Made by a program: the position numbers and the translations under genes
Shown: in pieces, positions 1-64,000 of the stretch
How positions within the stretch are numbered: the first letter of the stretch is position 1
Layout: each line of letters starts with the position of its first letter
Origin: Pelagicoccus sp.
GTDB lineage: Bacteria; Verrucomicrobiota; Verrucomicrobiia; Opitutales; Opitutaceae
Direction: 5' to 3'
Length of the DNA: 64,000 nucleotides
Assembly: GCA_028284635.1 (NCBI GenBank)
Contig: JANQRJ010000067.1
Location: 62,001 to 126,000, forward strand
Notes under the pieces: model-generated
Told to the model about the DNA's origin: nothing
What the model saw: the letters and a program-made list of their open reading frames with translations, nothing else
Database searches by the model: none

Positions 1-1
1 C

Positions 2-121
2 AGGTTTTCTTGGACCGATCGAATATCTCTCGAAAACGGCATCTCCGAAACAATCGCCTGGATCGACGAATGGATAGACAGCATTTCGTCATCGCAACTC
101 CACTACAGCCACACAGCATAG
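2..121 (+). CDS. C-terminal fragment of a probable NAD-dependent epimerase/dehydratase (truncated by window edge)
   Basis: Frame 2 is open from base 2 to TAG at 119-121: RFSWTDRISLENGISETIAWIDEWIDSI..., resembling the C-terminal helix of extended SDR epimerases; ends 1 nt before the next ATG. Confidence 0.5.
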   Translation, partial: RFSWTDRISLENGISETIAWIDEWIDSISSSQLHYSHTA

Positions 122-122
122 G

Positions 123-1664
123 ATGGCCGCCAAAGAAAAAATTCTCTCCTTCGAGTCGGCTCCCGCGTCGATCCAAGCCCTCAAAGGCCAAGGCAAGCGG
201 ATCGTCCAATGCCACGGAACCTTCGATCTCATCCATCCAGGCCATATCGTCCATTTCGAAGAGGCTCGAGCCCTGGGGGACGTGCTGGTAGTGACGCTCA
301 CCAGCGAGAAGTTCGTTAACAAAGGCCCAGGCCGCCCTTTCTTCGACGACGAACTTCGCTCCAAGTCGCTCGCCGCCCTCGAATGCGTGGACTACGTTAT
401 CATCATTCCCTATGCCGCTGCAGTCGAAGCCATAGAATGCGTCCAGCCCGATTACTACTGCAAAGGCAAAGAGTATCAGGACCACGCAAACGACGTGACC
501 GGCAACATCGCCGACGATGTCGCCACAGTCGAAAGGCTTGGCGGCCAAATGCGCTATCTAGGCTCGATCGTTTTCAGCTCCACCAAGCTTATAAACAACA
601 ATTTCTCCCACGTATCGGAAGACGCCAAAGAAGTCTGCCGCCAAATCGCCGAAGATTTTCCGCCCGATAGATTCAGGAAAATCGTCGAAGACTTCTCGAA
701 ACTCAAGGTACTCGTACTAGGCGATTCCATCTTCGACAAATACACGTACGTCAACATCCAAGGCATCACCTCCAAAAACCGGATACTCTCCGGACTCTAC
801 AGCAAAGACAGCCTGCAACTCGGCGGCACGCTCGCCATCTATCGACATATAAAGGAATTCTGCCCGCACGCCCATCTAGCCACCCTTTTAGGAGGCGAAT
901 CCTGGGTAGACGACGTCGTTGGAAATCAACTACCCGAGACCAACGGCCTCGTCATCCGAGACCCTTCGTTCACCACGATTGTCAAGCAACGCTTCGTTGA
1001 AACGACCAAGCGCAGCCAGGAGCTCGGAAAGCTCTTCTCTATTAACTATATCGATCCCCAATACGCTAATACACCTACAGAAGACAGGCTTCTCGAAAAA
1101 CTCGCCGCCGATATAAAAGGCTACGATCTAGTCGTCCTCTCGGATTTCGGCCACGGTCTCATGACCCCACGCCTCCGCGATTTCATCCAAGCAGAAGCTC
1201 CGTTTCTAGCCCTCAACTGTCAAACGAACTCCTACAATCACGGCTACAATCTCATCTCCGAGCAATACCGCCACGCCAACGCCTTCTCTCTCGACCAACA
1301 GGAACTCATGCTCGACCGAGGCAAGCGAAAGCTCGACCCCGACGAAGACCTACGCTCTCTCAACTCCCAACTCGGCAGTCACATGAGCTGGCTGACTCAA
1401 GGCGCCAACGGCGCCATCGGCATCGACTCCCTCGGCAATCGCGCCGAATGCCAGCGTCTCGAAGAACAAGTCGTCGATACAATCGGCGCGGGAGACGCCT
1501 TCTTCTCACTCGTCTCACTCGCAGCTCGCGCCGACCTCCCAATCCAACTCGGGACTTTCCTCGGTCAACTAGCCGGCGCCCAAGCCGTCAAAATCGTAGG
1601 AAACACCGAATGCGTATCGAAAACGAAACTACTCAATGGCGGCATGTCGCTGCTGAACTTCTAG
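123..1664 (+). CDS. Bifunctional nucleotidyltransferase (N-term) / PfkB-family sugar kinase (C-term), HldE-like with domain order reversed
   Basis: N-term CHGTFDLIHPGHIVHFEEAR (cytidylyltransferase HxGH) and C-term VLVLGDSIFDKY... VVDTIGAGDAFFS (PfkB signature). Confidence 0.85.
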   Translation: MAAKEKILSFESAPASIQALKGQGKRIVQCHGTFDLIHPGHIVHFEEARALGDVLVVTLTSEKFVNKGPGRPFFDDELRSKSLAALECVDYVIIIPYAAAVEAIECVQPDYYCKGKEYQDHANDVTGNIADDVATVERLGGQMRYLGSIVFSSTKLINNNFSHVSEDAKEVCRQIAEDFPPDRFRKIVEDFSKLKVLVLGDSIFDKYTYVNIQGITSKNRILSGLYSKDSLQLGGTLAIYRHIKEFCPHAHLATLLGGESWVDDVVGNQLPETNGLVIRDPSFTTIVKQRFVETTKRSQELGKLFSINYIDPQYANTPTEDRLLEKLAADIKGYDLVVLSDFGHGLMTPRLRDFIQAEAPFLALNCQTNSYNHGYNLISEQYRHANAFSLDQQELMLDRGKRKLDPDEDLRSLNSQLGSHMSWLTQGANGAIGIDSLGNRAECQRLEEQVVDTIGAGDAFFSLVSLAARADLPIQLGTFLGQLAGAQAVKIVGNTECVSKTKLLNGGMSLLNF

Positions 1665-1889
1665 CCACAAGCCATTAGACGTCGAACTCTCCCACGTCCG
1701 AACCCCGATAGTCGAGTCGACAAGAACGGAATCACAAAGGGAGCCAGTCTCGCAATCCCACTTCCTTCCAGGATCGCTTCAAACGTTGCAAAACGCTTCC
1801 CAACGAAAGAAAGTCGCTTTTCGCTTCCTCTCTCCGATTTGTCCACTCTGAATCGCTACCAGGACATGCCTGAAAACTGACGCGCCCTC

Positions 1890-2588
1890 ATGCAAGACCC
1901 GAACAACACCAAGGAGCCACAGTACCAGTTTCTTCTAGACAACGAATCGCCGGAAAAACGCGCCACCTTCGGCTACATGAGCAGTCAGGTATATCGAGAC
2001 GATCCGAAGCGACTCACGTTTCTGCTTTCCCGATACAAGTTCGTCAGCAAGCTGCTCTCAGGCAAAGCCAGAGTCGCGGAAATCGGCTGTGCCGACGCTT
2101 TCGGTACGCCAATCGTCGCCAAAGAAGTGGGACAGCTCGACGCCTACGATTTCGATCCGCTTTTTATCGCGGACGCGAAGAAGCGACTGCCGAAACGGCC
2201 GAATATCCACTTCGCCACCCATGACCTGATAGCCGGTCCGCTCCCAGCCGCCAAGCCGTACGACGCGGCCTTCGCCTGCGATGTATTCGAACACATTCCT
2301 CCAGAGCGTGAGGATGCGTTCCTGGAGAATATTGCGAGCTCGCTCACCGACCAGGGTGTACTGATATTGGGAATGCCGTCCCTCGAATCCCAAATCTACG
2401 CTTCGCTCCCAAGCAAGGAAGGACACGTGAATTGCAAAAGCGGCGACGATTTCAAGACGACTATGGAACGTCATTTCCAGAACGTGTTCCTGTTTTCCAT
2501 GAACGACGAAGTCGTCCATACCGGCTTCAGCAAAATGGCTCACTACCTGTTCGCGCTCTGCATCACTCCAAGCTCGGATCCTCGCTAG
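1890..2588 (+). CDS. Class I SAM-dependent methyltransferase
   Basis: VAEIGCADAFGTPIVAKE ... YDAAFACDVFEHIPPE motifs. Confidence 0.8.
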   Translation: MQDPNNTKEPQYQFLLDNESPEKRATFGYMSSQVYRDDPKRLTFLLSRYKFVSKLLSGKARVAEIGCADAFGTPIVAKEVGQLDAYDFDPLFIADAKKRLPKRPNIHFATHDLIAGPLPAAKPYDAAFACDVFEHIPPEREDAFLENIASSLTDQGVLILGMPSLESQIYASLPSKEGHVNCKSGDDFKTTMERHFQNVFLFSMNDEVVHTGFSKMAHYLFALCITPSSDPR

Positions 2589-2591
2589 AAC

Positions 2592-4952
2592 GTGTCCAAA
2601 GACTCCGCGCAGAAAATTCGCATCGATCCTCGACTCCGCAAGCCGAGCCTTCCCCCCTCCGTTGCCGCATTTATCGAAGAGACTGCCCAGCGTTCAACAA
2701 GTCGATCGATTGTTCTGTTGCCCATCGAGGACTACGAACCGGACCCATCGCGAACCGAAACGATCCATCTATATATTCACACCGATCGCCTTTGCGCGGC
2801 CATACCCGAGCTCACTGCCAATCACTATATTCTGAGCCCGTTTCTTCCCGGGGAACTGGAAACAGCGAAGATATCGCGAGCAACCCTCGCGCGCTGGATT
2901 TGGCTTCCTCCAATCGACTCGTCACCCTTCGAAGAAGGGCCAACAAGAATCTGCTTTCACAACATTGGGACCAACCGCGCCGATTCGAAACCGCTTGAGA
3001 ATCGATTTTTTTTCGAAACGCTTTCAAGCATCGACGCTTTCGAATGTCTTCCCGCTTCCGATCACTACACTGACACCGGCGACTCCCTTCTAGACGAACA
3101 CCACACCATCGCCCGTATCCAGAAACGCAATGCAATCCCGTTCTCCTTCGAACCGACCCAAGGCTCACCCCTGCGCTATCTGCCTTTTTGCGCTTTCATC
3201 GATGACCAGCCCCCAGACTCGCCACTACGACTAGGCGCCCTAGACAAATCGGACAATCTCTCGAAACATTCGCCTAAACAAAAGCTGAGACCATTTACCA
3301 CTGCATTGCTTGGATTTTCGAAGAATCGGACGGAAATCAAGACTCCAATATATGGATACAGTATTGCCTCATTAGTCGAAAAAATAGTCGAATACCTCAG
3401 CGGAACTCTCGAAATATGCGAAGCGTGGGAGCTAATAGCTTTTCCAAAATACCGAGAAGCGCCTCCTCCCAGATGGGCAGCGGACACCATCAACAACGTC
3501 GAAGAATGGGAAAATCGGGCTCTAGTCAAAACGGAGAATCGCTTTGATCGATTCATTGGAAATAAAAAATCATACACGCTTTTCCATACATATCTATACA
3601 ACTTGATTCACAATCTCAAATCGAGTCGCCTAACCGAAGATCTAGTTAGACACGCGCTTGAAGCCTACGCTTCCTGGTTTCCCTACCTTGCCAAGAACCA
3701 CATCTGGCACTCGGAATTTGCCGGCATCTTCTTCGTAGCTCCAAGCTGGCTCGAGATTGCCAGAGATCGGGTTGAAAGCGATTTGCGAAAAGGAGCCGCG
3801 TACGCGAATCCATTCGAAGGATACCTGCATCAATTCGCCTATGCGCTCTGGCACTACAAACCCGCAAATCTCACCAGCGAGAGCCTGCACAGTCTGGCAC
3901 GCGCCTGTATAGAACTGCACGAACACAGCTTGGAAAACGGTCCGAAACTCTGGGGCTTGCACTTCGAATCAGTTAAATCCAAAGCCACGCTAAACTCGAT
4001 TGAAGATGCCCTTTCAATAACAGAGAGTATGATCGCCCAAGACGCGGGCATCATGAACGGTTTTGCAAGAGTAGCTTGCGAACTCGCCGATCGAATAAGT
4101 ACGGACGACATCACCACATGGGTCAAACGGGATCTTGAAAGCAATCGACTTACAACATCAGGAGCGATAACCGTTCTCACAACACTCTCGACAAAAGGGA
4201 GGTTCGAACAAGCGAAGGAGCTCGCTACCTCTTTCTATGCAGCGCTGCCCGACGCCAGTGGGCTTTATACTCGAGTCGCGCTATTGATGATATCTCAAAA
4301 GCGCTGGGAAGCTCTTTTTTTAGCGAGCAGCGAGGATGAAATTCAGTATTTCCGCTTTGCGCTCAATCTTTTGCAGAACGATCTGGGCAACAGCCACGAG
4401 TCTCCGCTCACGCTCAATCTAGCCTTGAAATGCATGCTGAGTCTTGGCGACACCAAAAAAGCCATGGATCTGGTTTTGACGAAAAACCTACCTCCAGAAC
4501 TACGACAGTCTGCAGCTTCTCAATTCTGGTTTTTCGGGCTGATGGAAGAAGCGAAAGCGCTGCTAGCCCCTCAGCCCGTATCCATCATCGGAGAACCCGG
4601 TGTTCATTCAGACACGTTACTTCGAAACGCATGCATGGGTCTGAGTCTAGGTTTTCACTCGTACGCTAGAAGTTCCTTTTCAGAACTTCACAGACTATAT
4701 CCAACCCTGACCTCTCGCCATGCATCTCTTCTCCCAATCAACCAGTTTGCCGCGGTTGCTTTCGCCGCAAGCCTGACAGGATTCTCTACGACTGCTGACC
4801 AAATGAATCAACTGTCTCGAATAGCCGACCCTCAATATGGAATCGTGAAAAGAGCATACGATCGAATTCTCGAAAGAAGCGAAAACTGCGCCGGCATTGC
4901 CATACCCGAGATCGAACGATTCGACTTGGAGAACGCTGGAACCCCACTCTGA
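2592..4952 (+). CDS. Large protein of unknown function with TPR-like helical C-terminal half
   Basis: 786-aa ORF, GTG start, tightly packed between neighbours; repeated helical segments (FEQAKELATSFYAALPDASGLYTRVALL, KKAMDLVLTKNLPPELRQSAAS); no recognised family in the N-terminal half. Confidence 0.6.
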   Translation: MSKDSAQKIRIDPRLRKPSLPPSVAAFIEETAQRSTSRSIVLLPIEDYEPDPSRTETIHLYIHTDRLCAAIPELTANHYILSPFLPGELETAKISRATLARWIWLPPIDSSPFEEGPTRICFHNIGTNRADSKPLENRFFFETLSSIDAFECLPASDHYTDTGDSLLDEHHTIARIQKRNAIPFSFEPTQGSPLRYLPFCAFIDDQPPDSPLRLGALDKSDNLSKHSPKQKLRPFTTALLGFSKNRTEIKTPIYGYSIASLVEKIVEYLSGTLEICEAWELIAFPKYREAPPPRWAADTINNVEEWENRALVKTENRFDRFIGNKKSYTLFHTYLYNLIHNLKSSRLTEDLVRHALEAYASWFPYLAKNHIWHSEFAGIFFVAPSWLEIARDRVESDLRKGAAYANPFEGYLHQFAYALWHYKPANLTSESLHSLARACIELHEHSLENGPKLWGLHFESVKSKATLNSIEDALSITESMIAQDAGIMNGFARVACELADRISTDDITTWVKRDLESNRLTTSGAITVLTTLSTKGRFEQAKELATSFYAALPDASGLYTRVALLMISQKRWEALFLASSEDEIQYFRFALNLLQNDLGNSHESPLTLNLALKCMLSLGDTKKAMDLVLTKNLPPELRQSAASQFWFFGLMEEAKALLAPQPVSIIGEPGVHSDTLLRNACMGLSLGFHSYARSSFSELHRLYPTLTSRHASLLPINQFAAVAFAASLTGFSTTADQMNQLSRIADPQYGIVKRAYDRILERSENCAGIAIPEIERFDLENAGTPL

Positions 4953-5009
4953 TCCATACGCCACACGCGACCTTCCCACTCGCTGGACCTTCAGGATAAA
5001 GCACCCCAG

Positions 5010-6533
5010 ATGAAAGCCGCTGATACGATGGACTACCTAAACGATCTCGAATCGAGATTCGATGTAGAGGACTGGGAACACGAAGGCACTCCTCTATGGC
5101 CCATCATACGAACGTTTCTCGGACTGGACCTCATGGAAGGCGATCTCCTCGCACCACGTCCTCAAAATCCCAATACAGCAAGACCCCTTCTTGGACGCTG
5201 GCCGGCGAAGGTCGACAATCTCGCGGGATATCTAAAGGCTTCTCTCCATGATGGGCAGACACGCGTCATCCCATCCAAGAAGGCAGACGTCGTGTTTCTC
5301 GGCGACTCCGCAACGAGAATGCCGCACAAAGATCGTTCCTACCACCGAATTTGCGACCCGCTGATCGACGCATACAAACGGGTGGGCGTGCGATGCGAGC
5401 ATTTCGAGCCACTGCGAAATCTTGACAATCTGCCGAGAACCAACCCATCGATCTATCTGACACAGCCATTCTTTAACTGGCTTGGCCGACTAAACGACAG
5501 ATCCCCCCCTGTCCGGCAACGCCTCTCGCCACTGGAACCACTGGCACGATTCTACGACACCGTACGCGCGGAAACGAAAGCCGTTCTTTACTTGGACGAA
5601 CACAGATGCATGCGGATGGCGGCGATGGTCGCGGATGCCAAGAAGACTTGGGTTCGTATTCTACGCCGCATCCAGCCGAAAATCGCCTATTCAGTGCTTT
5701 ACTATAACTTCTGGGGCTGGAGCTACACGGCCGCCTGTCGCGAACTCGGCATACCCTGCGTCGAATTGCCACACGGTCGCCAAGATCCTTGCCACCACGC
5801 CTATGGCAGATGGACCAAGCGCCCAGCTACAGGATACAAGATTCTTCCCAGCTTCTTTTGGACCTGGAGCGAAAGCGAATCGCAAACCTTCGACTCATGG
5901 TCCTCCTCGCTACCGACCCACAAGCCATTCGTGGGCGGAAACCCTCTGCTGCGAAAATGGAGGGACGATTCGCAGGAGCTTGAATCGAAGTTTCGCGACG
6001 AGGCTACCTCCATCGACTCGCTCGCCTCAAAAGGCCCTGTCGTCATGGCCCTCCCTCAATATCGCATCAAAGATGTGGACGACACGCTTCAGACAATCGC
6101 CTCAGCCCCGAAAAACTGGCAGTGGCTGATTCGCATGCATCCTCTGGAACGATATATGATCCCTGCAATGGAAGAGAAACTGAAGGAGCTCGGAATCGCA
6201 AACGCGATCGTCGAGCTTCCTACAAACGCGCCGCTCTATCTTCTGCTCAAGCGAACACGCTCCTTGCTAACCGGCTACTCTTCCACGATTCTCGAGGCCA
6301 TCGAATTCGACATCCGAAGCGTTTCGACAATGGAAGTCGCCCGGGACATCTTTCCTCAGGCAGTCGAAGATGGGTGGTTAACCATCTCTACATCCTCAAC
6401 CGAACGCATCGCCCTGCTCGAGAAAGCGATGCGGAACAACGCTCGCCCTACTAACAAACGCCAGGAATCTCTCGAAGAGACCCTTGACCGTATGCACCGC
6501 GCAGCAGACGTGTCGCTAAGGACAGCCAAATGA
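5010..6533 (+). CDS. Capsule/surface polysaccharide biosynthesis glycosyltransferase-like protein
   Basis: C-terminal LTGYSSTILEAIEFDIRSVSTMEVARDIFPQAVEDGWLTI typical of GT-B-like capsule proteins; glycan-island context. Confidence 0.55.
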   Translation: MKAADTMDYLNDLESRFDVEDWEHEGTPLWPIIRTFLGLDLMEGDLLAPRPQNPNTARPLLGRWPAKVDNLAGYLKASLHDGQTRVIPSKKADVVFLGDSATRMPHKDRSYHRICDPLIDAYKRVGVRCEHFEPLRNLDNLPRTNPSIYLTQPFFNWLGRLNDRSPPVRQRLSPLEPLARFYDTVRAETKAVLYLDEHRCMRMAAMVADAKKTWVRILRRIQPKIAYSVLYYNFWGWSYTAACRELGIPCVELPHGRQDPCHHAYGRWTKRPATGYKILPSFFWTWSESESQTFDSWSSSLPTHKPFVGGNPLLRKWRDDSQELESKFRDEATSIDSLASKGPVVMALPQYRIKDVDDTLQTIASAPKNWQWLIRMHPLERYMIPAMEEKLKELGIANAIVELPTNAPLYLLLKRTRSLLTGYSSTILEAIEFDIRSVSTMEVARDIFPQAVEDGWLTISTSSTERIALLEKAMRNNARPTNKRQESLEETLDRMHRAADVSLRTAK

Positions 6534-6928
6534 AGACTGTCGTCGTGTTCGGTTGCGGATTGGGAGGCAAACGCTTTCTTAAACTGCTGGAAAAAGGCGA
6601 GAGCGTAGCCGCCTTCGTCGACAACGATCCTAAAAAGCAAGGGACAAGCTTCCTCGGTTACGACATCGTCGCTCCAGAGGCCGCGGTCGCGATGCGCTTC
6701 GACTCCATCGTAATCGCTAGCCAATATTCGGACGCCATAACAAAGCAACTGCTGGAGCTAGGCGTGAAAAGCTCCAAGATCGAGATAGTGTCGCGCGAAT
6801 TTCTAGCGGGAAAAGATGCGGCAAGCAACAGCTCCTGGGTCCAGTTCCGAATCGGAACTGCATTGTGGCTGGCCCATATCTTCTTCAAGCTTGTCGGTAT
6901 CATTCGCCGCGCGACCTTCCGCCCCTAA
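6530..6928 (+). CDS. Stand-alone Rossmann-type (PglD_N-like) nucleotide/sugar-binding protein
   Basis: VVVFGCGLGGKRFLKLLEKGESVAAFVDNDPKKQGTSFLGYDIVAPE; overlaps the preceding stop (ATGA). Confidence 0.6.
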   Translation: MKTVVVFGCGLGGKRFLKLLEKGESVAAFVDNDPKKQGTSFLGYDIVAPEAAVAMRFDSIVIASQYSDAITKQLLELGVKSSKIEIVSREFLAGKDAASNSSWVQFRIGTALWLAHIFFKLVGIIRRATFRP

Positions 6929-6932
6929 GTCC

Positions 6933-7667
6933 ATGAGCAAATCGCCAGAAACGAAGAAAGTACTTGTCACCGGTGGAACGCGTGGCATCGGGTTCGCCTG
7001 CGCCAAAGCGTTCGTCGAAAACGGCCACCAGGTTCTCGCGATCGGACGTTCCTCACCCCCGCCAGAGCTGCTAGCCAACCTGGATTCCGAGTTGATCCAA
7101 TTCTTGACCTGCGACCTCGATACTACCGAGGGCAGAGCGAAACTCAAAAATCGGCTTCTCGAAACCTCCTCATGCGAGATCGTAGTTCAAGCGCTTGGAG
7201 GATCGATACGCGCCGCGAACGAAACCGATAGCTGGACCGAAAACTACAGATTGAACGTATCGATCGTAGCAGAGATCAACGCTTGGCTTATCCCATCGAT
7301 GATAAGCGCCGGATTCGGTCGGATCGTCCACGTATCCTCCTCTGCAGCAGAGCATGGCAACGCGTTTCCACCGTATGCCGCCGCTAAAGCCGCCCTAAAC
7401 CGATACATCAAGAGCGAGGGTCGCAAACTCGCGAAATCCGGGATCGCTCTTTGCGGCATTATGCCTGCTGCAGTTTCTGGATACGACGGCTACTGGGATC
7501 GTCAACAGATAGCAGATCCAGCAAAGGCCGAAGCAGTTGAACGAGGTCAAAGCAGTGGATCTTTCCAAAGAGCGGACGACATCGCCAAGGCAGTTCGATT
7601 TATGTGCGGCGAAAGCGGGATGATCTTCGCCGGTTGCGTCATACCAGCAGACGCCTCAATTCCCTAA
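6933..7667 (+). CDS. SDR family oxidoreductase
   Basis: VLVTGGTRGIGFACAKAF ... SSSAAEHGNAFPPYAAAKAAL (TGxxxGIG, YxxxK); start at 6933 preferred over the longer ORF-track start. Confidence 0.85.
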   Translation: MSKSPETKKVLVTGGTRGIGFACAKAFVENGHQVLAIGRSSPPPELLANLDSELIQFLTCDLDTTEGRAKLKNRLLETSSCEIVVQALGGSIRAANETDSWTENYRLNVSIVAEINAWLIPSMISAGFGRIVHVSSSAAEHGNAFPPYAAAKAALNRYIKSEGRKLAKSGIALCGIMPAAVSGYDGYWDRQQIADPAKAEAVERGQSSGSFQRADDIAKAVRFMCGESGMIFAGCVIPADASIP

Positions 7668-7677
7668 GCAAGACAAC

Positions 7678-9327
7678 ATGCCTGGACCAAACGAAACATT
7701 CACCGTCATCTACGATTTCGAGGTCACCCCCTGCGCCTTTGACGTAGTTCATTTCGTCTCGATGGCACTCGGCGCCTTCGATGCTTCTGGAATCAAGTCG
7801 CTGCGCATCGTACTTGTCCCCGACTCCAAAGGCTCGCTGACAGGCGATAAGAAAATTCACTATAGCGAGGAAAACTATCGCTGGCGATTGCGGCAAATCG
7901 TTTTGCCAGCCATTCAATCGTTTTGCCCTCACGCGAGCATTCACTTGCTTAGCCGTAGAGAGGAGGCGAAACCATTTCTATCGAAAAAGTCCAATCGTAT
8001 CTATCCAGAAGGTTATCGATTGAAAGAACCGCTTGCTCGCTACTCGCACCGAATCTTCGTACAGGAGCCCAACGTCGCGATCCGGCGCCTCTACGCCTCC
8101 GAACAAGCTATCGAATATGTAGAATCATGGATGCACGAATTCAGCGGCAAACGAAAAGTCGTCACTATTACGCTTCGAGACGCTCGATACAATACTGACC
8201 GAAACTGCAATACGGAAGCCTGGCTTCGATTCGCCTCGAATCTGAATCAAGAGATCTACGCTCCCGTCTTTCTTCGCGACACGGACCGCGTGTTGGAAAA
8301 CGATTCCCGCTTCGACGAATTTCTGACTTTCGATGTGGCTTGTTTCAATTTGGAACTCAGGACCGCGCTTTATCAAAGTGCCCATGTCAATTTGATGATC
8401 AACAACGGGCCATCATCTCTTAGCTACCTCGGCAATCGCGTTCCCTATCTCTATTTCAAAGTGCTTTCAAACGGGGCCCACGCTGCCTGCTTAAACCAAA
8501 TGGCCGAACGTTCCGGCTTTCGCCCGGGAAGAAATTGGCCCGGGGCGAACGACGTGGAACTGTTCATTTGGGAGGACGATCGGTTTGAGACTATTCAACG
8601 CGCCTTCGAGACACTGACTCGGCGCATTGATCGAGACCCGACGCTTACTGCTGCGCAACTACTGGAAAAGGTGGATACTGCAGTAGCAGATTCGGATGAG
8701 ACAGCAGCGCTCGACTGGTCGGCAATTGCCGTCGCGTTCTTTCAGAGCAATCCTGATACTTGGCTTAAGCGTATCGAGATTTTGGCGACTTGTGCGAGGG
8801 AAGAGGAAGCCTACTACCAGAACGAAGAGGCTCTTATAAGATTTGACCATCCACAGTCTTACATTTTGCGAATCCGATTCGGAATCAGCGTCCAGGATGT
8901 GCAGGCACTCAAGAGAATATTCGACAGAGCGAGCATCCTTAACCTTGATGGGGAGAATCTGGTACGCGAACTAATCGGAGGCTCCCAATCGAAATTTACC
9001 CCTATAGGGCGCCCAGACGATGAAACTTCTACTACCGACCGACCGCGAACCTGGATATTCGGCGCCAGCCTTGGCGGAGTTCGGTTTTTAAGAAAACACC
9101 GAGAAGAACTGGATGCGCTCGGCTTTCTAGACAACGATCCAAACAAGGCGGGAACCCTTCTCGAAGGACTGCCCGTCGAATCAACAGCAATTCTCTCAAA
9201 AACGCATTTCGACAAGATCTGGATCGCCAGTCATTACGCCGCTGAAATCTACAAACAGCTTATTCGAAAGGGCATACCCTTCGCTATGCTCGAAATCGCT
9301 CCCCGCGAGGAGCTGATCCAGGACTGA
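7678..9327 (+). CDS. Putative glycosyltransferase-like protein with C-terminal Rossmann (PglD_N-like) module
   Basis: C-term TWIFGASLGGVRFLRKHREELDALGFLDNDPNKAGTLLEGLPVES parallels the 6530-6928 protein; N-term family not securely recognised. Confidence 0.5.
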   Translation: MPGPNETFTVIYDFEVTPCAFDVVHFVSMALGAFDASGIKSLRIVLVPDSKGSLTGDKKIHYSEENYRWRLRQIVLPAIQSFCPHASIHLLSRREEAKPFLSKKSNRIYPEGYRLKEPLARYSHRIFVQEPNVAIRRLYASEQAIEYVESWMHEFSGKRKVVTITLRDARYNTDRNCNTEAWLRFASNLNQEIYAPVFLRDTDRVLENDSRFDEFLTFDVACFNLELRTALYQSAHVNLMINNGPSSLSYLGNRVPYLYFKVLSNGAHAACLNQMAERSGFRPGRNWPGANDVELFIWEDDRFETIQRAFETLTRRIDRDPTLTAAQLLEKVDTAVADSDETAALDWSAIAVAFFQSNPDTWLKRIEILATCAREEEAYYQNEEALIRFDHPQSYILRIRFGISVQDVQALKRIFDRASILNLDGENLVRELIGGSQSKFTPIGRPDDETSTTDRPRTWIFGASLGGVRFLRKHREELDALGFLDNDPNKAGTLLEGLPVESTAILSKTHFDKIWIASHYAAEIYKQLIRKGIPFAMLEIAPREELIQD

Positions 9328-9354
9328 TCCGCAAGCTTTGTTAGAAGCGATAAC

Positions 9355-10335
9355 TTAGCTTTTCACGAAAATCCAACGCGTGCCCAGTCTGTCCCACCGG
9401 GGATCGGCATGGTTCTGATGTTTCTGGGCGATTTCGAACCCCGATCCTTTCGAGAGCTCCTCGATGTCGTGAAAGAAAAACCCTCCATGCAAAATGGCCG
9501 GGTTGCGTTCGGCCCCATCACAGAAAATCACGGTCTTACGGGCGATCTTGAAAAACTTGGCGATCGATTCGGGATAGAAAATCCCCGAGGAGGCGTAGTG
9601 CAAATGGATGATATCATAGGAGTACGGTTCGATCTTCTTTAGTTCCTCATCCGCATCACCGAGATACACTGTCATATCGGCATGCATTTCTGGATACTTC
9701 TCCTGAAGGGCCTTGATTGCTTCCGCATTGATCTCCAGCCCCCCATTCCCTCGACAGCCCATTCGATAGAATCCGTCCAGCTTGCTGCCTACGTTGCAGC
9801 CTATGTCCAAGACCGAGTCGCCCTCCGAGACATAGTCGAGGTAAGGCTTAAGATAATTGTCGACTACTTCTGGCTCGCTGTAGTAGGCGGTAAATCCATG
9901 AGACGTTCCCTCCCCTTGATCAATCAAGTGCACCGTCTTCATTCTACGAAGCTCGACCTCCAAGGCTTCGATCTCCTTGCGAGCATCCGGAGTCGGATTC
10001 GATCCATGAATACGGCTTAGGGTTCGGTGCTTGGCGATCATCGCCGCGTGGGTGGTCTTCGCTCCAAGACTTCGATTGAAATGGGCGAGAGCATTCTCAA
10101 GCTGCCCGCACTTGGCAAAGCAGACGCCGATAGCGTAGCGCGTGTAGTCGAGGCGCCACTCCTTGCGCTCGAGAGCGCGAAACACCTCCAAGGCATCGAT
10201 CCACTTTTCTTCGGAGGCGAGGACGCAGCCGAAACAGTAGATCCGCAACGGCGATTCAGCATTGCTATCGATCGCCACATTAGCGAAACCTCGGTCAAAG
10301 AGGTCTGGAATGTCAAGAGGGGTTAAATCTGTCAT
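9355..10335 (-). CDS. TPR domain plus class I SAM methyltransferase
   Basis: N-term ALEVFRALERKEWRLDYTRYAIGVCFAKCGQLENALAHFNRSL (TPR); C-term DSVLDIGCNVGSKLDGFYRMG. Confidence 0.75.
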   Translation of the reverse strand: MTDLTPLDIPDLFDRGFANVAIDSNAESPLRIYCFGCVLASEEKWIDALEVFRALERKEWRLDYTRYAIGVCFAKCGQLENALAHFNRSLGAKTTHAAMIAKHRTLSRIHGSNPTPDARKEIEALEVELRRMKTVHLIDQGEGTSHGFTAYYSEPEVVDNYLKPYLDYVSEGDSVLDIGCNVGSKLDGFYRMGCRGNGGLEINAEAIKALQEKYPEMHADMTVYLGDADEELKKIEPYSYDIIHLHYASSGIFYPESIAKFFKIARKTVIFCDGAERNPAILHGGFFFHDIEELSKGSGFEIAQKHQNHADPRWDRLGTRWIFVKS

Positions 10336-10497
10336 GGAATACTAGTGCGGAAGGCGGGGCAAAGCGATATGGCCAAAACGGAAATCGATTGCAGGATGCT
10401 TGCGCTAGCCCTACCTCTTGCCGCTTCGCTGTAAAGATTGTTTTTCTACCCGCTTGACGATATCGCGAAATTGCACGCCCTATACAGAGTATCCTTC

Positions 10498-11625
10498 ATG
10501 CGCCCTCTCAAAATTCTCAAAATCCTCGGTCTTCACTACGACAGCTGCATTCGCCGATTTTATCGAAAAAACGAATACGTCAAGTCCTACGCCTACGAAG
10601 ACCATCTGCGCTTCTTGGAGTCCTACGCTCCAGTGCACCTCAACTCTTTTCGCGATAGGATGCGAACGCTTGGAATGGAGGCCGAGGTTGTCGTCTATGA
10701 CCTTGAGACCTTGCAGCGAACCTGGGCGAAGGAGAACGGCTTTCGCTTTAGCCCCAGTCAGTGGCGGGCAGACATTCTTCTCGAGCAAATCACTCGCAGC
10801 CAGCCAGACGTCGTCTTCCTACAGGATATCCACTCGATGCCGCATTTCATTCGCAAGCGACTGCGACAGCTGGTTCCGTCTATCAAGAAGGTCGTACTCT
10901 TCAAGGGGTTTCCAGGCGCGTTGGGCGAGTTGTCCGATATCGATCTTGTTTTCGCGGGTATACCCAACATCCTGCATGACTACGAAAACGAGAACATTCC
11001 CACTCAGCTTTTGTATCACGGCTTCGAGGACCGCGTATTGGACCAGCTGAAGCCCAAAGACCCAAAACCGCACGCGCTATCCTTCATCGGCTACTCCGGA
11101 TACGGGGGGCAAGGCATCAAACACAAGGAGCGCTACTACCTGCTACGCACTTTGGCGGAAGCCACGGACATGAAGTTCTGGATCACGGAAACGGAGGCGA
11201 ACTCGCCCTTCGCCCACGACGATTCCGCGCAACCGTTTGCTCGATTGTATCCCGAACGATGCTTCGATCCCCGCTTTGGCATCGATATGTATCAAATTCT
11301 CTGCGACAGCGCGATCGTCTTCAATCGCCATACGGAGGCGATCAAAGGCTACGTCGGCAATATGCGTATGTTCGAGACCACCGGCGTCGGCTCCTGCTTG
11401 CTTACCGATACCGCTACCAACATGGCCGACCTTTTCGAAGCAGATTCGGAAGTGGTGACCTACAGTTCTGCAGAAGAATGTTTGGAAAAGCTCCACTACC
11501 TCCTGGAACACCCAGAGGAACGCGAGGCAATAGCCCGCAAAGGCCAAACGCGCACCCTCAAGGACCATTCCATCGCCCGGCGCTGCGAAACAATCGCCCG
11601 TAGGATAAACGAGCTATTCGACTAG
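10498..11625 (+). CDS. CgeB-like glycosyltransferase (DUF3880/GT-B family)
   Basis: GNMRMFETTGVGSCLLTDTATNMADLFEADSEVVTYSSAEECLEKLHYLLEHPEEREAIARKGQ; start at internal ATG 10498 (MRPLKILKILG). Confidence 0.75.
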   Translation: MRPLKILKILGLHYDSCIRRFYRKNEYVKSYAYEDHLRFLESYAPVHLNSFRDRMRTLGMEAEVVVYDLETLQRTWAKENGFRFSPSQWRADILLEQITRSQPDVVFLQDIHSMPHFIRKRLRQLVPSIKKVVLFKGFPGALGELSDIDLVFAGIPNILHDYENENIPTQLLYHGFEDRVLDQLKPKDPKPHALSFIGYSGYGGQGIKHKERYYLLRTLAEATDMKFWITETEANSPFAHDDSAQPFARLYPERCFDPRFGIDMYQILCDSAIVFNRHTEAIKGYVGNMRMFETTGVGSCLLTDTATNMADLFEADSEVVTYSSAEECLEKLHYLLEHPEEREAIARKGQTRTLKDHSIARRCETIARRINELFD

Positions 11626-11631
11626 TTGGAC

Positions 11632-12522
11632 CTACTCTGAAAGCCTAAACAGCCCACGTATCCAATACCCTTTGCGACGGGGTCCAAACGTTTCAGGCGG
11701 CTGCGGCGCATTATAGTAGCGGTCGAGAAACGTGATGCCGCATTCCTCGACACCCAAGCTTTCGAAGCCATGCTTCTGAAAGAGCCTTCGCAAGGACTCT
11801 GGAGTGAAAAAGTGAACATGCGGCGTATCCAGGATATGGAGGTCCCAGTAGAAATGCTGCGTATTCGGCACCTCCATGAAGAGAAAACTCGAGGGTCGGA
11901 GTATTGAACGCAGCTGGGCCAGCGTTTCATCAAGATCGACCACATGCTCAAGCCAGTGACTTGTATGGACGTAGTCGAAACGCGTGTCGGATCGAAACGG
12001 GAAATAGCTCGCGATTCGTTCAATCCCGGCTCGCCGGTAGTGGTCCTCCCATTGCAATCCCGGCTCGCAGACGCTCAGTGCCGTATCCGAATCTTGGATT
12101 CGCTCGCCCAATTCGATCAAAGCGTGCGCCGCGCCAGCTCCTATTTCCAAAGCGCTCGATAAGCGGGAGAATTCGGGAATCCGTTCAAAAACGAAATCGA
12201 TTTGGCTGGCTGCTCTCTCTCTGCTTTTATCGATATCGTTCCCTTTCGCAGCGGACTCGACTACCACCGCTCTCTTTTTCCAATACTCGGTTTCGTAATA
12301 ATCCTTCAACTCGCTTTCGGAGGGAGCATCTTGCATTTCTCCGTGCCCACACACGCTGCAGATCCCCACAACACCTCGGAAAAGCTCGCCTGAAACTACC
12401 CCACTCCCTTTTGCCTGGTTTTCAATAGCCACACCCCCGGGGGGGTCGACTTCGCAGAGCGTCAAGTGATTGTCGTAGCGCTTGTAGAAATCGATGTGAC
12501 TGTCGCAAACGGCGCAATTCAT
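11632..12522 (-). CDS. Class I SAM methyltransferase with N-terminal Cys-rich zinc-binding motif (C-methyltransferase-like)
   Basis: MNCAVCDSHIDF ... GICSVCGHGEM; ALEIGAGAAHALIELGERIQ. Confidence 0.8.
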   Translation of the reverse strand: MNCAVCDSHIDFYKRYDNHLTLCEVDPPGGVAIENQAKGSGVVSGELFRGVVGICSVCGHGEMQDAPSESELKDYYETEYWKKRAVVVESAAKGNDIDKSRERAASQIDFVFERIPEFSRLSSALEIGAGAAHALIELGERIQDSDTALSVCEPGLQWEDHYRRAGIERIASYFPFRSDTRFDYVHTSHWLEHVVDLDETLAQLRSILRPSSFLFMEVPNTQHFYWDLHILDTPHVHFFTPESLRRLFQKHGFESLGVEECGITFLDRYYNAPQPPETFGPRRKGYWIRGLFRLSE

Positions 12523-12721
12523 GGTTGGTCAGCCAAAAGTTCGCATCCGTGCCGGCAATGTCGAGTCCCATTCGAACTGACGCCCTGCAAAGCAGGCAAG
12601 TCGCAAATTTGACTCAGAAAGAACTCTCGTCGGCCAGCATCCCCTTGCATCTTGCTTGCTGCCTTCCGTATTGAATAGGGTTTCGGATAAAGTCTCGTCC
12701 CACCGAACTCGCCGCCCACTT

Positions 12722-13990
12722 ATGCCCGAAATATCGGTCGTCATTCCTCACTACAACCACAGCGCTTTTCTTCGCAAGTGCGTTCAATCATGTTTGGAGC
12801 AGAGCTTTCCTCCTCATGAGATCATTATTGTAGACGACGCATCGAGACGCGCGGAGTTGGCAATCGTCGAGCAGCTAGCCGCAAAACACACGTCCATTCG
12901 GCTGATTCGGCACGAGCGCAACTTGGGCTCGACAGCAGCGCACAATACCGGACTGGAGGCTGCCACTGGAGACTATGTGCTAGCCCGAGCCGCAGACGAC
13001 GTAACTTTGCCGGGATTTTTCGAAGCAGCGATGCGAATGCTCGAGGCCAATCCGGAGGCAGGCATTTGCTGCGGCGACGTGATCTATTTCGCCGACGACC
13101 CATCCGATGGCCAAGTCGAACGCCTCGCTCTTTCCAAGCAGCCACGCTTTCTCCCGCCCTACGAGCTGGCACGCTGCCTGACGCCGCATCATCTCATCCA
13201 CGGCGCCACAGTCATCGCCAGTCGCGAAAAGGCGCTCTCCGCCGGTGGATTTCGCCCCGAACTGAAGTGGTACTGCGACTGGTTCCTCTACCTCAGCCTC
13301 GCGTTGCGTCATGGACTTTGCTATCTACCGCAAACGGTAGCCGCCTTTCGTCTCGACGCTTCCTCCTATGGCAACGCCGGCACTCGCCAAGTTGACGCTC
13401 AACACGCCGTACTGCGCGAACTGCTACACGCTGTCCAAAACGACGCGCCCGATCTGATACCGGCACTGCGAACTACCCGTATTTTCGCCTTTTTCCATTC
13501 TCAGCTCAGCGAGGCGACAGCGAGCGAACCAGCCTTGGAGCATCTCAGACGTAGCCTCCTGCCTGGCGACGCTGACAAGAATGCGGTCGAAACCGACGTC
13601 GGAGTGCCGGGCGTTATTCGACGACGATTGCTTGAGCTTCATTCGCAGCTTCAATCGCTTCAAGGCAAGCGGATCTGCCTATATGGTGTTGGCGGCCATT
13701 CCGAAACGCTGCTCCACATCTGGTCGCAGTTGGAGCTTCCCCCCTTTCAACTTGCAATCACCTCCGAAACGCCTGAGCAAGAGAGCTGGAACGGAATCCC
13801 TCTACGATCCATAGAGGAGACGGAACTTGCCAGCCCCGATCTAGTCGCGCTCTCCTCCAAATCATATGAGAGCGCCATGGCCGAACGCTGCGCCAAACGC
13901 TTTCCTCACGCCATGATGCTCACCTTCTGGAACCCCTCGCTCACACGTTTGATCGATGGCGACGTCTCCCGCCAACCCTCGACACCCTAG
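12722..13990 (+). CDS. Family 2 glycosyltransferase with C-terminal Rossmann-like module
   Basis: MPEISVVIPHYNHSAFLRKCVQSCLEQSFPPHEIIIVDDAS (GT-A); C-term KRICLYGVGGHSETLLHIWSQLEL. Confidence 0.85.
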   Translation: MPEISVVIPHYNHSAFLRKCVQSCLEQSFPPHEIIIVDDASRRAELAIVEQLAAKHTSIRLIRHERNLGSTAAHNTGLEAATGDYVLARAADDVTLPGFFEAAMRMLEANPEAGICCGDVIYFADDPSDGQVERLALSKQPRFLPPYELARCLTPHHLIHGATVIASREKALSAGGFRPELKWYCDWFLYLSLALRHGLCYLPQTVAAFRLDASSYGNAGTRQVDAQHAVLRELLHAVQNDAPDLIPALRTTRIFAFFHSQLSEATASEPALEHLRRSLLPGDADKNAVETDVGVPGVIRRRLLELHSQLQSLQGKRICLYGVGGHSETLLHIWSQLELPPFQLAITSETPEQESWNGIPLRSIEETELASPDLVALSSKSYESAMAERCAKRFPHAMMLTFWNPSLTRLIDGDVSRQPSTP

Positions 13991-14003
13991 CCTACGCGTA
14001 TCC

Positions 14004-14777
14004 ATGAAAGCAATATACCTCGGAAACAAGCCCGTCGGAAGAGACTGCCTCGAATGGCTCTACGAGTCGCGCCAGACCTTGGGCTTGGATATCGACTCAG
14101 TCTACACCAAGGCGAGCGACCCGAAAGGCGATCTGACCGAGTTTTGCCGAACCTATGGACTTCCCTGCCACCATTCGCTCGACGCCCTCGAGAAATCCGA
14201 CGGAGCCGACCTCCTGATCTCCGTGCAGTATCACCAGATTCTCAAACCAGTCCACTTGGCGAAGGCTCGTGCCCTGGCGGTCAATCTACACATGGCCCCT
14301 CTTCCCGAATACCGCGGCTGCAATCAATTCAGCCTAGCCATCATCAACGGCGACGCAGAGTTCGGAGTCACCTTGCATCGCATGGATCCAGGAATCGACG
14401 CCGGTCCGATCATCGACGAAATCCGTTTCCCTATCCCGTCGGACGCGACGGTCGCTCGTCTTTTCGCAACTGCGGAAGAACGATCGTTGGAGCTTTTCAA
14501 GCGCTGCCTGCCTACCCTTGTGAAGGGAGAGTACCGTTTGGTTCCACAAAGCGAATACGCTGCCACGCGCAAAAGCGGCTTCCATCTTCGCAAGGAGATC
14601 GAGGCATACAAGCGAATAGACCTGTCCTGGAGCGAGGAAAAGATCGACCGCTACCTGCGGGCGCTAACAATGCCCGGCTTCGAACCGCCCCACGCCATCA
14701 TCGCCGGCAGGAAAACGTACCTCACGCTTGCCGACGAGCATCTGGCCCAACCCAACAGCAACCTAGCCCGCCAGTGA
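14004..14777 (+). CDS. Formyltransferase family protein (Fmt/ArnA-like sugar N-formyltransferase)
   Basis: MKAIYLGNKPVGRDCLEWL ... NLHMAPLPEYRGCNQFSLAIINGDAEFGVTLHRMDPGIDAGPII; start at internal ATG. Confidence 0.8.
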   Translation: MKAIYLGNKPVGRDCLEWLYESRQTLGLDIDSVYTKASDPKGDLTEFCRTYGLPCHHSLDALEKSDGADLLISVQYHQILKPVHLAKARALAVNLHMAPLPEYRGCNQFSLAIINGDAEFGVTLHRMDPGIDAGPIIDEIRFPIPSDATVARLFATAEERSLELFKRCLPTLVKGEYRLVPQSEYAATRKSGFHLRKEIEAYKRIDLSWSEEKIDRYLRALTMPGFEPPHAIIAGRKTYLTLADEHLAQPNSNLARQ

Positions 14778-14800
14778 ATGGGCCTGATACCGTGCAACGC

Positions 14801-15838
14801 ATGACCTCCAAAACCCCACCTCGAAGAGAACACACCTTGATCATCGCCGAAGCGGGCATCAACCACAACGGCGACCTGGACCGCGCGATCGCATTGGCCG
14901 AAGCGGCAGTTCGCAGCGGGGCCGACTGCGTGAAGTACCAGACCTTCAAGGCAAAGCGGGTCGTCACCCCAACCGCACCCAAAGCCGAGTACCAACTGGA
15001 GACGACCGACAACGCGGAGTCTCAACTCGAGATGCTCAGCAAGTGCGAACTCACGCTCGAGATGCATCAAGCGCTGAGAACGCGTTGCGCCGAACTAGGT
15101 ATCCAGTTCTTGTCTACACCCTATAATTTCGAGGATGTGGACCTGCTGGAGGAAATCGGCATCGACGCCTACAAGATCGCCTCCGGGCAAATCGTTGAAC
15201 TGCCCTTTCTCAAACGCGTTGCCCAGCTGGGCAAGCCAATCATCCTATCGACAGGCATGGCCACGCTGGAGGAGATCGACTCCGCTGTCGCCGTCATTCA
15301 AGCCAACGGCAACCCTACGCTTTCATTGCTCCAGTGCACCACCAACTACCCTTCGAAAATCGAGGACGCGAATTTGCGCGTCATCCCTTCCTTGAAAGAC
15401 CGCTACCGACTTGAGGTCGGCTATTCGGACCACACGCTCGGCGACGAGGCGGCGATCGCGGCAGTGGCGTTGGGAGCGACCATCATCGAAAAGCACTTTA
15501 CTTTGGACAAGTCGCTTCCCGGTCCGGACCACGCTTGCTCGGCTACGCCAGACGAATTCGCTCTGCTGGCTGCGCGTATACGGTCGGTGGAGGCAGCCCT
15601 AGGAGATGGCGTCAAACAGCCCACTAAAGCCGAACGCGCCAACGCTCCAGGCATGCGCCGCAGTATCGTCACCACACGATCAATACAAGCGGGCGACCTG
15701 TTTGACGCCTCGCATCTCACCTTCAAGCGCCCAGCCTCAGGCCTCTCCCCAGTCCGATTCGACGAACTGGTGGGCAAGCGGGCGCTAGCAGATCTTGCGG
15801 CCAACTCAATTGTAACGGAGGATTCGGTCGAATGGTAG
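14801..15838 (+). CDS. neuB: N-acetylneuraminate/legionaminate-type nonulosonic acid synthase
   Basis: LIIAEAGINHNGDLDRAIALAEAAVRSGADCVKYQTFKAKRVV; C-terminal SAF-like RRSIVTTRSIQAGDLFDASHL; ORF-track N-terminal extension rejected. Confidence 0.9.
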   Translation: MTSKTPPRREHTLIIAEAGINHNGDLDRAIALAEAAVRSGADCVKYQTFKAKRVVTPTAPKAEYQLETTDNAESQLEMLSKCELTLEMHQALRTRCAELGIQFLSTPYNFEDVDLLEEIGIDAYKIASGQIVELPFLKRVAQLGKPIILSTGMATLEEIDSAVAVIQANGNPTLSLLQCTTNYPSKIEDANLRVIPSLKDRYRLEVGYSDHTLGDEAAIAAVALGATIIEKHFTLDKSLPGPDHACSATPDEFALLAARIRSVEAALGDGVKQPTKAERANAPGMRRSIVTTRSIQAGDLFDASHLTFKRPASGLSPVRFDELVGKRALADLAANSIVTEDSVEW

Positions 15839-16464
15839 AGGATATTCTCATCGTCGGCGCAGGCGGGCATTGCCGATTCGTTCTTTCAGTTCTGTCAAAG
15901 CTTTCCAACTACAGAGTCGTCGGCATTGCCGATTCGCGAGAGGAGAGCATCGGCGAGCGAATAGGCTCCAGTCAGGTCACTCACAGCTTCGATCAACTCG
16001 AGGCGGCCTTCGCTTCCGGAATCACCGCCGCGGCGCTCGCCGTTGGCGACAATCGGGAACGCCAAACCCTCTACGCCAAACTCAAGAAAATCGGCTTCGA
16101 ACTGCCGACGCTGGTTCACCCAAAGGCCCTCATCGAAGAGACAGCCAGCGTGAGCGAAGCCTCAATCGTAGGCATGGGAGCCATGATCGGCGCCTTCGTC
16201 TCCATCGCGGAAAACTGCGTGGTCTACACGGGCGCCATCGTAGAACACGAATCGCGAATCGGCCCCCACGCATTTCTGGCCCCAGGCAGCGTTATCGCCG
16301 GTCGGGTGACCGTGGGCCCATCCGCGTTCGTCGGGGCAGGCAGCGTGGTGATCGAAAAACTGGAAGTCGGATCTGGCAGCATCATCGGGGCAGGCAGCGT
16401 CGCGATTCGCTCTGTACTAGCCGGGACGAAGGTCGCAGGATCCCCAGCCAAACCTCTGAAATAG
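15832..16464 (+). CDS. neuD: NeuD/PglD family sialic-acid-type O-acetyltransferase
   Basis: ILIVGAGGHCRFVLSVLSKL plus left-handed beta-helix hexapeptides (VYTGAIVEHESRIGPHAFLAPGSVIAGRVTVGPSAFVGAGSVV). Confidence 0.85.
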   Translation: MVEDILIVGAGGHCRFVLSVLSKLSNYRVVGIADSREESIGERIGSSQVTHSFDQLEAAFASGITAAALAVGDNRERQTLYAKLKKIGFELPTLVHPKALIEETASVSEASIVGMGAMIGAFVSIAENCVVYTGAIVEHESRIGPHAFLAPGSVIAGRVTVGPSAFVGAGSVVIEKLEVGSGSIIGAGSVAIRSVLAGTKVAGSPAKPLK

Positions 16465-16500
16465 CTCCCGCGCAGCTCTCGATCTTCCCAAAGCGCCACC

Positions 16501-17388
16501 ATGCTCTACTTTTCCTCCTCAGGCATCGATTCCCCCTCCGTCGTCGAAGCGGTTTCCACGCTCGTCGCCGAAGGCATCCGCAATATCGAACTAAGCGGTG
16601 GCGCCAACTTCGAGGAAGATCTTGAGGAGAGGCTACTGGAGCTAAAGAGTCGCCATTCCCTCAACTACCTCGTACACAACTACTTTCCTCCGCCACCAAA
16701 CCACTTCGTGCTGAACGTCGGGAGTGTCGACCCAAACGTCCGCGAGCGCAGCGCAAACTTCGTCAAAACCGCGATCAGACTAGCCAAATCCCTCGGCAGC
16801 CAGCTGTACGCCATGCACGCCGGCTATCGCCGCAACTTCTCGCCGGCCAAAGATCGCAACGCCCCATTCGAAGCAGCTGACGACTCCCCCGCCAATGCTG
16901 AGTCTGTCTACCAGAATATGCTGCTCTCGCTGCGCAACGTGAAGCCAGACGCCGACCAAGCCGGGATCAAGCTGGGAGTGGAGAACCTTTTCCCCGCGCC
17001 GGCCGCCGCCATGCCTGACTCGATCCTCTGCGCGCCGGACGAGCTATCCCGCTATCTGGACGATACCCAAGCGGACGGGCTCGGCCTGCTGATCGACTTG
17101 GGACACTTGAAAATCGCCGCGCGGCAGCTCGACTTTGACGCGGACGCCTTTCTACGTTCTCTGACGAACGACCACATGCACCGCATCATGGAAATCCATT
17201 TGTCCGGCAACGATGGCCACACCGACCAGCACGGTCCGCTCGAAGACGATGACTGGCAGCTTTCCTGTCTCGAATATTTCGACACGCGACGCATTCCCGT
17301 AACCATCGAATGCCGCACCTTGCCTACCGACCAGCTCCTAGCCCAATACCAGAGCGTCGCCACTCGCATCGATGCCATGCCGATATGA
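16501..17388 (+). CDS. Sugar phosphate isomerase/epimerase (AP endonuclease 2 TIM-barrel) family
   Basis: GIRNIELSGGANFEEDL ... GVENLFP ... LGLLIDLGHLKIAARQL ... MEIHLSGNDGHTDQHGPL. Confidence 0.75.
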   Translation: MLYFSSSGIDSPSVVEAVSTLVAEGIRNIELSGGANFEEDLEERLLELKSRHSLNYLVHNYFPPPPNHFVLNVGSVDPNVRERSANFVKTAIRLAKSLGSQLYAMHAGYRRNFSPAKDRNAPFEAADDSPANAESVYQNMLLSLRNVKPDADQAGIKLGVENLFPAPAAAMPDSILCAPDELSRYLDDTQADGLGLLIDLGHLKIAARQLDFDADAFLRSLTNDHMHRIMEIHLSGNDGHTDQHGPLEDDDWQLSCLEYFDTRRIPVTIECRTLPTDQLLAQYQSVATRIDAMPI

Positions 17389-19061
17389 GAGACGAATCGC
17401 TTTCCAAAGTAACGGTGTCGAAAGACGCCACCATCCTCGAAGCGATGAGGGCGATCAACGCCATCGGCTCGCGCTTCGCCATCGTAGTGGACGAACAACG
17501 ACAGTTGGTCGGCATCCTCACCGACGGCGACATCCGCAGAGCCTTGATAAACAACCACTCCATCAACGAGCCGGTGGAAGCCATCGCCAACAAGCGCACC
17601 ATCGTGGCTCGCGACACCCAGACCAAGGAGCAGATGCTGGCCCTCGCCAGCCCGAAGATCGCGTTCGTGCCGATCGTCGATGCGAGCAACAAGGTGGTCG
17701 GCATCGTCAGCTACGAGGACAAGACCATCGCCCTGGATGCCAAGTCGAAAGTCGTCTGCGTGGTAGGGCTCGGCTTCGTAGGACTCACGCTTTCGCTCGT
17801 TCTCGCCGACCTTGGCTTCGAGGTGATCGGCTTCGACTCCCACAGCGACCGCGTCGAATCGCTCAACCAAGGCAGCGCCCCGTTTCACGAGCGCAACTTG
17901 GAAAGTCTGCTGCAGCGCCATATTGGCAAGGACTTCCTAGTTACCGGCTCGCTGGAAGACGTATCCGCGGATACATACATAATCTCGGTAGGGACGCCTA
18001 TCGACGAGGCCGACAAACGCCCCAGAAACGAAGCTATCCAAGCCGCAGCCCGGTCGATCAGCGAGGTTCTCAAGCCGGGCAATCTGGTCGTCTTGCGCTC
18101 CACGGTCACCGTCGGCGCCACACGCGGCATCGTCATGCCCATTCTCGACGAGTCGGGATTGATCGCGGGCAAGGACTACTTTCTCGCCTTCGCTCCGGAG
18201 CGCACAGTCGAGGGACGCGCCATTCAGGAATTGCGCGAGCTGCCGCAAATCATCGGAGGCTTTGATACAAAAAGCTCCATGCTGGCCAATCGACTCTTTC
18301 GCGAACTGACCTCGACCATCATCAACGTCGATTCGCTCGAGAGCGCAGAGATGGTCAAGATTCTCAACAACACCTTTCGCGACGTGAAATTCGCCTTCGC
18401 CAACCAGATGGCCCTCGTATGCAAGGAATTGGGACTGGACATGAGCAAACTCGTCCAAGCCGCAAATCATGAATACACCCGGGATCCTATTCCTTCGCCC
18501 AGCCCAGGAGTTGGAGGGGCTTGCCTGAGCAAAGATCCCTACATCCTGGTGGACTCATGCAAGCAACTGGCCACGCAGCCCGGTCTCGTCAGCGCCGCAC
18601 GACAAGTGAACGAGTCGGTTCCAGGGTTGCTCGCGAGCGAACTCCATCGGAAATTGCAGGAACGTGGAAAGGAGCCCCACGCGATAAAGATCTTCGTAGC
18701 AGGGTTCGCCTTCAAAGGGAATCCGGAGACTTCGGATATCCGTAACTCAACTACTTTGGACTTTATCGCAGAGCTGAATCGTTTGGGTTACGGCAAAAAA
18801 TCGATCTATGGATACGATCCGATTGTCGCGAGCGAAGAACTGGAGCCGTTCGCCCATCCGGTTGACGAGCTTGCCGAGGGTTTTAGGAATGCCGATGCGA
18901 TTTGCGTCATGAACAACCACAAGAGCTTTCAAGCTTGGAACCTAAGCGAGTTGATTCTCGCCTCCAACAGGAATCTAGTGTTGCTCGACAGCTGGCGTCT
19001 TTTCAACGCATCCGACCTCGAGGGGCTGGAAGCGGCAACCTATATCGGGATAGGATGTTGA
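17385..19061 (+). CDS. CBS-domain pair fused to a UDP-glucose/GDP-mannose-type nucleotide-sugar dehydrogenase
   Basis: N-term TILEAMRAINAIGSRFAIVVDEQRQLVGILTDGDIRRALI (CBS); then VCVVGLGFVGLTLSLVLADLGFEVIGFD ... PGVGGACLSKDPYILV; ATGA overlap with the upstream gene sets the start. Confidence 0.85.
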   Translation: MRDESLSKVTVSKDATILEAMRAINAIGSRFAIVVDEQRQLVGILTDGDIRRALINNHSINEPVEAIANKRTIVARDTQTKEQMLALASPKIAFVPIVDASNKVVGIVSYEDKTIALDAKSKVVCVVGLGFVGLTLSLVLADLGFEVIGFDSHSDRVESLNQGSAPFHERNLESLLQRHIGKDFLVTGSLEDVSADTYIISVGTPIDEADKRPRNEAIQAAARSISEVLKPGNLVVLRSTVTVGATRGIVMPILDESGLIAGKDYFLAFAPERTVEGRAIQELRELPQIIGGFDTKSSMLANRLFRELTSTIINVDSLESAEMVKILNNTFRDVKFAFANQMALVCKELGLDMSKLVQAANHEYTRDPIPSPSPGVGGACLSKDPYILVDSCKQLATQPGLVSAARQVNESVPGLLASELHRKLQERGKEPHAIKIFVAGFAFKGNPETSDIRNSTTLDFIAELNRLGYGKKSIYGYDPIVASEELEPFAHPVDELAEGFRNADAICVMNNHKSFQAWNLSELILASNRNLVLLDSWRLFNASDLEGLEAATYIGIGC

Positions 19062-20044
19062 TCGACGACTACGCAGATTTCGGCAAGACCTTGGTCACCG
19101 GAGGTACCGGCTTCATCGGCGCGGGCCTCGTCAAGCGCCTCGTGGATGCAGGCGTTTCAGTACGCGTTTTCGACAACAACTCGCGTGGGTCCCTGTCACG
19201 ACTGGGCGAATACGCGGAACGCGTCGAATTCGTGGAGGGCGACATTTGCGAATTCGATCAGGTCCACTCCGCCACCAGGGGAATCGATACCGTATTCCAC
19301 CTGGCATTCGTCAATGGCACCCAGAATTTCTACGATTGCCCGGACAAGGTTCTTGAAGTCGGAGTCAAGGGGGCGCTGAACACTTTGGACGCGGCCATGG
19401 ATCTGGGAGTCGCTCGCTACGTCACTACCTCTTCGTCGGAAGTATATCAGGAACCTACTCACATTCCGACGACGGAATCGGAGCGCATCATCATTCCCGA
19501 TATCAAGAACCCGCGCTTCTCCTACAGCGGAGGAAAAATAATCACCGAACTCCTCGCGCTGCACTACACGATTCGTTCGGCGCTCAAGGTGATCATTGTT
19601 CGCCCTCACAATTTCTATGGACCGAACATGGGCTACGGTCACGTCATTCCCCAATTCATCAAACGCATGCTGGAACTCAGATCGACCAATCCAGCCGATT
19701 CTATCGAATTTCGGATACAAGGCACAGGAGAAGAGTCCCGCGCCTTTTGCCATATCGACGACGCGCTCGATGGCATTCTGCTCTGCAGCGCCAAGGGTGA
19801 AAACCGAGAGCTGTACCACATTGGTTCGGAAAACGAGATTACCATCCGCGATTTGGCGAACGAGATCGCCGACCTGCTCGGACTGCGTATCCAGATTTCC
19901 GGAGACCGTCTTCTGGAAGGCAGTACCACGCGGCGCTGCCCTTCCATCGCCAAAGCGACCGCGCTTGGGTATGCGCCAAAAATCAGCCTGCTCGAGGGTC
20001 TGAGAAAAACAATAGAATGGCATTTGGCCCTAGAGCGAACGTGA
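19055..20044 (+). CDS. NAD-dependent epimerase/dehydratase (extended SDR)
   Basis: TLVTGGTGFIGAGLVKRLVDAGVSVRVFDN ... SSSEVYQEP ... YSGGKIITE. Confidence 0.85.
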   Translation: MLIDDYADFGKTLVTGGTGFIGAGLVKRLVDAGVSVRVFDNNSRGSLSRLGEYAERVEFVEGDICEFDQVHSATRGIDTVFHLAFVNGTQNFYDCPDKVLEVGVKGALNTLDAAMDLGVARYVTTSSSEVYQEPTHIPTTESERIIIPDIKNPRFSYSGGKIITELLALHYTIRSALKVIIVRPHNFYGPNMGYGHVIPQFIKRMLELRSTNPADSIEFRIQGTGEESRAFCHIDDALDGILLCSAKGENRELYHIGSENEITIRDLANEIADLLGLRIQISGDRLLEGSTTRRCPSIAKATALGYAPKISLLEGLRKTIEWHLALERT

Positions 20045-20052
20045 CTCCTTTT

Positions 20053-21192
20053 ATGAACCAACCTTCCTCGCAAACATCGGCCCGCAATATTCCTCTCGCC
20101 AATCCTTTTCTCGGCGAAGAAGAGGCGAAATCCGCCTATGAAATCATCCGTTCCGGTTGGATCAGTCGCGGCGCGAAGACACGCCAGTTCGAAAAGGATT
20201 TCGCTAGCTACGTGGGCGCCAAATACGCCGTGTCCACCTGTAACGGAACCGCAGCCCTGCATCTCGCCCTGCTCTCGACAGGGATTCAACCAGGAGACGA
20301 AGTTCTCGTTCCGGACATCACCTTCATCTCCACAGCGAATGTCGTTCTCTACGCGAATGCGGTTCCCGTTCTAGTGGAGTGCGATCCCAAAACCTACAAC
20401 ATCGACCTCGACGACGCGGAGAAGAAGCTCACTGCACGCACGAAAGCCATCATTCCGGTAGACATGAATGGACTGCCTATCGACTACGACGCAATTATCC
20501 GGTTCGCGGATGAGCGCAGTCTCAGCCTTGTCGCGGATAGCGCCGAAGCGCTCGGAGCGGAGTACAAGGGCGAACATGTCGGTTCCCAAGCTCCCGTGCA
20601 CATTTTCAGCTTCTTCCCCAATAAGAACATCACCACGGGTGAAGGCGGCATGATCGTCACCGACGATAGGGAGAAAGCGAAATTGATGGAGCAGTTGGGC
20701 AACCAAGGTCAGGATTACCGCTACCACCACATTCATCTAGGCTACAACTATCGCATGACCGACGTGCCCGCCGCCATCGGCATCGAGCAACTCAAGCGCA
20801 TCGACAAGATCATCGAAGAGAAAAGCGCGATCGCCAAACGATACGACGCGGCTTTTGCAAAAGATCCGCTGATCGAAAAGCCATTCATCCCTGCTTACGC
20901 GACACAGCATTCCTGGTACATGTATGCAATTTCTCTGGACGACTCCATCGACCGCGATCGAGTGGTTGCCGAACTATCGAATCGGGGAATCGATACGCGC
21001 CTCAGTTTCCCACCCATCCACATCCAGCCCTACTATCAACAACGCTTCGGTTTGAAAGACCGCGATCTTCCGCAAAGCCTGCACGCATGGCGCCAACTGG
21101 TTAACATTCCGATGTGGCCAGGCCTGCCAGTGGAGGATCAGGACTACGTCATTGAGTCCCTCAAGACCATCGCTCCACAATGCAAGCGGTAG
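20053..21192 (+). CDS. DegT/DnrJ/EryC1 (LegC/perosamine synthase-like) aminotransferase
   Basis: GWISRGAKTRQFEKDFASYVGAKYAVSTCNGTAALHLALL ... SFFPNKNITTGEGGMIVTDD. Confidence 0.9.
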   Translation: MNQPSSQTSARNIPLANPFLGEEEAKSAYEIIRSGWISRGAKTRQFEKDFASYVGAKYAVSTCNGTAALHLALLSTGIQPGDEVLVPDITFISTANVVLYANAVPVLVECDPKTYNIDLDDAEKKLTARTKAIIPVDMNGLPIDYDAIIRFADERSLSLVADSAEALGAEYKGEHVGSQAPVHIFSFFPNKNITTGEGGMIVTDDREKAKLMEQLGNQGQDYRYHHIHLGYNYRMTDVPAAIGIEQLKRIDKIIEEKSAIAKRYDAAFAKDPLIEKPFIPAYATQHSWYMYAISLDDSIDRDRVVAELSNRGIDTRLSFPPIHIQPYYQQRFGLKDRDLPQSLHAWRQLVNIPMWPGLPVEDQDYVIESLKTIAPQCKR

Positions 21193-21911
21193 CTGCATTG
21201 GGAATCATTCCCGCCCGCGGCGGTTCCAAACGAGTGCCAGGCAAGAATGCGCGCTTGCTAGAGGACAAGCCCTTGCTGGCCTATACCATCGAGTCGGCGC
21301 TCGATGCGGATTCCCTTGCTCGAGTCGTCGTATCCACCGATGACGCGAGCATCCGCAAACTGGCCCTCTCTCTTGGAGCCGAGGCTCCGTTTCTGCGCCC
21401 TGCCGAAATAGCAGAAGATCAGACCCCAGATTTTCCGGTGTTGCAGCATGCCCTGCGGCATTACCGAAACGAAGGCATCACCTTTGACTATATAGCCCAT
21501 CTCAGACCGACAACGCCTTTTCGCAGGGCGAAAACCATCGACGCAGCATTCGAAAAGCTGACACAAGGACACTTCGCCGTGGTTCGAACAGTGACCAAAG
21601 CCGAAGGAGTCCACCATCCTTACTGGTCCTACAAGGGAGGAGCCGATGGGAAGATCTCAGCATTCGTCGATGGCATTCGCATCTCCGACTACTACCAGCG
21701 ACAGCTGCTCCCTCCAGCCTACCGCATCAACGGAGTGGTGGACGTCATGCGAGCAGACGTTCTCGAAAACGGCAGCCTGTTCGACCACCCGAACATGGGA
21801 TGCCTCGAGCTTTCGGATTTCGAATCGATGGACATCGATACGGAATTCGACTTCGCCATTTGCAGCGCCATGATGCGGTACGGAATGAAGCCCTCTATCT
21901 CGGAAACATAA
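21180..21911 (+). CDS. neuA: Acylneuraminate cytidylyltransferase family (CMP-nonulosonate synthetase)
   Basis: LGIIPARGGSKRVPGKNARLLEDKPLLAYTIESAL ... LRPTTPFR. Confidence 0.9.
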   Translation: MQAVAALGIIPARGGSKRVPGKNARLLEDKPLLAYTIESALDADSLARVVVSTDDASIRKLALSLGAEAPFLRPAEIAEDQTPDFPVLQHALRHYRNEGITFDYIAHLRPTTPFRRAKTIDAAFEKLTQGHFAVVRTVTKAEGVHHPYWSYKGGADGKISAFVDGIRISDYYQRQLLPPAYRINGVVDVMRADVLENGSLFDHPNMGCLELSDFESMDIDTEFDFAICSAMMRYGMKPSISET

Positions 21912-21913
21912 AT

Positions 21914-22861
21914 ATGAACATCCTCGTCACTGGATCCTGCGGCTACGTCGGCTCGCAACTCGTCCCATCCCTGCTCGCGGCGGAACATACGGTAGTCGGC
22001 GCCGATATCATGTGGTTTGGCAACCACCTGCAGCCCCACCCGCAATTGACCATCGTAGAGGCCGATATACGCGACATCGACGCCATCCCTATGGAGGGCA
22101 TAGACGCCGTCATTCACCTCGCCAACGTCGCCAATGACCCCTGCTCGGATCTCAATTCCAAACTCAACTGGGAAGTCAACGCTCTCGCCACTAAGTTTCT
22201 CGTCGAAAAAGCCATCGCCCACGGCGTCAAGCAATTCATCTACGCCAGCTCCGGCAGCGTCTACGGCGTCAAAGACGAGCCCGAAGTCACCGAAGAGCTA
22301 TCACTCGTCCCGATCTCGGACTACAACAAGACCAAGATGGTCAGCGAGCGCGTCCTGCTAAGCTACCAAGACCAAATCGCCATCGCAATCGTTCGCCCCG
22401 CTACCATCTGCGGCTACTCCCCCCGCATGCGACTCGATCTCTCCGTCAATATCCTAACCATGCTAGCCGTCACCAACGGCGAGATCACCGTTTTCGGCGG
22501 CGACCAAACACGCCCCAACATCCACCTCAAGGACATGATCCGCGTGTATCGCCATTTCTTGGACAACCCGCAAATCACTGGCATCTTCAACGCTGGCTTC
22601 GAGAATCTCTCCATCATGGAAATCGCCCAGCGCGCCGCCGCCAAGACAGGAGCCGAAATCACCGTCACCCCCTCCAACGACCCGAGAAGCTACCGCCTCA
22701 GCTCCAAGAAGCTTCAAGCCACCGGCTTCGAGCCGAAATACGGCGTCGATACCGCCATCGACGAAGTCATCGCACTCTTCAAAGACGGAACCCTGGCCAA
22801 CAAAGACGAGTTTCATAATATCAAAACTATGAAGAGCCTCGGCCTCGACAAGGCCGTCTAA
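21914..22861 (+). CDS. NAD-dependent epimerase/dehydratase
   Basis: MNILVTGSCGYVGSQLVPSLLAAEHTVVGAD ... YASSGSVYGVKDEPEVTEE. Confidence 0.85.
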   Translation: MNILVTGSCGYVGSQLVPSLLAAEHTVVGADIMWFGNHLQPHPQLTIVEADIRDIDAIPMEGIDAVIHLANVANDPCSDLNSKLNWEVNALATKFLVEKAIAHGVKQFIYASSGSVYGVKDEPEVTEELSLVPISDYNKTKMVSERVLLSYQDQIAIAIVRPATICGYSPRMRLDLSVNILTMLAVTNGEITVFGGDQTRPNIHLKDMIRVYRHFLDNPQITGIFNAGFENLSIMEIAQRAAAKTGAEITVTPSNDPRSYRLSSKKLQATGFEPKYGVDTAIDEVIALFKDGTLANKDEFHNIKTMKSLGLDKAV

Positions 22862-22864
22862 CAC

Positions 22865-23665
22865 ATGGAGTCCCTTCGCAAAGTTGCAGCCGAACTACGC
22901 GGCATCGCTATCGAGCTATCCCACCAAGCCAGAACGCCGCATCTAGGAAGCTCCCTATCCTGCGCCGACATTATCGCCGCGCTGTATTGGAAAATCCTCG
23001 ACACAGGACCTGAGAGAGCAGACGACCCGACAAGAGACAGATTCATCCTCAGCAAAGGACACGCCGTCACCACCCTCTACGCTGCCCTCGCGAAACGAGG
23101 CTATTTTCCCGAAGAGGAACTCCAGACCTTTAACCAGTACGGTTCCCGCCTCCCCGAACACCCCGCTCCAGGGTGCGTCCCCGGCATCGACCTTGCCACT
23201 GGCTCCCTCGGCCACGGCCTATCCGTCGGCCTCGGCATCGCCATCGCCAACCGTATCCAAAAGATAGACAAACGCGTCTTCGTCCTTCTAAGCGACGGCG
23301 AATGCAACGAGGGCTCCGTCTGGGAAGCGGCGATGCTCGCCTCCGCCCACCAGCTCGACAAGCTGCGCACGATCGTGGACTTCAACAAGTGGCAGGCCAC
23401 CGGCCGAAGCGCCGAAGTCATGCAGCTCGAACCGCTCGAGGAGAAATTCGCCAAGTTCGGATGGGAAACCTGCCGAATCGATGGCCACGACCTCCAAAGC
23501 CTAGTCGAGCAACTCGAAAAGCCGAGAAAGGCCCCTTTCGCCCTCATAGCAGACACCATCAAAGGCAAAGGCGTTTCCATCATGGAGGACGACAACAATT
23601 GGCACTACCGCATCCCCACGAAAAAGGAAGTCGAGGATGCCAAAGCGGAGCTAGGGCTGGCATGA
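22865..23665 (+). CDS. Transketolase, N-terminal (TPP-binding) subunit
   Basis: GSSLSCADIIAALYWKIL ... LSKGHAVTTLYAAL ... SLGHGLSVGLGIAIA ... LLSDGECNEGSVWEAAM. Confidence 0.9.
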   Translation: MESLRKVAAELRGIAIELSHQARTPHLGSSLSCADIIAALYWKILDTGPERADDPTRDRFILSKGHAVTTLYAALAKRGYFPEEELQTFNQYGSRLPEHPAPGCVPGIDLATGSLGHGLSVGLGIAIANRIQKIDKRVFVLLSDGECNEGSVWEAAMLASAHQLDKLRTIVDFNKWQATGRSAEVMQLEPLEEKFAKFGWETCRIDGHDLQSLVEQLEKPRKAPFALIADTIKGKGVSIMEDDNNWHYRIPTKKEVEDAKAELGLA

Positions 23666-24588
23666 GAAACGCGTTCGCAGACGAGATGACCCAGCTCGCC
23701 GCGCAGGATCCTTCGATCGTTCTTCTGAGCGGCGATATCGGCAATCGCCTTTTCGACCAATACAAGCAGCAGCACTCCGAACGGTTCCTCAACTGCGGCG
23801 TAGCCGAAGCGAACATGATCGGAATGGCCGCAGGCATGGCCCTCGCCGGTCTCCGGCCCGTCGTCTACACCATCGCCACCTTCCTGACCTATCGTCCGTT
23901 CGAGCAAATCCGCGTCGACATCGGCTACCACGACCTGCCCGTCGTCCTCGTCGGCGTAGGAGGGGGCTTGTCCTACGCCTCCAACGGAGGCACCCACCAA
24001 GCTATGGAAGACATTGCCGTCATGAGAGCCATTCCCGGCATGCAGGTTCTGTCCGCCGGAGATGCCTGGGAAGTCCGGGCCGGCCTGAAAGCCGCAATCG
24101 CATCCGACAGGCCGACCTATCTTCGCATCGGCAAGAAAGGCGAACCTCTCGTCCACTCGGAGCCGATCGTCGACTTCAAAATCGGCAAGGCCATCAGTCT
24201 CAAGGAAGGAACGGAAGCCCATATTCTCGTATCCGGAAATTTGTTACCATCTGCCCAAGAAGCAGTCGATATACTCGAATCGAGCGGCATCAAGGTCGGT
24301 CTCCACAGTTTCCATACAATAGAACCTCTCGACCACTCTCTTCTAGAAAGCCTTTTCGCCTCGGGAAAGCCCATCTTCGCGATCGAAGAACACAACCGCA
24401 ACGGCGGACTTGGCACGGCGATCCTCGAATGGGCCAACGACAATAGCCATGATACGCGACTCCTCCATCGCATAGCCGCCCCCAATTCATTCCTGCACTG
24501 CACCGCCAATCAGAGGGAGGCTCGAGAACTGATGAAACTGTCGCCGGAGGGGATCGCCACAAGTATCCAAGACTCCCTCAATCCTTGA
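23662..24588 (+). CDS. Transketolase, C-terminal (pyrimidine-binding) subunit
   Basis: MRNAFADEMTQLAAQDPSIVLLSGDIG ... FLNCGVAEANMIGMAAGMALAGLRPVVYTIATFLTYRPFEQIR; ATGA overlap with the N subunit. Confidence 0.9.
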   Translation: MRNAFADEMTQLAAQDPSIVLLSGDIGNRLFDQYKQQHSERFLNCGVAEANMIGMAAGMALAGLRPVVYTIATFLTYRPFEQIRVDIGYHDLPVVLVGVGGGLSYASNGGTHQAMEDIAVMRAIPGMQVLSAGDAWEVRAGLKAAIASDRPTYLRIGKKGEPLVHSEPIVDFKIGKAISLKEGTEAHILVSGNLLPSAQEAVDILESSGIKVGLHSFHTIEPLDHSLLESLFASGKPIFAIEEHNRNGGLGTAILEWANDNSHDTRLLHRIAAPNSFLHCTANQREARELMKLSPEGIATSIQDSLNP

Positions 24589-24615
24589 CTCCCTAAAAAA
24601 CCGAACGCTCGCAGC

Positions 24616-25278
24616 ATGGCTCAACTCGACTTCATCGGACTTGTCCACAAGCAGACCCAACGCGACTACATCGGTCGCGTCACAGGATTCCCCAAAGGCG
24701 AAGCGGCCGAAGCCGCAAAAAAATGGGGCTACGACTACTGGGACGGAAGCCGCAAAACCGGCTACGGCGGCATGAACTACGACGGACGATGGCGAAAAGT
24801 CGCCCAAGCCATGGCCGATCACTACAAACTCGAGCCTGGCAACCGCATTCTCGATATCGGCTGTGGAAAAGGCTACCTGCTGTACGACTTCACCCAGGTC
24901 GTCCCCGGCGTGGAAGTCGTCGGTCTCGACATCTCGCAATACGCCATCGACCACGCCAAGCCCGAAATAAAGGACAAGCTCGTCCAGGGCAACGCGAGAG
25001 AGCTTCCCTTCGAAAGCGACAGTTTCGATCTCGTCGTATCCATAACCACGTTGCACAACCTGCCTTGCTATGATCTCGACAAGGCTCTGCGCGAAATGGA
25101 ACGCGTAGGCAAGAAACGGAAGTTCCTCTGCGTCGAATCCTATCGCAACGAAAGCGAGAAGGCCAATCTCCTCTACTGGCAATTGACCTGCGAAGCTTTC
25201 AACAGCCCAGAGGAGTGGGACTGGTGGTATAAGCAGACCGGATACACAGGCGACTACGGCTACATATTCTTCGAATGA
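24616..25278 (+). CDS. Class I SAM methyltransferase
   Basis: NRILDIGCGKGYLLYDFTQVVPGVEVVGLDIS ... FDLVVSITTLHNL. Confidence 0.85.
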   Translation: MAQLDFIGLVHKQTQRDYIGRVTGFPKGEAAEAAKKWGYDYWDGSRKTGYGGMNYDGRWRKVAQAMADHYKLEPGNRILDIGCGKGYLLYDFTQVVPGVEVVGLDISQYAIDHAKPEIKDKLVQGNARELPFESDSFDLVVSITTLHNLPCYDLDKALREMERVGKKRKFLCVESYRNESEKANLLYWQLTCEAFNSPEEWDWWYKQTGYTGDYGYIFFE

Positions 25279-26309
25279 AAACCCTTGCCGCAATCCTCAC
25301 CCATCTTCGCCAGCCACTCGAGCTAGACGAAGTCGAAATCCCGCCTCTCGCCTACGGACAAGTCCTCGTCGAATTCAAGACCTCGCGCATTTGCGGCTCT
25401 CAGATTGGCGAAATCGACGGTGTAAAGGGACACGACCCGTGGCTTCCCCATCTTCTCGGACACGAGGGTGGCGGCATCGTTCGCGAGACGGGCCCTGAAG
25501 TTTCCACGGTCAAGCCAGGCGATCATGTAGTGGCTCACTGGAGACCTGGAACGGGCATCCAAGCCAAACCCGCCAAGTACCGGCGAGGCAAGCAGACGAT
25601 CAACGCCGGCAACATCACGACCTTCAACCACCTGGCCATTCTCTCCGAGGATCGCGTTACGCCCATCCCCGAAGGCTTCGACCTCGAAATCGCAGCCCTG
25701 CTGGCAGACACCCTTACCACCGGTTTCGGCATCGTCAACCGGAACGCCAACGCCCGAATAGGCCAATCCTTGGTCATATTCGGAGCAGGAGGAATCGGCC
25801 TTGGAGCAATCCTAGGGGCCAGTCTCGCCGGCCTGCATCCCATCGTAGCGATCGATATTCATCCCCACAAATTGGATACAGCTAAACGACAGGGAGCCAC
25901 CCACACCGTAGACGGGCGCTTCGAGGACGTCGAAGAACAGATCCGCTCGATTGTGGGAATGCAAGGCGCCGATGTCGTCCTCGACGGCACTGGGTCTCCT
26001 GAGATCATAGAGCGATGCTATCGCCTCACTCAGCCCAAAGGACGTACCGTCCTATATGGCGTTATGCCCCACGATCGCTCCGTAACGCTTCACACCCTAC
26101 CCCTGCACCTCGGCAAAACGCTCACGGGTTCCGAAGGAGGAGCCAGCGAACCCCATGAAGATATTCCTCGACTGGTCCGCATGATTCAGGACGGAAGATT
26201 CGACCCTAAACCCTTCATCACCCACCGCGGATCCCTCGAAGACGTAAACTCCCTCATAGCTAAAATGCGGGCAGGCGAAGTCATCCATGCGGTAATGGGC
26301 TACCAATAG
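25275..26309 (+). CDS. Zinc-type alcohol dehydrogenase family (MDR) oxidoreductase
   Basis: RICGSQIGEIDGVKGHDPWLPHLLGHEGGGIVRETG ... VIFGAGGIGLGAILGASLAGLHPIVAIDI. Confidence 0.85.
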   Translation: MKTLAAILTHLRQPLELDEVEIPPLAYGQVLVEFKTSRICGSQIGEIDGVKGHDPWLPHLLGHEGGGIVRETGPEVSTVKPGDHVVAHWRPGTGIQAKPAKYRRGKQTINAGNITTFNHLAILSEDRVTPIPEGFDLEIAALLADTLTTGFGIVNRNANARIGQSLVIFGAGGIGLGAILGASLAGLHPIVAIDIHPHKLDTAKRQGATHTVDGRFEDVEEQIRSIVGMQGADVVLDGTGSPEIIERCYRLTQPKGRTVLYGVMPHDRSVTLHTLPLHLGKTLTGSEGGASEPHEDIPRLVRMIQDGRFDPKPFITHRGSLEDVNSLIAKMRAGEVIHAVMGYQ

Positions 26310-27952
26310 TGGGGAAAGCCTCCATTCCCATGCTCATCGGTATCGATCTCGACAATACGATCATCTGCTACGACCCCGTCTTCCGACTCATAGCAGCGGA
26401 ACGCGGAATCGAGCTGCCTAAAGAGATCTCGCCAAAACCCGCCCTTAAAGCCGCAGTCCGTTCCCGCCCGGAAGGCGAATGGGATTGGGCTCTCATACAA
26501 GGCCAAGCATACGGTCCGCGCATATTCGAAGCGAAACCGTTCCCCGAGCTGATCACCGCGATCAAGGAACTGAAGAGGCAGGGACACCGCTTGCTCATCA
26601 TCAGTCACAAGACAACCTTCCCCAACGCCGGCGAACCCCACAGGCTGCAAGAGTGGGCGCGCAAGTGGATCGCGCAAAACCTCGGCTCGCTATTCGACTC
26701 CCGAGACGTATACCTCAATGAGTCTCGGGCAGAGAAGCTCGCATGCATACAAGACTTTGGATGCGATGTGTTTATAGACGATCTGCGCGATATCCTCGAG
26801 GATTCTCAGTTCCCTACGAAGACCACGCCACTTCTCTTCTCGCCCAAACATGCTGCCGAGAACGGGTTTTCCAACTGGCGAGAACTGCCGAACCTGATCG
26901 AGTCGATCACGCCTCCATCGAAACAGGTTGACCGACCAACGACGCCCCAAGCGGCTAGCAAGAGAACCGCACGAATAGCCCAAAAGGACGAGAGCTCCCG
27001 TAAGCAGCTCAGCGGCGGGCGAAACAATGAGGTTCACAAGATCGCCGAACCCAATGGCGAAATCAAGATAGCGAAAACCTACATTCAAGACGCTAACCAA
27101 GGCCGCGATCGCCATCTGCGCGAAACCGCTTTCCTCAAATACGCCCAAACCCTCCCTGACTGTCCTGTCCCGAAGCTGCTTGAGAGCGACCCCATCGACA
27201 AACAATCCGTTCTAGAACATATCCCAGGCGAGCTAGCGAGCGACAATCCCCAGGCTGAAGATTGGCAGCAATGCCTCGACTTTCTTCAACGCCTCCAGGC
27301 CAACAAGGCAACCAGAGCAGCCAAGTCGCTGCCACGGGCAGCCGAGGCAGCCATGAGTCCTCAAGAACACTTGGATCTCATCAGCCCGCGACGCAATCGC
27401 TGGCTCGATGCGGCACTCGGAAGCTCCAGGGAAGGCGGCTGGAAGAAGTGGATACTCGAACACCTGGAGGCCGTCTTTCAGGAATTCGCGAAAGCCCTGA
27501 TCTGTCACTCCGATTTCAGGACCGGGATGGCGCTCGAAGCGTCTATCGTTTCCCCATCCGACTTCGGACTTCACAACGCCATCCGCGAGCCGGATGGAAA
27601 ACTCTGCTTCATCGACTTCGAGTATGCAGGCTGGGACGACCCTGCCAAAACCCTGAGCGACTTCTTCCTCCAGCCGCGCGCGAATCCGCCACCCTCGATT
27701 TTCTCCGAATGGGATGCGGCTATCCAAGCGCTCTTGCCCGACAACGAAGTGCTCCCATTCAAGAAACGTCTGCCTCTCGTCCGCGCATGCTGCGCCATCA
27801 AATGGATCTACATCATCCTGAACAACCGACTGGATCCGAACACGCTCCTGCCCAAGAGCGAAGACGCCGAGGCGAAAAGCGCGCTCGACAGCCTGGCTTC
27901 GCGTCTCGATGATTTAACTACAAGACTCATTCCTCACTGCCTCTCCACGTGA
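26309..27952 (+). CDS. HAD-like N-terminal domain fused to aminoglycoside-phosphotransferase-like (APH/choline kinase fold) domain
   Basis: MLIGIDLDNTIICYDPVFRL (HAD motif I); C-term SPSDFGLHNAIREPDGKLCFIDFEYAGWDDPAKTLSDF (APH Brenner and DFG-like motifs); start may be 26330. Confidence 0.75.
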   Translation: MGKASIPMLIGIDLDNTIICYDPVFRLIAAERGIELPKEISPKPALKAAVRSRPEGEWDWALIQGQAYGPRIFEAKPFPELITAIKELKRQGHRLLIISHKTTFPNAGEPHRLQEWARKWIAQNLGSLFDSRDVYLNESRAEKLACIQDFGCDVFIDDLRDILEDSQFPTKTTPLLFSPKHAAENGFSNWRELPNLIESITPPSKQVDRPTTPQAASKRTARIAQKDESSRKQLSGGRNNEVHKIAEPNGEIKIAKTYIQDANQGRDRHLRETAFLKYAQTLPDCPVPKLLESDPIDKQSVLEHIPGELASDNPQAEDWQQCLDFLQRLQANKATRAAKSLPRAAEAAMSPQEHLDLISPRRNRWLDAALGSSREGGWKKWILEHLEAVFQEFAKALICHSDFRTGMALEASIVSPSDFGLHNAIREPDGKLCFIDFEYAGWDDPAKTLSDFFLQPRANPPPSIFSEWDAAIQALLPDNEVLPFKKRLPLVRACCAIKWIYIILNNRLDPNTLLPKSEDAEAKSALDSLASRLDDLTTRLIPHCLST

Positions 27953-29076
27953 ACATCCCGTTCAACGACCTCAACGCCCAACACGCCACAATCGAAGCCG
28001 AACTCAACTCGGCTCTCTCCGAAGTCATCTCCAGCAGCCAGTTTATCGGCAAGGACGGAAATCGATTTGTCAGCTCGTTCGAAAACGAATTCGCGCAATT
28101 CACTGGAGCGAAGCGCTGCGTCGGATGCGCCAATGGCACGGATGCTATCGAACTCTCCCTGCGAGCCTTGAATATAGGACCCGGAGATGAGGTCATTGTC
28201 CCAGCCCAAACCTGGATTTCGACAGCCGAAGCAGTAACCATGGTGGGCGCGGAACCTGTTTTCGCCGATATCCAAAAAGACAGCTTCAATATCGACCCAA
28301 AGGAAATCACGGCGCGCGTCACACGAAAAACCAAGGCGATCATTCCTGTGCACTTCTGCGGACTGCCAGCCGACATGGATGCCATCGTAAAAATAGCAAA
28401 GCCTCTCGGCTTGCGCATCATCGAGGACTGCGCCCAAGCCCATGGAGCGAAAATAGGCCAAAACCATGTCGGAACGTTTGGCGACTGCGGGATCTTCAGT
28501 TTCTTCCCGGCGAAGAATCTAGGAGCCCTAGGAGACGCAGGCGCGGTTATTTCCAACGATCCCACTCTTTCCGCTAAGATCGCGAGTCTCAGAGACCATG
28601 GAAGGGCCGAAGGAGGCAACCACTCTTTCGCCGGACGCAACAGCCGCTTAGACGCAATACAAGCCGCCGCGCTTAGCGTCAAGCTACGCCATCTTCCCAT
28701 CTGGCTCGAAAAAAGACGCGAGATCGCTTCGCAATACAAAAAGGCGACCGCTCAACTAGGCATAGCCTCGCAGCAGGAAAACGATTATAGCAGTCACGCC
28801 TACCACCTCTTCTCGATAATGGTAGAGAAACGCGGCGAGATCCAAAAGGGTATGAGAGCTCAAGGCGTGATGACAGGAACGCACTACCCAATAGCTCCCC
28901 CCTTCATGGATATCTACAAAAAAAGCGGATATGGGTTTCACGACTTTCCAAATGCCGCCACGCATATGAAAAGCCAGCTGTCTCTCCCTCTGTTTCCCGA
29001 AATGAGCCAAGAGCAGGTCGCCTATACGATCAACACCCTTCAACAAGTTGCAAAACGCGTAGCCGCAAATGCCTGA
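27949..29076 (+). CDS. DegT/DnrJ/EryC1 aminotransferase
   Basis: IPFNDLNAQHATIEAEL ... GCANGTDAIELSLRALNIGPGDEVIVPAQTWISTAEAV ... SFFPAKNLGALGDAGAV. Confidence 0.9.
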   Translation: MNIPFNDLNAQHATIEAELNSALSEVISSSQFIGKDGNRFVSSFENEFAQFTGAKRCVGCANGTDAIELSLRALNIGPGDEVIVPAQTWISTAEAVTMVGAEPVFADIQKDSFNIDPKEITARVTRKTKAIIPVHFCGLPADMDAIVKIAKPLGLRIIEDCAQAHGAKIGQNHVGTFGDCGIFSFFPAKNLGALGDAGAVISNDPTLSAKIASLRDHGRAEGGNHSFAGRNSRLDAIQAAALSVKLRHLPIWLEKRREIASQYKKATAQLGIASQQENDYSSHAYHLFSIMVEKRGEIQKGMRAQGVMTGTHYPIAPPFMDIYKKSGYGFHDFPNAATHMKSQLSLPLFPEMSQEQVAYTINTLQQVAKRVAANA

Positions 29077-30148
29077 ATCCATCATCAAGCTAGCCCATTT
29101 TGGATACGGCTACTGGGGACCTAATCTCGTCCGCAATTTCGAAGCTCTGGAATCCTGTGAGGTCAAGCGTATCATAGACGCGGATGAAGCGAATCGACAA
29201 CAAGCGGCAAGCAAGTACCCTAACGCCCTCGTAAGCTCCCAAGCGGAAGACGCCCTGAACGATCCGGAGATCGCCGCGGTCATCGTTGCCACGCCGGCCG
29301 AAACGCACTTCGAGCTCTGCCAAAGGGCCTTGATGGCAGGCAAGCACGTCTTCGTCGAAAAGCCCCTGTGCTCGAACTACGCCGATGCGCAAACTCTCGT
29401 AGCTATGGCAGATGAGCAGCGGCGCATTCTCTTCACGGGTCACGTCTTCATATACAACAATGCAGTACGGGAGGCTAAGAAGCTGATACGAGAAGGGGAA
29501 CTCGGAGACCTTCTATGCATACACTCCCAAAGGCTGAGCTTGGGTCGCGTGCGCAGCGACGTCGATGTCTTGTGGAATCTCGCTCCACACGATATATCTA
29601 TCCTTCTGTACCTGTTGGACGAAGAGCCCGTATCTATAAACGGATACGGGCATAGTTTTCTGCAGCCAGGCATAAACGATATTGGCTTTATAGATCTCGT
29701 TTTCCCTAGCGGAACGGTAGGACACATACACTGCAGTTGGCTTCATCCTAAAAAGACGCGGGAAATGGTCATCGTAGGAACTCGCAAGATGCTCGTCTAC
29801 GACGATGTCTCGACTGATGCCAAAATAGCGATCTACGACTGCGGAGCGAAAAAGACGCCTAAAGGAGCAACGCCTCCGCCGTTCGAAAGCTTCGCGAACT
29901 TCCAGCTCTTCAAAAGGGCGGGCGGCCTCTCTGTTCCACGCATAGATTTCCCGGAGCCGCTCTCGGAACAGGCCAAAGCCTTTATCCATAGCATCAAAAC
30001 TGGCGAACCTCCAAAAACGGACGGAAAGATGGGCGCGCTCGTCGTCGGGATTCTCGAAAAGGCAAGCCAACGTCGACAAGCAGCGCCTACCACTGAAGAG
30101 GCGAAAAACGTCGAGCCACGAAATCCGCTAGAGAGGCGAAAACCATAA
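29069..30148 (+). CDS. Gfo/Idh/MocA family oxidoreductase
   Basis: LAHFGYGYWGPNLVRNFEAL ... AVIVATPAETHFELCQRALMAGKHVFVEKPLC. Confidence 0.9.
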   Translation: MPESIIKLAHFGYGYWGPNLVRNFEALESCEVKRIIDADEANRQQAASKYPNALVSSQAEDALNDPEIAAVIVATPAETHFELCQRALMAGKHVFVEKPLCSNYADAQTLVAMADEQRRILFTGHVFIYNNAVREAKKLIREGELGDLLCIHSQRLSLGRVRSDVDVLWNLAPHDISILLYLLDEEPVSINGYGHSFLQPGINDIGFIDLVFPSGTVGHIHCSWLHPKKTREMVIVGTRKMLVYDDVSTDAKIAIYDCGAKKTPKGATPPPFESFANFQLFKRAGGLSVPRIDFPEPLSEQAKAFIHSIKTGEPPKTDGKMGALVVGILEKASQRRQAAPTTEEAKNVEPRNPLERRKP

Positions 30149-30698
30149 CGCTTTCAGGGACTTCTTTCACTGTTGAAGGACTCCGCTCAATCAAGGCGGT
30201 CTTCATCCCAGCATTTAAGCCTGTCTGCGCGTCGCACAGGCTATCGCCGATCATCCAGCATTCCTCCAGCTCCAGCCCAAACCGCTTCGCCATCTCCAGC
30301 TCGAAGCCTACGTTCGGTTTGCGATAGCTGTCAGGTCCAGCTTGATCCGGACGGTCTATCGCCACGCAGATCCCGTCGAAGAAAGCTCCATCGATTCCCA
30401 TCAACTCGAACATTCGCTGGTTCACCGCTTGCACCGCTTCGATTGGAAAATAGCCCCGTCCGACCCCAGACTGGTTCGTATGCAAAAAAAGAAGACAGCC
30501 TGCCTCCTTCACTAGCTTCAGAGCTTCCGCCACCCCATCCAAAAGCCTCACCTTATTAGGGTCGCTCAAGTAATGGACCCATTCGATCAGCGTCCCATCC
30601 CGGTCGAGAAACAAAGCTTGTGGCAAGCTCCTGTACAAAGCGGCAATGAGAAGAATCCTTTCTCTGCAGCAGATCCACACAAAAGAGCCCTTCCCCAC
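30087..30698 (-). CDS. HAD-IIIA phosphatase, D-glycero-D-manno-heptose-1,7-bisphosphate phosphatase (GmhB)-like
   Basis: LFLDRDGTLIEWVHYLSDPNKVRLLDGVAEALKLVKEAGCLLFLHTNQSGVGRGYF ... CWMIGDSLCDAQTGLNAGMKT; start uncertain; 3' ends overlap convergently with the oxidoreductase. Confidence 0.8.
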   Translation of the reverse strand: MGKGSFVWICCRERILLIAALYRSLPQALFLDRDGTLIEWVHYLSDPNKVRLLDGVAEALKLVKEAGCLLFLHTNQSGVGRGYFPIEAVQAVNQRMFELMGIDGAFFDGICVAIDRPDQAGPDSYRKPNVGFELEMAKRFGLELEECWMIGDSLCDAQTGLNAGMKTALIERSPSTVKEVPESVMVFASLADFVARRFSPLQW

Positions 30699-30783
30699 AT
30701 TTAAGTAATACCCACAGCCAGCGGACTATTGCATTCGCCAGCGGCATTTTGCACTTTCACAGTTTATTCCGGGCAATCCCGCA

Positions 30784-32757
<1,974 letters not shown>

Positions 32758-32766
32758 AGGCAAGTT

Positions 32767-32857
32767 AAGAGTTAAGAGCGAAAAGTTAAAAGCTGTCGCA
32801 TGCGATGGACTTTGGACGGCCTATTTACCAACTCTTAACTCTACGCTCTTAACTCTT
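32767..32857. repeat. TTAACTC-type imperfect inverted repeat (26-nt arms)
   Basis: Left arm 32767-32792 AAGAGTTAAGAGCGAAAAGTTAAAAG pairs with 32832-32857 CTCTTAACTCTACGCTCTTAACTCTT with 3 mismatches; starts just after the TGA of the hybrid kinase. Confidence 0.8.
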
Positions 32858-32865
32858 CGCTTATA

Positions 32866-32891
32866 GGGTCTTCAGGCTAGCCTGAAGACCC
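32866..32891. repeat. Perfect 26-bp palindrome
   Basis: GGGTCTTCAGGCTAGCCTGAAGACCC is self-reverse-complementary with no spacer. Confidence 0.9.
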
Positions 32892-32993
32892 GCCGACCCC
32901 GTTTTAGTACTCAAGCCCACCTGTCGGCAGACGATGATAGGCGATACGGTACTCACTCACCTTCTCCACCTCCCGCAAACGATCCCATAAGCT

Positions 32994-35675
32994 ATGGCGT
33001 GGTCACCAGACGAAATCAGCAAGTTCGAAGAAATAGCCGGTAGACTGACATCCGAGTCTCACCTCGCCCAGCCAGACACCGACAACGGGCTTATCCCCAT
33101 CTTCAGCCTGGTCAACGAGATCACCGAAGCACTCCCGCAGGATACGCTCCTGGCCGAAGCCGTCGAAGCCATTCTGGAAATGATCCAGCCCATGCTGGAC
33201 GACGCCCAGCTCTTCGATGCCCCCACCATCGAAGCGATGCAAAGCTTCGCCCAATGGTGTTGCCAGTCCGCCGAAAAGCTCAAGGCAGGCCAGCCCATCG
33301 AGTCCTACCTCGCCACCACCGAATCCTCTGCCGCCGCCTCCGAGACGTCCGAACTCCCCTCAAACGAGACCCAAGTCGACAACGACTGGACCCCCGAACG
33401 CATCGAAAGCTTCGCCAAGAACGCCCAGCAATTTTCCGCAGAGCTCCTCCTGTCCGAAAAGGGCAGCGACGAGGGCATGCTTCCAGTCTACTCCCTGCTC
33501 AAAGACTTCGAGAGCAATTTCTCCCACAACATCATAGTCGCCGAAGCCATCACCCCCGTGCTCGGCAAGATGGACTCCCTGCTCGACGCGGCCAGCGGCT
33601 ACGACGACTACGCCATTCAGCTCCTGACCGATTTCAATATCTGGCTCGAAGCCGCCCTCACCGAGATAAAAGCCGACCGCCAGCCAGTCGCCTTCAGTCC
33701 GACCCCCGAGACCGACTCCCCGCAAGCAGCCCCCCAGCCCGAGGTTACCCCCGAACTAGAAAGCTCCGCGCCGGACCCAGAACCCGCTAACCAAAACCCA
33801 GAACCCCAAACTCAGAACCCCGAAGCTCCAGCAGAGCTCGAAGACGACGGCCTCCTAGCCGAGTTCGCCCAGTACGACGTCGTCATGGATCTCAACATGG
33901 AGGAGAACGAGGAGCTTCTTCAGGAGTTCCATACCGAGGCCATCGACCATCTCGGCCAGATCGAGACCGCCGTACTCGAACTCGAGCAAGACGTCTCCAG
34001 CCGAGACGCCATCAACTCCATGTTCCGCTCCTTCCACACCATCAAAGGAGTGGCCGGCTTCCTCAATCTCGTCCCCATAAATCGCCTCGCCCATGAAGTC
34101 GAATCTCTCATGGACCTCGTGCGCAACGACAAGCTCGACGTCTTTACCGGCATCATAGACCTCGTCCTCGCCTCCAAGGACACCATCACCCAACTCATCG
34201 ATCAGATAACCCAAGCGCTTGCCGACGGCACCCTTCCCAGCCAGGTCATCCCCGTCAGCAAGCTCATGGCACACGCTCGCTGGGCAATGGAAGGTCCTGA
34301 AGAGTACGCCAAACGCACCGGCTCCAAAGCCTCAGCTCCAGTCGTCCAGCCCGAAGTTCCTCCAACCTCGGAAGCGGTCGCGGCTCCGGAAAGCGAACAA
34401 AGTTCCGCCCAAGAACCAACTCCTAGCGCTCAGAACCCAGAACCCGCAAACCAATCCGCCGAACCCGACGCCAAGGCAGCCGCTGCCGCCAAGCGCAAGG
34501 CAGCCGAAAACGCCACCATCCGCGTCAACACCTCCAAGCTCGACAACCTCATGGACATGGTCGGCGAACTCGTGATCGTGCAAAGCCAGCTCATGGAAAG
34601 CGCCCGGACCGAAGGCTCCGGCGTCAACGACGACTCGGTACTGCAGCGCAACATGTCGCAGCTCACCCGCATCACCAAGGAGCTCCAGCACACCTCCATG
34701 GCCCTGCGCATGATCCCCATCAAGTCCACCTTCCAGAAGATGGGCCGAATCGTGCGCGACATCGGAGCCAAGTGCGGCAAGAAGGTCAAATTCGACGTCT
34801 TCGGAGAAGACACCGAACTCGACCGCAACGTCGTCGAGGAAATCGGAGATCCCCTGGTGCACATGGTTCGCAACGCTCTCGACCACGGCCTGGAAGCCAC
34901 CCCCGAAGACCGCGTCAAGGCCGGCAAGAACGCCACCGGCAACATCGCCCTCAAGGCCTATCACCAAGGCTCCTCCATCGTCATCGAGCTCTCCGACGAC
35001 GGCCGCGGCATCGACCCCGACCGCGTCCTGCAAAAGGCCATTGCCAACGGAGTCGTCCAAGATGGCGACCAGCTCTCGAAGGAGGAAATCTACAAGCTCA
35101 TCTTCGCCCCCGGCTTCTCAACCGCAGAGGAAATCACCGACATCTCCGGCCGCGGCGTCGGCATGGACGTCGTGCGGCGGAATATCGAAAAGCTCCGCGG
35201 CAAAATCGAGATCGAGTCGGAACTCGGCAAAGGCTCCACCTTCAAGATCCTCCTCCCCCTCACCATGGCCATCGTCGACGGACTCGTGGTCAAAGTCGGA
35301 GAAGACCGCTTCATCCTTCCCACCACTTCAGTCAAAGTCGCCCTGCGGCCAGACGAATCCGTGCTCGCCAACGTGCAAGGCAACCAGGAGATCCTCAACA
35401 TCCGAGGCAAGGTCATCCCCCTCTTCCGCCTGCACCAGCACTTCGCCATCCCCGAAGCCGTCTCCAATCCCCGCGACGCCACTGTCGTGGTCGTCGAGAC
35501 CGAAGGCAAACCCTGCGGCCTGCTCGTCGACGACATGGTCAGCAAGCAGGAAGTCGTCATCAAGTCCCTCGGCAGCATGATGCAAGGCATCCCCGGCGTC
35601 TCCGGCGGCGCCATCCTAGGCGACGGCACCATCGCTCTGATTCTCGACCCTGCCAGCCTCATCGGCGCTGCGTAA
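32994..35675 (+). CDS. CheA-like histidine kinase (Hpt - dimerisation - HATPase - CheW) with duplicated N-terminal domain
   Basis: Hpt FHTIKGVAGFLNL; NTSKLDNLMDMVGELVIVQSQL; LVHMVRNALDHGLE; GRGVGMDVVRRNI; CheW-like C-term. Confidence 0.9.
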   Translation: MAWSPDEISKFEEIAGRLTSESHLAQPDTDNGLIPIFSLVNEITEALPQDTLLAEAVEAILEMIQPMLDDAQLFDAPTIEAMQSFAQWCCQSAEKLKAGQPIESYLATTESSAAASETSELPSNETQVDNDWTPERIESFAKNAQQFSAELLLSEKGSDEGMLPVYSLLKDFESNFSHNIIVAEAITPVLGKMDSLLDAASGYDDYAIQLLTDFNIWLEAALTEIKADRQPVAFSPTPETDSPQAAPQPEVTPELESSAPDPEPANQNPEPQTQNPEAPAELEDDGLLAEFAQYDVVMDLNMEENEELLQEFHTEAIDHLGQIETAVLELEQDVSSRDAINSMFRSFHTIKGVAGFLNLVPINRLAHEVESLMDLVRNDKLDVFTGIIDLVLASKDTITQLIDQITQALADGTLPSQVIPVSKLMAHARWAMEGPEEYAKRTGSKASAPVVQPEVPPTSEAVAAPESEQSSAQEPTPSAQNPEPANQSAEPDAKAAAAAKRKAAENATIRVNTSKLDNLMDMVGELVIVQSQLMESARTEGSGVNDDSVLQRNMSQLTRITKELQHTSMALRMIPIKSTFQKMGRIVRDIGAKCGKKVKFDVFGEDTELDRNVVEEIGDPLVHMVRNALDHGLEATPEDRVKAGKNATGNIALKAYHQGSSIVIELSDDGRGIDPDRVLQKAIANGVVQDGDQLSKEEIYKLIFAPGFSTAEEITDISGRGVGMDVVRRNIEKLRGKIEIESELGKGSTFKILLPLTMAIVDGLVVKVGEDRFILPTTSVKVALRPDESVLANVQGNQEILNIRGKVIPLFRLHQHFAIPEAVSNPRDATVVVVETEGKPCGLLVDDMVSKQEVVIKSLGSMMQGIPGVSGGAILGDGTIALILDPASLIGAA

Positions 35676-35704
35676 CAATTCTCTGGATACAATATTCCAA
35701 ACCC

Positions 35705-35733
35705 AAAGCCCGGCCTCCAGAAGGCCGGGCTTT
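35705..35733 (+). terminator. Hairpin terminator downstream of cheA-like gene
   Basis: AAAGCCCGGCCT-CCAGA-AGGCCGGGCTTT, 12-bp perfect stem. Confidence 0.75.
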
Positions 35734-35760
35734 CCCGCTTTTGCCAAGCGCAGCCAACCC

Positions 35761-35858
35761 GTAGGGCCGGCGCTTGCGCCGCGCCGCATCTGGCTGACTC
35801 GGTTTCCACTCTATGTTTGCCTCCTGCAACGCGGCATGGCGGCAAGCGCCAGCCCTAC
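35761..35858. repeat. REP/BIME-like inverted repeat
   Basis: GTAGGGCCGGCGCTTGCGCCGCGCCGC (35761-35787) vs reverse complement of 35831-35858 (GTAGGGCTGGCGCTTGCCGCCATGCCGC). Confidence 0.65.
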
Positions 35859-35911
35859 CTGCGATTCGGATCCTGCAAGCCGCAGGCTTGTAGCTCCGCG
35901 CTACAGCTCGT

Positions 35912-36769
35912 TCACAGCTCGCTCAGCAGGATGCGGTCGCTCGGACGCTCCGGATCTCGAGCATCCTCCTCGGTAACGAAAAAGCTCGCCGAGTCGACCG
36001 ATTCCATATCCGGCATGCCGGACAGATCGAAGAAAAACAGCCCACGCGACTGATCGCCGATCGGCAAAGCCCCAGCTCGCAAAGGCTCGGCGCCGCGACC
36101 GCTCTTCGCCCACACGTGGTAGGACTTGCCCGAAGTCTCTCGAGGCATGTTCTCCACGGCGATGAAGCCGATACCGTATTCGCGATCGAAAATGGTGAAT
36201 CCGCCAGTAAGTTGCGCCACCTCCGTATCCGGATCCTGGAGCAACTGCCCTGCAGGCACCCCTTCGCGAGCGAACCAATACGCCTCTGCGAGGCCCGCCA
36301 GTTCAAGCATCCGGTCCTCGACGCCAAACTCCTCAGAAGGCGGCTGCACCGCAACCAGACGCGGACTCGACAGCTCGTTTACCACGATGTCCGGCTTTGC
36401 CGACTCGCTCCCACTATCCACTAGGAGGCCCGCTCCGAAGACCACCGCCAGAGCTGCCGCGACAGACCAGCCACCCCAGGCCAAGAACGACACGACGCGA
36501 CTCGACCCAGTCGAAGATGGATTTCGAGCTGGACTCGCAGTTTCAGTCTCCCCCTCGATTCCAGCCATGATGTTGGAAAGCAGGTGAAACGGCGGCTCGC
36601 TCGAATCCTCCGACTTCGCGTCGAGCTCCATCAAACGCTGGCTCTCGTGGACCAAGGCCCGCAAGTCGCCATCGCGCTTCAACATCTCTTCAAACTCCTC
36701 CACTTCATCGCCGGGCAGCGTGCCCAAGGCGTAGAGCAGAGCCTTATCCTCTAGAATTTCGCTATTCAT
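35912..36769 (-). CDS. Anti-sigma factor (RskA-like, zinc-finger-less)
   Basis: Single TM after a cytoplasmic N-term; C-term FTIFDREYGIGFIAVENMPRETSGKSYHVWAKSGRGAEPLRAGALPIG; overlaps the sigma gene. Confidence 0.75.
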   Translation of the reverse strand: MNSEILEDKALLYALGTLPGDEVEEFEEMLKRDGDLRALVHESQRLMELDAKSEDSSEPPFHLLSNIMAGIEGETETASPARNPSSTGSSRVVSFLAWGGWSVAAALAVVFGAGLLVDSGSESAKPDIVVNELSSPRLVAVQPPSEEFGVEDRMLELAGLAEAYWFAREGVPAGQLLQDPDTEVAQLTGGFTIFDREYGIGFIAVENMPRETSGKSYHVWAKSGRGAEPLRAGALPIGDQSRGLFFFDLSGMPDMESVDSASFFVTEEDARDPERPSDRILLSEL

Positions 36770-37358
36770 TGTTCGTAGCCATCAAGGTTTTAAGCTTCAA
36801 CATCCCTCGCCGCATCGCCGTCTTCACGGTGCCAAGCGGCATATTCAATTCGTCGGATATCTCCTGCTGCGTGTAGCCCTTGCTCATCGCGAGCTCCAAG
36901 CTCAGGCGTTGCGACTCAGGCAGCTTCTGGAGCATCCGCCTCAATATGCCGACCTGATCCTTCACCGTAACCGTGTCTGAAGGATCGCGATCCGCAGCGT
37001 TCAACCGATCGGCCGGAGACTGCAGCGTCATCGGATCTTCCGCCACCGTCACGGGCTTCATCGCGCGCAAGCGGTCGATGCAAAGACGCTTGGTCACCAG
37101 CATCGACCAGCTAAACGGACGAGAGAGCTTGGGATCGTATCGATGCGCCGTCTTCCAGATCTTGACGAAAGCGTCCTGCAGAACTTCTTCCGCCAAGCCC
37201 CGATCCTTGAGAAACTTGAGGATGTACGAGAAAAGCGGACGCGAGTACCGGGCATACAGTTCCTCGAACGCGCCGCGCTCGCGCGCCCCGATCCGGCGCA
37301 TCAGCTCCGCCTCGACGCTGGCATCGTCCAAATCCGTTTTGCTGACCACTGCCATCAT
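36762..37358 (-). CDS. ECF-type RNA polymerase sigma factor
   Basis: ARYSRPLFSYILKFLKDRGLAEEVLQDAFVKIWKTAHRYDP; LELAMSKGYTQQEISDELNMPLGTVKTAMRRGMLKLK. Confidence 0.9.
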   Translation of the reverse strand: MMAVVSKTDLDDASVEAELMRRIGARERGAFEELYARYSRPLFSYILKFLKDRGLAEEVLQDAFVKIWKTAHRYDPKLSRPFSWSMLVTKRLCIDRLRAMKPVTVAEDPMTLQSPADRLNAADRDPSDTVTVKDQVGILRRMLQKLPESQRLSLELAMSKGYTQQEISDELNMPLGTVKTAMRRGMLKLKTLMATNNE

Positions 37359-37365
37359 GGGAAGG

Positions 37366-37929
37366 CTAGTCGTTGGCCGCCTCTTCGAGATCCGTTCCAA
37401 TCTCCACCTGCTCGAGCCGCTCGTATTCGAATCGATCGCCGAGGCCCGTTATCACTTTGACCAGTCCCTTGCGCAGCACGGCCTTGTGGGCGTTTCGGAC
37501 GCGCTCGTAACTGCTGAAGACCATGCTGTCGCGCTCGCGCGTGATACCGAGGTTGTTCTTATCGCCCTCTTTCCTGAGCACGGTCTGAAAACGAGCCTCG
37601 ATCTGGCCAAGCCCATCCGATCCCCATTTGTGGATCACGAACAGCAACTCCGGCTCGCCGGGCGGGTTTCTTCGAGCGCCCCAGCGAGAAATCTTGTACT
37701 CGATCGGAAAACCAAGCTCCTCCAAGACCTCTTCCAACGCCTCCCGGAAGAGATAGAAACGATCGCGGTCACCCACGTCGTGGTGAGAATAGTTCACGCT
37801 GTCCATCACTTCGATGTACAACGTATCCGCCTCCGTAAGGATAATCGGCGGAGACTGTTTCCTCGGCTTCGCGTCAGCCAGTACGACCAAAGACAAAACG
37901 CCAAGCGCTATAGGCAGAATTCGTTTCAT
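37366..37929 (-). CDS. Secreted protein of unknown function
   Basis: Signal peptide MKRILPIALGVLSLVVLADA; no recognised family. Confidence 0.55.
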   Translation of the reverse strand: MKRILPIALGVLSLVVLADAKPRKQSPPIILTEADTLYIEVMDSVNYSHHDVGDRDRFYLFREALEEVLEELGFPIEYKISRWGARRNPPGEPELLFVIHKWGSDGLGQIEARFQTVLRKEGDKNNLGITRERDSMVFSSYERVRNAHKAVLRKGLVKVITGLGDRFEYERLEQVEIGTDLEEAAND

Positions 37930-38112
37930 TTGATAAGATGGGAAGGTTGCCGAGACCGAAAAAATGGATTTGGCAACAATAGGGATTCGAAGACGGAAGC
38001 CAAAACGGATTCAACAATCCCAGCGCCGTCAAGAGCGTGAAACAAGAAACCAGGGGAGCACCCCTTCCTTCGCTCTCGACACGCTCCGGCCCGCACGCGC
38101 ATATCAGAAGCT

Positions 38113-39255
38113 GTGAACGCCACGGAAGCAAATCTAGCCCGCGAAGAGCCTGGCGAAGTCGGGCTCGTCGAGCCAGTCGACTTCCACCAAAGCGAGCCAT
38201 TCGAGTTCGCCAGCGGCGCTTCGATCCCGGAGTTCACCCTTCGCTACGAAACCTACGGCCGACTCAACGCCGACAAGAGCAACGTCATCCTGATAGCCCA
38301 TGCTCTCACCGGCGACCACCACTGCGCCGGCGTCCACTCATTCAAAGACCGCAAGCCCGGCTGGTGGAACAACATGATCGGCCCTGGCAAGCCCATCGAC
38401 ACCAACCGCTTCTTCGTCCTCTGCGCCAACTGCATCGGCGGGTGCCAAGGCTCCACCGGCCCCACTTCCAACAATCCCGCCACCGGCAAGCCCTACAGCC
38501 TCACCTTCCCTTTCGTCACCATCCGCGACATGGTCCGCAGCCAGAAGCTGCTGCTCGACAGCCTCGAAATCCCCTTCCTCTACGCCGTCATTGGCGGCTC
38601 CATGGGCGGCATGCAAGTGCTGCAGTGGGCCATCGAGTACCCCGACTACGTGCGCCGCATCCTCCCCATGGCCACCACCTGGCGGCAGAATTCCCAGGCC
38701 ATCGCCTTCGACGAGGTCGGACGCCAGGCCATCATGCAGGATCCCGAGTGGAAGAACGGCGACTATGACCCCGCAGCCGGACCCAACGTCGGCCTCGCCA
38801 TAGCCCGCATGATGGCCCACATCACCTACCTCTCCGACAAAGGCATGGACCGCAAATTCGGCCGCCGCCGCCAGGCCGGCAAGGACAGCGCCTACAGTTT
38901 CGACGTCGAGTTCGAGGTAGAGAGCTACCTGCGATACCAAGGCGAAAGCTTCACCAACCGCTTCGACGCCAACACCTATCTCTACTTCACCCGAGCCCTC
39001 GGCTATTTCGATCTGGCCGAAACCCACGGAAACCTAGACGCCGCCGTATCCAAAATGTCATGTCGAGCGCTTGTGGTCGGTTTCACCTCCGACTGGCTCT
39101 TTCCTCCAGAGCAGAATCGCGAAATCGCTCTAGCCATGCTGCGCCAAGGCAAGGAAGCCTCCTACCTGCAGATCGACATCGACCTCGGACACGACTCCTT
39201 CCTCATCGACTCGCCCGAGCTCTTCCAGCTCACCCGCGACTTCCTCAGCAAGTAG
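38113..39255 (+). CDS. metX: Homoserine O-acetyltransferase
   Basis: FTLRYETYGRLNADKSNVILIAHALTGDHHCAG ... IGGSMGGMQVLQWAIEYP ... LDLGHDSFL; start possibly GTG. Confidence 0.92.
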   Translation: MNATEANLAREEPGEVGLVEPVDFHQSEPFEFASGASIPEFTLRYETYGRLNADKSNVILIAHALTGDHHCAGVHSFKDRKPGWWNNMIGPGKPIDTNRFFVLCANCIGGCQGSTGPTSNNPATGKPYSLTFPFVTIRDMVRSQKLLLDSLEIPFLYAVIGGSMGGMQVLQWAIEYPDYVRRILPMATTWRQNSQAIAFDEVGRQAIMQDPEWKNGDYDPAAGPNVGLAIARMMAHITYLSDKGMDRKFGRRRQAGKDSAYSFDVEFEVESYLRYQGESFTNRFDANTYLYFTRALGYFDLAETHGNLDAAVSKMSCRALVVGFTSDWLFPPEQNREIALAMLRQGKEASYLQIDIDLGHDSFLIDSPELFQLTRDFLSK

Positions 39256-39282
39256 CGCGGATCCCGCAGAGCGGGATCGCGA
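39252..39282. repeat. GTAGCGCGGA-type element with short hairpin (GATCCCGC-AGA-GCGGGATC)
   Basis: 8-bp stem at 39260-39278; the element's TAG (39253-39255) is the metX stop codon. Confidence 0.6.
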
Positions 39283-39296
39283 CCGCATTGTTTTAT

Positions 39297-39367
39297 CCCC
39301 ATCATCTTCTTCATCCTCATCTTTATCCTGGGATGAGGATGAAGATGAGGAGGGGGATGATGAGGGC
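39297..39367. repeat. CTTCATC-type purine/pyrimidine hairpin repeat
   Basis: CCCCATCATCTTCTTCATCCTCATCTTTATCC-TG-GGATGAGGATGAAGATGAGGAGGGGGATGATG, between convergent metX and metW. Confidence 0.75.
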
Positions 39368-39397
39368 GAATCGCGGGCGCGGTCCAAAAGCTCCGCG

Positions 39398-40075
39398 CTA
39401 CGTCGGCTCTACCAGATCGTACAAGGCATAGCCGCTGAGCAAGTTGGGCAAAGCCCGCGTCTCCCGCGTCCAATCCCCTCGCAAGCGACGACGACGCTCG
39501 ATGCGGATCCCGTTCTCCGCGCAAAAGGTCTCGAACTGCCGCACCGACACCGGGTTGCTCGGACGACTCTCCCACCAACGACCCGGATACACCTCGTTCA
39601 CGATCCGCTGACCGTCCAGCATCATGCTCATCCGGTTGCGCCAGTAGCCGAAATTCACGAAGCCCACCAGCACGTGACGCGAGACTCTCAAGGCCTCCTT
39701 GATCACCGCCCCTGGATCGACGAGCTCCTGCACGGTACGCGAGCAAATCACATAGTCGAAATGCTTGTCCGGAAAGGCCTGCATGAACTCCATCATGTCG
39801 CCCATGTACACGCTTAAGCCTCGCTTCACGCCAGAGCGAGCCTTGTCCGAATCCAAGTCGACCCCCGTAGCCGCAATGCCAAGCTTGCTCTTCAAATAGT
39901 CCAGCAGCACGCCGCGACCGCAGCCCAAGTCGACCACCCGAGAGCCAGGCTCGACCCACTCCCGCATCACCTGCATATCGACTGTCCGCTTGTCCTTCAC
40001 TGCCTCGTTTTTCGAAAGCCAGCCGCCAGCAAAGCCACGACCCCTCAGCCGCACAAGACCGAAACTCCCACCCAA
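39398..40075 (-). CDS. metW: Methionine biosynthesis protein MetW-like methyltransferase
   Basis: SRVVDLGCGRGVLLDYL ... FDYVICSRTVQELVDPGAVIKEALRVSRHVLVGFVNFGYWRNR ... LPNLLSGYALYDL; start likely internal. Confidence 0.85.
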   Translation of the reverse strand: MGGSFGLVRLRGRGFAGGWLSKNEAVKDKRTVDMQVMREWVEPGSRVVDLGCGRGVLLDYLKSKLGIAATGVDLDSDKARSGVKRGLSVYMGDMMEFMQAFPDKHFDYVICSRTVQELVDPGAVIKEALRVSRHVLVGFVNFGYWRNRMSMMLDGQRIVNEVYPGRWWESRPSNPVSVRQFETFCAENGIRIERRRRLRGDWTRETRALPNLLSGYALYDLVEPT

Positions 40076-40083
40076 AGCAGCGT

Positions 40084-40123
40084 CCGACAGTTAACTTTCC
40101 AACGTTGGAAAGTTAACTGTCGG
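40084..40123. repeat. Perfect 40-bp palindrome
   Basis: CCGACAGTTAACTTTCCAAC|GTTGGAAAGTTAACTGTCGG, no spacer; in the divergent metW / glycosyltransferase intergenic region. Confidence 0.95.
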
Positions 40124-40190
40124 CAAGAGGATGGGGCGACCGGTGAATCAGGCTCGCGTTCCGCCTAGCTGATAGGCAGCAAATGAGGCC

Positions 40191-41387
40191 GTGAAAAGAT
40201 CCAGCGCCGAGCCTTCCCGACCTCTCCAACTGGCTTACGATATTCGACGACTCTCTGCGGGCGGCTTCAATGGTGGCATCAAGATCCACCACTACGAATT
40301 CCTCCGCTACTTCTCGGAGCGCCACGCAAATGAACTCGCCATAACAGTTTTCTGCCGGGAAGCGCTGGTCGAGGAGCTCGGCTTTCTCGAAGCCAATCCC
40401 CGCAATAACGTCATCATAACCAACGAGAAACCTACTCGCGACTTTCGCAATGGCGACGGCAGCCTGCCGCCTATCCGCTACTGGCCCAGCATCCCGAAGG
40501 AAGGCCTGAAACGCATTGGTATCGACGTCCTGTATTGCGGGTTCGGCTCTTCCGAACTCTCCAGTCCAGGCGTTCCGCAAGTCAGCCTCCTCGTGGACAC
40601 GCTGCATCGCGATTTTCCTGAGGCGCTGCCCGAGACCGAACACGCCGCTCGAGAGAGAGTTTTCCAGGACAGCATCGCGAATTCGGCACTCGTCCAGACC
40701 AACTCCAGGTTCTGCGTCGAAAGCCTGAAGAAACACTTTCCCGAAAGCGCCGGAAAGACGTTCCCCATCCATCTCCCCCTACACGGACGCTTCAACCGCG
40801 TCAAAATGGGCCAGCTACCCGAGACACTCCACCGCCGCTACCACGGCTACTTCCTATATCCGGCAAACTACTGGCCGCACAAGAACCACGAGAATCTCCT
40901 GCAAGGCTACCTTCGCTACCGGAAGCTTGAGAGCTCTCAGCCCCTCGATCTAGCCCTCACCGGCCATCCCGGCGAAGAGGAAGCGAAACTGAAAACTCTC
41001 GCCGCCCAGCTTGACCTCGCAGACTGCGTTCACTTTCTAGGTCATCTCGAAGACGAAACCTACAAAGCCGTCTGGGAGCTCAGCTCAGCCCTCGTCTTTC
41101 CTTCCCGCTACGAGGGATTCGGCATGCCGATCCTCGAGGGGATGTATTTCCAGAAAGCCATCGCCTGCTCCCAGGCCGCCAGCCTCCCCGAGATCGCTCC
41201 CCCCCAGGCACGACAGTTCAACCCAAACTCTCCGGAAGAAATCAGCCAAGCCCTGCTCTCCATCGCTAGAAATCCAGACGATCACAAAGCGCCACCCGAA
41301 GCCCTGGCCCGCTTCGACCTCAAGGCGGAAGCCGAAAAACTCTTCGCCAAGCTCCAAAAGGCCGCTCTCCACGAATCCCGTTCTTAA
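40191..41387 (+). CDS. Group 1 (GT4-like) glycosyltransferase
   Basis: YPANYWPHKNHENLLQGYLRYR ... VHFLGHLEDETYKAVWELSSALVFPSRYEGFGMPILEGM. Confidence 0.85.
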   Translation: MKRSSAEPSRPLQLAYDIRRLSAGGFNGGIKIHHYEFLRYFSERHANELAITVFCREALVEELGFLEANPRNNVIITNEKPTRDFRNGDGSLPPIRYWPSIPKEGLKRIGIDVLYCGFGSSELSSPGVPQVSLLVDTLHRDFPEALPETEHAARERVFQDSIANSALVQTNSRFCVESLKKHFPESAGKTFPIHLPLHGRFNRVKMGQLPETLHRRYHGYFLYPANYWPHKNHENLLQGYLRYRKLESSQPLDLALTGHPGEEEAKLKTLAAQLDLADCVHFLGHLEDETYKAVWELSSALVFPSRYEGFGMPILEGMYFQKAIACSQAASLPEIAPPQARQFNPNSPEEISQALLSIARNPDDHKAPPEALARFDLKAEAEKLFAKLQKAALHESRS

Positions 41388-41411
41388 CTTTTAGCTCTTA
41401 GCTCTTAACTT
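41381..41411. repeat. TTAACTC-type low-complexity repeat (single-sided)
   Basis: TTCTTAACTTTTAGCTCTTAGCTCTTAACTT; includes the TAA stop of the upstream glycosyltransferase. Confidence 0.65.
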
Positions 41412-41420
41412 CTCCCCCAA

Positions 41421-44400
41421 ATGCCTACAGACGACTCGAATACCTGGAGAAGCAATCTACAAGCGAGTCTCGGGCGGGATCTGACGAGCAACGAACGCAA
41501 GCAACTAGACGCCCTTGCGGAGCTTTTCGAGGAGCTCGAGTGGCGCGACACGCTCTACGCCAAGGACCTCGAAGCCTTCGACGAAACCATCAAGCTCAAG
41601 GCAACCGACCCCAGCAAGCCGATCAGCGACGGACTCTGGACCGAAAAGCCGAACAACGAGCACGCTCTGCTCCAGTACGTCGCCTACCTCCTGGAACGCT
41701 TCGAAATACCCGTCCCTGAGTTCCTTGCCTCCCAAGTCGACACGAAAGCCATCCAAGCGGAACTCGCTCAAAGGGCCCTCGCCAAGGAAACCCGGCTGTG
41801 GAAGAACCGCCTCGGCAACCTCTCCCAAAAGCGCGTCGCCAAGTCCGGCTCTTGCCTCCAGATCCGTCTCAAGCTCAGCGGCAAGAGCCTGAAGTGGGAG
41901 GGCCGCCCCTCCCCCGAGCTGCCCTTTGAGGTCATCACAGCGAAAGACTTCGGCCAATGGCTCTCCAGAGACTACGGCTTCCTCGAGCGCTTCGAGCCCG
42001 GCAGCGTGGTGCTCTGCTCCCTCTTCCAGGAATACTTCAAATCCAGCCAGCGAGCCCGGCTCGATCTCGACAAGAGCGAGGACTGCGCCTTTCTCAACAA
42101 GCTCCTCCACCACTCCGTCGCCAAAAACCAGATACTCGGAAGCGACGATCTTCCACTCCCTGTATCCGATCTTTACCTACACTGGACGGGAATCAAGGAC
42201 GGCATCGACAAAGACGGCTGCTACGCCCTCAGGCTCCAGCTCTCAGACGGTTCCACAGCCCCCTTCCCGATGACCTACCTCGCCGGAGAAGAGCCGCTAT
42301 ACCTCGCTTCGGAAGTCCTCTACCGAGGCCCTGCTTTGCTGAGAGCGAACGAAAGCCCCAACGCAGCCTTCAGCATTCCCGCTGCCGCCATGGAAGCGCC
42401 CGAAGGACTGCTCTTCCTGCGCAACCACGGACTCCCCCTGCCCGAAAGCGTTGGCGACAGCGTCGTCTGCGTGCCTATGCAGGCCCGTCTCTATTGCCAC
42501 CTCCGACTGGAAGAGACCGAATGGGCCAAAAGGAGCTTCATCGACTGCCGTCTCGTGGCCGTCTCCCCGGATCAAGCCTACTGGTTCATCCTCACCGAAG
42601 ACGGCTGGGAAAAGACGCCCAGCCTCGAGACGAACGAAGATCCCGCCGACGCTCCGGAGGGCACGCTTTTCGAGTATCCACCGGCTACCTACGCTGAGGA
42701 CGTGCTCGAAGCCTTCGAGCTCGAGGAGGTGGAAGACGCGGGAATCTGGAGTCGCGAAATCGGCAGCGATTTCGCCAACGCATTCGTAGACTGGATACAA
42801 GGCCTTCCTGGAAGTATTCAACTCATCCCGGACGAAGAGCTAGACACCTTGGTAGACGGACGTCCCGCTGGACGCTACACCCTCTCAGTCAGTCAGGACG
42901 AGCAGTCCGACTGGTTTAATGTGAAGCTCGATCCCCAATTTCTGGATACTAGCTTGAGCGAACAGGAACAGGAGATCGTCATGAAAGCGGAAGGCCGCTT
43001 CGCCTACCTGCCAGGCAAAGGCTGGAAGCGCTTCGAGCCCCAGGTAGACAGTTCCAATCGGGAGCTGCTCGACACCCTCGGCATCCACTTCGACGAGGCC
43101 AGGAAGGAGCAGCACAGTCTGCACACCCTGCAAGTCGCCGAAGCCAAGCTGGAAGACACCGCCTTCGCCGAACTGCAAAGCTCCATTCGCAAGCGCGGCA
43201 AGGAGCTCACTGCCAAGACCCCTGCCAACGTGCCCAAGGGCATCCGCTCCGAGCTGCGGCCCTACCAGATCGACGGCTTCAAATTTCTCGCCTTCCTCTC
43301 CCACAACCGTTTCGGCGGCGTGCTAGCCGACGACATGGGCCTCGGCAAGACGCTGCAAACCCTCACCTGGCTCACCTGGCTGAAGCTCAACCGCCCAGCC
43401 GAAGAGGCCTTCAATTGTCTCGTCGTCTGCCCCAAGTCGGTGATGCACGTCTGGCAAAGCGAAGTCGAGACCCATGCTACCCAACTTAGCATCGCGCTCT
43501 ACAATCCCGAAACCTGCTTCGCTCCGATTTGGCCCACCAGCGGCATCGACATCCTCGTGGCCAACTACTCCCAGCTACGCATCCACAAGGATTTCTTCAC
43601 CGGACAGCATTGGACGGTAACCATTCTCGACGAAGCTCAGTACATCAAGAACCCGCTCTCCCAGACCGCCAAGACCGCTCGCCAGCTCAAGGCCGACAAC
43701 CGCATAGCCCTGACCGGCACACCGGTGGAAAACCGGGCCGCCGATCTCTGGTCCATCTTCGCCTACGCTATGCCCGGACTGCTCGGCAGCAAGACGGCAT
43801 TCGCCAAGCAATACCGCGAATCGGATCCCCAGACCCCAGGCCGTCTGGCCAACCGCGTGCAGCACTTCATGATCCGCCGCAGCAAGAAACAGGTCGCAAC
43901 CGATTTGCCCGATCGAATCGAGGAGTCTCTCGTCTGCCAGATGGAGGGCGAGCAGCTCGACCTCTACAACGCAGAGCTCAAGCTCGCCCAGCAGAAGGTC
44001 ATGGGCATGGAATCCGGCTCCCAGTTCGACAAGGAACGCTTCAACATCCTCGCCTCCCTTCTACGCCTGCGCCAAATCTGCTGCCATCCCGGACTCATCG
44101 ACCCATCCTACGCCAAGGTGCGAAGCGCCAAGCTCGAGGGTCTGATCGATCTGGTCGCCGAACTGAAGGAAGAGGGACACAAGATTCTCATATTCTCCCA
44201 GTTCGTGGAGATGCTGAAGCTCATCGGCTCCACGCTCGACGGCATCAACTGCTCTCATCTGATGCTCACCGGCCAGACGCAGAACCGAGAGGAGCTGGTG
44301 CAGCAGTTCGAAAAAGACGATACGCAAACCGCCTTTTTGCTCTCTCTCCGGGCCGCCGGCTCCGGACTCAATCTGACTTCCGCGAGCTACGTCGCCCTTT

Positions 44401-44630
44401 ACGACCCCTGGTGGAATCCCGCCGTCGAGGCTCAAGCCATCGACCGCACCCACCGTATTGGCCAGAAGAATACGGTCAACGCCTACCGCCTGATCGCCAA
44501 GGACAGCGTCGAGCAGAAGATCCAGTCTCTGCAGTACAAGAAGGAAGCCCTGGCCAACGAAATCGTGCGCGAGGAATCGCTAGCCCAAATCCTCGATCTG
44601 GACAACCTCCGCTATGTCCTGAGCGAGTAA
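41421..44630 (+). CDS. SNF2/DEAD-box family helicase (SWI2/SNF2 ATPase)
   Basis: GGVLADDMGLGKTLQTLTWLTWL, ILDEAQYIKNP, SLRAAGSGLNLTSASYVALYDPWWNPAVEAQAIDRTHRIGQ. Confidence 0.92.
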   Translation: MPTDDSNTWRSNLQASLGRDLTSNERKQLDALAELFEELEWRDTLYAKDLEAFDETIKLKATDPSKPISDGLWTEKPNNEHALLQYVAYLLERFEIPVPEFLASQVDTKAIQAELAQRALAKETRLWKNRLGNLSQKRVAKSGSCLQIRLKLSGKSLKWEGRPSPELPFEVITAKDFGQWLSRDYGFLERFEPGSVVLCSLFQEYFKSSQRARLDLDKSEDCAFLNKLLHHSVAKNQILGSDDLPLPVSDLYLHWTGIKDGIDKDGCYALRLQLSDGSTAPFPMTYLAGEEPLYLASEVLYRGPALLRANESPNAAFSIPAAAMEAPEGLLFLRNHGLPLPESVGDSVVCVPMQARLYCHLRLEETEWAKRSFIDCRLVAVSPDQAYWFILTEDGWEKTPSLETNEDPADAPEGTLFEYPPATYAEDVLEAFELEEVEDAGIWSREIGSDFANAFVDWIQGLPGSIQLIPDEELDTLVDGRPAGRYTLSVSQDEQSDWFNVKLDPQFLDTSLSEQEQEIVMKAEGRFAYLPGKGWKRFEPQVDSSNRELLDTLGIHFDEARKEQHSLHTLQVAEAKLEDTAFAELQSSIRKRGKELTAKTPANVPKGIRSELRPYQIDGFKFLAFLSHNRFGGVLADDMGLGKTLQTLTWLTWLKLNRPAEEAFNCLVVCPKSVMHVWQSEVETHATQLSIALYNPETCFAPIWPTSGIDILVANYSQLRIHKDFFTGQHWTVTILDEAQYIKNPLSQTAKTARQLKADNRIALTGTPVENRAADLWSIFAYAMPGLLGSKTAFAKQYRESDPQTPGRLANRVQHFMIRRSKKQVATDLPDRIEESLVCQMEGEQLDLYNAELKLAQQKVMGMESGSQFDKERFNILASLLRLRQICCHPGLIDPSYAKVRSAKLEGLIDLVAELKEEGHKILIFSQFVEMLKLIGSTLDGINCSHLMLTGQTQNREELVQQFEKDDTQTAFLLSLRAAGSGLNLTSASYVALYDPWWNPAVEAQAIDRTHRIGQKNTVNAYRLIAKDSVEQKIQSLQYKKEALANEIVREESLAQILDLDNLRYVLSE

Positions 44631-44632
44631 AA

Positions 44633-44716
44633 AATCTTCATCTGCTTCTACTTCTTCATCTACTTCAAAAACCCTATGAGGAGAAGAAGATGAAGAAGTA
44701 GAAGCAGAAGAAGATT
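44633..44716. repeat. CTTCATC-type hairpin repeat, 34-nt arms with 2 mismatches, between convergent genes
   Basis: 44633-44666 AATCTTCATCTGCTTCTACTTCTTCATCTACTTC vs reverse complement of 44683-44716 AATCTTCTTCTGCTTCTACTTCTTCATCTTCTTC. Confidence 0.9.
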
Positions 44717-44720
44717 GCTA

Positions 44721-45017
44721 TCAGTCTTCCTGCTCCTCGAGTTCGGCGTAGTCGGACATCAACTCGTTCACCAGCTGCTTGGCCCGCTCGCGCTCGCGAT
44801 AGCTGCTCAGGCTGCCCTCCGTGCCGCGAGTGATCAGATTCTCGGGAGCCTTGCGGCCAAAAAAGCTGAACAAGGCCAAAGCAAGCAGGCGAGGCAGATG
44901 GCGACTCGTCTCCACAAGATCGCTACGGACCTGCTCCCTCTCGTGATAAGAAAGGTTTCGCAGGCCAATCCATTCGATTTTCTTAGCAAGGTCTTTGGCG
45001 GTAGTGGTGTCGGTCAT
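44721..45017 (-). CDS. Hypothetical protein
   Basis: MTDTTTAKDLAKKIEWIGLRNLSYHEREQVRSDLVETSRHLPRL...; no recognised family. Confidence 0.5.
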   Translation of the reverse strand: MTDTTTAKDLAKKIEWIGLRNLSYHEREQVRSDLVETSRHLPRLLALALFSFFGRKAPENLITRGTEGSLSSYRERERAKQLVNELMSDYAELEEQED

Positions 45018-45146
45018 GAGGAAAAGCTTCGTCGTTTCGCCGCTTCGTGCGGACGCCAAACACAATAGCCGAAGCCACCGTTTTTGACCACACGATCCCC
45101 CTATCAGGTCTGGCCCTAGGTCGCTCGCAACGTACCTACCCGACCG

Positions 45147-47984
45147 CTAATGGTACTCGGGACGCAGGTAGGCTAGCAGCAGATTCCTCATATCGAAATA
45201 GGCGATCGCAGCCTCGCGCGCTCTCTCCGGATCGAAGGCGTGCACCCGATCCGGAAAGCTGAGCGCATCTGCGAAATCCCGTCCTTCCAAGGCCGCGCTA
45301 GAGAGGCTTCTCAGCCAGAATCCGTTCTCCTTGAGATTCTTTTCGTGCTGTCGCAGGTGCAGCTCCTGCACCTTGCGCACATTCACCGGTCGGGGACCGT
45401 TCTCCTGCAAGGAGAGGATCTCCAGGAGAGCGAGACGCACTAGAGACTCGGCATTTCCCGGATCGCACGAGAACCCGAAACCGCTGGAGTAGCGGGCCAC
45501 TGGAGCGCGCGTCAGCGAACCGAAAACGCTCACCCCATACACGCCACCGTTTTCCTCCCGAAGGACTTCGCGAAGACGAATGTTGAGCAGCCCTCGGGCG
45601 AAGGCCAGAGCGTATCGATTTTCTGGAGACCAATCCGCAGGACCATTGAAAAGCGCCCGCACGACCGTCTTCTCCTCGAGCCCCTTATTGACCTCCACGG
45701 CAAGCGAACCCTGCCTAGGATTGTCACCCAGAAAACGCGGCTGCTCGGCACCGTTTTCACGCGAAGGCAGGGAGGATACGTAAGACTCGACAAGCCCTCG
45801 AAACGCCTCGATGTCAATCGCTCCCACGAAAACGAAGGTGAAGTCGCCCGCGTTTTGGAAGCGATCGCGAAAGATTTCCAGGGAAAGCCCCGCATCCATC
45901 TCCTCCACGCGATCCAGGTCAAGCGGCTGGTGCCGCGGGTGATCGCCGAAAAGCTCCGCCGTAATCGCATCCTGAAAAACCGAACTAGGCGACTTCTCCC
46001 GGTTGGCCAGCACTGCGGAGAGACGAGTCTTGACCGACTCGAAAGCGACTGGGAGATAGGCCTCGTTTGGCTGAGTGATCTGCAGGTAGAGCAGCTTGAA
46101 GAAATCCTCGACATCGTCTGGCGAAACCGAGCCGCTGATCGACTCGGAATACGCGTTGATAGACGGAGACAGCCGCAAGGTGCTGCCCGCCAGCTTCTTG
46201 TCCAGCTCGACGGAGTTGAACGGGCCGATGCCACTCTCCCCAATCAGCATCGTCGCAGTGGCCGCAGAGATGAATTCGTCGTCAGCCACCAAACTATGCC
46301 CGCCTTCGCTGAAGGCCGACATCAAGATCTGGTCGTTCTTGAAATCGGTTGCCTTGATGAGCACTCGAGCTCCATTGGAGAGCCGCCAGTCGTGCACATC
46401 CACCTCCTCGTGGTAGACCTCTGACACGATAGCGCCAGGCGTCGGCTCCTCCGCCAGCAACGGCGCATCCGAAACGGTATCGACATAAGCCTCGAGATCC
46501 CTCTCCTTTCCTCGTTCCAAAGCTGCCAACAGATCATCCTCGCTCGGAAGCTCAACCGTATCAGGAGCAGTGAAAAGGATGACCCGGTTTTCCGTTTGCT
46601 TGAACGCGTCGCCCACGTGATTCACTTCTTCCGCCTGGAGGCCTTGCAGAAACGCCTGCGTCAGGTAAAACTCCAGCTCGATGCCCGGAATGGGCTCGTC
46701 CACCAGAAAGGCCCGGATATACTCGTTGGCCAGCACGGAGGACGGCGTGTTTTCCTTCTCCTCGAACGCGCGCCGCATGCTGCGCAGCATATCCGCCGCT
46801 ACCCGATCCACCTCGCTTTGACTAAAGCCGTGCTCGGCAGCCCGAGCCACCTCGCTGGCAAGCGCCTCGATCCCTTCTTCCACCCGACCCTCGATCGGAT
46901 TGACCGACATCACATAGGCCGACTTGCTGCGGCCGAGCGAAGTCCGACCCACTCCAGCCGAAAGATAGGGGGGAGACGCTTCCAAGGTCCTTTCTCCCAG
47001 CCGCTGGTTCAGCATCGAGAAGTAAAGTCGCTCGATCAGTCGCTGTCGGTAGTCCTCGCCCGTACCGTCTGGAGCCGGATCGGTCTTCAGATAGATCGTC
47101 ACGCCCAAGCCGGTTAGTTCCGGATCGGACTCGATGGAAAACAAGGTCTGCTCATGGTCCGGAACTTCGTAGCTAACCCGCTCCGGAGCATTCTCGGGAT
47201 TCTCCAGATCGGAAAACCGCGAGATAATCTCACGCTCCATCTCATCCGCATCAAAGGCGCCCACCGCGATCACCGCCATCAGATTCGGCCGGTACCACTT
47301 CTTATAGAAATCCCGAAGCCGCTCGGCCGGCGCGTTTCGCACCACTACCATCGATCCGATCGGAAGGCGCCTGGCATAGCGAGAATTGTAGTAGACAAGC
47401 GGATACTGGCGATCGCGCACGCGCTGGGCCGCTCCCTGCCCCGTGCGCCATTCCTCCACGATAACTCCTCGCTCGCGCTCGATCTCGAACGGATCGAGCG
47501 ATATCTCCGAAGCCCAGTCCTCCAGGATGAGCAAAGCCTTGTCGATCGTATCCGGATCGTCCCATGGCACCTCAAGCTGGTAGATCGTCTGGTCGAACGA
47601 GGTGCTCGCATTGAGGTGCTGGCCAAAGCCCATGCCGACCCCTTCGAGGAAATTCACCAGATCCTGGTGTCCGAAATGCTTCGTCCCATTGAACGCCATA
47701 TGCTCCAGGAAATGGGCCAGACCCCGCTGGTTGTCCTCCTCCTGCAACGAACCCGCATTGACGACCAGGCGCAAGGAGACCCGATTCTCCGGCTTCGCAT
47801 TCTCTCGGACGTAATAGCGAAGTCCATTCTCCAGCTGTCCAACCCGCACCGCCGGATCGACCGGCAGGGGAGCCTCGAAGTCGAACCCCTCAGGCAATTG
47901 CCCGAATAGAAAGGCCGGCCAAGCAGCCGCCAAAACGAAGCGATAGAAGAAGCGATGACAGCTAGACATAGGCAACGAGGGCAA
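45147..47984 (-). CDS. M16 family metallopeptidase
   Basis: GLAHFLEHMAFNGTKHF (HxxEH), two M16 halves, N-terminal signal peptide. Confidence 0.9.
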   Translation of the reverse strand: MPSLPMSSCHRFFYRFVLAAAWPAFLFGQLPEGFDFEAPLPVDPAVRVGQLENGLRYYVRENAKPENRVSLRLVVNAGSLQEEDNQRGLAHFLEHMAFNGTKHFGHQDLVNFLEGVGMGFGQHLNASTSFDQTIYQLEVPWDDPDTIDKALLILEDWASEISLDPFEIERERGVIVEEWRTGQGAAQRVRDRQYPLVYYNSRYARRLPIGSMVVVRNAPAERLRDFYKKWYRPNLMAVIAVGAFDADEMEREIISRFSDLENPENAPERVSYEVPDHEQTLFSIESDPELTGLGVTIYLKTDPAPDGTGEDYRQRLIERLYFSMLNQRLGERTLEASPPYLSAGVGRTSLGRSKSAYVMSVNPIEGRVEEGIEALASEVARAAEHGFSQSEVDRVAADMLRSMRRAFEEKENTPSSVLANEYIRAFLVDEPIPGIELEFYLTQAFLQGLQAEEVNHVGDAFKQTENRVILFTAPDTVELPSEDDLLAALERGKERDLEAYVDTVSDAPLLAEEPTPGAIVSEVYHEEVDVHDWRLSNGARVLIKATDFKNDQILMSAFSEGGHSLVADDEFISAATATMLIGESGIGPFNSVELDKKLAGSTLRLSPSINAYSESISGSVSPDDVEDFFKLLYLQITQPNEAYLPVAFESVKTRLSAVLANREKSPSSVFQDAITAELFGDHPRHQPLDLDRVEEMDAGLSLEIFRDRFQNAGDFTFVFVGAIDIEAFRGLVESYVSSLPSRENGAEQPRFLGDNPRQGSLAVEVNKGLEEKTVVRALFNGPADWSPENRYALAFARGLLNIRLREVLREENGGVYGVSVFGSLTRAPVARYSSGFGFSCDPGNAESLVRLALLEILSLQENGPRPVNVRKVQELHLRQHEKNLKENGFWLRSLSSAALEGRDFADALSFPDRVHAFDPERAREAAIAYFDMRNLLLAYLRPEYH

Positions 47985-48192
47985 ACGTTAGACGCTTGAG
48001 ACAGAAAACCGAATTAGCAATTCGTTCCTGCGCCGCAAGCGCTTCTCCGGCTGCGACTGAAGGTGATGGAATTGCAGCTTCTGGTAGCCGAACTCGTTCA
48101 CGACCGCAGGGAGACGGCCTGCTAAGAGTTTGGCAGCGCCAGCGATCTGTTCGGTCTTGCTCGTGGGCGGTAGCGCGGCAAACAAGTTCACT

Positions 48193-49431
48193 ATGGCGAA
48201 AAGACTTCTGGAGGTCACCATCCTGTCCGGATTTCTAGGGGCGGGGAAAACCACCTTGCTCAACCACCTGATCCACCATGCGGAGGGCGAACGCATCGCC
48301 ATCATCGTGAATGACATTGGCGAAGTGAACATCGACGCTTCCCTTATCCAAAGCGAAGTGCGCCAGCTGGATGGAGAAGCCCCGAGAGAGATTGTCGAAT
48401 TGAACGGAGGCTGCATCTGCTGCTCCATCCAAGGCGATCTCGCTCTGGCCGTACTGGATATCGCCAAGAAAGAGGATATCGACCACCTCGTCATCGAGTC
48501 CACCGGCGTCGCCGAGCCAATGCAGATCGTACGGACCTTCATGATGCCCGGGCCAAACGGAATCGCTCTGGAGGAGGTTGCCTGTATCGACAGTCTGGTG
48601 ACGGTCATCGACGCAGCCTTCTTCCTTGAAGAGTGGCGGACTCACCGAGCTAAGGGCGCTGCTCGCGAGCTTCTGCGGCAGCAAGACGAACGGCCCGTCT
48701 TCGAGCTGATGATCGAGCAGATCGAATGCGCGGACCTGCTGGCGCTGAACAAGATCGACTGCGTCAACGAGGCGGAGCGCCGCGAACTGCGAGTGATCCT
48801 CGACGAGTTGAACCGGCGAGCCACCAAACTCGAATGCGAACAAGGCCGCCTGCCAAATCCGGAGGTGCTGCACAATCGCCGCTTCGACAGCAGCTCCACC
48901 CTCTCCGGAGCCGGCTGGCTGCAAAGCCTGGAAAAGGAAGACCCGCAGCGAGGCCCAGCCGATCCGGTGGAAGAAGCTCCGCCGAGGCTGTTCCGCCCCG
49001 TCGAACCATCCATCTCCAGCCTCGTCCAGCCAAGCGCCGTCAAGGCGCTCGACCCGATCGCGAAAGCGAAACATGGCCTCGTCACGCTCGTCTATCGAGC
49101 CCGCAAGCCGTTTAGCCCCGAACGTTTCGCCGAGGTCATCAACAACCGCATCCCCGGCCTGCTGCGGGCCAAAGGCTATTGCTGGATGAAGGGCAACAAC
49201 GAAAAGGTAGGCTTCCTCTCCATCGCGGGCTCAACCACTCGCTGCGACTTCGTAGGCAACTGGTGGGCCACGGCGCTCGACGCCGGCAAGATCGACCGCT
49301 CCCAAGTCCCTCCCGAAGTCGAGCGCAAATGGGAAACGCCCCACGGCGACCGACGCCAAGAGCTGGTCTTCATCGGATTCCGTCTCGACGGAGATCGCCT
49401 GCAAGCCGAGCTGGACGCCTGCCTCGCCTAG
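48193..49431 (+). CDS. CobW/COG0523 family GTP-binding protein
   Basis: VTILSGFLGAGKTTLLNHLIHHAEGERIAIIVNDIGEVNID ... LNGGCICCSIQGDL (CxCC) ... CobW_C. Confidence 0.9.
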   Translation: MAKRLLEVTILSGFLGAGKTTLLNHLIHHAEGERIAIIVNDIGEVNIDASLIQSEVRQLDGEAPREIVELNGGCICCSIQGDLALAVLDIAKKEDIDHLVIESTGVAEPMQIVRTFMMPGPNGIALEEVACIDSLVTVIDAAFFLEEWRTHRAKGAARELLRQQDERPVFELMIEQIECADLLALNKIDCVNEAERRELRVILDELNRRATKLECEQGRLPNPEVLHNRRFDSSSTLSGAGWLQSLEKEDPQRGPADPVEEAPPRLFRPVEPSISSLVQPSAVKALDPIAKAKHGLVTLVYRARKPFSPERFAEVINNRIPGLLRAKGYCWMKGNNEKVGFLSIAGSTTRCDFVGNWWATALDAGKIDRSQVPPEVERKWETPHGDRRQELVFIGFRLDGDRLQAELDACLA

Positions 49432-49522
49432 GTCCTTTTTCGAGCATTGCCAATTCCGGCGATAAGGAGAAATTACTAGACGAGACGGATGGTCCGTCAC
49501 CAGGGTCGAAAGAATACCAGCC

Positions 49523-50071
49523 ATGAACTTGCGCACGAGCGGAATCCGGATTGCCCTTGCGGCAGTCTTGCTGACAGGCAATGCCGCTCCGCTTCTGCAA
49601 GCCAAGGCCGTTGATCAGGCCCAGATTCAAGCCGCGATGACGCTGCAGTTTCTCAGCTTCACCGCTTGGCCAGGAGACCCGGACAAGAAGCTGATAAACA
49701 TCGGCGTTTTCGAGGACGAAGAGAGCTTCAAGGTTTTCGAAGGGATGCTGCAGGACGAACGCTATCGCTATCGATACGACGTGACTCTGGTGACTGCTCA
49801 GTCCAGCAGCGAAAGCCTTCGAAACCTCGATGCCCTCTTTTTCCCAAAGGCGGATCCCGTGGGCGTGCCTCGGGCAATCCGGCGACTGGAAGCAAGGCCC
49901 GTGGTGCTGATCGGCACCTTCGAGGGCTTTTTCGACATGGGTGGCATGGTCACCTTCATCAAACGGCAACGCAGGCTCGGCTTCGAAATCGACGTCGGAA
50001 GGTCCCGAAGCCTCGGCATCGAATACCGAGCGAAGCTGCTGCGACTGGCAACCCGGATAGTAGGAGAATGA
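49523..50071 (+). CDS. YfiR family (DUF4154) periplasmic protein
   Basis: IQAAMTLQFLSFTAWPGDPDKKLINIGVFEDEESF ... MVTFIKRQRRLGFEIDVGRSRSLGIEYRAKLLRLA. Confidence 0.8.
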   Translation: MNLRTSGIRIALAAVLLTGNAAPLLQAKAVDQAQIQAAMTLQFLSFTAWPGDPDKKLINIGVFEDEESFKVFEGMLQDERYRYRYDVTLVTAQSSSESLRNLDALFFPKADPVGVPRAIRRLEARPVVLIGTFEGFFDMGGMVTFIKRQRRLGFEIDVGRSRSLGIEYRAKLLRLATRIVGE

Positions 50072-52005
50072 GCGAAAAGACCCCATCGCGCCAAACCACC
50101 TACCAGCAGCGCTACCGCAGCCTTCCGCTGGCCAAAAAGCTGCTGGTCATCATCGCCGGTTCGAGCCTGCTCATGGCATCCCTCGCCATGTTCGCCTCTT
50201 TCTTCATCGAGCTGAACTTCTTCCGCAACCGTCTCTTGGAGGAGTACACCGGTACCGCTCGCATGCTCTCCACCAATCTCGAAGCCGCCGTCGCCTTCGA
50301 GGACGAACGCGACGCCTCCGATCTGCTCGGCGCCTTGCGCAAACGCGAATTCGTATCAACCGCCGCAGTCTATCTTCGCGACGGGACGATGCTTGCCAGT
50401 TACCGCCACCCGGACCTCGACGCCAGAACAAAGGCTCCAGAGTTCTCGACGGAAAACGAACTAGGCCAAGACTTCCTTACCATCAGCGAACCCATAAGCA
50501 TCGCCGACAAGCCAATTGGGCGCCTCGTGCTGAGAGCCAACCTGGGAGAGACCGCCTCCTTTCTCACGACTCGCGCCTGGATGCTGCTCGCCGTGCTGGG
50601 ACCGTGCTTTCTTCTCTCCGTCTATCTCGCCGCCCGCCTCGGACGCCGCTTCTCCCTGCCCATCCAGGAGCTGGCCAGCACCGCCCAGCGAATCACCGAG
50701 CACCATGACTTCACCACCCGGCAGAAGCGCGTCAGCGACGACGAAACCGGCAAGCTGGTGGACGCCTTCAACGAAATGATCGCCGAGATCGGGGCTCGCG
50801 AACAGGAGATCCTCAAAGCGAAGGAGAAAGCCGAAGCCTCCAGCCGGGCCAAGGACGACTTTCTATCCGTAGTCAGTCACGAGTTGCGCACTCCCCTGAA
50901 TCCAATTATCGGATACGTCGAAATCCTGCTCCGCCGCCTGAGCGATGCCGAAGACAAAAAGCAGCTCGGTCTGGTCAAGCAGTACGCCGAGCACCTGCAG
51001 GGGCTTATCGACAACGTCATAGACTACACGCGAATCGAGCGGGTCGCCCACAATCTGAACAAGGAGCCGGTAGACTACCGCAGACTCTGCCAAACCGTCA
51101 TCGAGCTCCTCAAACGGGATGCCGAGAAGAAGGGAATCGCCCTCAACTGCTCCCACAGCTTCGCAAACGAGCGACTCGAGGGCCGCTCGACCATCCTCTC
51201 GGATCGGGTCAAACTGCAGCAAGTATTTCTGAACTTGGTGACCAACAGCCTGAAGTTCACCGACTCTGGCTCGATCAGCCTCACCACCCGGTTGAGCGAG
51301 AACGAAACCGGAGCCACCAGTCTACTCGTAGAAGTGGCGGATACCGGAATCGGTATCGCAGAGGCGGACCGCGAAAAGATCTTCAAGCCCTTCTCCCAAA
51401 TCGACGAAAGCCTGACCCGACAGCACGCCGGCATGGGCCTGGGTTTGGCCATCACCCAGAAGATCGTAAAAGCGATGGACGGTCATATCGACTTCAGCAG
51501 CGAGCGCGGGGTCGGCAGCACCTTCGTGATCGAGTTGCCGGTGGAGTTGAGCGAGATTCCAGAACTGGATCCCGCCCGAGTCGTCACGACGCTCTCGAGC
51601 TCCTCCGACACCAAAGGGCGAGTCCTGCTAGTGGACGATCAGATGGTAAACCTCGAGCTCGCCGAATCCCTGCTCACCGACAGCGGCCAAGACGTCGTCT
51701 GCGCCCGCAGTGGGGCCGAGGCCATCGAAAAGGCAAAGCAGGAAATCTTCAGCCTAATCATCCTGGACATCAAGATGCCGAAGATGAGCGGCTATGAAAC
51801 TGCCGAAAGACTGCGCGAACTTGAGCGAAACCGCCGAGAGCGCACTCCCATAATAGCCATGACCGCTCACGTGACAACGCGAGGCAGCGAGCAATGCTTC
51901 GAAGCCGGCATGGACGACTTTCTCGCCAAGCCCTTCAATACCGAGAAACTCAACCTCATCCTGAGCAAGTGGCTGCGCGTCAGCCCCAAGGCGTCATCGG
52001 ATTGA
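50068..52005 (+). CDS. Hybrid sensor histidine kinase (CHASE8-like, HAMP, HisKA, HATPase, REC)
   Basis: FLSVVSHELRTPLNPIIGYVEILL, HAGMGLGLAITQKIVKAM, LLVDDQMVNLELAESLL; ATGA overlap with the yfiR-like gene sets the start. Confidence 0.9.
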   Translation: MSEKTPSRQTTYQQRYRSLPLAKKLLVIIAGSSLLMASLAMFASFFIELNFFRNRLLEEYTGTARMLSTNLEAAVAFEDERDASDLLGALRKREFVSTAAVYLRDGTMLASYRHPDLDARTKAPEFSTENELGQDFLTISEPISIADKPIGRLVLRANLGETASFLTTRAWMLLAVLGPCFLLSVYLAARLGRRFSLPIQELASTAQRITEHHDFTTRQKRVSDDETGKLVDAFNEMIAEIGAREQEILKAKEKAEASSRAKDDFLSVVSHELRTPLNPIIGYVEILLRRLSDAEDKKQLGLVKQYAEHLQGLIDNVIDYTRIERVAHNLNKEPVDYRRLCQTVIELLKRDAEKKGIALNCSHSFANERLEGRSTILSDRVKLQQVFLNLVTNSLKFTDSGSISLTTRLSENETGATSLLVEVADTGIGIAEADREKIFKPFSQIDESLTRQHAGMGLGLAITQKIVKAMDGHIDFSSERGVGSTFVIELPVELSEIPELDPARVVTTLSSSSDTKGRVLLVDDQMVNLELAESLLTDSGQDVVCARSGAEAIEKAKQEIFSLIILDIKMPKMSGYETAERLRELERNRRERTPIIAMTAHVTTRGSEQCFEAGMDDFLAKPFNTEKLNLILSKWLRVSPKASSD

Positions 52006-52020
52006 ACCAGAACGCCTCCC

Positions 52021-52092
52021 CAAAAGTAGCCGAAGTCGACAGGCTTTGGATACAGGCATAGAACCAAAATCTGTCGACTTCGGCTACTTTTG
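52021..52092. terminator. Long inverted repeat between convergent genes (bidirectional terminator candidate)
   Basis: CAAAAGTAGCCGAAGTCGACAG (52021-52042) is the exact reverse complement of 52071-52092; 22-bp perfect arms, 28-nt loop. Confidence 0.75.
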
Positions 52093-52105
52093 AGCTGCCC
52101 CTAAC

Positions 52106-53725
52106 TTATGGACAGAGGGCCCGCAAAAAGAGCTTCTCCTCAACAGGAACGGAAGCGACTCGCTTGGAATACGAAATTTCTTCCGTTCCCCAATCTCGAA
52201 GTTCGGAGCTCGTTTGCAACTCGCCGGAAAATTCGACCTTCAGCGTCGAACTGCCTGGCTGCGGCGGACGCAGCGCGAGAGTTGGAGTCGCCACGCCTTT
52301 CACGCGGCGAACGACGCCATCATGCTTGTTCGTCAAATAGAGTCCGCCAGACATGTTTACGCCGAAGCGCAAATCCGCCCGGGATGAAGACGCCAAGCCT
52401 CGACGAGACCGGGCCGCATTGACGAGTTCGAGGAAGCGAACGGCTTGGCCGTTCTCGTCGAGCAAGGCGAGTTCGGTCAACCCGTCCTGTCCGCCGTCGA
52501 ACGGGTCGCCATCTACATCGAGGAGAAATATCAGACCAGTGGGAAAATCGCCCAGCGGAAGCTTCCCCGAAAGCTCCGGAGCGCAAACACTGCGTACCAC
52601 TTCGCCCACGGTCACCGCCCGATTGGGAATCACTGTAGGTGGATCGACTACCAGGTTGAAGTGATCGTATTCGGAAATCGGATTCACGAGGCCAGAACTG
52701 TCGCCGCCCTCGAAGGGGAAGCTTCCCTCGCGATTATCCCAGCCGAAGTTAAGGCCGTTTCCAGCGAGGTTGATCTCCTCCACCGCATTCTGCCCAATAT
52801 CCGCGATGTAACACCTGCCAGTCTCTGAATCCCAGCCAAATCGCTGTGGATTGCGCAGACCGTAGCAGTAGATCTCAGGAATCGTATTCGGATCGCCATC
52901 CGCAGCAAATGCGTTTTCGAGCACAATCCCGTAGTTCCCATTTCGCCCATCGGAACCGAGCGGATCGATTCTGAGAAGCGCTCCATAGGGATTGGACGTA
53001 TCCTGACCGTTCTCCTGCGGATCCCCACCAGAACCGCCATCGCCCATGGCGATGTACAGGTCTCCGTATTCGGAATCCTGTGACACGGTCAGAGGATTGA
53101 AAGCGATAAGGCCAGCATTGTGATTGCCGAAAGGCTGCTTGAAACGGATCAACTCGCGGTAAGGGGTTTGCTCGTCGGCGGCAGAGAAGAAGTTCGCTTC
53201 GGGTTCGCTTGTACGCCACTCCAAGAGTAGCGTGTGAAACGAAGTACTGCCGCCTGGATCGAAGTCAGGCTGAGCATCCGTATTGCCAGAGCTATGGATC
53301 GTGTAGAAGCGACCAAAGCCAGGAGACGATTCGTCATGAAAGTCCGGATGAAAGGCAAAGCTCTGAAAACCGGCTTCGTTCGTGGAAACGAGAGCGAGTT
53401 CCGCAAAGTCGCGCAAATCGAGGTACTTGGAGACAAAGCCGCTCGATTCGTCGATGGCATAGAGGGGACCCCTTTGATCGTTTGCGAAGAGACGACCGCC
53501 GGGCTCCCGGATAAGAACGCTCACGCGCGGCGGCTGGCCAGGCGAAGAATCTGGGAGCGTGGCGACATCTTCGACAGCCACGCCTATACCGCTTGGTGGA
53601 ATCGGCGCGGGAAAGCGATCTTGGCTGAAAGCGCCCGCAGCGAGGAGCGCAAGGAAGAGCAGGACTGCATTCCGACAAGGCCGCATCCCTATTAGGATCG
53701 CCGCAAGGTTTACGCGTTCCCTCAT
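52106..53725 (-). CDS. PQQ-dependent sugar dehydrogenase (glucose/sorbosone dehydrogenase family)
   Basis: ALVSTNEAGFQSFAFHPDF ... FGNHNAGLIAFNPL ... YGLRNPQRFGWDSETGRCYIADIGQNAVEEINL. Confidence 0.88.
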   Translation of the reverse strand: MRERVNLAAILIGMRPCRNAVLLFLALLAAGAFSQDRFPAPIPPSGIGVAVEDVATLPDSSPGQPPRVSVLIREPGGRLFANDQRGPLYAIDESSGFVSKYLDLRDFAELALVSTNEAGFQSFAFHPDFHDESSPGFGRFYTIHSSGNTDAQPDFDPGGSTSFHTLLLEWRTSEPEANFFSAADEQTPYRELIRFKQPFGNHNAGLIAFNPLTVSQDSEYGDLYIAMGDGGSGGDPQENGQDTSNPYGALLRIDPLGSDGRNGNYGIVLENAFAADGDPNTIPEIYCYGLRNPQRFGWDSETGRCYIADIGQNAVEEINLAGNGLNFGWDNREGSFPFEGGDSSGLVNPISEYDHFNLVVDPPTVIPNRAVTVGEVVRSVCAPELSGKLPLGDFPTGLIFLLDVDGDPFDGGQDGLTELALLDENGQAVRFLELVNAARSRRGLASSSRADLRFGVNMSGGLYLTNKHDGVVRRVKGVATPTLALRPPQPGSSTLKVEFSGELQTSSELRDWGTEEISYSKRVASVPVEEKLFLRALCP

Positions 53726-53747
53726 TGGCGAAAACTGGAGGCAAGCG

Positions 53748-55850
53748 CTAGAATGCGAAGCCCGAGGATACCGTGATCCGGCGGCCCGGACCTATGTGGC
53801 CACGATCGTAGAGCAAGCCGTTCACAGGGTTGCTGGGATAGCGTATCTCGGAATCGAATACATTGGTCACATGCACGTTCAGAAAGAGCCCTTGCCAGAG
53901 GTCATCCCAACGGACGTTCAAATCGAGCAAAGCATATCCATCCACCGCATCTCCGATGAAGCCCACAGGAGCTGCCGTCTCGCCCGTATTGAAAAGCGGA
54001 TACATGCTGTCGACATAGCGAGCCAAAGCTGCTGCGGAAAAGGAATCCTTCTTGTAGGACACCTTGCCATGCATCACCAGCTCCGGCGAGTAGCTCGCAA
54101 TGCCAGTGGGGTGGAACTCGTAGTTCGAATCCTGCCAGGTTGCCCCAAACTCGGTACGAATGTAGTCGCCGAAATTGCGGCGCAGCAACAGCTCGACCCC
54201 GCTGGTATCGACGACGCCTCCAGAGATTAGATCCGATTCAACCGAACCGTCAGGATTGAGTTCGACCTGCTCGATCTGCAGATTCTTATTCGAGTTGAAA
54301 AAGATGCCGATACTGAAGAGGAAATCCTCGGACGAGCCGGTATAGTTGGCCTCGAAAGTCCGAACCCGTTCATTGCCAACCGCGGGTTGGGGGAAACTGG
54401 GAATCTTGATCGCGTCACCCGCCATAAGCTTGAAGACGGAGGATTCCGAAGGCTGGTAGATCAAGGAGGCCCGCGGCGTGCCGTTGTAGAATCCGCCTCG
54501 AGGGAGAACCTGCACATCGTCGGGAGCGGCAACCACATTTTCGATGAAAACGCGCTCGAAAGGTCCGAGTTGCTCGTAACGATAGCCGCCCACCAACCGC
54601 CACTCCTCGGAAAGCCGGTAGCTGACCTGGGCGAAGATGGACTCGTTGTCGCGGTGATCGACCGAAAGAACCTCATTGTCCGCACCAAAGCCGGGGACGA
54701 AGGTGAACTCATAGAAGTTCTGCATGCGCTGAAGATTGACGCCACCAACCACCTTCAGATCGGCAGACGGCTTGTAGCGGAAAAGCGACTCAAGCTCCCA
54801 CGAGTTGAAGTCGCGGGTGTTGAACCCAGGGAAATCCGGAGTGAGCGCTTCGAAGAACTGATCTTCAGCAAAGTCGCTGTAGATAATTCGCGTATCCCAG
54901 GAAAGATCGCCTGTAAGCGCTGCTTCGTAGCCCAAAGCTAGCCGAGTGACATTGGTCTCCAGCAGATGACCCTCCTGTACGGCCGGGACCAACGGCAGGA
55001 ATTCAATCCCCGAATATCTATGACTGACGTCAAAATAAAGATCGCGCCAAGCGCCCGCGATCTGCAGGTGACCGGTTTCCTGCTCCAGGCGACCGTCGAG
55101 CGAAGAGTTCTCGTCCGTGATATTGAAGAAGGGCAGCAACGCCTGATTCGCCGGACTCATCAGCTCCTTGATATCGTAGTCGAGACCCCCGCTACGCGAG
55201 AAGCCCGCATTGACGATGATGTGAAAGTCATCGCCAAATTCCGACCAGCGGATCGACGAACGCTTCGTATCCAGACTTCCATACGAAACGGTGACCATGT
55301 CCTCCGAATAGGAGTCGTCCGTAATGATATTGATTGCTCCGAAAGACGCTCCGTTGCCGTAGATAACGGAATTCGGGCCACGCGAGATCTCTATGCGATC
55401 GATCGCTTCCACCGGAACGTTGAACAAATTCATCGGAGTCGACGACTCGTCCGGCCGAGCCTGCGGGATTCCGTTTATCAGAATAGCGACGCTGCTGTTT
55501 TGCGAGCGGTTGTTCCAAAAGCCGCGGATGCCGAAGTTGCCGCTCAGGCCGAAGTTGTTGTCTATATTGTAGAGGCCAGGCACGTTCTCCAAAACCTCCG
55601 ACAAACTCTGGTAGCCGTACATCGCGATTTCGTCGCGCGTCACAAGATAGACGCTCGCCGGAGTATCGCGGATCGTCTCAGGTACTTTGCCTGGAGTCGT
55701 CACTTCCACCCGCATCAGCTCGTCGAGCGAAAGCGCAGCGATATCAAGCTCCTCCGCTTGCGAAGCAGATAGAGCAAGCAGCGAACCCCATGCAAACGCT
55801 CCAGCGGGTCGAAAAGAAAAGCGAAAGGCGCAGAAGTTCGAGGTTTTCAT
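53748..55850 (-). CDS. TonB-dependent receptor
   Basis: SLDELMRVEVTTPGKVPETIRDTPASVYLVTRDEIAMYGYQSLSEVLENVPGLYNID (plug), C-terminal GHIGPGRRITVSSGFAF barrel end. Confidence 0.92.
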   Translation of the reverse strand: MKTSNFCAFRFSFRPAGAFAWGSLLALSASQAEELDIAALSLDELMRVEVTTPGKVPETIRDTPASVYLVTRDEIAMYGYQSLSEVLENVPGLYNIDNNFGLSGNFGIRGFWNNRSQNSSVAILINGIPQARPDESSTPMNLFNVPVEAIDRIEISRGPNSVIYGNGASFGAINIITDDSYSEDMVTVSYGSLDTKRSSIRWSEFGDDFHIIVNAGFSRSGGLDYDIKELMSPANQALLPFFNITDENSSLDGRLEQETGHLQIAGAWRDLYFDVSHRYSGIEFLPLVPAVQEGHLLETNVTRLALGYEAALTGDLSWDTRIIYSDFAEDQFFEALTPDFPGFNTRDFNSWELESLFRYKPSADLKVVGGVNLQRMQNFYEFTFVPGFGADNEVLSVDHRDNESIFAQVSYRLSEEWRLVGGYRYEQLGPFERVFIENVVAAPDDVQVLPRGGFYNGTPRASLIYQPSESSVFKLMAGDAIKIPSFPQPAVGNERVRTFEANYTGSSEDFLFSIGIFFNSNKNLQIEQVELNPDGSVESDLISGGVVDTSGVELLLRRNFGDYIRTEFGATWQDSNYEFHPTGIASYSPELVMHGKVSYKKDSFSAAALARYVDSMYPLFNTGETAAPVGFIGDAVDGYALLDLNVRWDDLWQGLFLNVHVTNVFDSEIRYPSNPVNGLLYDRGHIGPGRRITVSSGFAF

Positions 55851-56002
55851 GAAGCCGGTCGAAAACGAGGCCCGGATCTGGACAAGATCGAATAGGAGAA
55901 CGGACGGTCGACATTTTTCAAGAACCCTCTACCAAACTAGGAACGATGACTAGGTAGGCAACGTAGCCATACGAAATCAGGCAGCCCAAGTACCAACCCC
56001 AC

Positions 56003-56070
56003 AATCTTCATCTGCTTCCACTTCTCCATCTTCATCCCCATACATTCCAAGAGATGAGGATGAAATGGGA
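56003..56070. repeat. CTTCATC-type repeat, degenerate copy
   Basis: AATCTTCATCTGCTTCCACTTCTCCATCTTCATCCCC...GAGATGAGGATGAAATGGG, imperfect inverted repeat. Confidence 0.55.
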
Positions 56071-56225
56071 AAACCCTGCGTAGCTAGACGTAGAATCGCT
56101 CCTTCGCACTCGCAAACACCACCCACTCGCCACAGGAAAGCGGAACACCGCAAGCCTCCCGAGGACCCACTTCCCCCAAGAGAGAACCGCTCCTCGCAAC
56201 CCAGAACTCAGACCGCCAACCAGCC

Positions 56226-57137
56226 GTGACGACCACCAAAGCCATCTTCGCGCGCGCCACTACGCTCTGCCTCCTCCTCCAGGCAGGCGCCCTCGCCCTC
56301 ATCGGCCTGCCAGCCCTGGAGCCGCAACGCGCTTTCCTCATCTCCCAGCTCCGCCTCGAACCTTACGGGCTCTGGATAATCCTCTCCATCTTCCTGCTGC
56401 TTGTCAGCGTCGTAGCCCTATGCCGGCTCGACAAGAAGGCAGGCGAACCGCTCCGCGACCTGTCCCACCAAGCCCAAGCCGGAGCTCCGAATTCCCTACG
56501 CCATCTCAGCCACTGCCGGGAAGAGCAGATCCTGCGCGACTTCATCCAGCAACTTAGCACTAGGAATTCCGCCCACGCCGAGCGCGTTTCCGAACTCGAA
56601 GAGGAACTGAGCAAAACCGCCGACGAACGCGACGCCTCCCTCGCCAAGCAAGCCGAAACCGAGACTCTTCTAAAGGACTTCGCCCGCATCCGCCAGGAAC
56701 TGAGCATCGAGAAGGCCAGCCTCGCCGCAGCCAACCAGACCCTCGAACAATCCCTCCAACTCGAACGCCGGGCCAAGGTCGGCGTCGAAGTCGAACGCCG
56801 CAGCGAGGAAATCTACCAGCAAATGGAGCGCGCCATCTCCGCCGCAGCCCTCCGCTCCATCTGGCTGCCCAACTTCGTCGCAGAGCTCCGCACTCCCATC
56901 ACTATTATCCAGGGGCTCGCTCGGCGCATGGAAACGCATTGGGACGACACCTCGCTCGCTCACCACCACGAAAGCCTCCGGGAGATTCTCCACCAAAGCG
57001 AGGCCCAGCTCAAGCGACTCGACGAGACCATGTCTCGCATCGAGCTTCAGAAAGTCGATTCTGCGCCGACCACCAACTCGGAATCCGAGTTCGAGACTGG
57101 CGAAAAACCGCACCTAGCCGCATCCCCGACCGCCTGA
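56226..57137 (+). CDS. Two-TM coiled-coil protein with degenerate HisKA-like domain and no HATPase
   Basis: TM segments, long coiled coil, then FVAELRTPITIIQGLARRMETHW (H-box with His replaced by Ala); paralogous to 57169-58017; start GTG. Confidence 0.65.
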   Translation: MTTTKAIFARATTLCLLLQAGALALIGLPALEPQRAFLISQLRLEPYGLWIILSIFLLLVSVVALCRLDKKAGEPLRDLSHQAQAGAPNSLRHLSHCREEQILRDFIQQLSTRNSAHAERVSELEEELSKTADERDASLAKQAETETLLKDFARIRQELSIEKASLAAANQTLEQSLQLERRAKVGVEVERRSEEIYQQMERAISAAALRSIWLPNFVAELRTPITIIQGLARRMETHWDDTSLAHHHESLREILHQSEAQLKRLDETMSRIELQKVDSAPTTNSESEFETGEKPHLAASPTA

Positions 57138-57168
57138 AGCAAGCGAGCTCCGCCAACCGAAACGAACT

Positions 57169-58017
57169 GTGAAAGACTCCAAGACCATTCTTCTCCGCTA
57201 CCTGCTGCTCGCCGCCGCTCTGCAGGTAGCGGTCATCCTCTTTCTTGCCCTTCAGCCCCTCGAGCACATCCGGGCCACAGTCGCCGACGCCATCCGTCTC
57301 CCCGCGCACACGCTCTGGATTCCACTGCTCGTTCTCCTCGTCGGCAGCGATTTGCTCATCCTCCGCCGACTCGATCGTCTCCTCGCCAAGCCCTTTCAGC
57401 AGCTCGTCAGGCAAACTAAGCACGGCAACTCGAACTTCGCCTTCAAAACCAGAAGCATGAACCTCGAGGAAGACCACCTGAAGCACTTCGTCGAGAGCCT
57501 CTCCCTACGCCACGGCGAAATGGAGCAAGAGCTCGTGCGCATGGAAACCGAATTGGACAAGGCCGTCGCAACCTCAAAAGTCTCTCCCGAACAGCTCGAC
57601 CAGCTTAACGCCAAGCTCGAAAAAGCCGGCCAAGACAGCGAGGAGCTCCTCCGCCAAATCGCCGAGCTCGAAAAGGCCAAGTCCGCCGTCGAACGCGAGC
57701 TCGGGACCACCCGCTCGAATCTCCGCCTCCGCTCCCAGGAACTCACTGAACTGCAAAACGCCACCATGGGACGCTCCAGCGGGACGAGCCAAGATGCCAG
57801 CCCCTCCTCCATTCTCATCGAAAAGCTCAGAAACCCTCTCGCGCTGATAAGCAACCTCGCCTGGCGTCTCGCCAAATCCTGGGATGAAACCCCCATGGCC
57901 CAGGTACGCGAGGGACTGGAAGAAATCAGCAAGCAATCCCAAGAGCAGCTCGAACTGCTCAAGAAATACCAAAACCTGTCCCACGACGCCAACGAGCCAA
58001 AGCAGGACGCCCAGTAG
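57169..58017 (+). CDS. Two-TM coiled-coil protein with degenerate HisKA-like domain and no HATPase (paralogue)
   Basis: ILIEKLRNPLALISNLAWRLAKSWDETPM aligns with H-box region; same TM/coiled-coil layout as the upstream gene; start GTG. Confidence 0.65.
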   Translation: MKDSKTILLRYLLLAAALQVAVILFLALQPLEHIRATVADAIRLPAHTLWIPLLVLLVGSDLLILRRLDRLLAKPFQQLVRQTKHGNSNFAFKTRSMNLEEDHLKHFVESLSLRHGEMEQELVRMETELDKAVATSKVSPEQLDQLNAKLEKAGQDSEELLRQIAELEKAKSAVERELGTTRSNLRLRSQELTELQNATMGRSSGTSQDASPSSILIEKLRNPLALISNLAWRLAKSWDETPMAQVREGLEEISKQSQEQLELLKKYQNLSHDANEPKQDAQ

Positions 58018-58097
58018 CGCGGAGCTTCAGCCCGCATCCGCAGAGGGAATTACCGCGTTCTCACCGACGCGGCTAGCCAACGCAAGCTCCGCGCTGC
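58014..58097. repeat. GTAGCGCGGAGCTT-type inverted repeat
   Basis: GTAGCGCGGAGCTT (58014-58027) vs reverse complement of AAGCTCCGCGCTGC (58084-58097), one mismatch; left copy supplies the upstream TAG stop. Confidence 0.65.
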
Positions 58098-58183
58098 AAA
58101 AAAAAGCTAAAAGGGGAACCGAGCCAAACTTGCGATTGCCGCAACCGCGCGCGAGTTTAGCTTACAGAGTTTTCCCCGCCTAA

Positions 58184-59389
58184 ATGAAGTCAGCTCCTCT
58201 TCCTGCCAACGAGTCCGAACGGCTCGCCGCCCTCGAACGCTACGGCATTCTGGATACGGAAACCGAAGAGCTCTTCGACAGTATCGCCAAAATCGCCGCC
58301 ACCATCTGCGATGCCCCGGTAGCATTGATCACTCTCGTCGACGAGAAACGCCAGTGGTTCAAGGCTGCCGTAGGTCTCGGAATCCCCGAAACCTCGCGAG
58401 ACGTCGCCTTCTGCGCCCACGCCATACTCGAACCAAATAAGCTGCTGATCGTCCCCGACTCTACCAAGGACGAACGCTTCCACGACAACCCGCTCGTCAC
58501 CGGCGAACCCAAGGTACGTTTCTACGCTGGAGCCCCAATCGTCACCTCGGACCAGCACGCCCTCGGCTCGCTCTGCGTCATCGACTACCAGCCTCGCAAG
58601 CTCTCCCACCGGCAACAGGACGCCCTGCGTAAGCTCTCTATCCAAGTCTGCGCCAATCTGGATCTGCGTATCCAGGCCAAACGCCTCCAACAGCTGAACG
58701 AAACCAAGAATCGGCTCTTCTCCGTGATCTCCCACGACCTCCGCTCGCCTCTCTACTCCATGATCTCCCTCATCGAGCTGCTGAGCGACGACGAAGGCGG
58801 CTTCTCCGAAGCGGAAAAAGCGAAGTTTGTACAGCACCTGCAAAACAACGCCGAGACCACCCTGCAGATCGCGGAAAACCTGCTCAAGATGGCCCAGTTC
58901 GAAGAAGGCAAATTCCACTTCGCGCCCAAGTACCTCGAACTCGATCGAATCATCGAAAACGCCAAGAACACCGTGGCCAGCAAACTCGAAGGCAAAGGCA
59001 TCAAACTCTCCAGCAGCTGCCCGCCAAACGCCACTGTCTGGGCAGACGTCGCCATGCTGCAGTCGATCGTGCAGAACCTTCTTTCCAACGCCTCCAAGTT
59101 CACTCCCAACGGAGGCTGTATCGACATTTCCGTTACGCAAAACGACGACATGCAAGTCGTCTCCGTACGCGACACCGGAGTCGGCATGAAGCCAGGCGCA
59201 CTGCAAAACCTCTTCAAAATCGAAGCCTGCTACTCCACCGAGGGCACCGACGGCGAAAAAGGCTCCGGTCTCGGTCTGACCCTCTGCCGCCAATTCGCCC
59301 GCCGCCTTGGCGGCGATCTCGTCATCGATTCCACCTTCGGCCAAGGCACCGTCGCCACCCTAACCGTGCCGATCGAAGAACCGGAGTAA
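58184..59389 (+). CDS. GAF-domain sensor histidine kinase
   Basis: GAF ALERYGILDTETEELFDSIAKIAATICDAPVALITLVDEKRQWFKA; H-box FSVISHDLRSPLYSMISLIELL; GSGLGLTLCRQFARRLGG. Confidence 0.9.
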   Translation: MKSAPLPANESERLAALERYGILDTETEELFDSIAKIAATICDAPVALITLVDEKRQWFKAAVGLGIPETSRDVAFCAHAILEPNKLLIVPDSTKDERFHDNPLVTGEPKVRFYAGAPIVTSDQHALGSLCVIDYQPRKLSHRQQDALRKLSIQVCANLDLRIQAKRLQQLNETKNRLFSVISHDLRSPLYSMISLIELLSDDEGGFSEAEKAKFVQHLQNNAETTLQIAENLLKMAQFEEGKFHFAPKYLELDRIIENAKNTVASKLEGKGIKLSSSCPPNATVWADVAMLQSIVQNLLSNASKFTPNGGCIDISVTQNDDMQVVSVRDTGVGMKPGALQNLFKIEACYSTEGTDGEKGSGLGLTLCRQFARRLGGDLVIDSTFGQGTVATLTVPIEEPE

Positions 59390-59393
59390 AAGA

Positions 59394-59476
59394 ATCTTCA
59401 TCTGCTACTGCTTCTTCATCTACTTCTAAGCTCGTTTTTGAAGAAGAAGCAGAAGTAGAAGCAGATGAAGATGACA
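59394..59476. repeat. CTTCATC-type hairpin repeat running into the start of the next gene
   Basis: ATCTTCATCTGCTACTGCTTCTTCATCTACTTC vs reverse complement of GAAGAAGAAGCAGAAGTAGAAGCAGATGAAGAT (33-nt arms, 5 mismatches). Confidence 0.8.
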
Positions 59477-60343
59477 CCTCCCTTACAACTCCTCCTCACC
59501 CATCCCGGTGGCGCCCACAAGGACGACTTCCTAGCCTGCTGCGTTCTGCTCGCCGAAGCCCCAGTCCCCATCGAGCGACGCGAGCCCGAAGCCTCGGACC
59601 TCGAGGACCCGACCATCGCGATCATCGACGTCGGCCACCAGCACGAGCCCGCTCGAAGCAATTTCGACCACCATCAGTTTCCCCCAGATCAGACGCCCAC
59701 CTGCTCCCTCTCGCTCGTCTTGCAGCATCTCGGACTCTACGAAGACGCCAAACTCTTCTGCGACTGGCTGGAACCCGCCGAATGGTTCGACTGCCGAGGT
59801 CCGAACGAGACCGCCCGTCGGCTCGAGATAGACCGCGATACGCTCGCCAAGCTCAATTCACCCATCGATATCGCCCTCCTACGACGCTTCGCCCTCGAGC
59901 AGCGCCTCGAACCCAGCCACCCCCTGTGGGAAATCATGCGCATGATAGGCCAAGACCTCGTCGGCTATCTACGCGGCCTAAGGGAGCGGCTCGAATTCAT
60001 CGAAACCCATAGCAAGATCCTCGACCTGCGCAACGAGAGCGGGGCCTCACGCCAATTCCTTTACATTCCTCGAACCAACCCGCTTCCCGAAGAACCCTCC
60101 GCCGGGCTCGGTCAGTATCTCAAGGCCCACGGCCTAGAAGAGAGCATCGTCGGCTCCATCTACCCCGATCGTCGCAGCAACGGGTATGGAATTTCTCGAT
60201 ACAACGATCACCCCGGTCTCGACTTCACCCGCATTGCCGAAGAGCCCGACGTGCACTTCGCCCACAAAAGCGGCTTCCTCGCCAAAACCAGCGCCACCGA
60301 ACTGGAACGACTCAAGCAACTCGCCACCCTAAGCCTAAAATAA
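59465..60343 (+). CDS. MYG1/UPF0160 (DHH-like) family protein
   Basis: LLTHPGGAHKDDFLACCVLLAEAPVPIERREP ... IAIIDVGHQHEPARSNFDHHQF; start may be 59471. Confidence 0.75.
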   Translation: MKMTPPLQLLLTHPGGAHKDDFLACCVLLAEAPVPIERREPEASDLEDPTIAIIDVGHQHEPARSNFDHHQFPPDQTPTCSLSLVLQHLGLYEDAKLFCDWLEPAEWFDCRGPNETARRLEIDRDTLAKLNSPIDIALLRRFALEQRLEPSHPLWEIMRMIGQDLVGYLRGLRERLEFIETHSKILDLRNESGASRQFLYIPRTNPLPEEPSAGLGQYLKAHGLEESIVGSIYPDRRSNGYGISRYNDHPGLDFTRIAEEPDVHFAHKSGFLAKTSATELERLKQLATLSLK

Positions 60344-60391
60344 TCTTCATCCTCTTCATCTTCTTCCCTTCGAGTTTGAAGAAGATGAAGA
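60343..60391. repeat. CTTCATC-type hairpin repeat between convergent genes
   Basis: TCTTCATCTTCTTC (60353-60366) perfectly complementary to GAAGAAGATGAAGA (60378-60391). Confidence 0.8.
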
Positions 60392-60398
60392 TACTATC

Positions 60399-61184
60399 TT
60401 ACACCAGGGCCGGAGCAGGTTTGCCTTCCGGCACCGTCAGGATTTCCGGGCCGTTTTCGCCAACCAGCACCGTGTGCTCGAAATGGGCCGACGCGCTGCC
60501 ATCCGCGCTCAGCGCCGTCCAACCGTCGCGAGCCATCGTTATCTTGTGAGCGCCCGCATTCACCATCGGCTCGATGCAAAGCACCATGCCCTGCTTCAAA
60601 CGTTTGTAGTCACTTGGGCGACCGAAATTCGGAATCTGCGGCTCCTCGTGCAGACTCTTGCCCACTCCATGCCCCACGAAGTCGCGAATCACGCTGAAGC
60701 CCTCGCGCTCCACTCGCTTCTGCACCGCATTCGAAATCTTGCCCACCTTTTGACCCGCCTTCGCTTGGCGAATCCCATCGTACATCGCTTCCTCCGTAGT
60801 ATCCAAAAGGCGACGCATGTCCGGCGAAACCTCTCCCACCGCCACGGTGCGACAATTGTCTCCGATATACCCATTGTAGCGAGTACAAACATCGACGCTG
60901 ATGATGTCCCCCTCCTTCAGCACTCGATCCAGACTGCCAATGCCATGCACTACCTCGTCGTTGACCGAAAGGCAAGTGAAGGACGGGAAAACGCGAGACC
61001 CCACCTGATACTTGTAGCAAGCGCTCTCCGCTCCCAGCTCCTCGATAAAGCGACGACCCGCCTGGTCCAAATCATAGGTGTTCAAGCCCGGAGCCACTAG
61101 ATCCGCCATGCGGTCCAGCACCGTGGCCGCCACCTGGGCTGCCTCTTTGACGGCAATAAGTTGCTGCTGGTTACGAACGATCAT
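60399..61184 (-). CDS. map: Type I methionine aminopeptidase
   Basis: TCLSVNDEVVHGIGSLDRVLKEGDIISVDVCTRYNGYIGDNCRTVAVG ... GHGVGKSLHEEPQIPNFG ... MVLCIEPMVNAG. Confidence 0.93.
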   Translation of the reverse strand: MIVRNQQQLIAVKEAAQVAATVLDRMADLVAPGLNTYDLDQAGRRFIEELGAESACYKYQVGSRVFPSFTCLSVNDEVVHGIGSLDRVLKEGDIISVDVCTRYNGYIGDNCRTVAVGEVSPDMRRLLDTTEEAMYDGIRQAKAGQKVGKISNAVQKRVEREGFSVIRDFVGHGVGKSLHEEPQIPNFGRPSDYKRLKQGMVLCIEPMVNAGAHKITMARDGWTALSADGSASAHFEHTVLVGENGPEILTVPEGKPAPALV

Positions 61185-61271
61185 ACAAGCCACGCCACCC
61201 CGGCGAGCGGAGACGTTGTTCTCCAAGAGTTAAGTGGTTTCAAGCGCAAAACCAGAGCAGGATCCCGCAAC

Positions 61272-61703
61272 TCACTTCAGCGGGTTTGTCCACTTAACGC
61301 CAGACATCCGACCAAAGTCGGCATCGTTCGAATGCACGCAGGCCTGGCACTCGACGGCGTGAGCCGCGATCAGCGCATCCGTAGTCGCATTCCCACCATT
61401 GCCGCACTCTCCCAAGATGCGGAAAAACTCGACGAACGTACTTCGACCGGCGGACAGAATCTCTACATTTGGACGCTCGAGCCACTCGAGCGTTCTACTT
61501 CGCGCATCATCGATAGACATTGGCTCTTCATTGATGCTCGGATGCGTCACGATCCGCACGAAGCCAAGTAGCGCCACGGATGGAATACCCACCACCTCGA
61601 CCCCAGACAAGGCCTCCTGCCACCATTCCTTTGCCTTCTCGAAATAAGGCGAACGGCTGTCGTAAGCATAGACCAAGAGATTGACGTCCGGCACTATCAT
61701 CAC
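61272..61703 (-). CDS. vapC: PIN-domain toxin (VapC family)
   Basis: MIVPDVNLLVYAYDSRSPYFEKAKEWW ... NATTDALIAAHAVECQACVHSNDADFGRMSGVKWTNPL; overlaps antitoxin stop. Confidence 0.85.
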   Translation of the reverse strand: MMIVPDVNLLVYAYDSRSPYFEKAKEWWQEALSGVEVVGIPSVALLGFVRIVTHPSINEEPMSIDDARSRTLEWLERPNVEILSAGRSTFVEFFRILGECGNGGNATTDALIAAHAVECQACVHSNDADFGRMSGVKWTNPLK

Positions 61704-61954
61704 TCTTTGGTCCGTGCCGCTTCCGTCTCCATCTGGTCGTAAAGCTTGTTCAAGCTGACACTCCGATAGGATTTTTTCAGACCTAAAGGATGACTCTTAA
61801 CGACAAAACGCGATGCTTTGCCCGCTTCGTTCTGCCGGACCCAGCCCAGCCGCAGCGTCTCATCGAGCACCCGTTTGAATGGCACCCGTCGCCGCCCCGC
61901 CGCTTCTCGCAGTTCCGCTAAAAGCGCATCATCGATGTCCACAGTAGTTCTCAT
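61700..61954 (-). CDS. vapB: Ribbon-helix-helix antitoxin (VapB-like)
   Basis: MRTTVDIDDALLAELREAAGRRRVPFKRVLDETLRLG. Confidence 0.85.
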   Translation of the reverse strand: MRTTVDIDDALLAELREAAGRRRVPFKRVLDETLRLGWVRQNEAGKASRFVVKSHPLGLKKSYRSVSLNKLYDQMETEAARTKE

Positions 61955-62089
61955 GGCCGCATAATGATGCGCCTATTCTCCTGGTCAACCCAATCGTCAT
62001 CCCCCCCCTTCCAACCTACGGGCGCGGACAGGAAAAGACTTGAGAAGATTGCCATCTCCCAACACTGCTCTTCGTTAGCTCAACGGCCT

Positions 62090-62491
62090 ATGCGTTCGCC
62101 TTTCACTGCAATCATCGCCCTCCTACTTGCCTGGAACAGTGTCCTGGCAAGCGCTGGGGGCGCGACGCCCTGCGAGCACGAAAAGGGCAACGCGCACTGG
62201 GCGACGGCGGGAGGTCACGACGCGGAGCATACCGACTGCGACCAACCCGTCGAGGAAGAGCCGAGCCAGCAATGCGATCTCGACTGCATCGACCTCGAAC
62301 TCGGCCACGCCAAGCCGATGGACATTCAAAGCAGTCCTCGATTGGCGAACGCCCCACCGGAGCTTGTCGGAACCTTACCAACCTTCCCCCCAAAAGCTTC
62401 TTCCCGCACCCTCGCGCCACAGCTAGCCGAACTTAGAACAAGCCACTTCGGCGCCCGAGCTTTTTCCCGAACCGTCAAAAGCCAACGCTGA
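62090..62491 (+). CDS. Small secreted His/Cys/acidic-rich protein, possibly metal-binding
   Basis: Signal peptide MRSPFTAIIALLLAWNSVLASAGG then CEHEKGNAHWATAGGHDAEHTDCDQPVEEEPSQQCDLDCIDLELGHAKP; precedes a TolC-family gene. Confidence 0.6.
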   Translation: MRSPFTAIIALLLAWNSVLASAGGATPCEHEKGNAHWATAGGHDAEHTDCDQPVEEEPSQQCDLDCIDLELGHAKPMDIQSSPRLANAPPELVGTLPTFPPKASSRTLAPQLAELRTSHFGARAFSRTVKSQR

Positions 62492-62572
62492 CCGCTGATT
62501 CGACCTCGACCCCCGCGACGAAACGGCCTTTCCCGCTTCGACGCTCTCCATCGAAACCGAATCAACCGTCAG

Positions 62573-63832
62573 ATGACTAGACTTTTACGCGTATCCACGT
62601 CCGCCATCGCTTTCTGGGCTGCAAGCCTCGATGCAAAGCAACTCACCTTCGACACCGCCCAAGCCGTTCGGCATGCTCTGGAATCCAACCCCGAGCTGCT
62701 CGCCGCACGCTACGCCATAGCGAGAGCCGAGGCCAGGCTCGAAGCCACGGGCATCGCTCCCAATCCGTCACTAAAGATCGGATACAGAGATGACTTTCTC
62801 TTCAACGACGAAGGCGAACGCTCCTTCGAACTCGGTCTCTCGAAGGATTTTCCTCTCGCTAAAAGGCTTGCAAAGGAAAAAGCCGTCTCCCGCGTAGCAA
62901 TCGCCCAAGCCAAAATGCAAGTGCGAAGCCAAGAGCTAGCACTGGCCCAAGAGATCTACGAATTCGCCTTGGAGATCCATCTCGTCGAAAAGCGAGCGAA
63001 CCACCTCAAACGCCTTCTCGAAAGCATGGAGGAAACCGCCGCTTTCGCCGAAACCGCAGCTCGGACCGGAGAGATATCAGCCCTCACCGCAAGCCAGACC
63101 GGCATCGAACTCAGCGTGCTGAGCCAGGAAGTGCAGCAGGCTCAACTGGAACGAGAGCGCCTCACCCACCGACTCGCTCCCCTGCTCGGCATCCCCTCGA
63201 CCGATCACGTCGAACTCCAGGTCGAGACCGCATCCCCCTACCACGATCAACCACTGCCAGGTTTCGACACCCGGATTCTGGAACGCGACCCACGCTTCCA
63301 AACCGCCGTGCTGCAAGAAAATGCCGCCGATGCGGAGATCGCCCTAGCCAAGTCCAAAAACTGGGACTCCATAACCGCAACTCTCTTCTGGAACAACCAG
63401 CGCGGCATCGACGAACCCGTAGGTCCCAAATCCGACAAGCTTCTCGGCCTCTCCCTCTCCATCCCCCTGCCATTGAACAAGAATGGCGATCGACTCGCCC
63501 GAGTCGAAATCCAGAAGAGAGACCAGTCCCGCCAAGCCGCCGCAGCCCTGAGATTCCTCATCGAAAACGAAGTCGAACACGCTCGGCACGAAGCTTCGCT
63601 CTTCAAGGAAAGCATGAGCTCCTACCAAAGCGAAGTCCTCCGCAAGGCCGAAGCCCATTGGCTCGAAGTCCGCCAAGCTTACCAAGAGGGCCAGATCAAC
63701 ATGCTCACCCTCATGCACGCCCAAGCCCAAAGACTGCGCCTGGAAAACCGCTACCTCGAACTCTACGGGAAATACGCCCACGCCCTACTCGAACTCCAAC
63801 TCGCCCGCATCGATATTCCCCCTTTCCAATGA
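62573..63832 (+). CDS. TolC family outer-membrane efflux protein (CzcC/CusC-like)
   Basis: LTFDTAQAVRHALESNPELLAARYAIARAEARLEATGIAPNPSLKIGYRDD ... SIPLPLNKNGDRLARVEIQKRDQSRQAA. Confidence 0.85.
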   Translation: MTRLLRVSTSAIAFWAASLDAKQLTFDTAQAVRHALESNPELLAARYAIARAEARLEATGIAPNPSLKIGYRDDFLFNDEGERSFELGLSKDFPLAKRLAKEKAVSRVAIAQAKMQVRSQELALAQEIYEFALEIHLVEKRANHLKRLLESMEETAAFAETAARTGEISALTASQTGIELSVLSQEVQQAQLERERLTHRLAPLLGIPSTDHVELQVETASPYHDQPLPGFDTRILERDPRFQTAVLQENAADAEIALAKSKNWDSITATLFWNNQRGIDEPVGPKSDKLLGLSLSIPLPLNKNGDRLARVEIQKRDQSRQAAAALRFLIENEVEHARHEASLFKESMSSYQSEVLRKAEAHWLEVRQAYQEGQINMLTLMHAQAQRLRLENRYLELYGKYAHALLELQLARIDIPPFQ

Positions 63833-63950
63833 CGCTAAATCGAAACCGTAGCCGCGTTCGTGAGTACCGAGTCCCGCGCGCAAGACGACAGCGCAGCGAA
63901 CAACACGCCGAGCGTCCCAAGCGCAAAACGCATTCGCGCGAACTCGGCTA

Positions 63951-64000
63951 CATGAATCTCTATAAGATGAACCCATTTTCTCGATACATAATCCTCGTCG
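63951..64000 (+). CDS. Possible start of next gene (efflux adaptor or pump?), truncated
   Basis: ATG with MNLYKMNPFSRYIILV..., open to the window edge, co-directional with the TolC gene. Confidence 0.3.

Follow-up and report, generated by a model that had tools for sequence, protein, structure and literature searches.

Two adjacent genes of a marine Pelagicoccus genome, which we call A and B, encode degenerate membrane histidine kinases that have lost both the phosphoacceptor histidine and the catalytic domain. The two proteins belong to a lineage-restricted pseudo-histidine-kinase family found in Pelagicoccus and two related genera, and B, judged from its sequence, is itself a pseudo-histidine kinase, since it descends from a kinase, has lost the catalytic residues and is held under purifying selection. 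By analogy with DivL or RocA, we propose that B acts as a membrane-anchored dead-kinase adaptor that works by docking and allostery, a reading to which we give slightly better than even odds (roughly 0.55).

Two membrane proteins that end at the DHp hairpin

In the window, by which we mean the whole 64,000-nucleotide stretch of contig JANQRJ010000067.1 that was analysed, gene A (56226..57137, + strand, 303 aa) is followed by gene B (57169..58017, + strand, 282 aa). Both begin with GTG, and the start of B is supported by its orthologues, which begin at the same residue. The layout is common to the two proteins: two transmembrane segments (at about residues 13-31 and 48-66 in A, and at about 7-25 and 41-59 in B), a HAMP-like stretch, a coiled coil and a C-terminal DHp hairpin. 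The loop between the hydrophobic segments measures only about 15-20 residues and, since a stretch of this length in the periplasm leaves no room for a ligand domain, the input signal of B is obscure. The HAMP-like linker of B (residues 71-115, 57379..57513, + strand) was assigned by inspection and has no Pfam match, while its DHp hairpin occupies residues 212-268 (57802..57972, + strand).

At the place of the H-box, alignment puts VAELRTPI in A (56877..56900, + strand), with Ala219 (codon 56880-56882) instead of the phosphoacceptor histidine, and IEKLRNPL in B (57817..57840, + strand), with Glu218 (codon 57820-57822). The A motif keeps the Glu at +1 and the Thr at +4. In the B orthologues the acidic residue at +1 is replaced by Lys or Arg, which makes kinase or phosphatase chemistry of B's own very unlikely. 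A Pfam scan found no CA (HATPase_c) domain with N, G1 and G2 boxes in either protein. The preliminary description of this locus had proposed just such a pair of tandem paralogues, derived from HisKA, non-phosphorylatable at the usual site and devoid of an ATPase domain, and our analysis bears out each of these points, including both open reading frames and their membership of one family. NCBIfam holds no family naming A or B, a search of gene B against plasmids gave no match, and a promoter and terminator scan of the locus returned nothing beyond chance.

Descent from HisKA

Pfam, a family profile and Foldseek together establish that A and B carry a two-helix DHp hairpin homologous to HisKA. 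Against Pfam HisKA, A scored 24.2 bits in hmmscan (E 3.6e-5), just below the cut-off of 26.9, and 27.9 bits, above it, in the whole-genome search. B reached 15.0 bits in hmmscan and 16.6 bits in the genome search, passing in neither, and it is assigned to HisKA despite these scores because of family homology and structure. A family profile (A3) built from 18 members, neither A nor B among them, found the HK853 DHp domain among the PDB entries (E 2.1e-6) and placed His260 in the H column of the family; separately, it hit the CA domain of a different kinase (3a0t, E 2.5e-4). In the AF2 model of B, residues 213-237 and 243-273 form a helical hairpin, and a Foldseek search of 350,542 PDB chains with this model returned histidine kinases as its best 17 matches, 16 of them HK853, with probability up to 1.00, yet with an E of only 0.07. 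With the model of A, 13 HK853 entries took ranks 1-13 in the PDB. The AF2 models of both proteins have low overall confidence (pTM 0.24-0.26). A direct hhalign comparison of B orthologues with orthologues of the GAF histidine kinase that follows B in the window gave a weak result (probability 4.5%), so that the DHp claim for B rests on the remaining tests. By profile and by fold, Thermotoga HK853 (PDB 4jas, 2c2a, 3dge) is the nearest solved DHp domain to the A/B family; unlike A and B, it combines DHp and CA in an active kinase that has His260 in place.

Loss of the histidine is unusual in this genome, since 48 of its 50 HisKA matches above cut-off keep it. The other two are A, with Ala, and a Gln-bearing match (G000:C104:89393-89587, L152), which reads VVGQELRTPL and lies within a 638-aa open frame.

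B is conserved while A is unstable

An orthologue of B is present in all eight Pelagicoccus genomes, at 39-48% identity to the window copy, and each has Glu at the phosphoacceptor position, encoded by GAA in some and GAG in others. Synonymous sites are near saturation among these orthologues. The two best-conserved regions are the DHp hairpin and the HAMP-like region, with pN/pS of 0.30 and 0.33, compared with 0.59 for the transmembrane part, 0.66 for the coil and 0.98 for the linker. The orthologue survey and the pN/pS values rule out a recent decay of B, because the gene is found in every genome, its Glu never varies and its DHp is the part best kept. For A, descent from a histidine kinase is likewise supported; the protein that shows purifying selection is B.

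That Glu218 never varies is in itself nothing unusual, given that 20 of the 57 positions of the DHp are the same in all B orthologues. The first DHp helix of B holds three invariant polar residues, Glu218, Asn229 and Arg233 (offsets 0, +11 and +15), all on the phosphoacceptor face. Offsets +11 and +15 correspond to A271 and T275, residues of the HK853/RR468 interface whose mutation rewired response-regulator binding (title of PDB 4jas/4jau). A hand calculation puts the chance of three such residues falling within a 60-degree arc at about 0.08, and higher when the hydrophobic core face is left aside, so we take this pattern as suggestive only.

The history of A is different. Its position is filled in seven of the eight genomes and empty in G005. 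In five of the seven other species the protein measures 190-201 aa and lacks a DHp, and in G006 the H position is occupied by Asp, which leaves Ala to the source genome only. Of the Ala and Glu at the H position, therefore, the Glu is conserved and the Ala is not, and the pairing of the two as a system is contradicted by all seven other species.

Neighbours and candidate partners

The conserved gene order runs from a YfiR-HK1-TonB cassette through an alpha/beta hydrolase-like gene to A, B and MYG1, with a MAP gene beyond. In the window, the cassette, made up of a YfiR-like gene, a hybrid histidine kinase and a TonB receptor, adjoins A/B at 49523-55850. The open reading frame of the kinase, HK1, spans 49666..52005 (+ strand) when counted from the first in-frame start, its true start being probably near 50000. 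HK1 lies beside A/B in seven of the eight genomes; the stretch available for the eighth (G006) stops short of it. The source genome departs from this order: a GSDH-like gene (52106-53725) lies between the kinase and TonB genes of the cassette, and the alpha/beta hydrolase-like gene otherwise conserved upstream of A is missing from the locus. Further down, a two-gene unit on the - strand (61272-61954) resembles, by inspection, a VapB/VapC-type (PIN domain) toxin-antitoxin pair.

MYG1/UPF0160 (59465..60343, + strand) directly follows B in the other seven genomes, with no GAF gene between. This conserved adjacency fits a reading in which B does not signal at all: it would be a membrane-anchored coiled-coil protein whose DHp hairpin persists only to dimerise or to serve as a scaffold, for instance for the MYG1 product or for an envelope process. 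The long coiled coil of B and the loss of every catalytic feature agree with such a role. However, a scaffold of this sort does not account well for a coil and transmembrane part that are far less conserved than the HAMP-like and DHp signalling ends, nor for a conserved polar phosphoacceptor face. We regard this explanation as the most serious competitor of the adaptor reading, and still as unlikely, at something like one chance in four.

In the source genome, and there only, a GAF-HisKA-HATPase kinase (58184..59389, + strand) stands between B and MYG1. The preliminary description saw in A and B paired Ala and Glu decoys that would hetero-dimerise with this adjacent kinase and regulate it. The kinase is indeed intact (Pfam), it adjoins A/B on the same strand, and an effect of a pseudokinase on a related kinase has a precedent (PMC9491836). 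But its orthologues (54-58% identity) are located elsewhere in six other species, and G002, which has both A and B, holds none at E <= 1e-60. Since the kinase adjoins A/B in one genome only, it is probably not part of their system, and on the gene-neighbourhood survey we reject it as their cognate partner. Moreover, the kinase has no transmembrane or HAMP segment resembling those of A/B, and the A half of the supposed pair is missing or DHp-less in six of eight species and carries Asp in a seventh. Paired decoys are thus a very improbable explanation, and the linkage to the GAF kinase on which it was built does not extend beyond this genome.

Returning to an adaptor role for B, we consider HK1 a better candidate partner than the GAF kinase. 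No response regulator gene adjoins B in the loci read, which weighs against the adaptor reading.

A family caught at different stages of loss

Profile searches find the family in three of the 49 genera of the taxonomic family, in no further genera of the order (273 genomes) and nowhere else in the phylum (289 genomes). The residue at the H position varies widely across its members (H, A, D, E, G, N, Q, R or S). In a third paralogue of the source genome, C (L063:5946-7355, 470 aa), SLVHELKTPI is retained and the CA-like C-terminal domain matches TIGR02966 PhoR at E 7.5e-6; for a relative, the match is to PnpS (E 2.1e-6). According to the alignment, C has lost or altered its N-box, G1, G2 and ATP lid: NLLxNAxK has become NMVGSAVE in the N-box, GLGL has become ALDL in G2, and the lid is absent. 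C occurs in six of the eight Pelagicoccus genomes, with H, H, H, Q, Q and N at the H position. In the tree, A, B and C form separate clades, and the branch to the remaining six A proteins is long. G001 carries, at a different locus (L064:5827-6675), an additional B-like copy that has diverged, with Asn at the H position and no CA.

No orthologue, homologue or other family member with both the histidine and an intact CA domain was found, so that the recent decay which the preliminary description named as a refuting outcome is not seen. L004 and L032, the intact kinases examined from A's weak matches, resemble it only in a generic pre-DHp and DHp region and not in the transmembrane part, so that no intact ancestor was found. 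Could A and B then simply be the degenerating leftovers of a kinase? The five species in which A has no DHp and the one in which it is absent would suggest so, as would the relatives in the related genus g48 whose reading frames are interrupted by stops (G054, G237). Against this stand the intact open reading frame of B in all eight species despite saturated synonymous change, the pN/pS of 0.30 in its DHp and the want of an intact ancestral form in any species, and we find decay highly improbable. The least likely explanation of all would have A act on a response regulator, by dephosphorylation or sequestration, through the E-x-x-T pair of HisKA phosphatases, retained in its AELRT after the histidine had gone, because this pair without His occurs in the source species only, B has Lys or Arg at +1, and A has no CA domain, which HisKA phosphatase activity normally also requires.

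In the g48 genomes, family copies split by in-frame stops or truncated, with the flanking genes kept, are seen at L070 and L071 (G054), L119 (G237) and L117 (G238). These are smaller genomes, and the broken copies indicate that the family is dispensable there. A second g48 paralogue lies between MsrP-like/MsrQ-like genes and a dienelactone hydrolase (L112:3906-7594, L114:5038-8724, L116:4539-8071, L113:309-3063), the hydrolase being seen downstream in L112, L114 and L116. Its place in this cluster is a hint, not proof, of a redox link.

A model for B

The adaptor reading builds on homology, motif loss, the orthology of B, purifying selection and the conserved Glu, which are demonstrated at the level of sequence. 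The ancestor would have been a TM-HAMP-coiled coil-DHp-CA kinase that lost catalysis: its CA domain degenerated or was deleted and its phosphoacceptor histidine drifted. B would be what remained of it, a kinase reduced to sensor and DHp bundle and fixed with Glu. We envision B as a membrane-anchored homodimer in which the HAMP-like region and coiled coil set the state of the DHp bundle. Because the HAMP-like and DHp ends are the most constrained parts of a protein that has lost catalysis, we take it that B continues to pass a conformational state on to this bundle. The non-phosphorylatable DHp could still dock a partner, either a response-regulator receiver, in the way DivL binds DivK~P, or a catalytic histidine kinase, in the way RocA binds CovS, and B would thereby modulate another two-component pathway without chemistry. 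A, for its part, may evolve faster, be partly redundant with B and be on the way to losing its DHp. A bolder version, which we find doubtful, would reduce the kinase to a TM-HAMP-DHp switch and have the permanently charged Glu of B form a constitutive docking surface resembling phospho-His, making B a signal-dependent response-regulator trap or activator gated by HAMP and coiled coil, using no ATP and representing a clade-specific class of dead transmitters.

Comparison with known pseudo-histidine kinases

One close conceptual relative is DivL, the Caulobacter pseudo-histidine kinase that binds DivK~P and needs neither phosphorylation nor its CA domain (PMC4211667). Like B, DivL has a DHp with a conserved residue other than His at the phosphoacceptor position, in its case Tyr (PMC4211667). 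But DivL has PAS domains and keeps the N, G1, F and G2 motifs, whereas A and B have neither PAS nor CA; the DivL-family layout of PAS followed by a DHp-CA with Tyr is absent from them in the Pfam scan, Ala and Glu standing in its place. The sequence relation between DivL and A/B was compared at the level of HisKA only.

RocA of Streptococcus pyogenes is a membrane accessory pseudokinase that acts through CovS; a CA-less form complements on overexpression, and replacement of the candidate His by Ala is tolerated (PMC7028121, PMC7380576). RocA shares with A and B a membrane setting and a DHp-like region, and also keeps a degenerate CA region. It has six transmembrane helices, which suffice alone, and it retains its His, whereas B has two transmembrane segments and a strongly conserved DHp with Glu. 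The six-TM sensory domain and DHp-CA-like C-terminus of the RocA family are thus not found in A/B, with their two segments and no CA.

In ChrS_CA-fs of Corynebacterium glutamicum, a product of laboratory evolution, the CA domain is truncated and the DHp kept, and the protein raises output through HrrS; its His is still there and is not needed (PMC9491836). Two-hybrid contact was seen for native ChrS with HrrS, not for truncated ChrS (PMC9491836). A and B resemble this protein in having lost the CA and kept the DHp, and differ from it in the missing His and in not coming from the laboratory. Taken together, DivL, RocA and ChrS_CA-fs show that a kinase devoid of catalysis can act via a response regulator or via a second kinase.

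Literature searches turned up no paper that connects histidine kinases with Pelagicoccus and, in the open-access literature, no account of DHp proteins that stand alone without a CA. The A/B family adds a new, lineage-restricted form to a type of protein already known, the pseudo-histidine kinases. Only a few isolated examples of these are on record in bacteria; here an entire family confined to one lineage can be seen, and its paralogues stand at different stages of loss: His with a degenerate CA, a non-His residue with a degenerate CA, DHp only, and no DHp. In one subfamily, B, the absence of the CA and the Glu at the phosphoacceptor position have become fixed. Thus, the evolution of a kinase into an adaptor, and the role of a DHp without chemistry, become directly testable in culturable marine bacteria.
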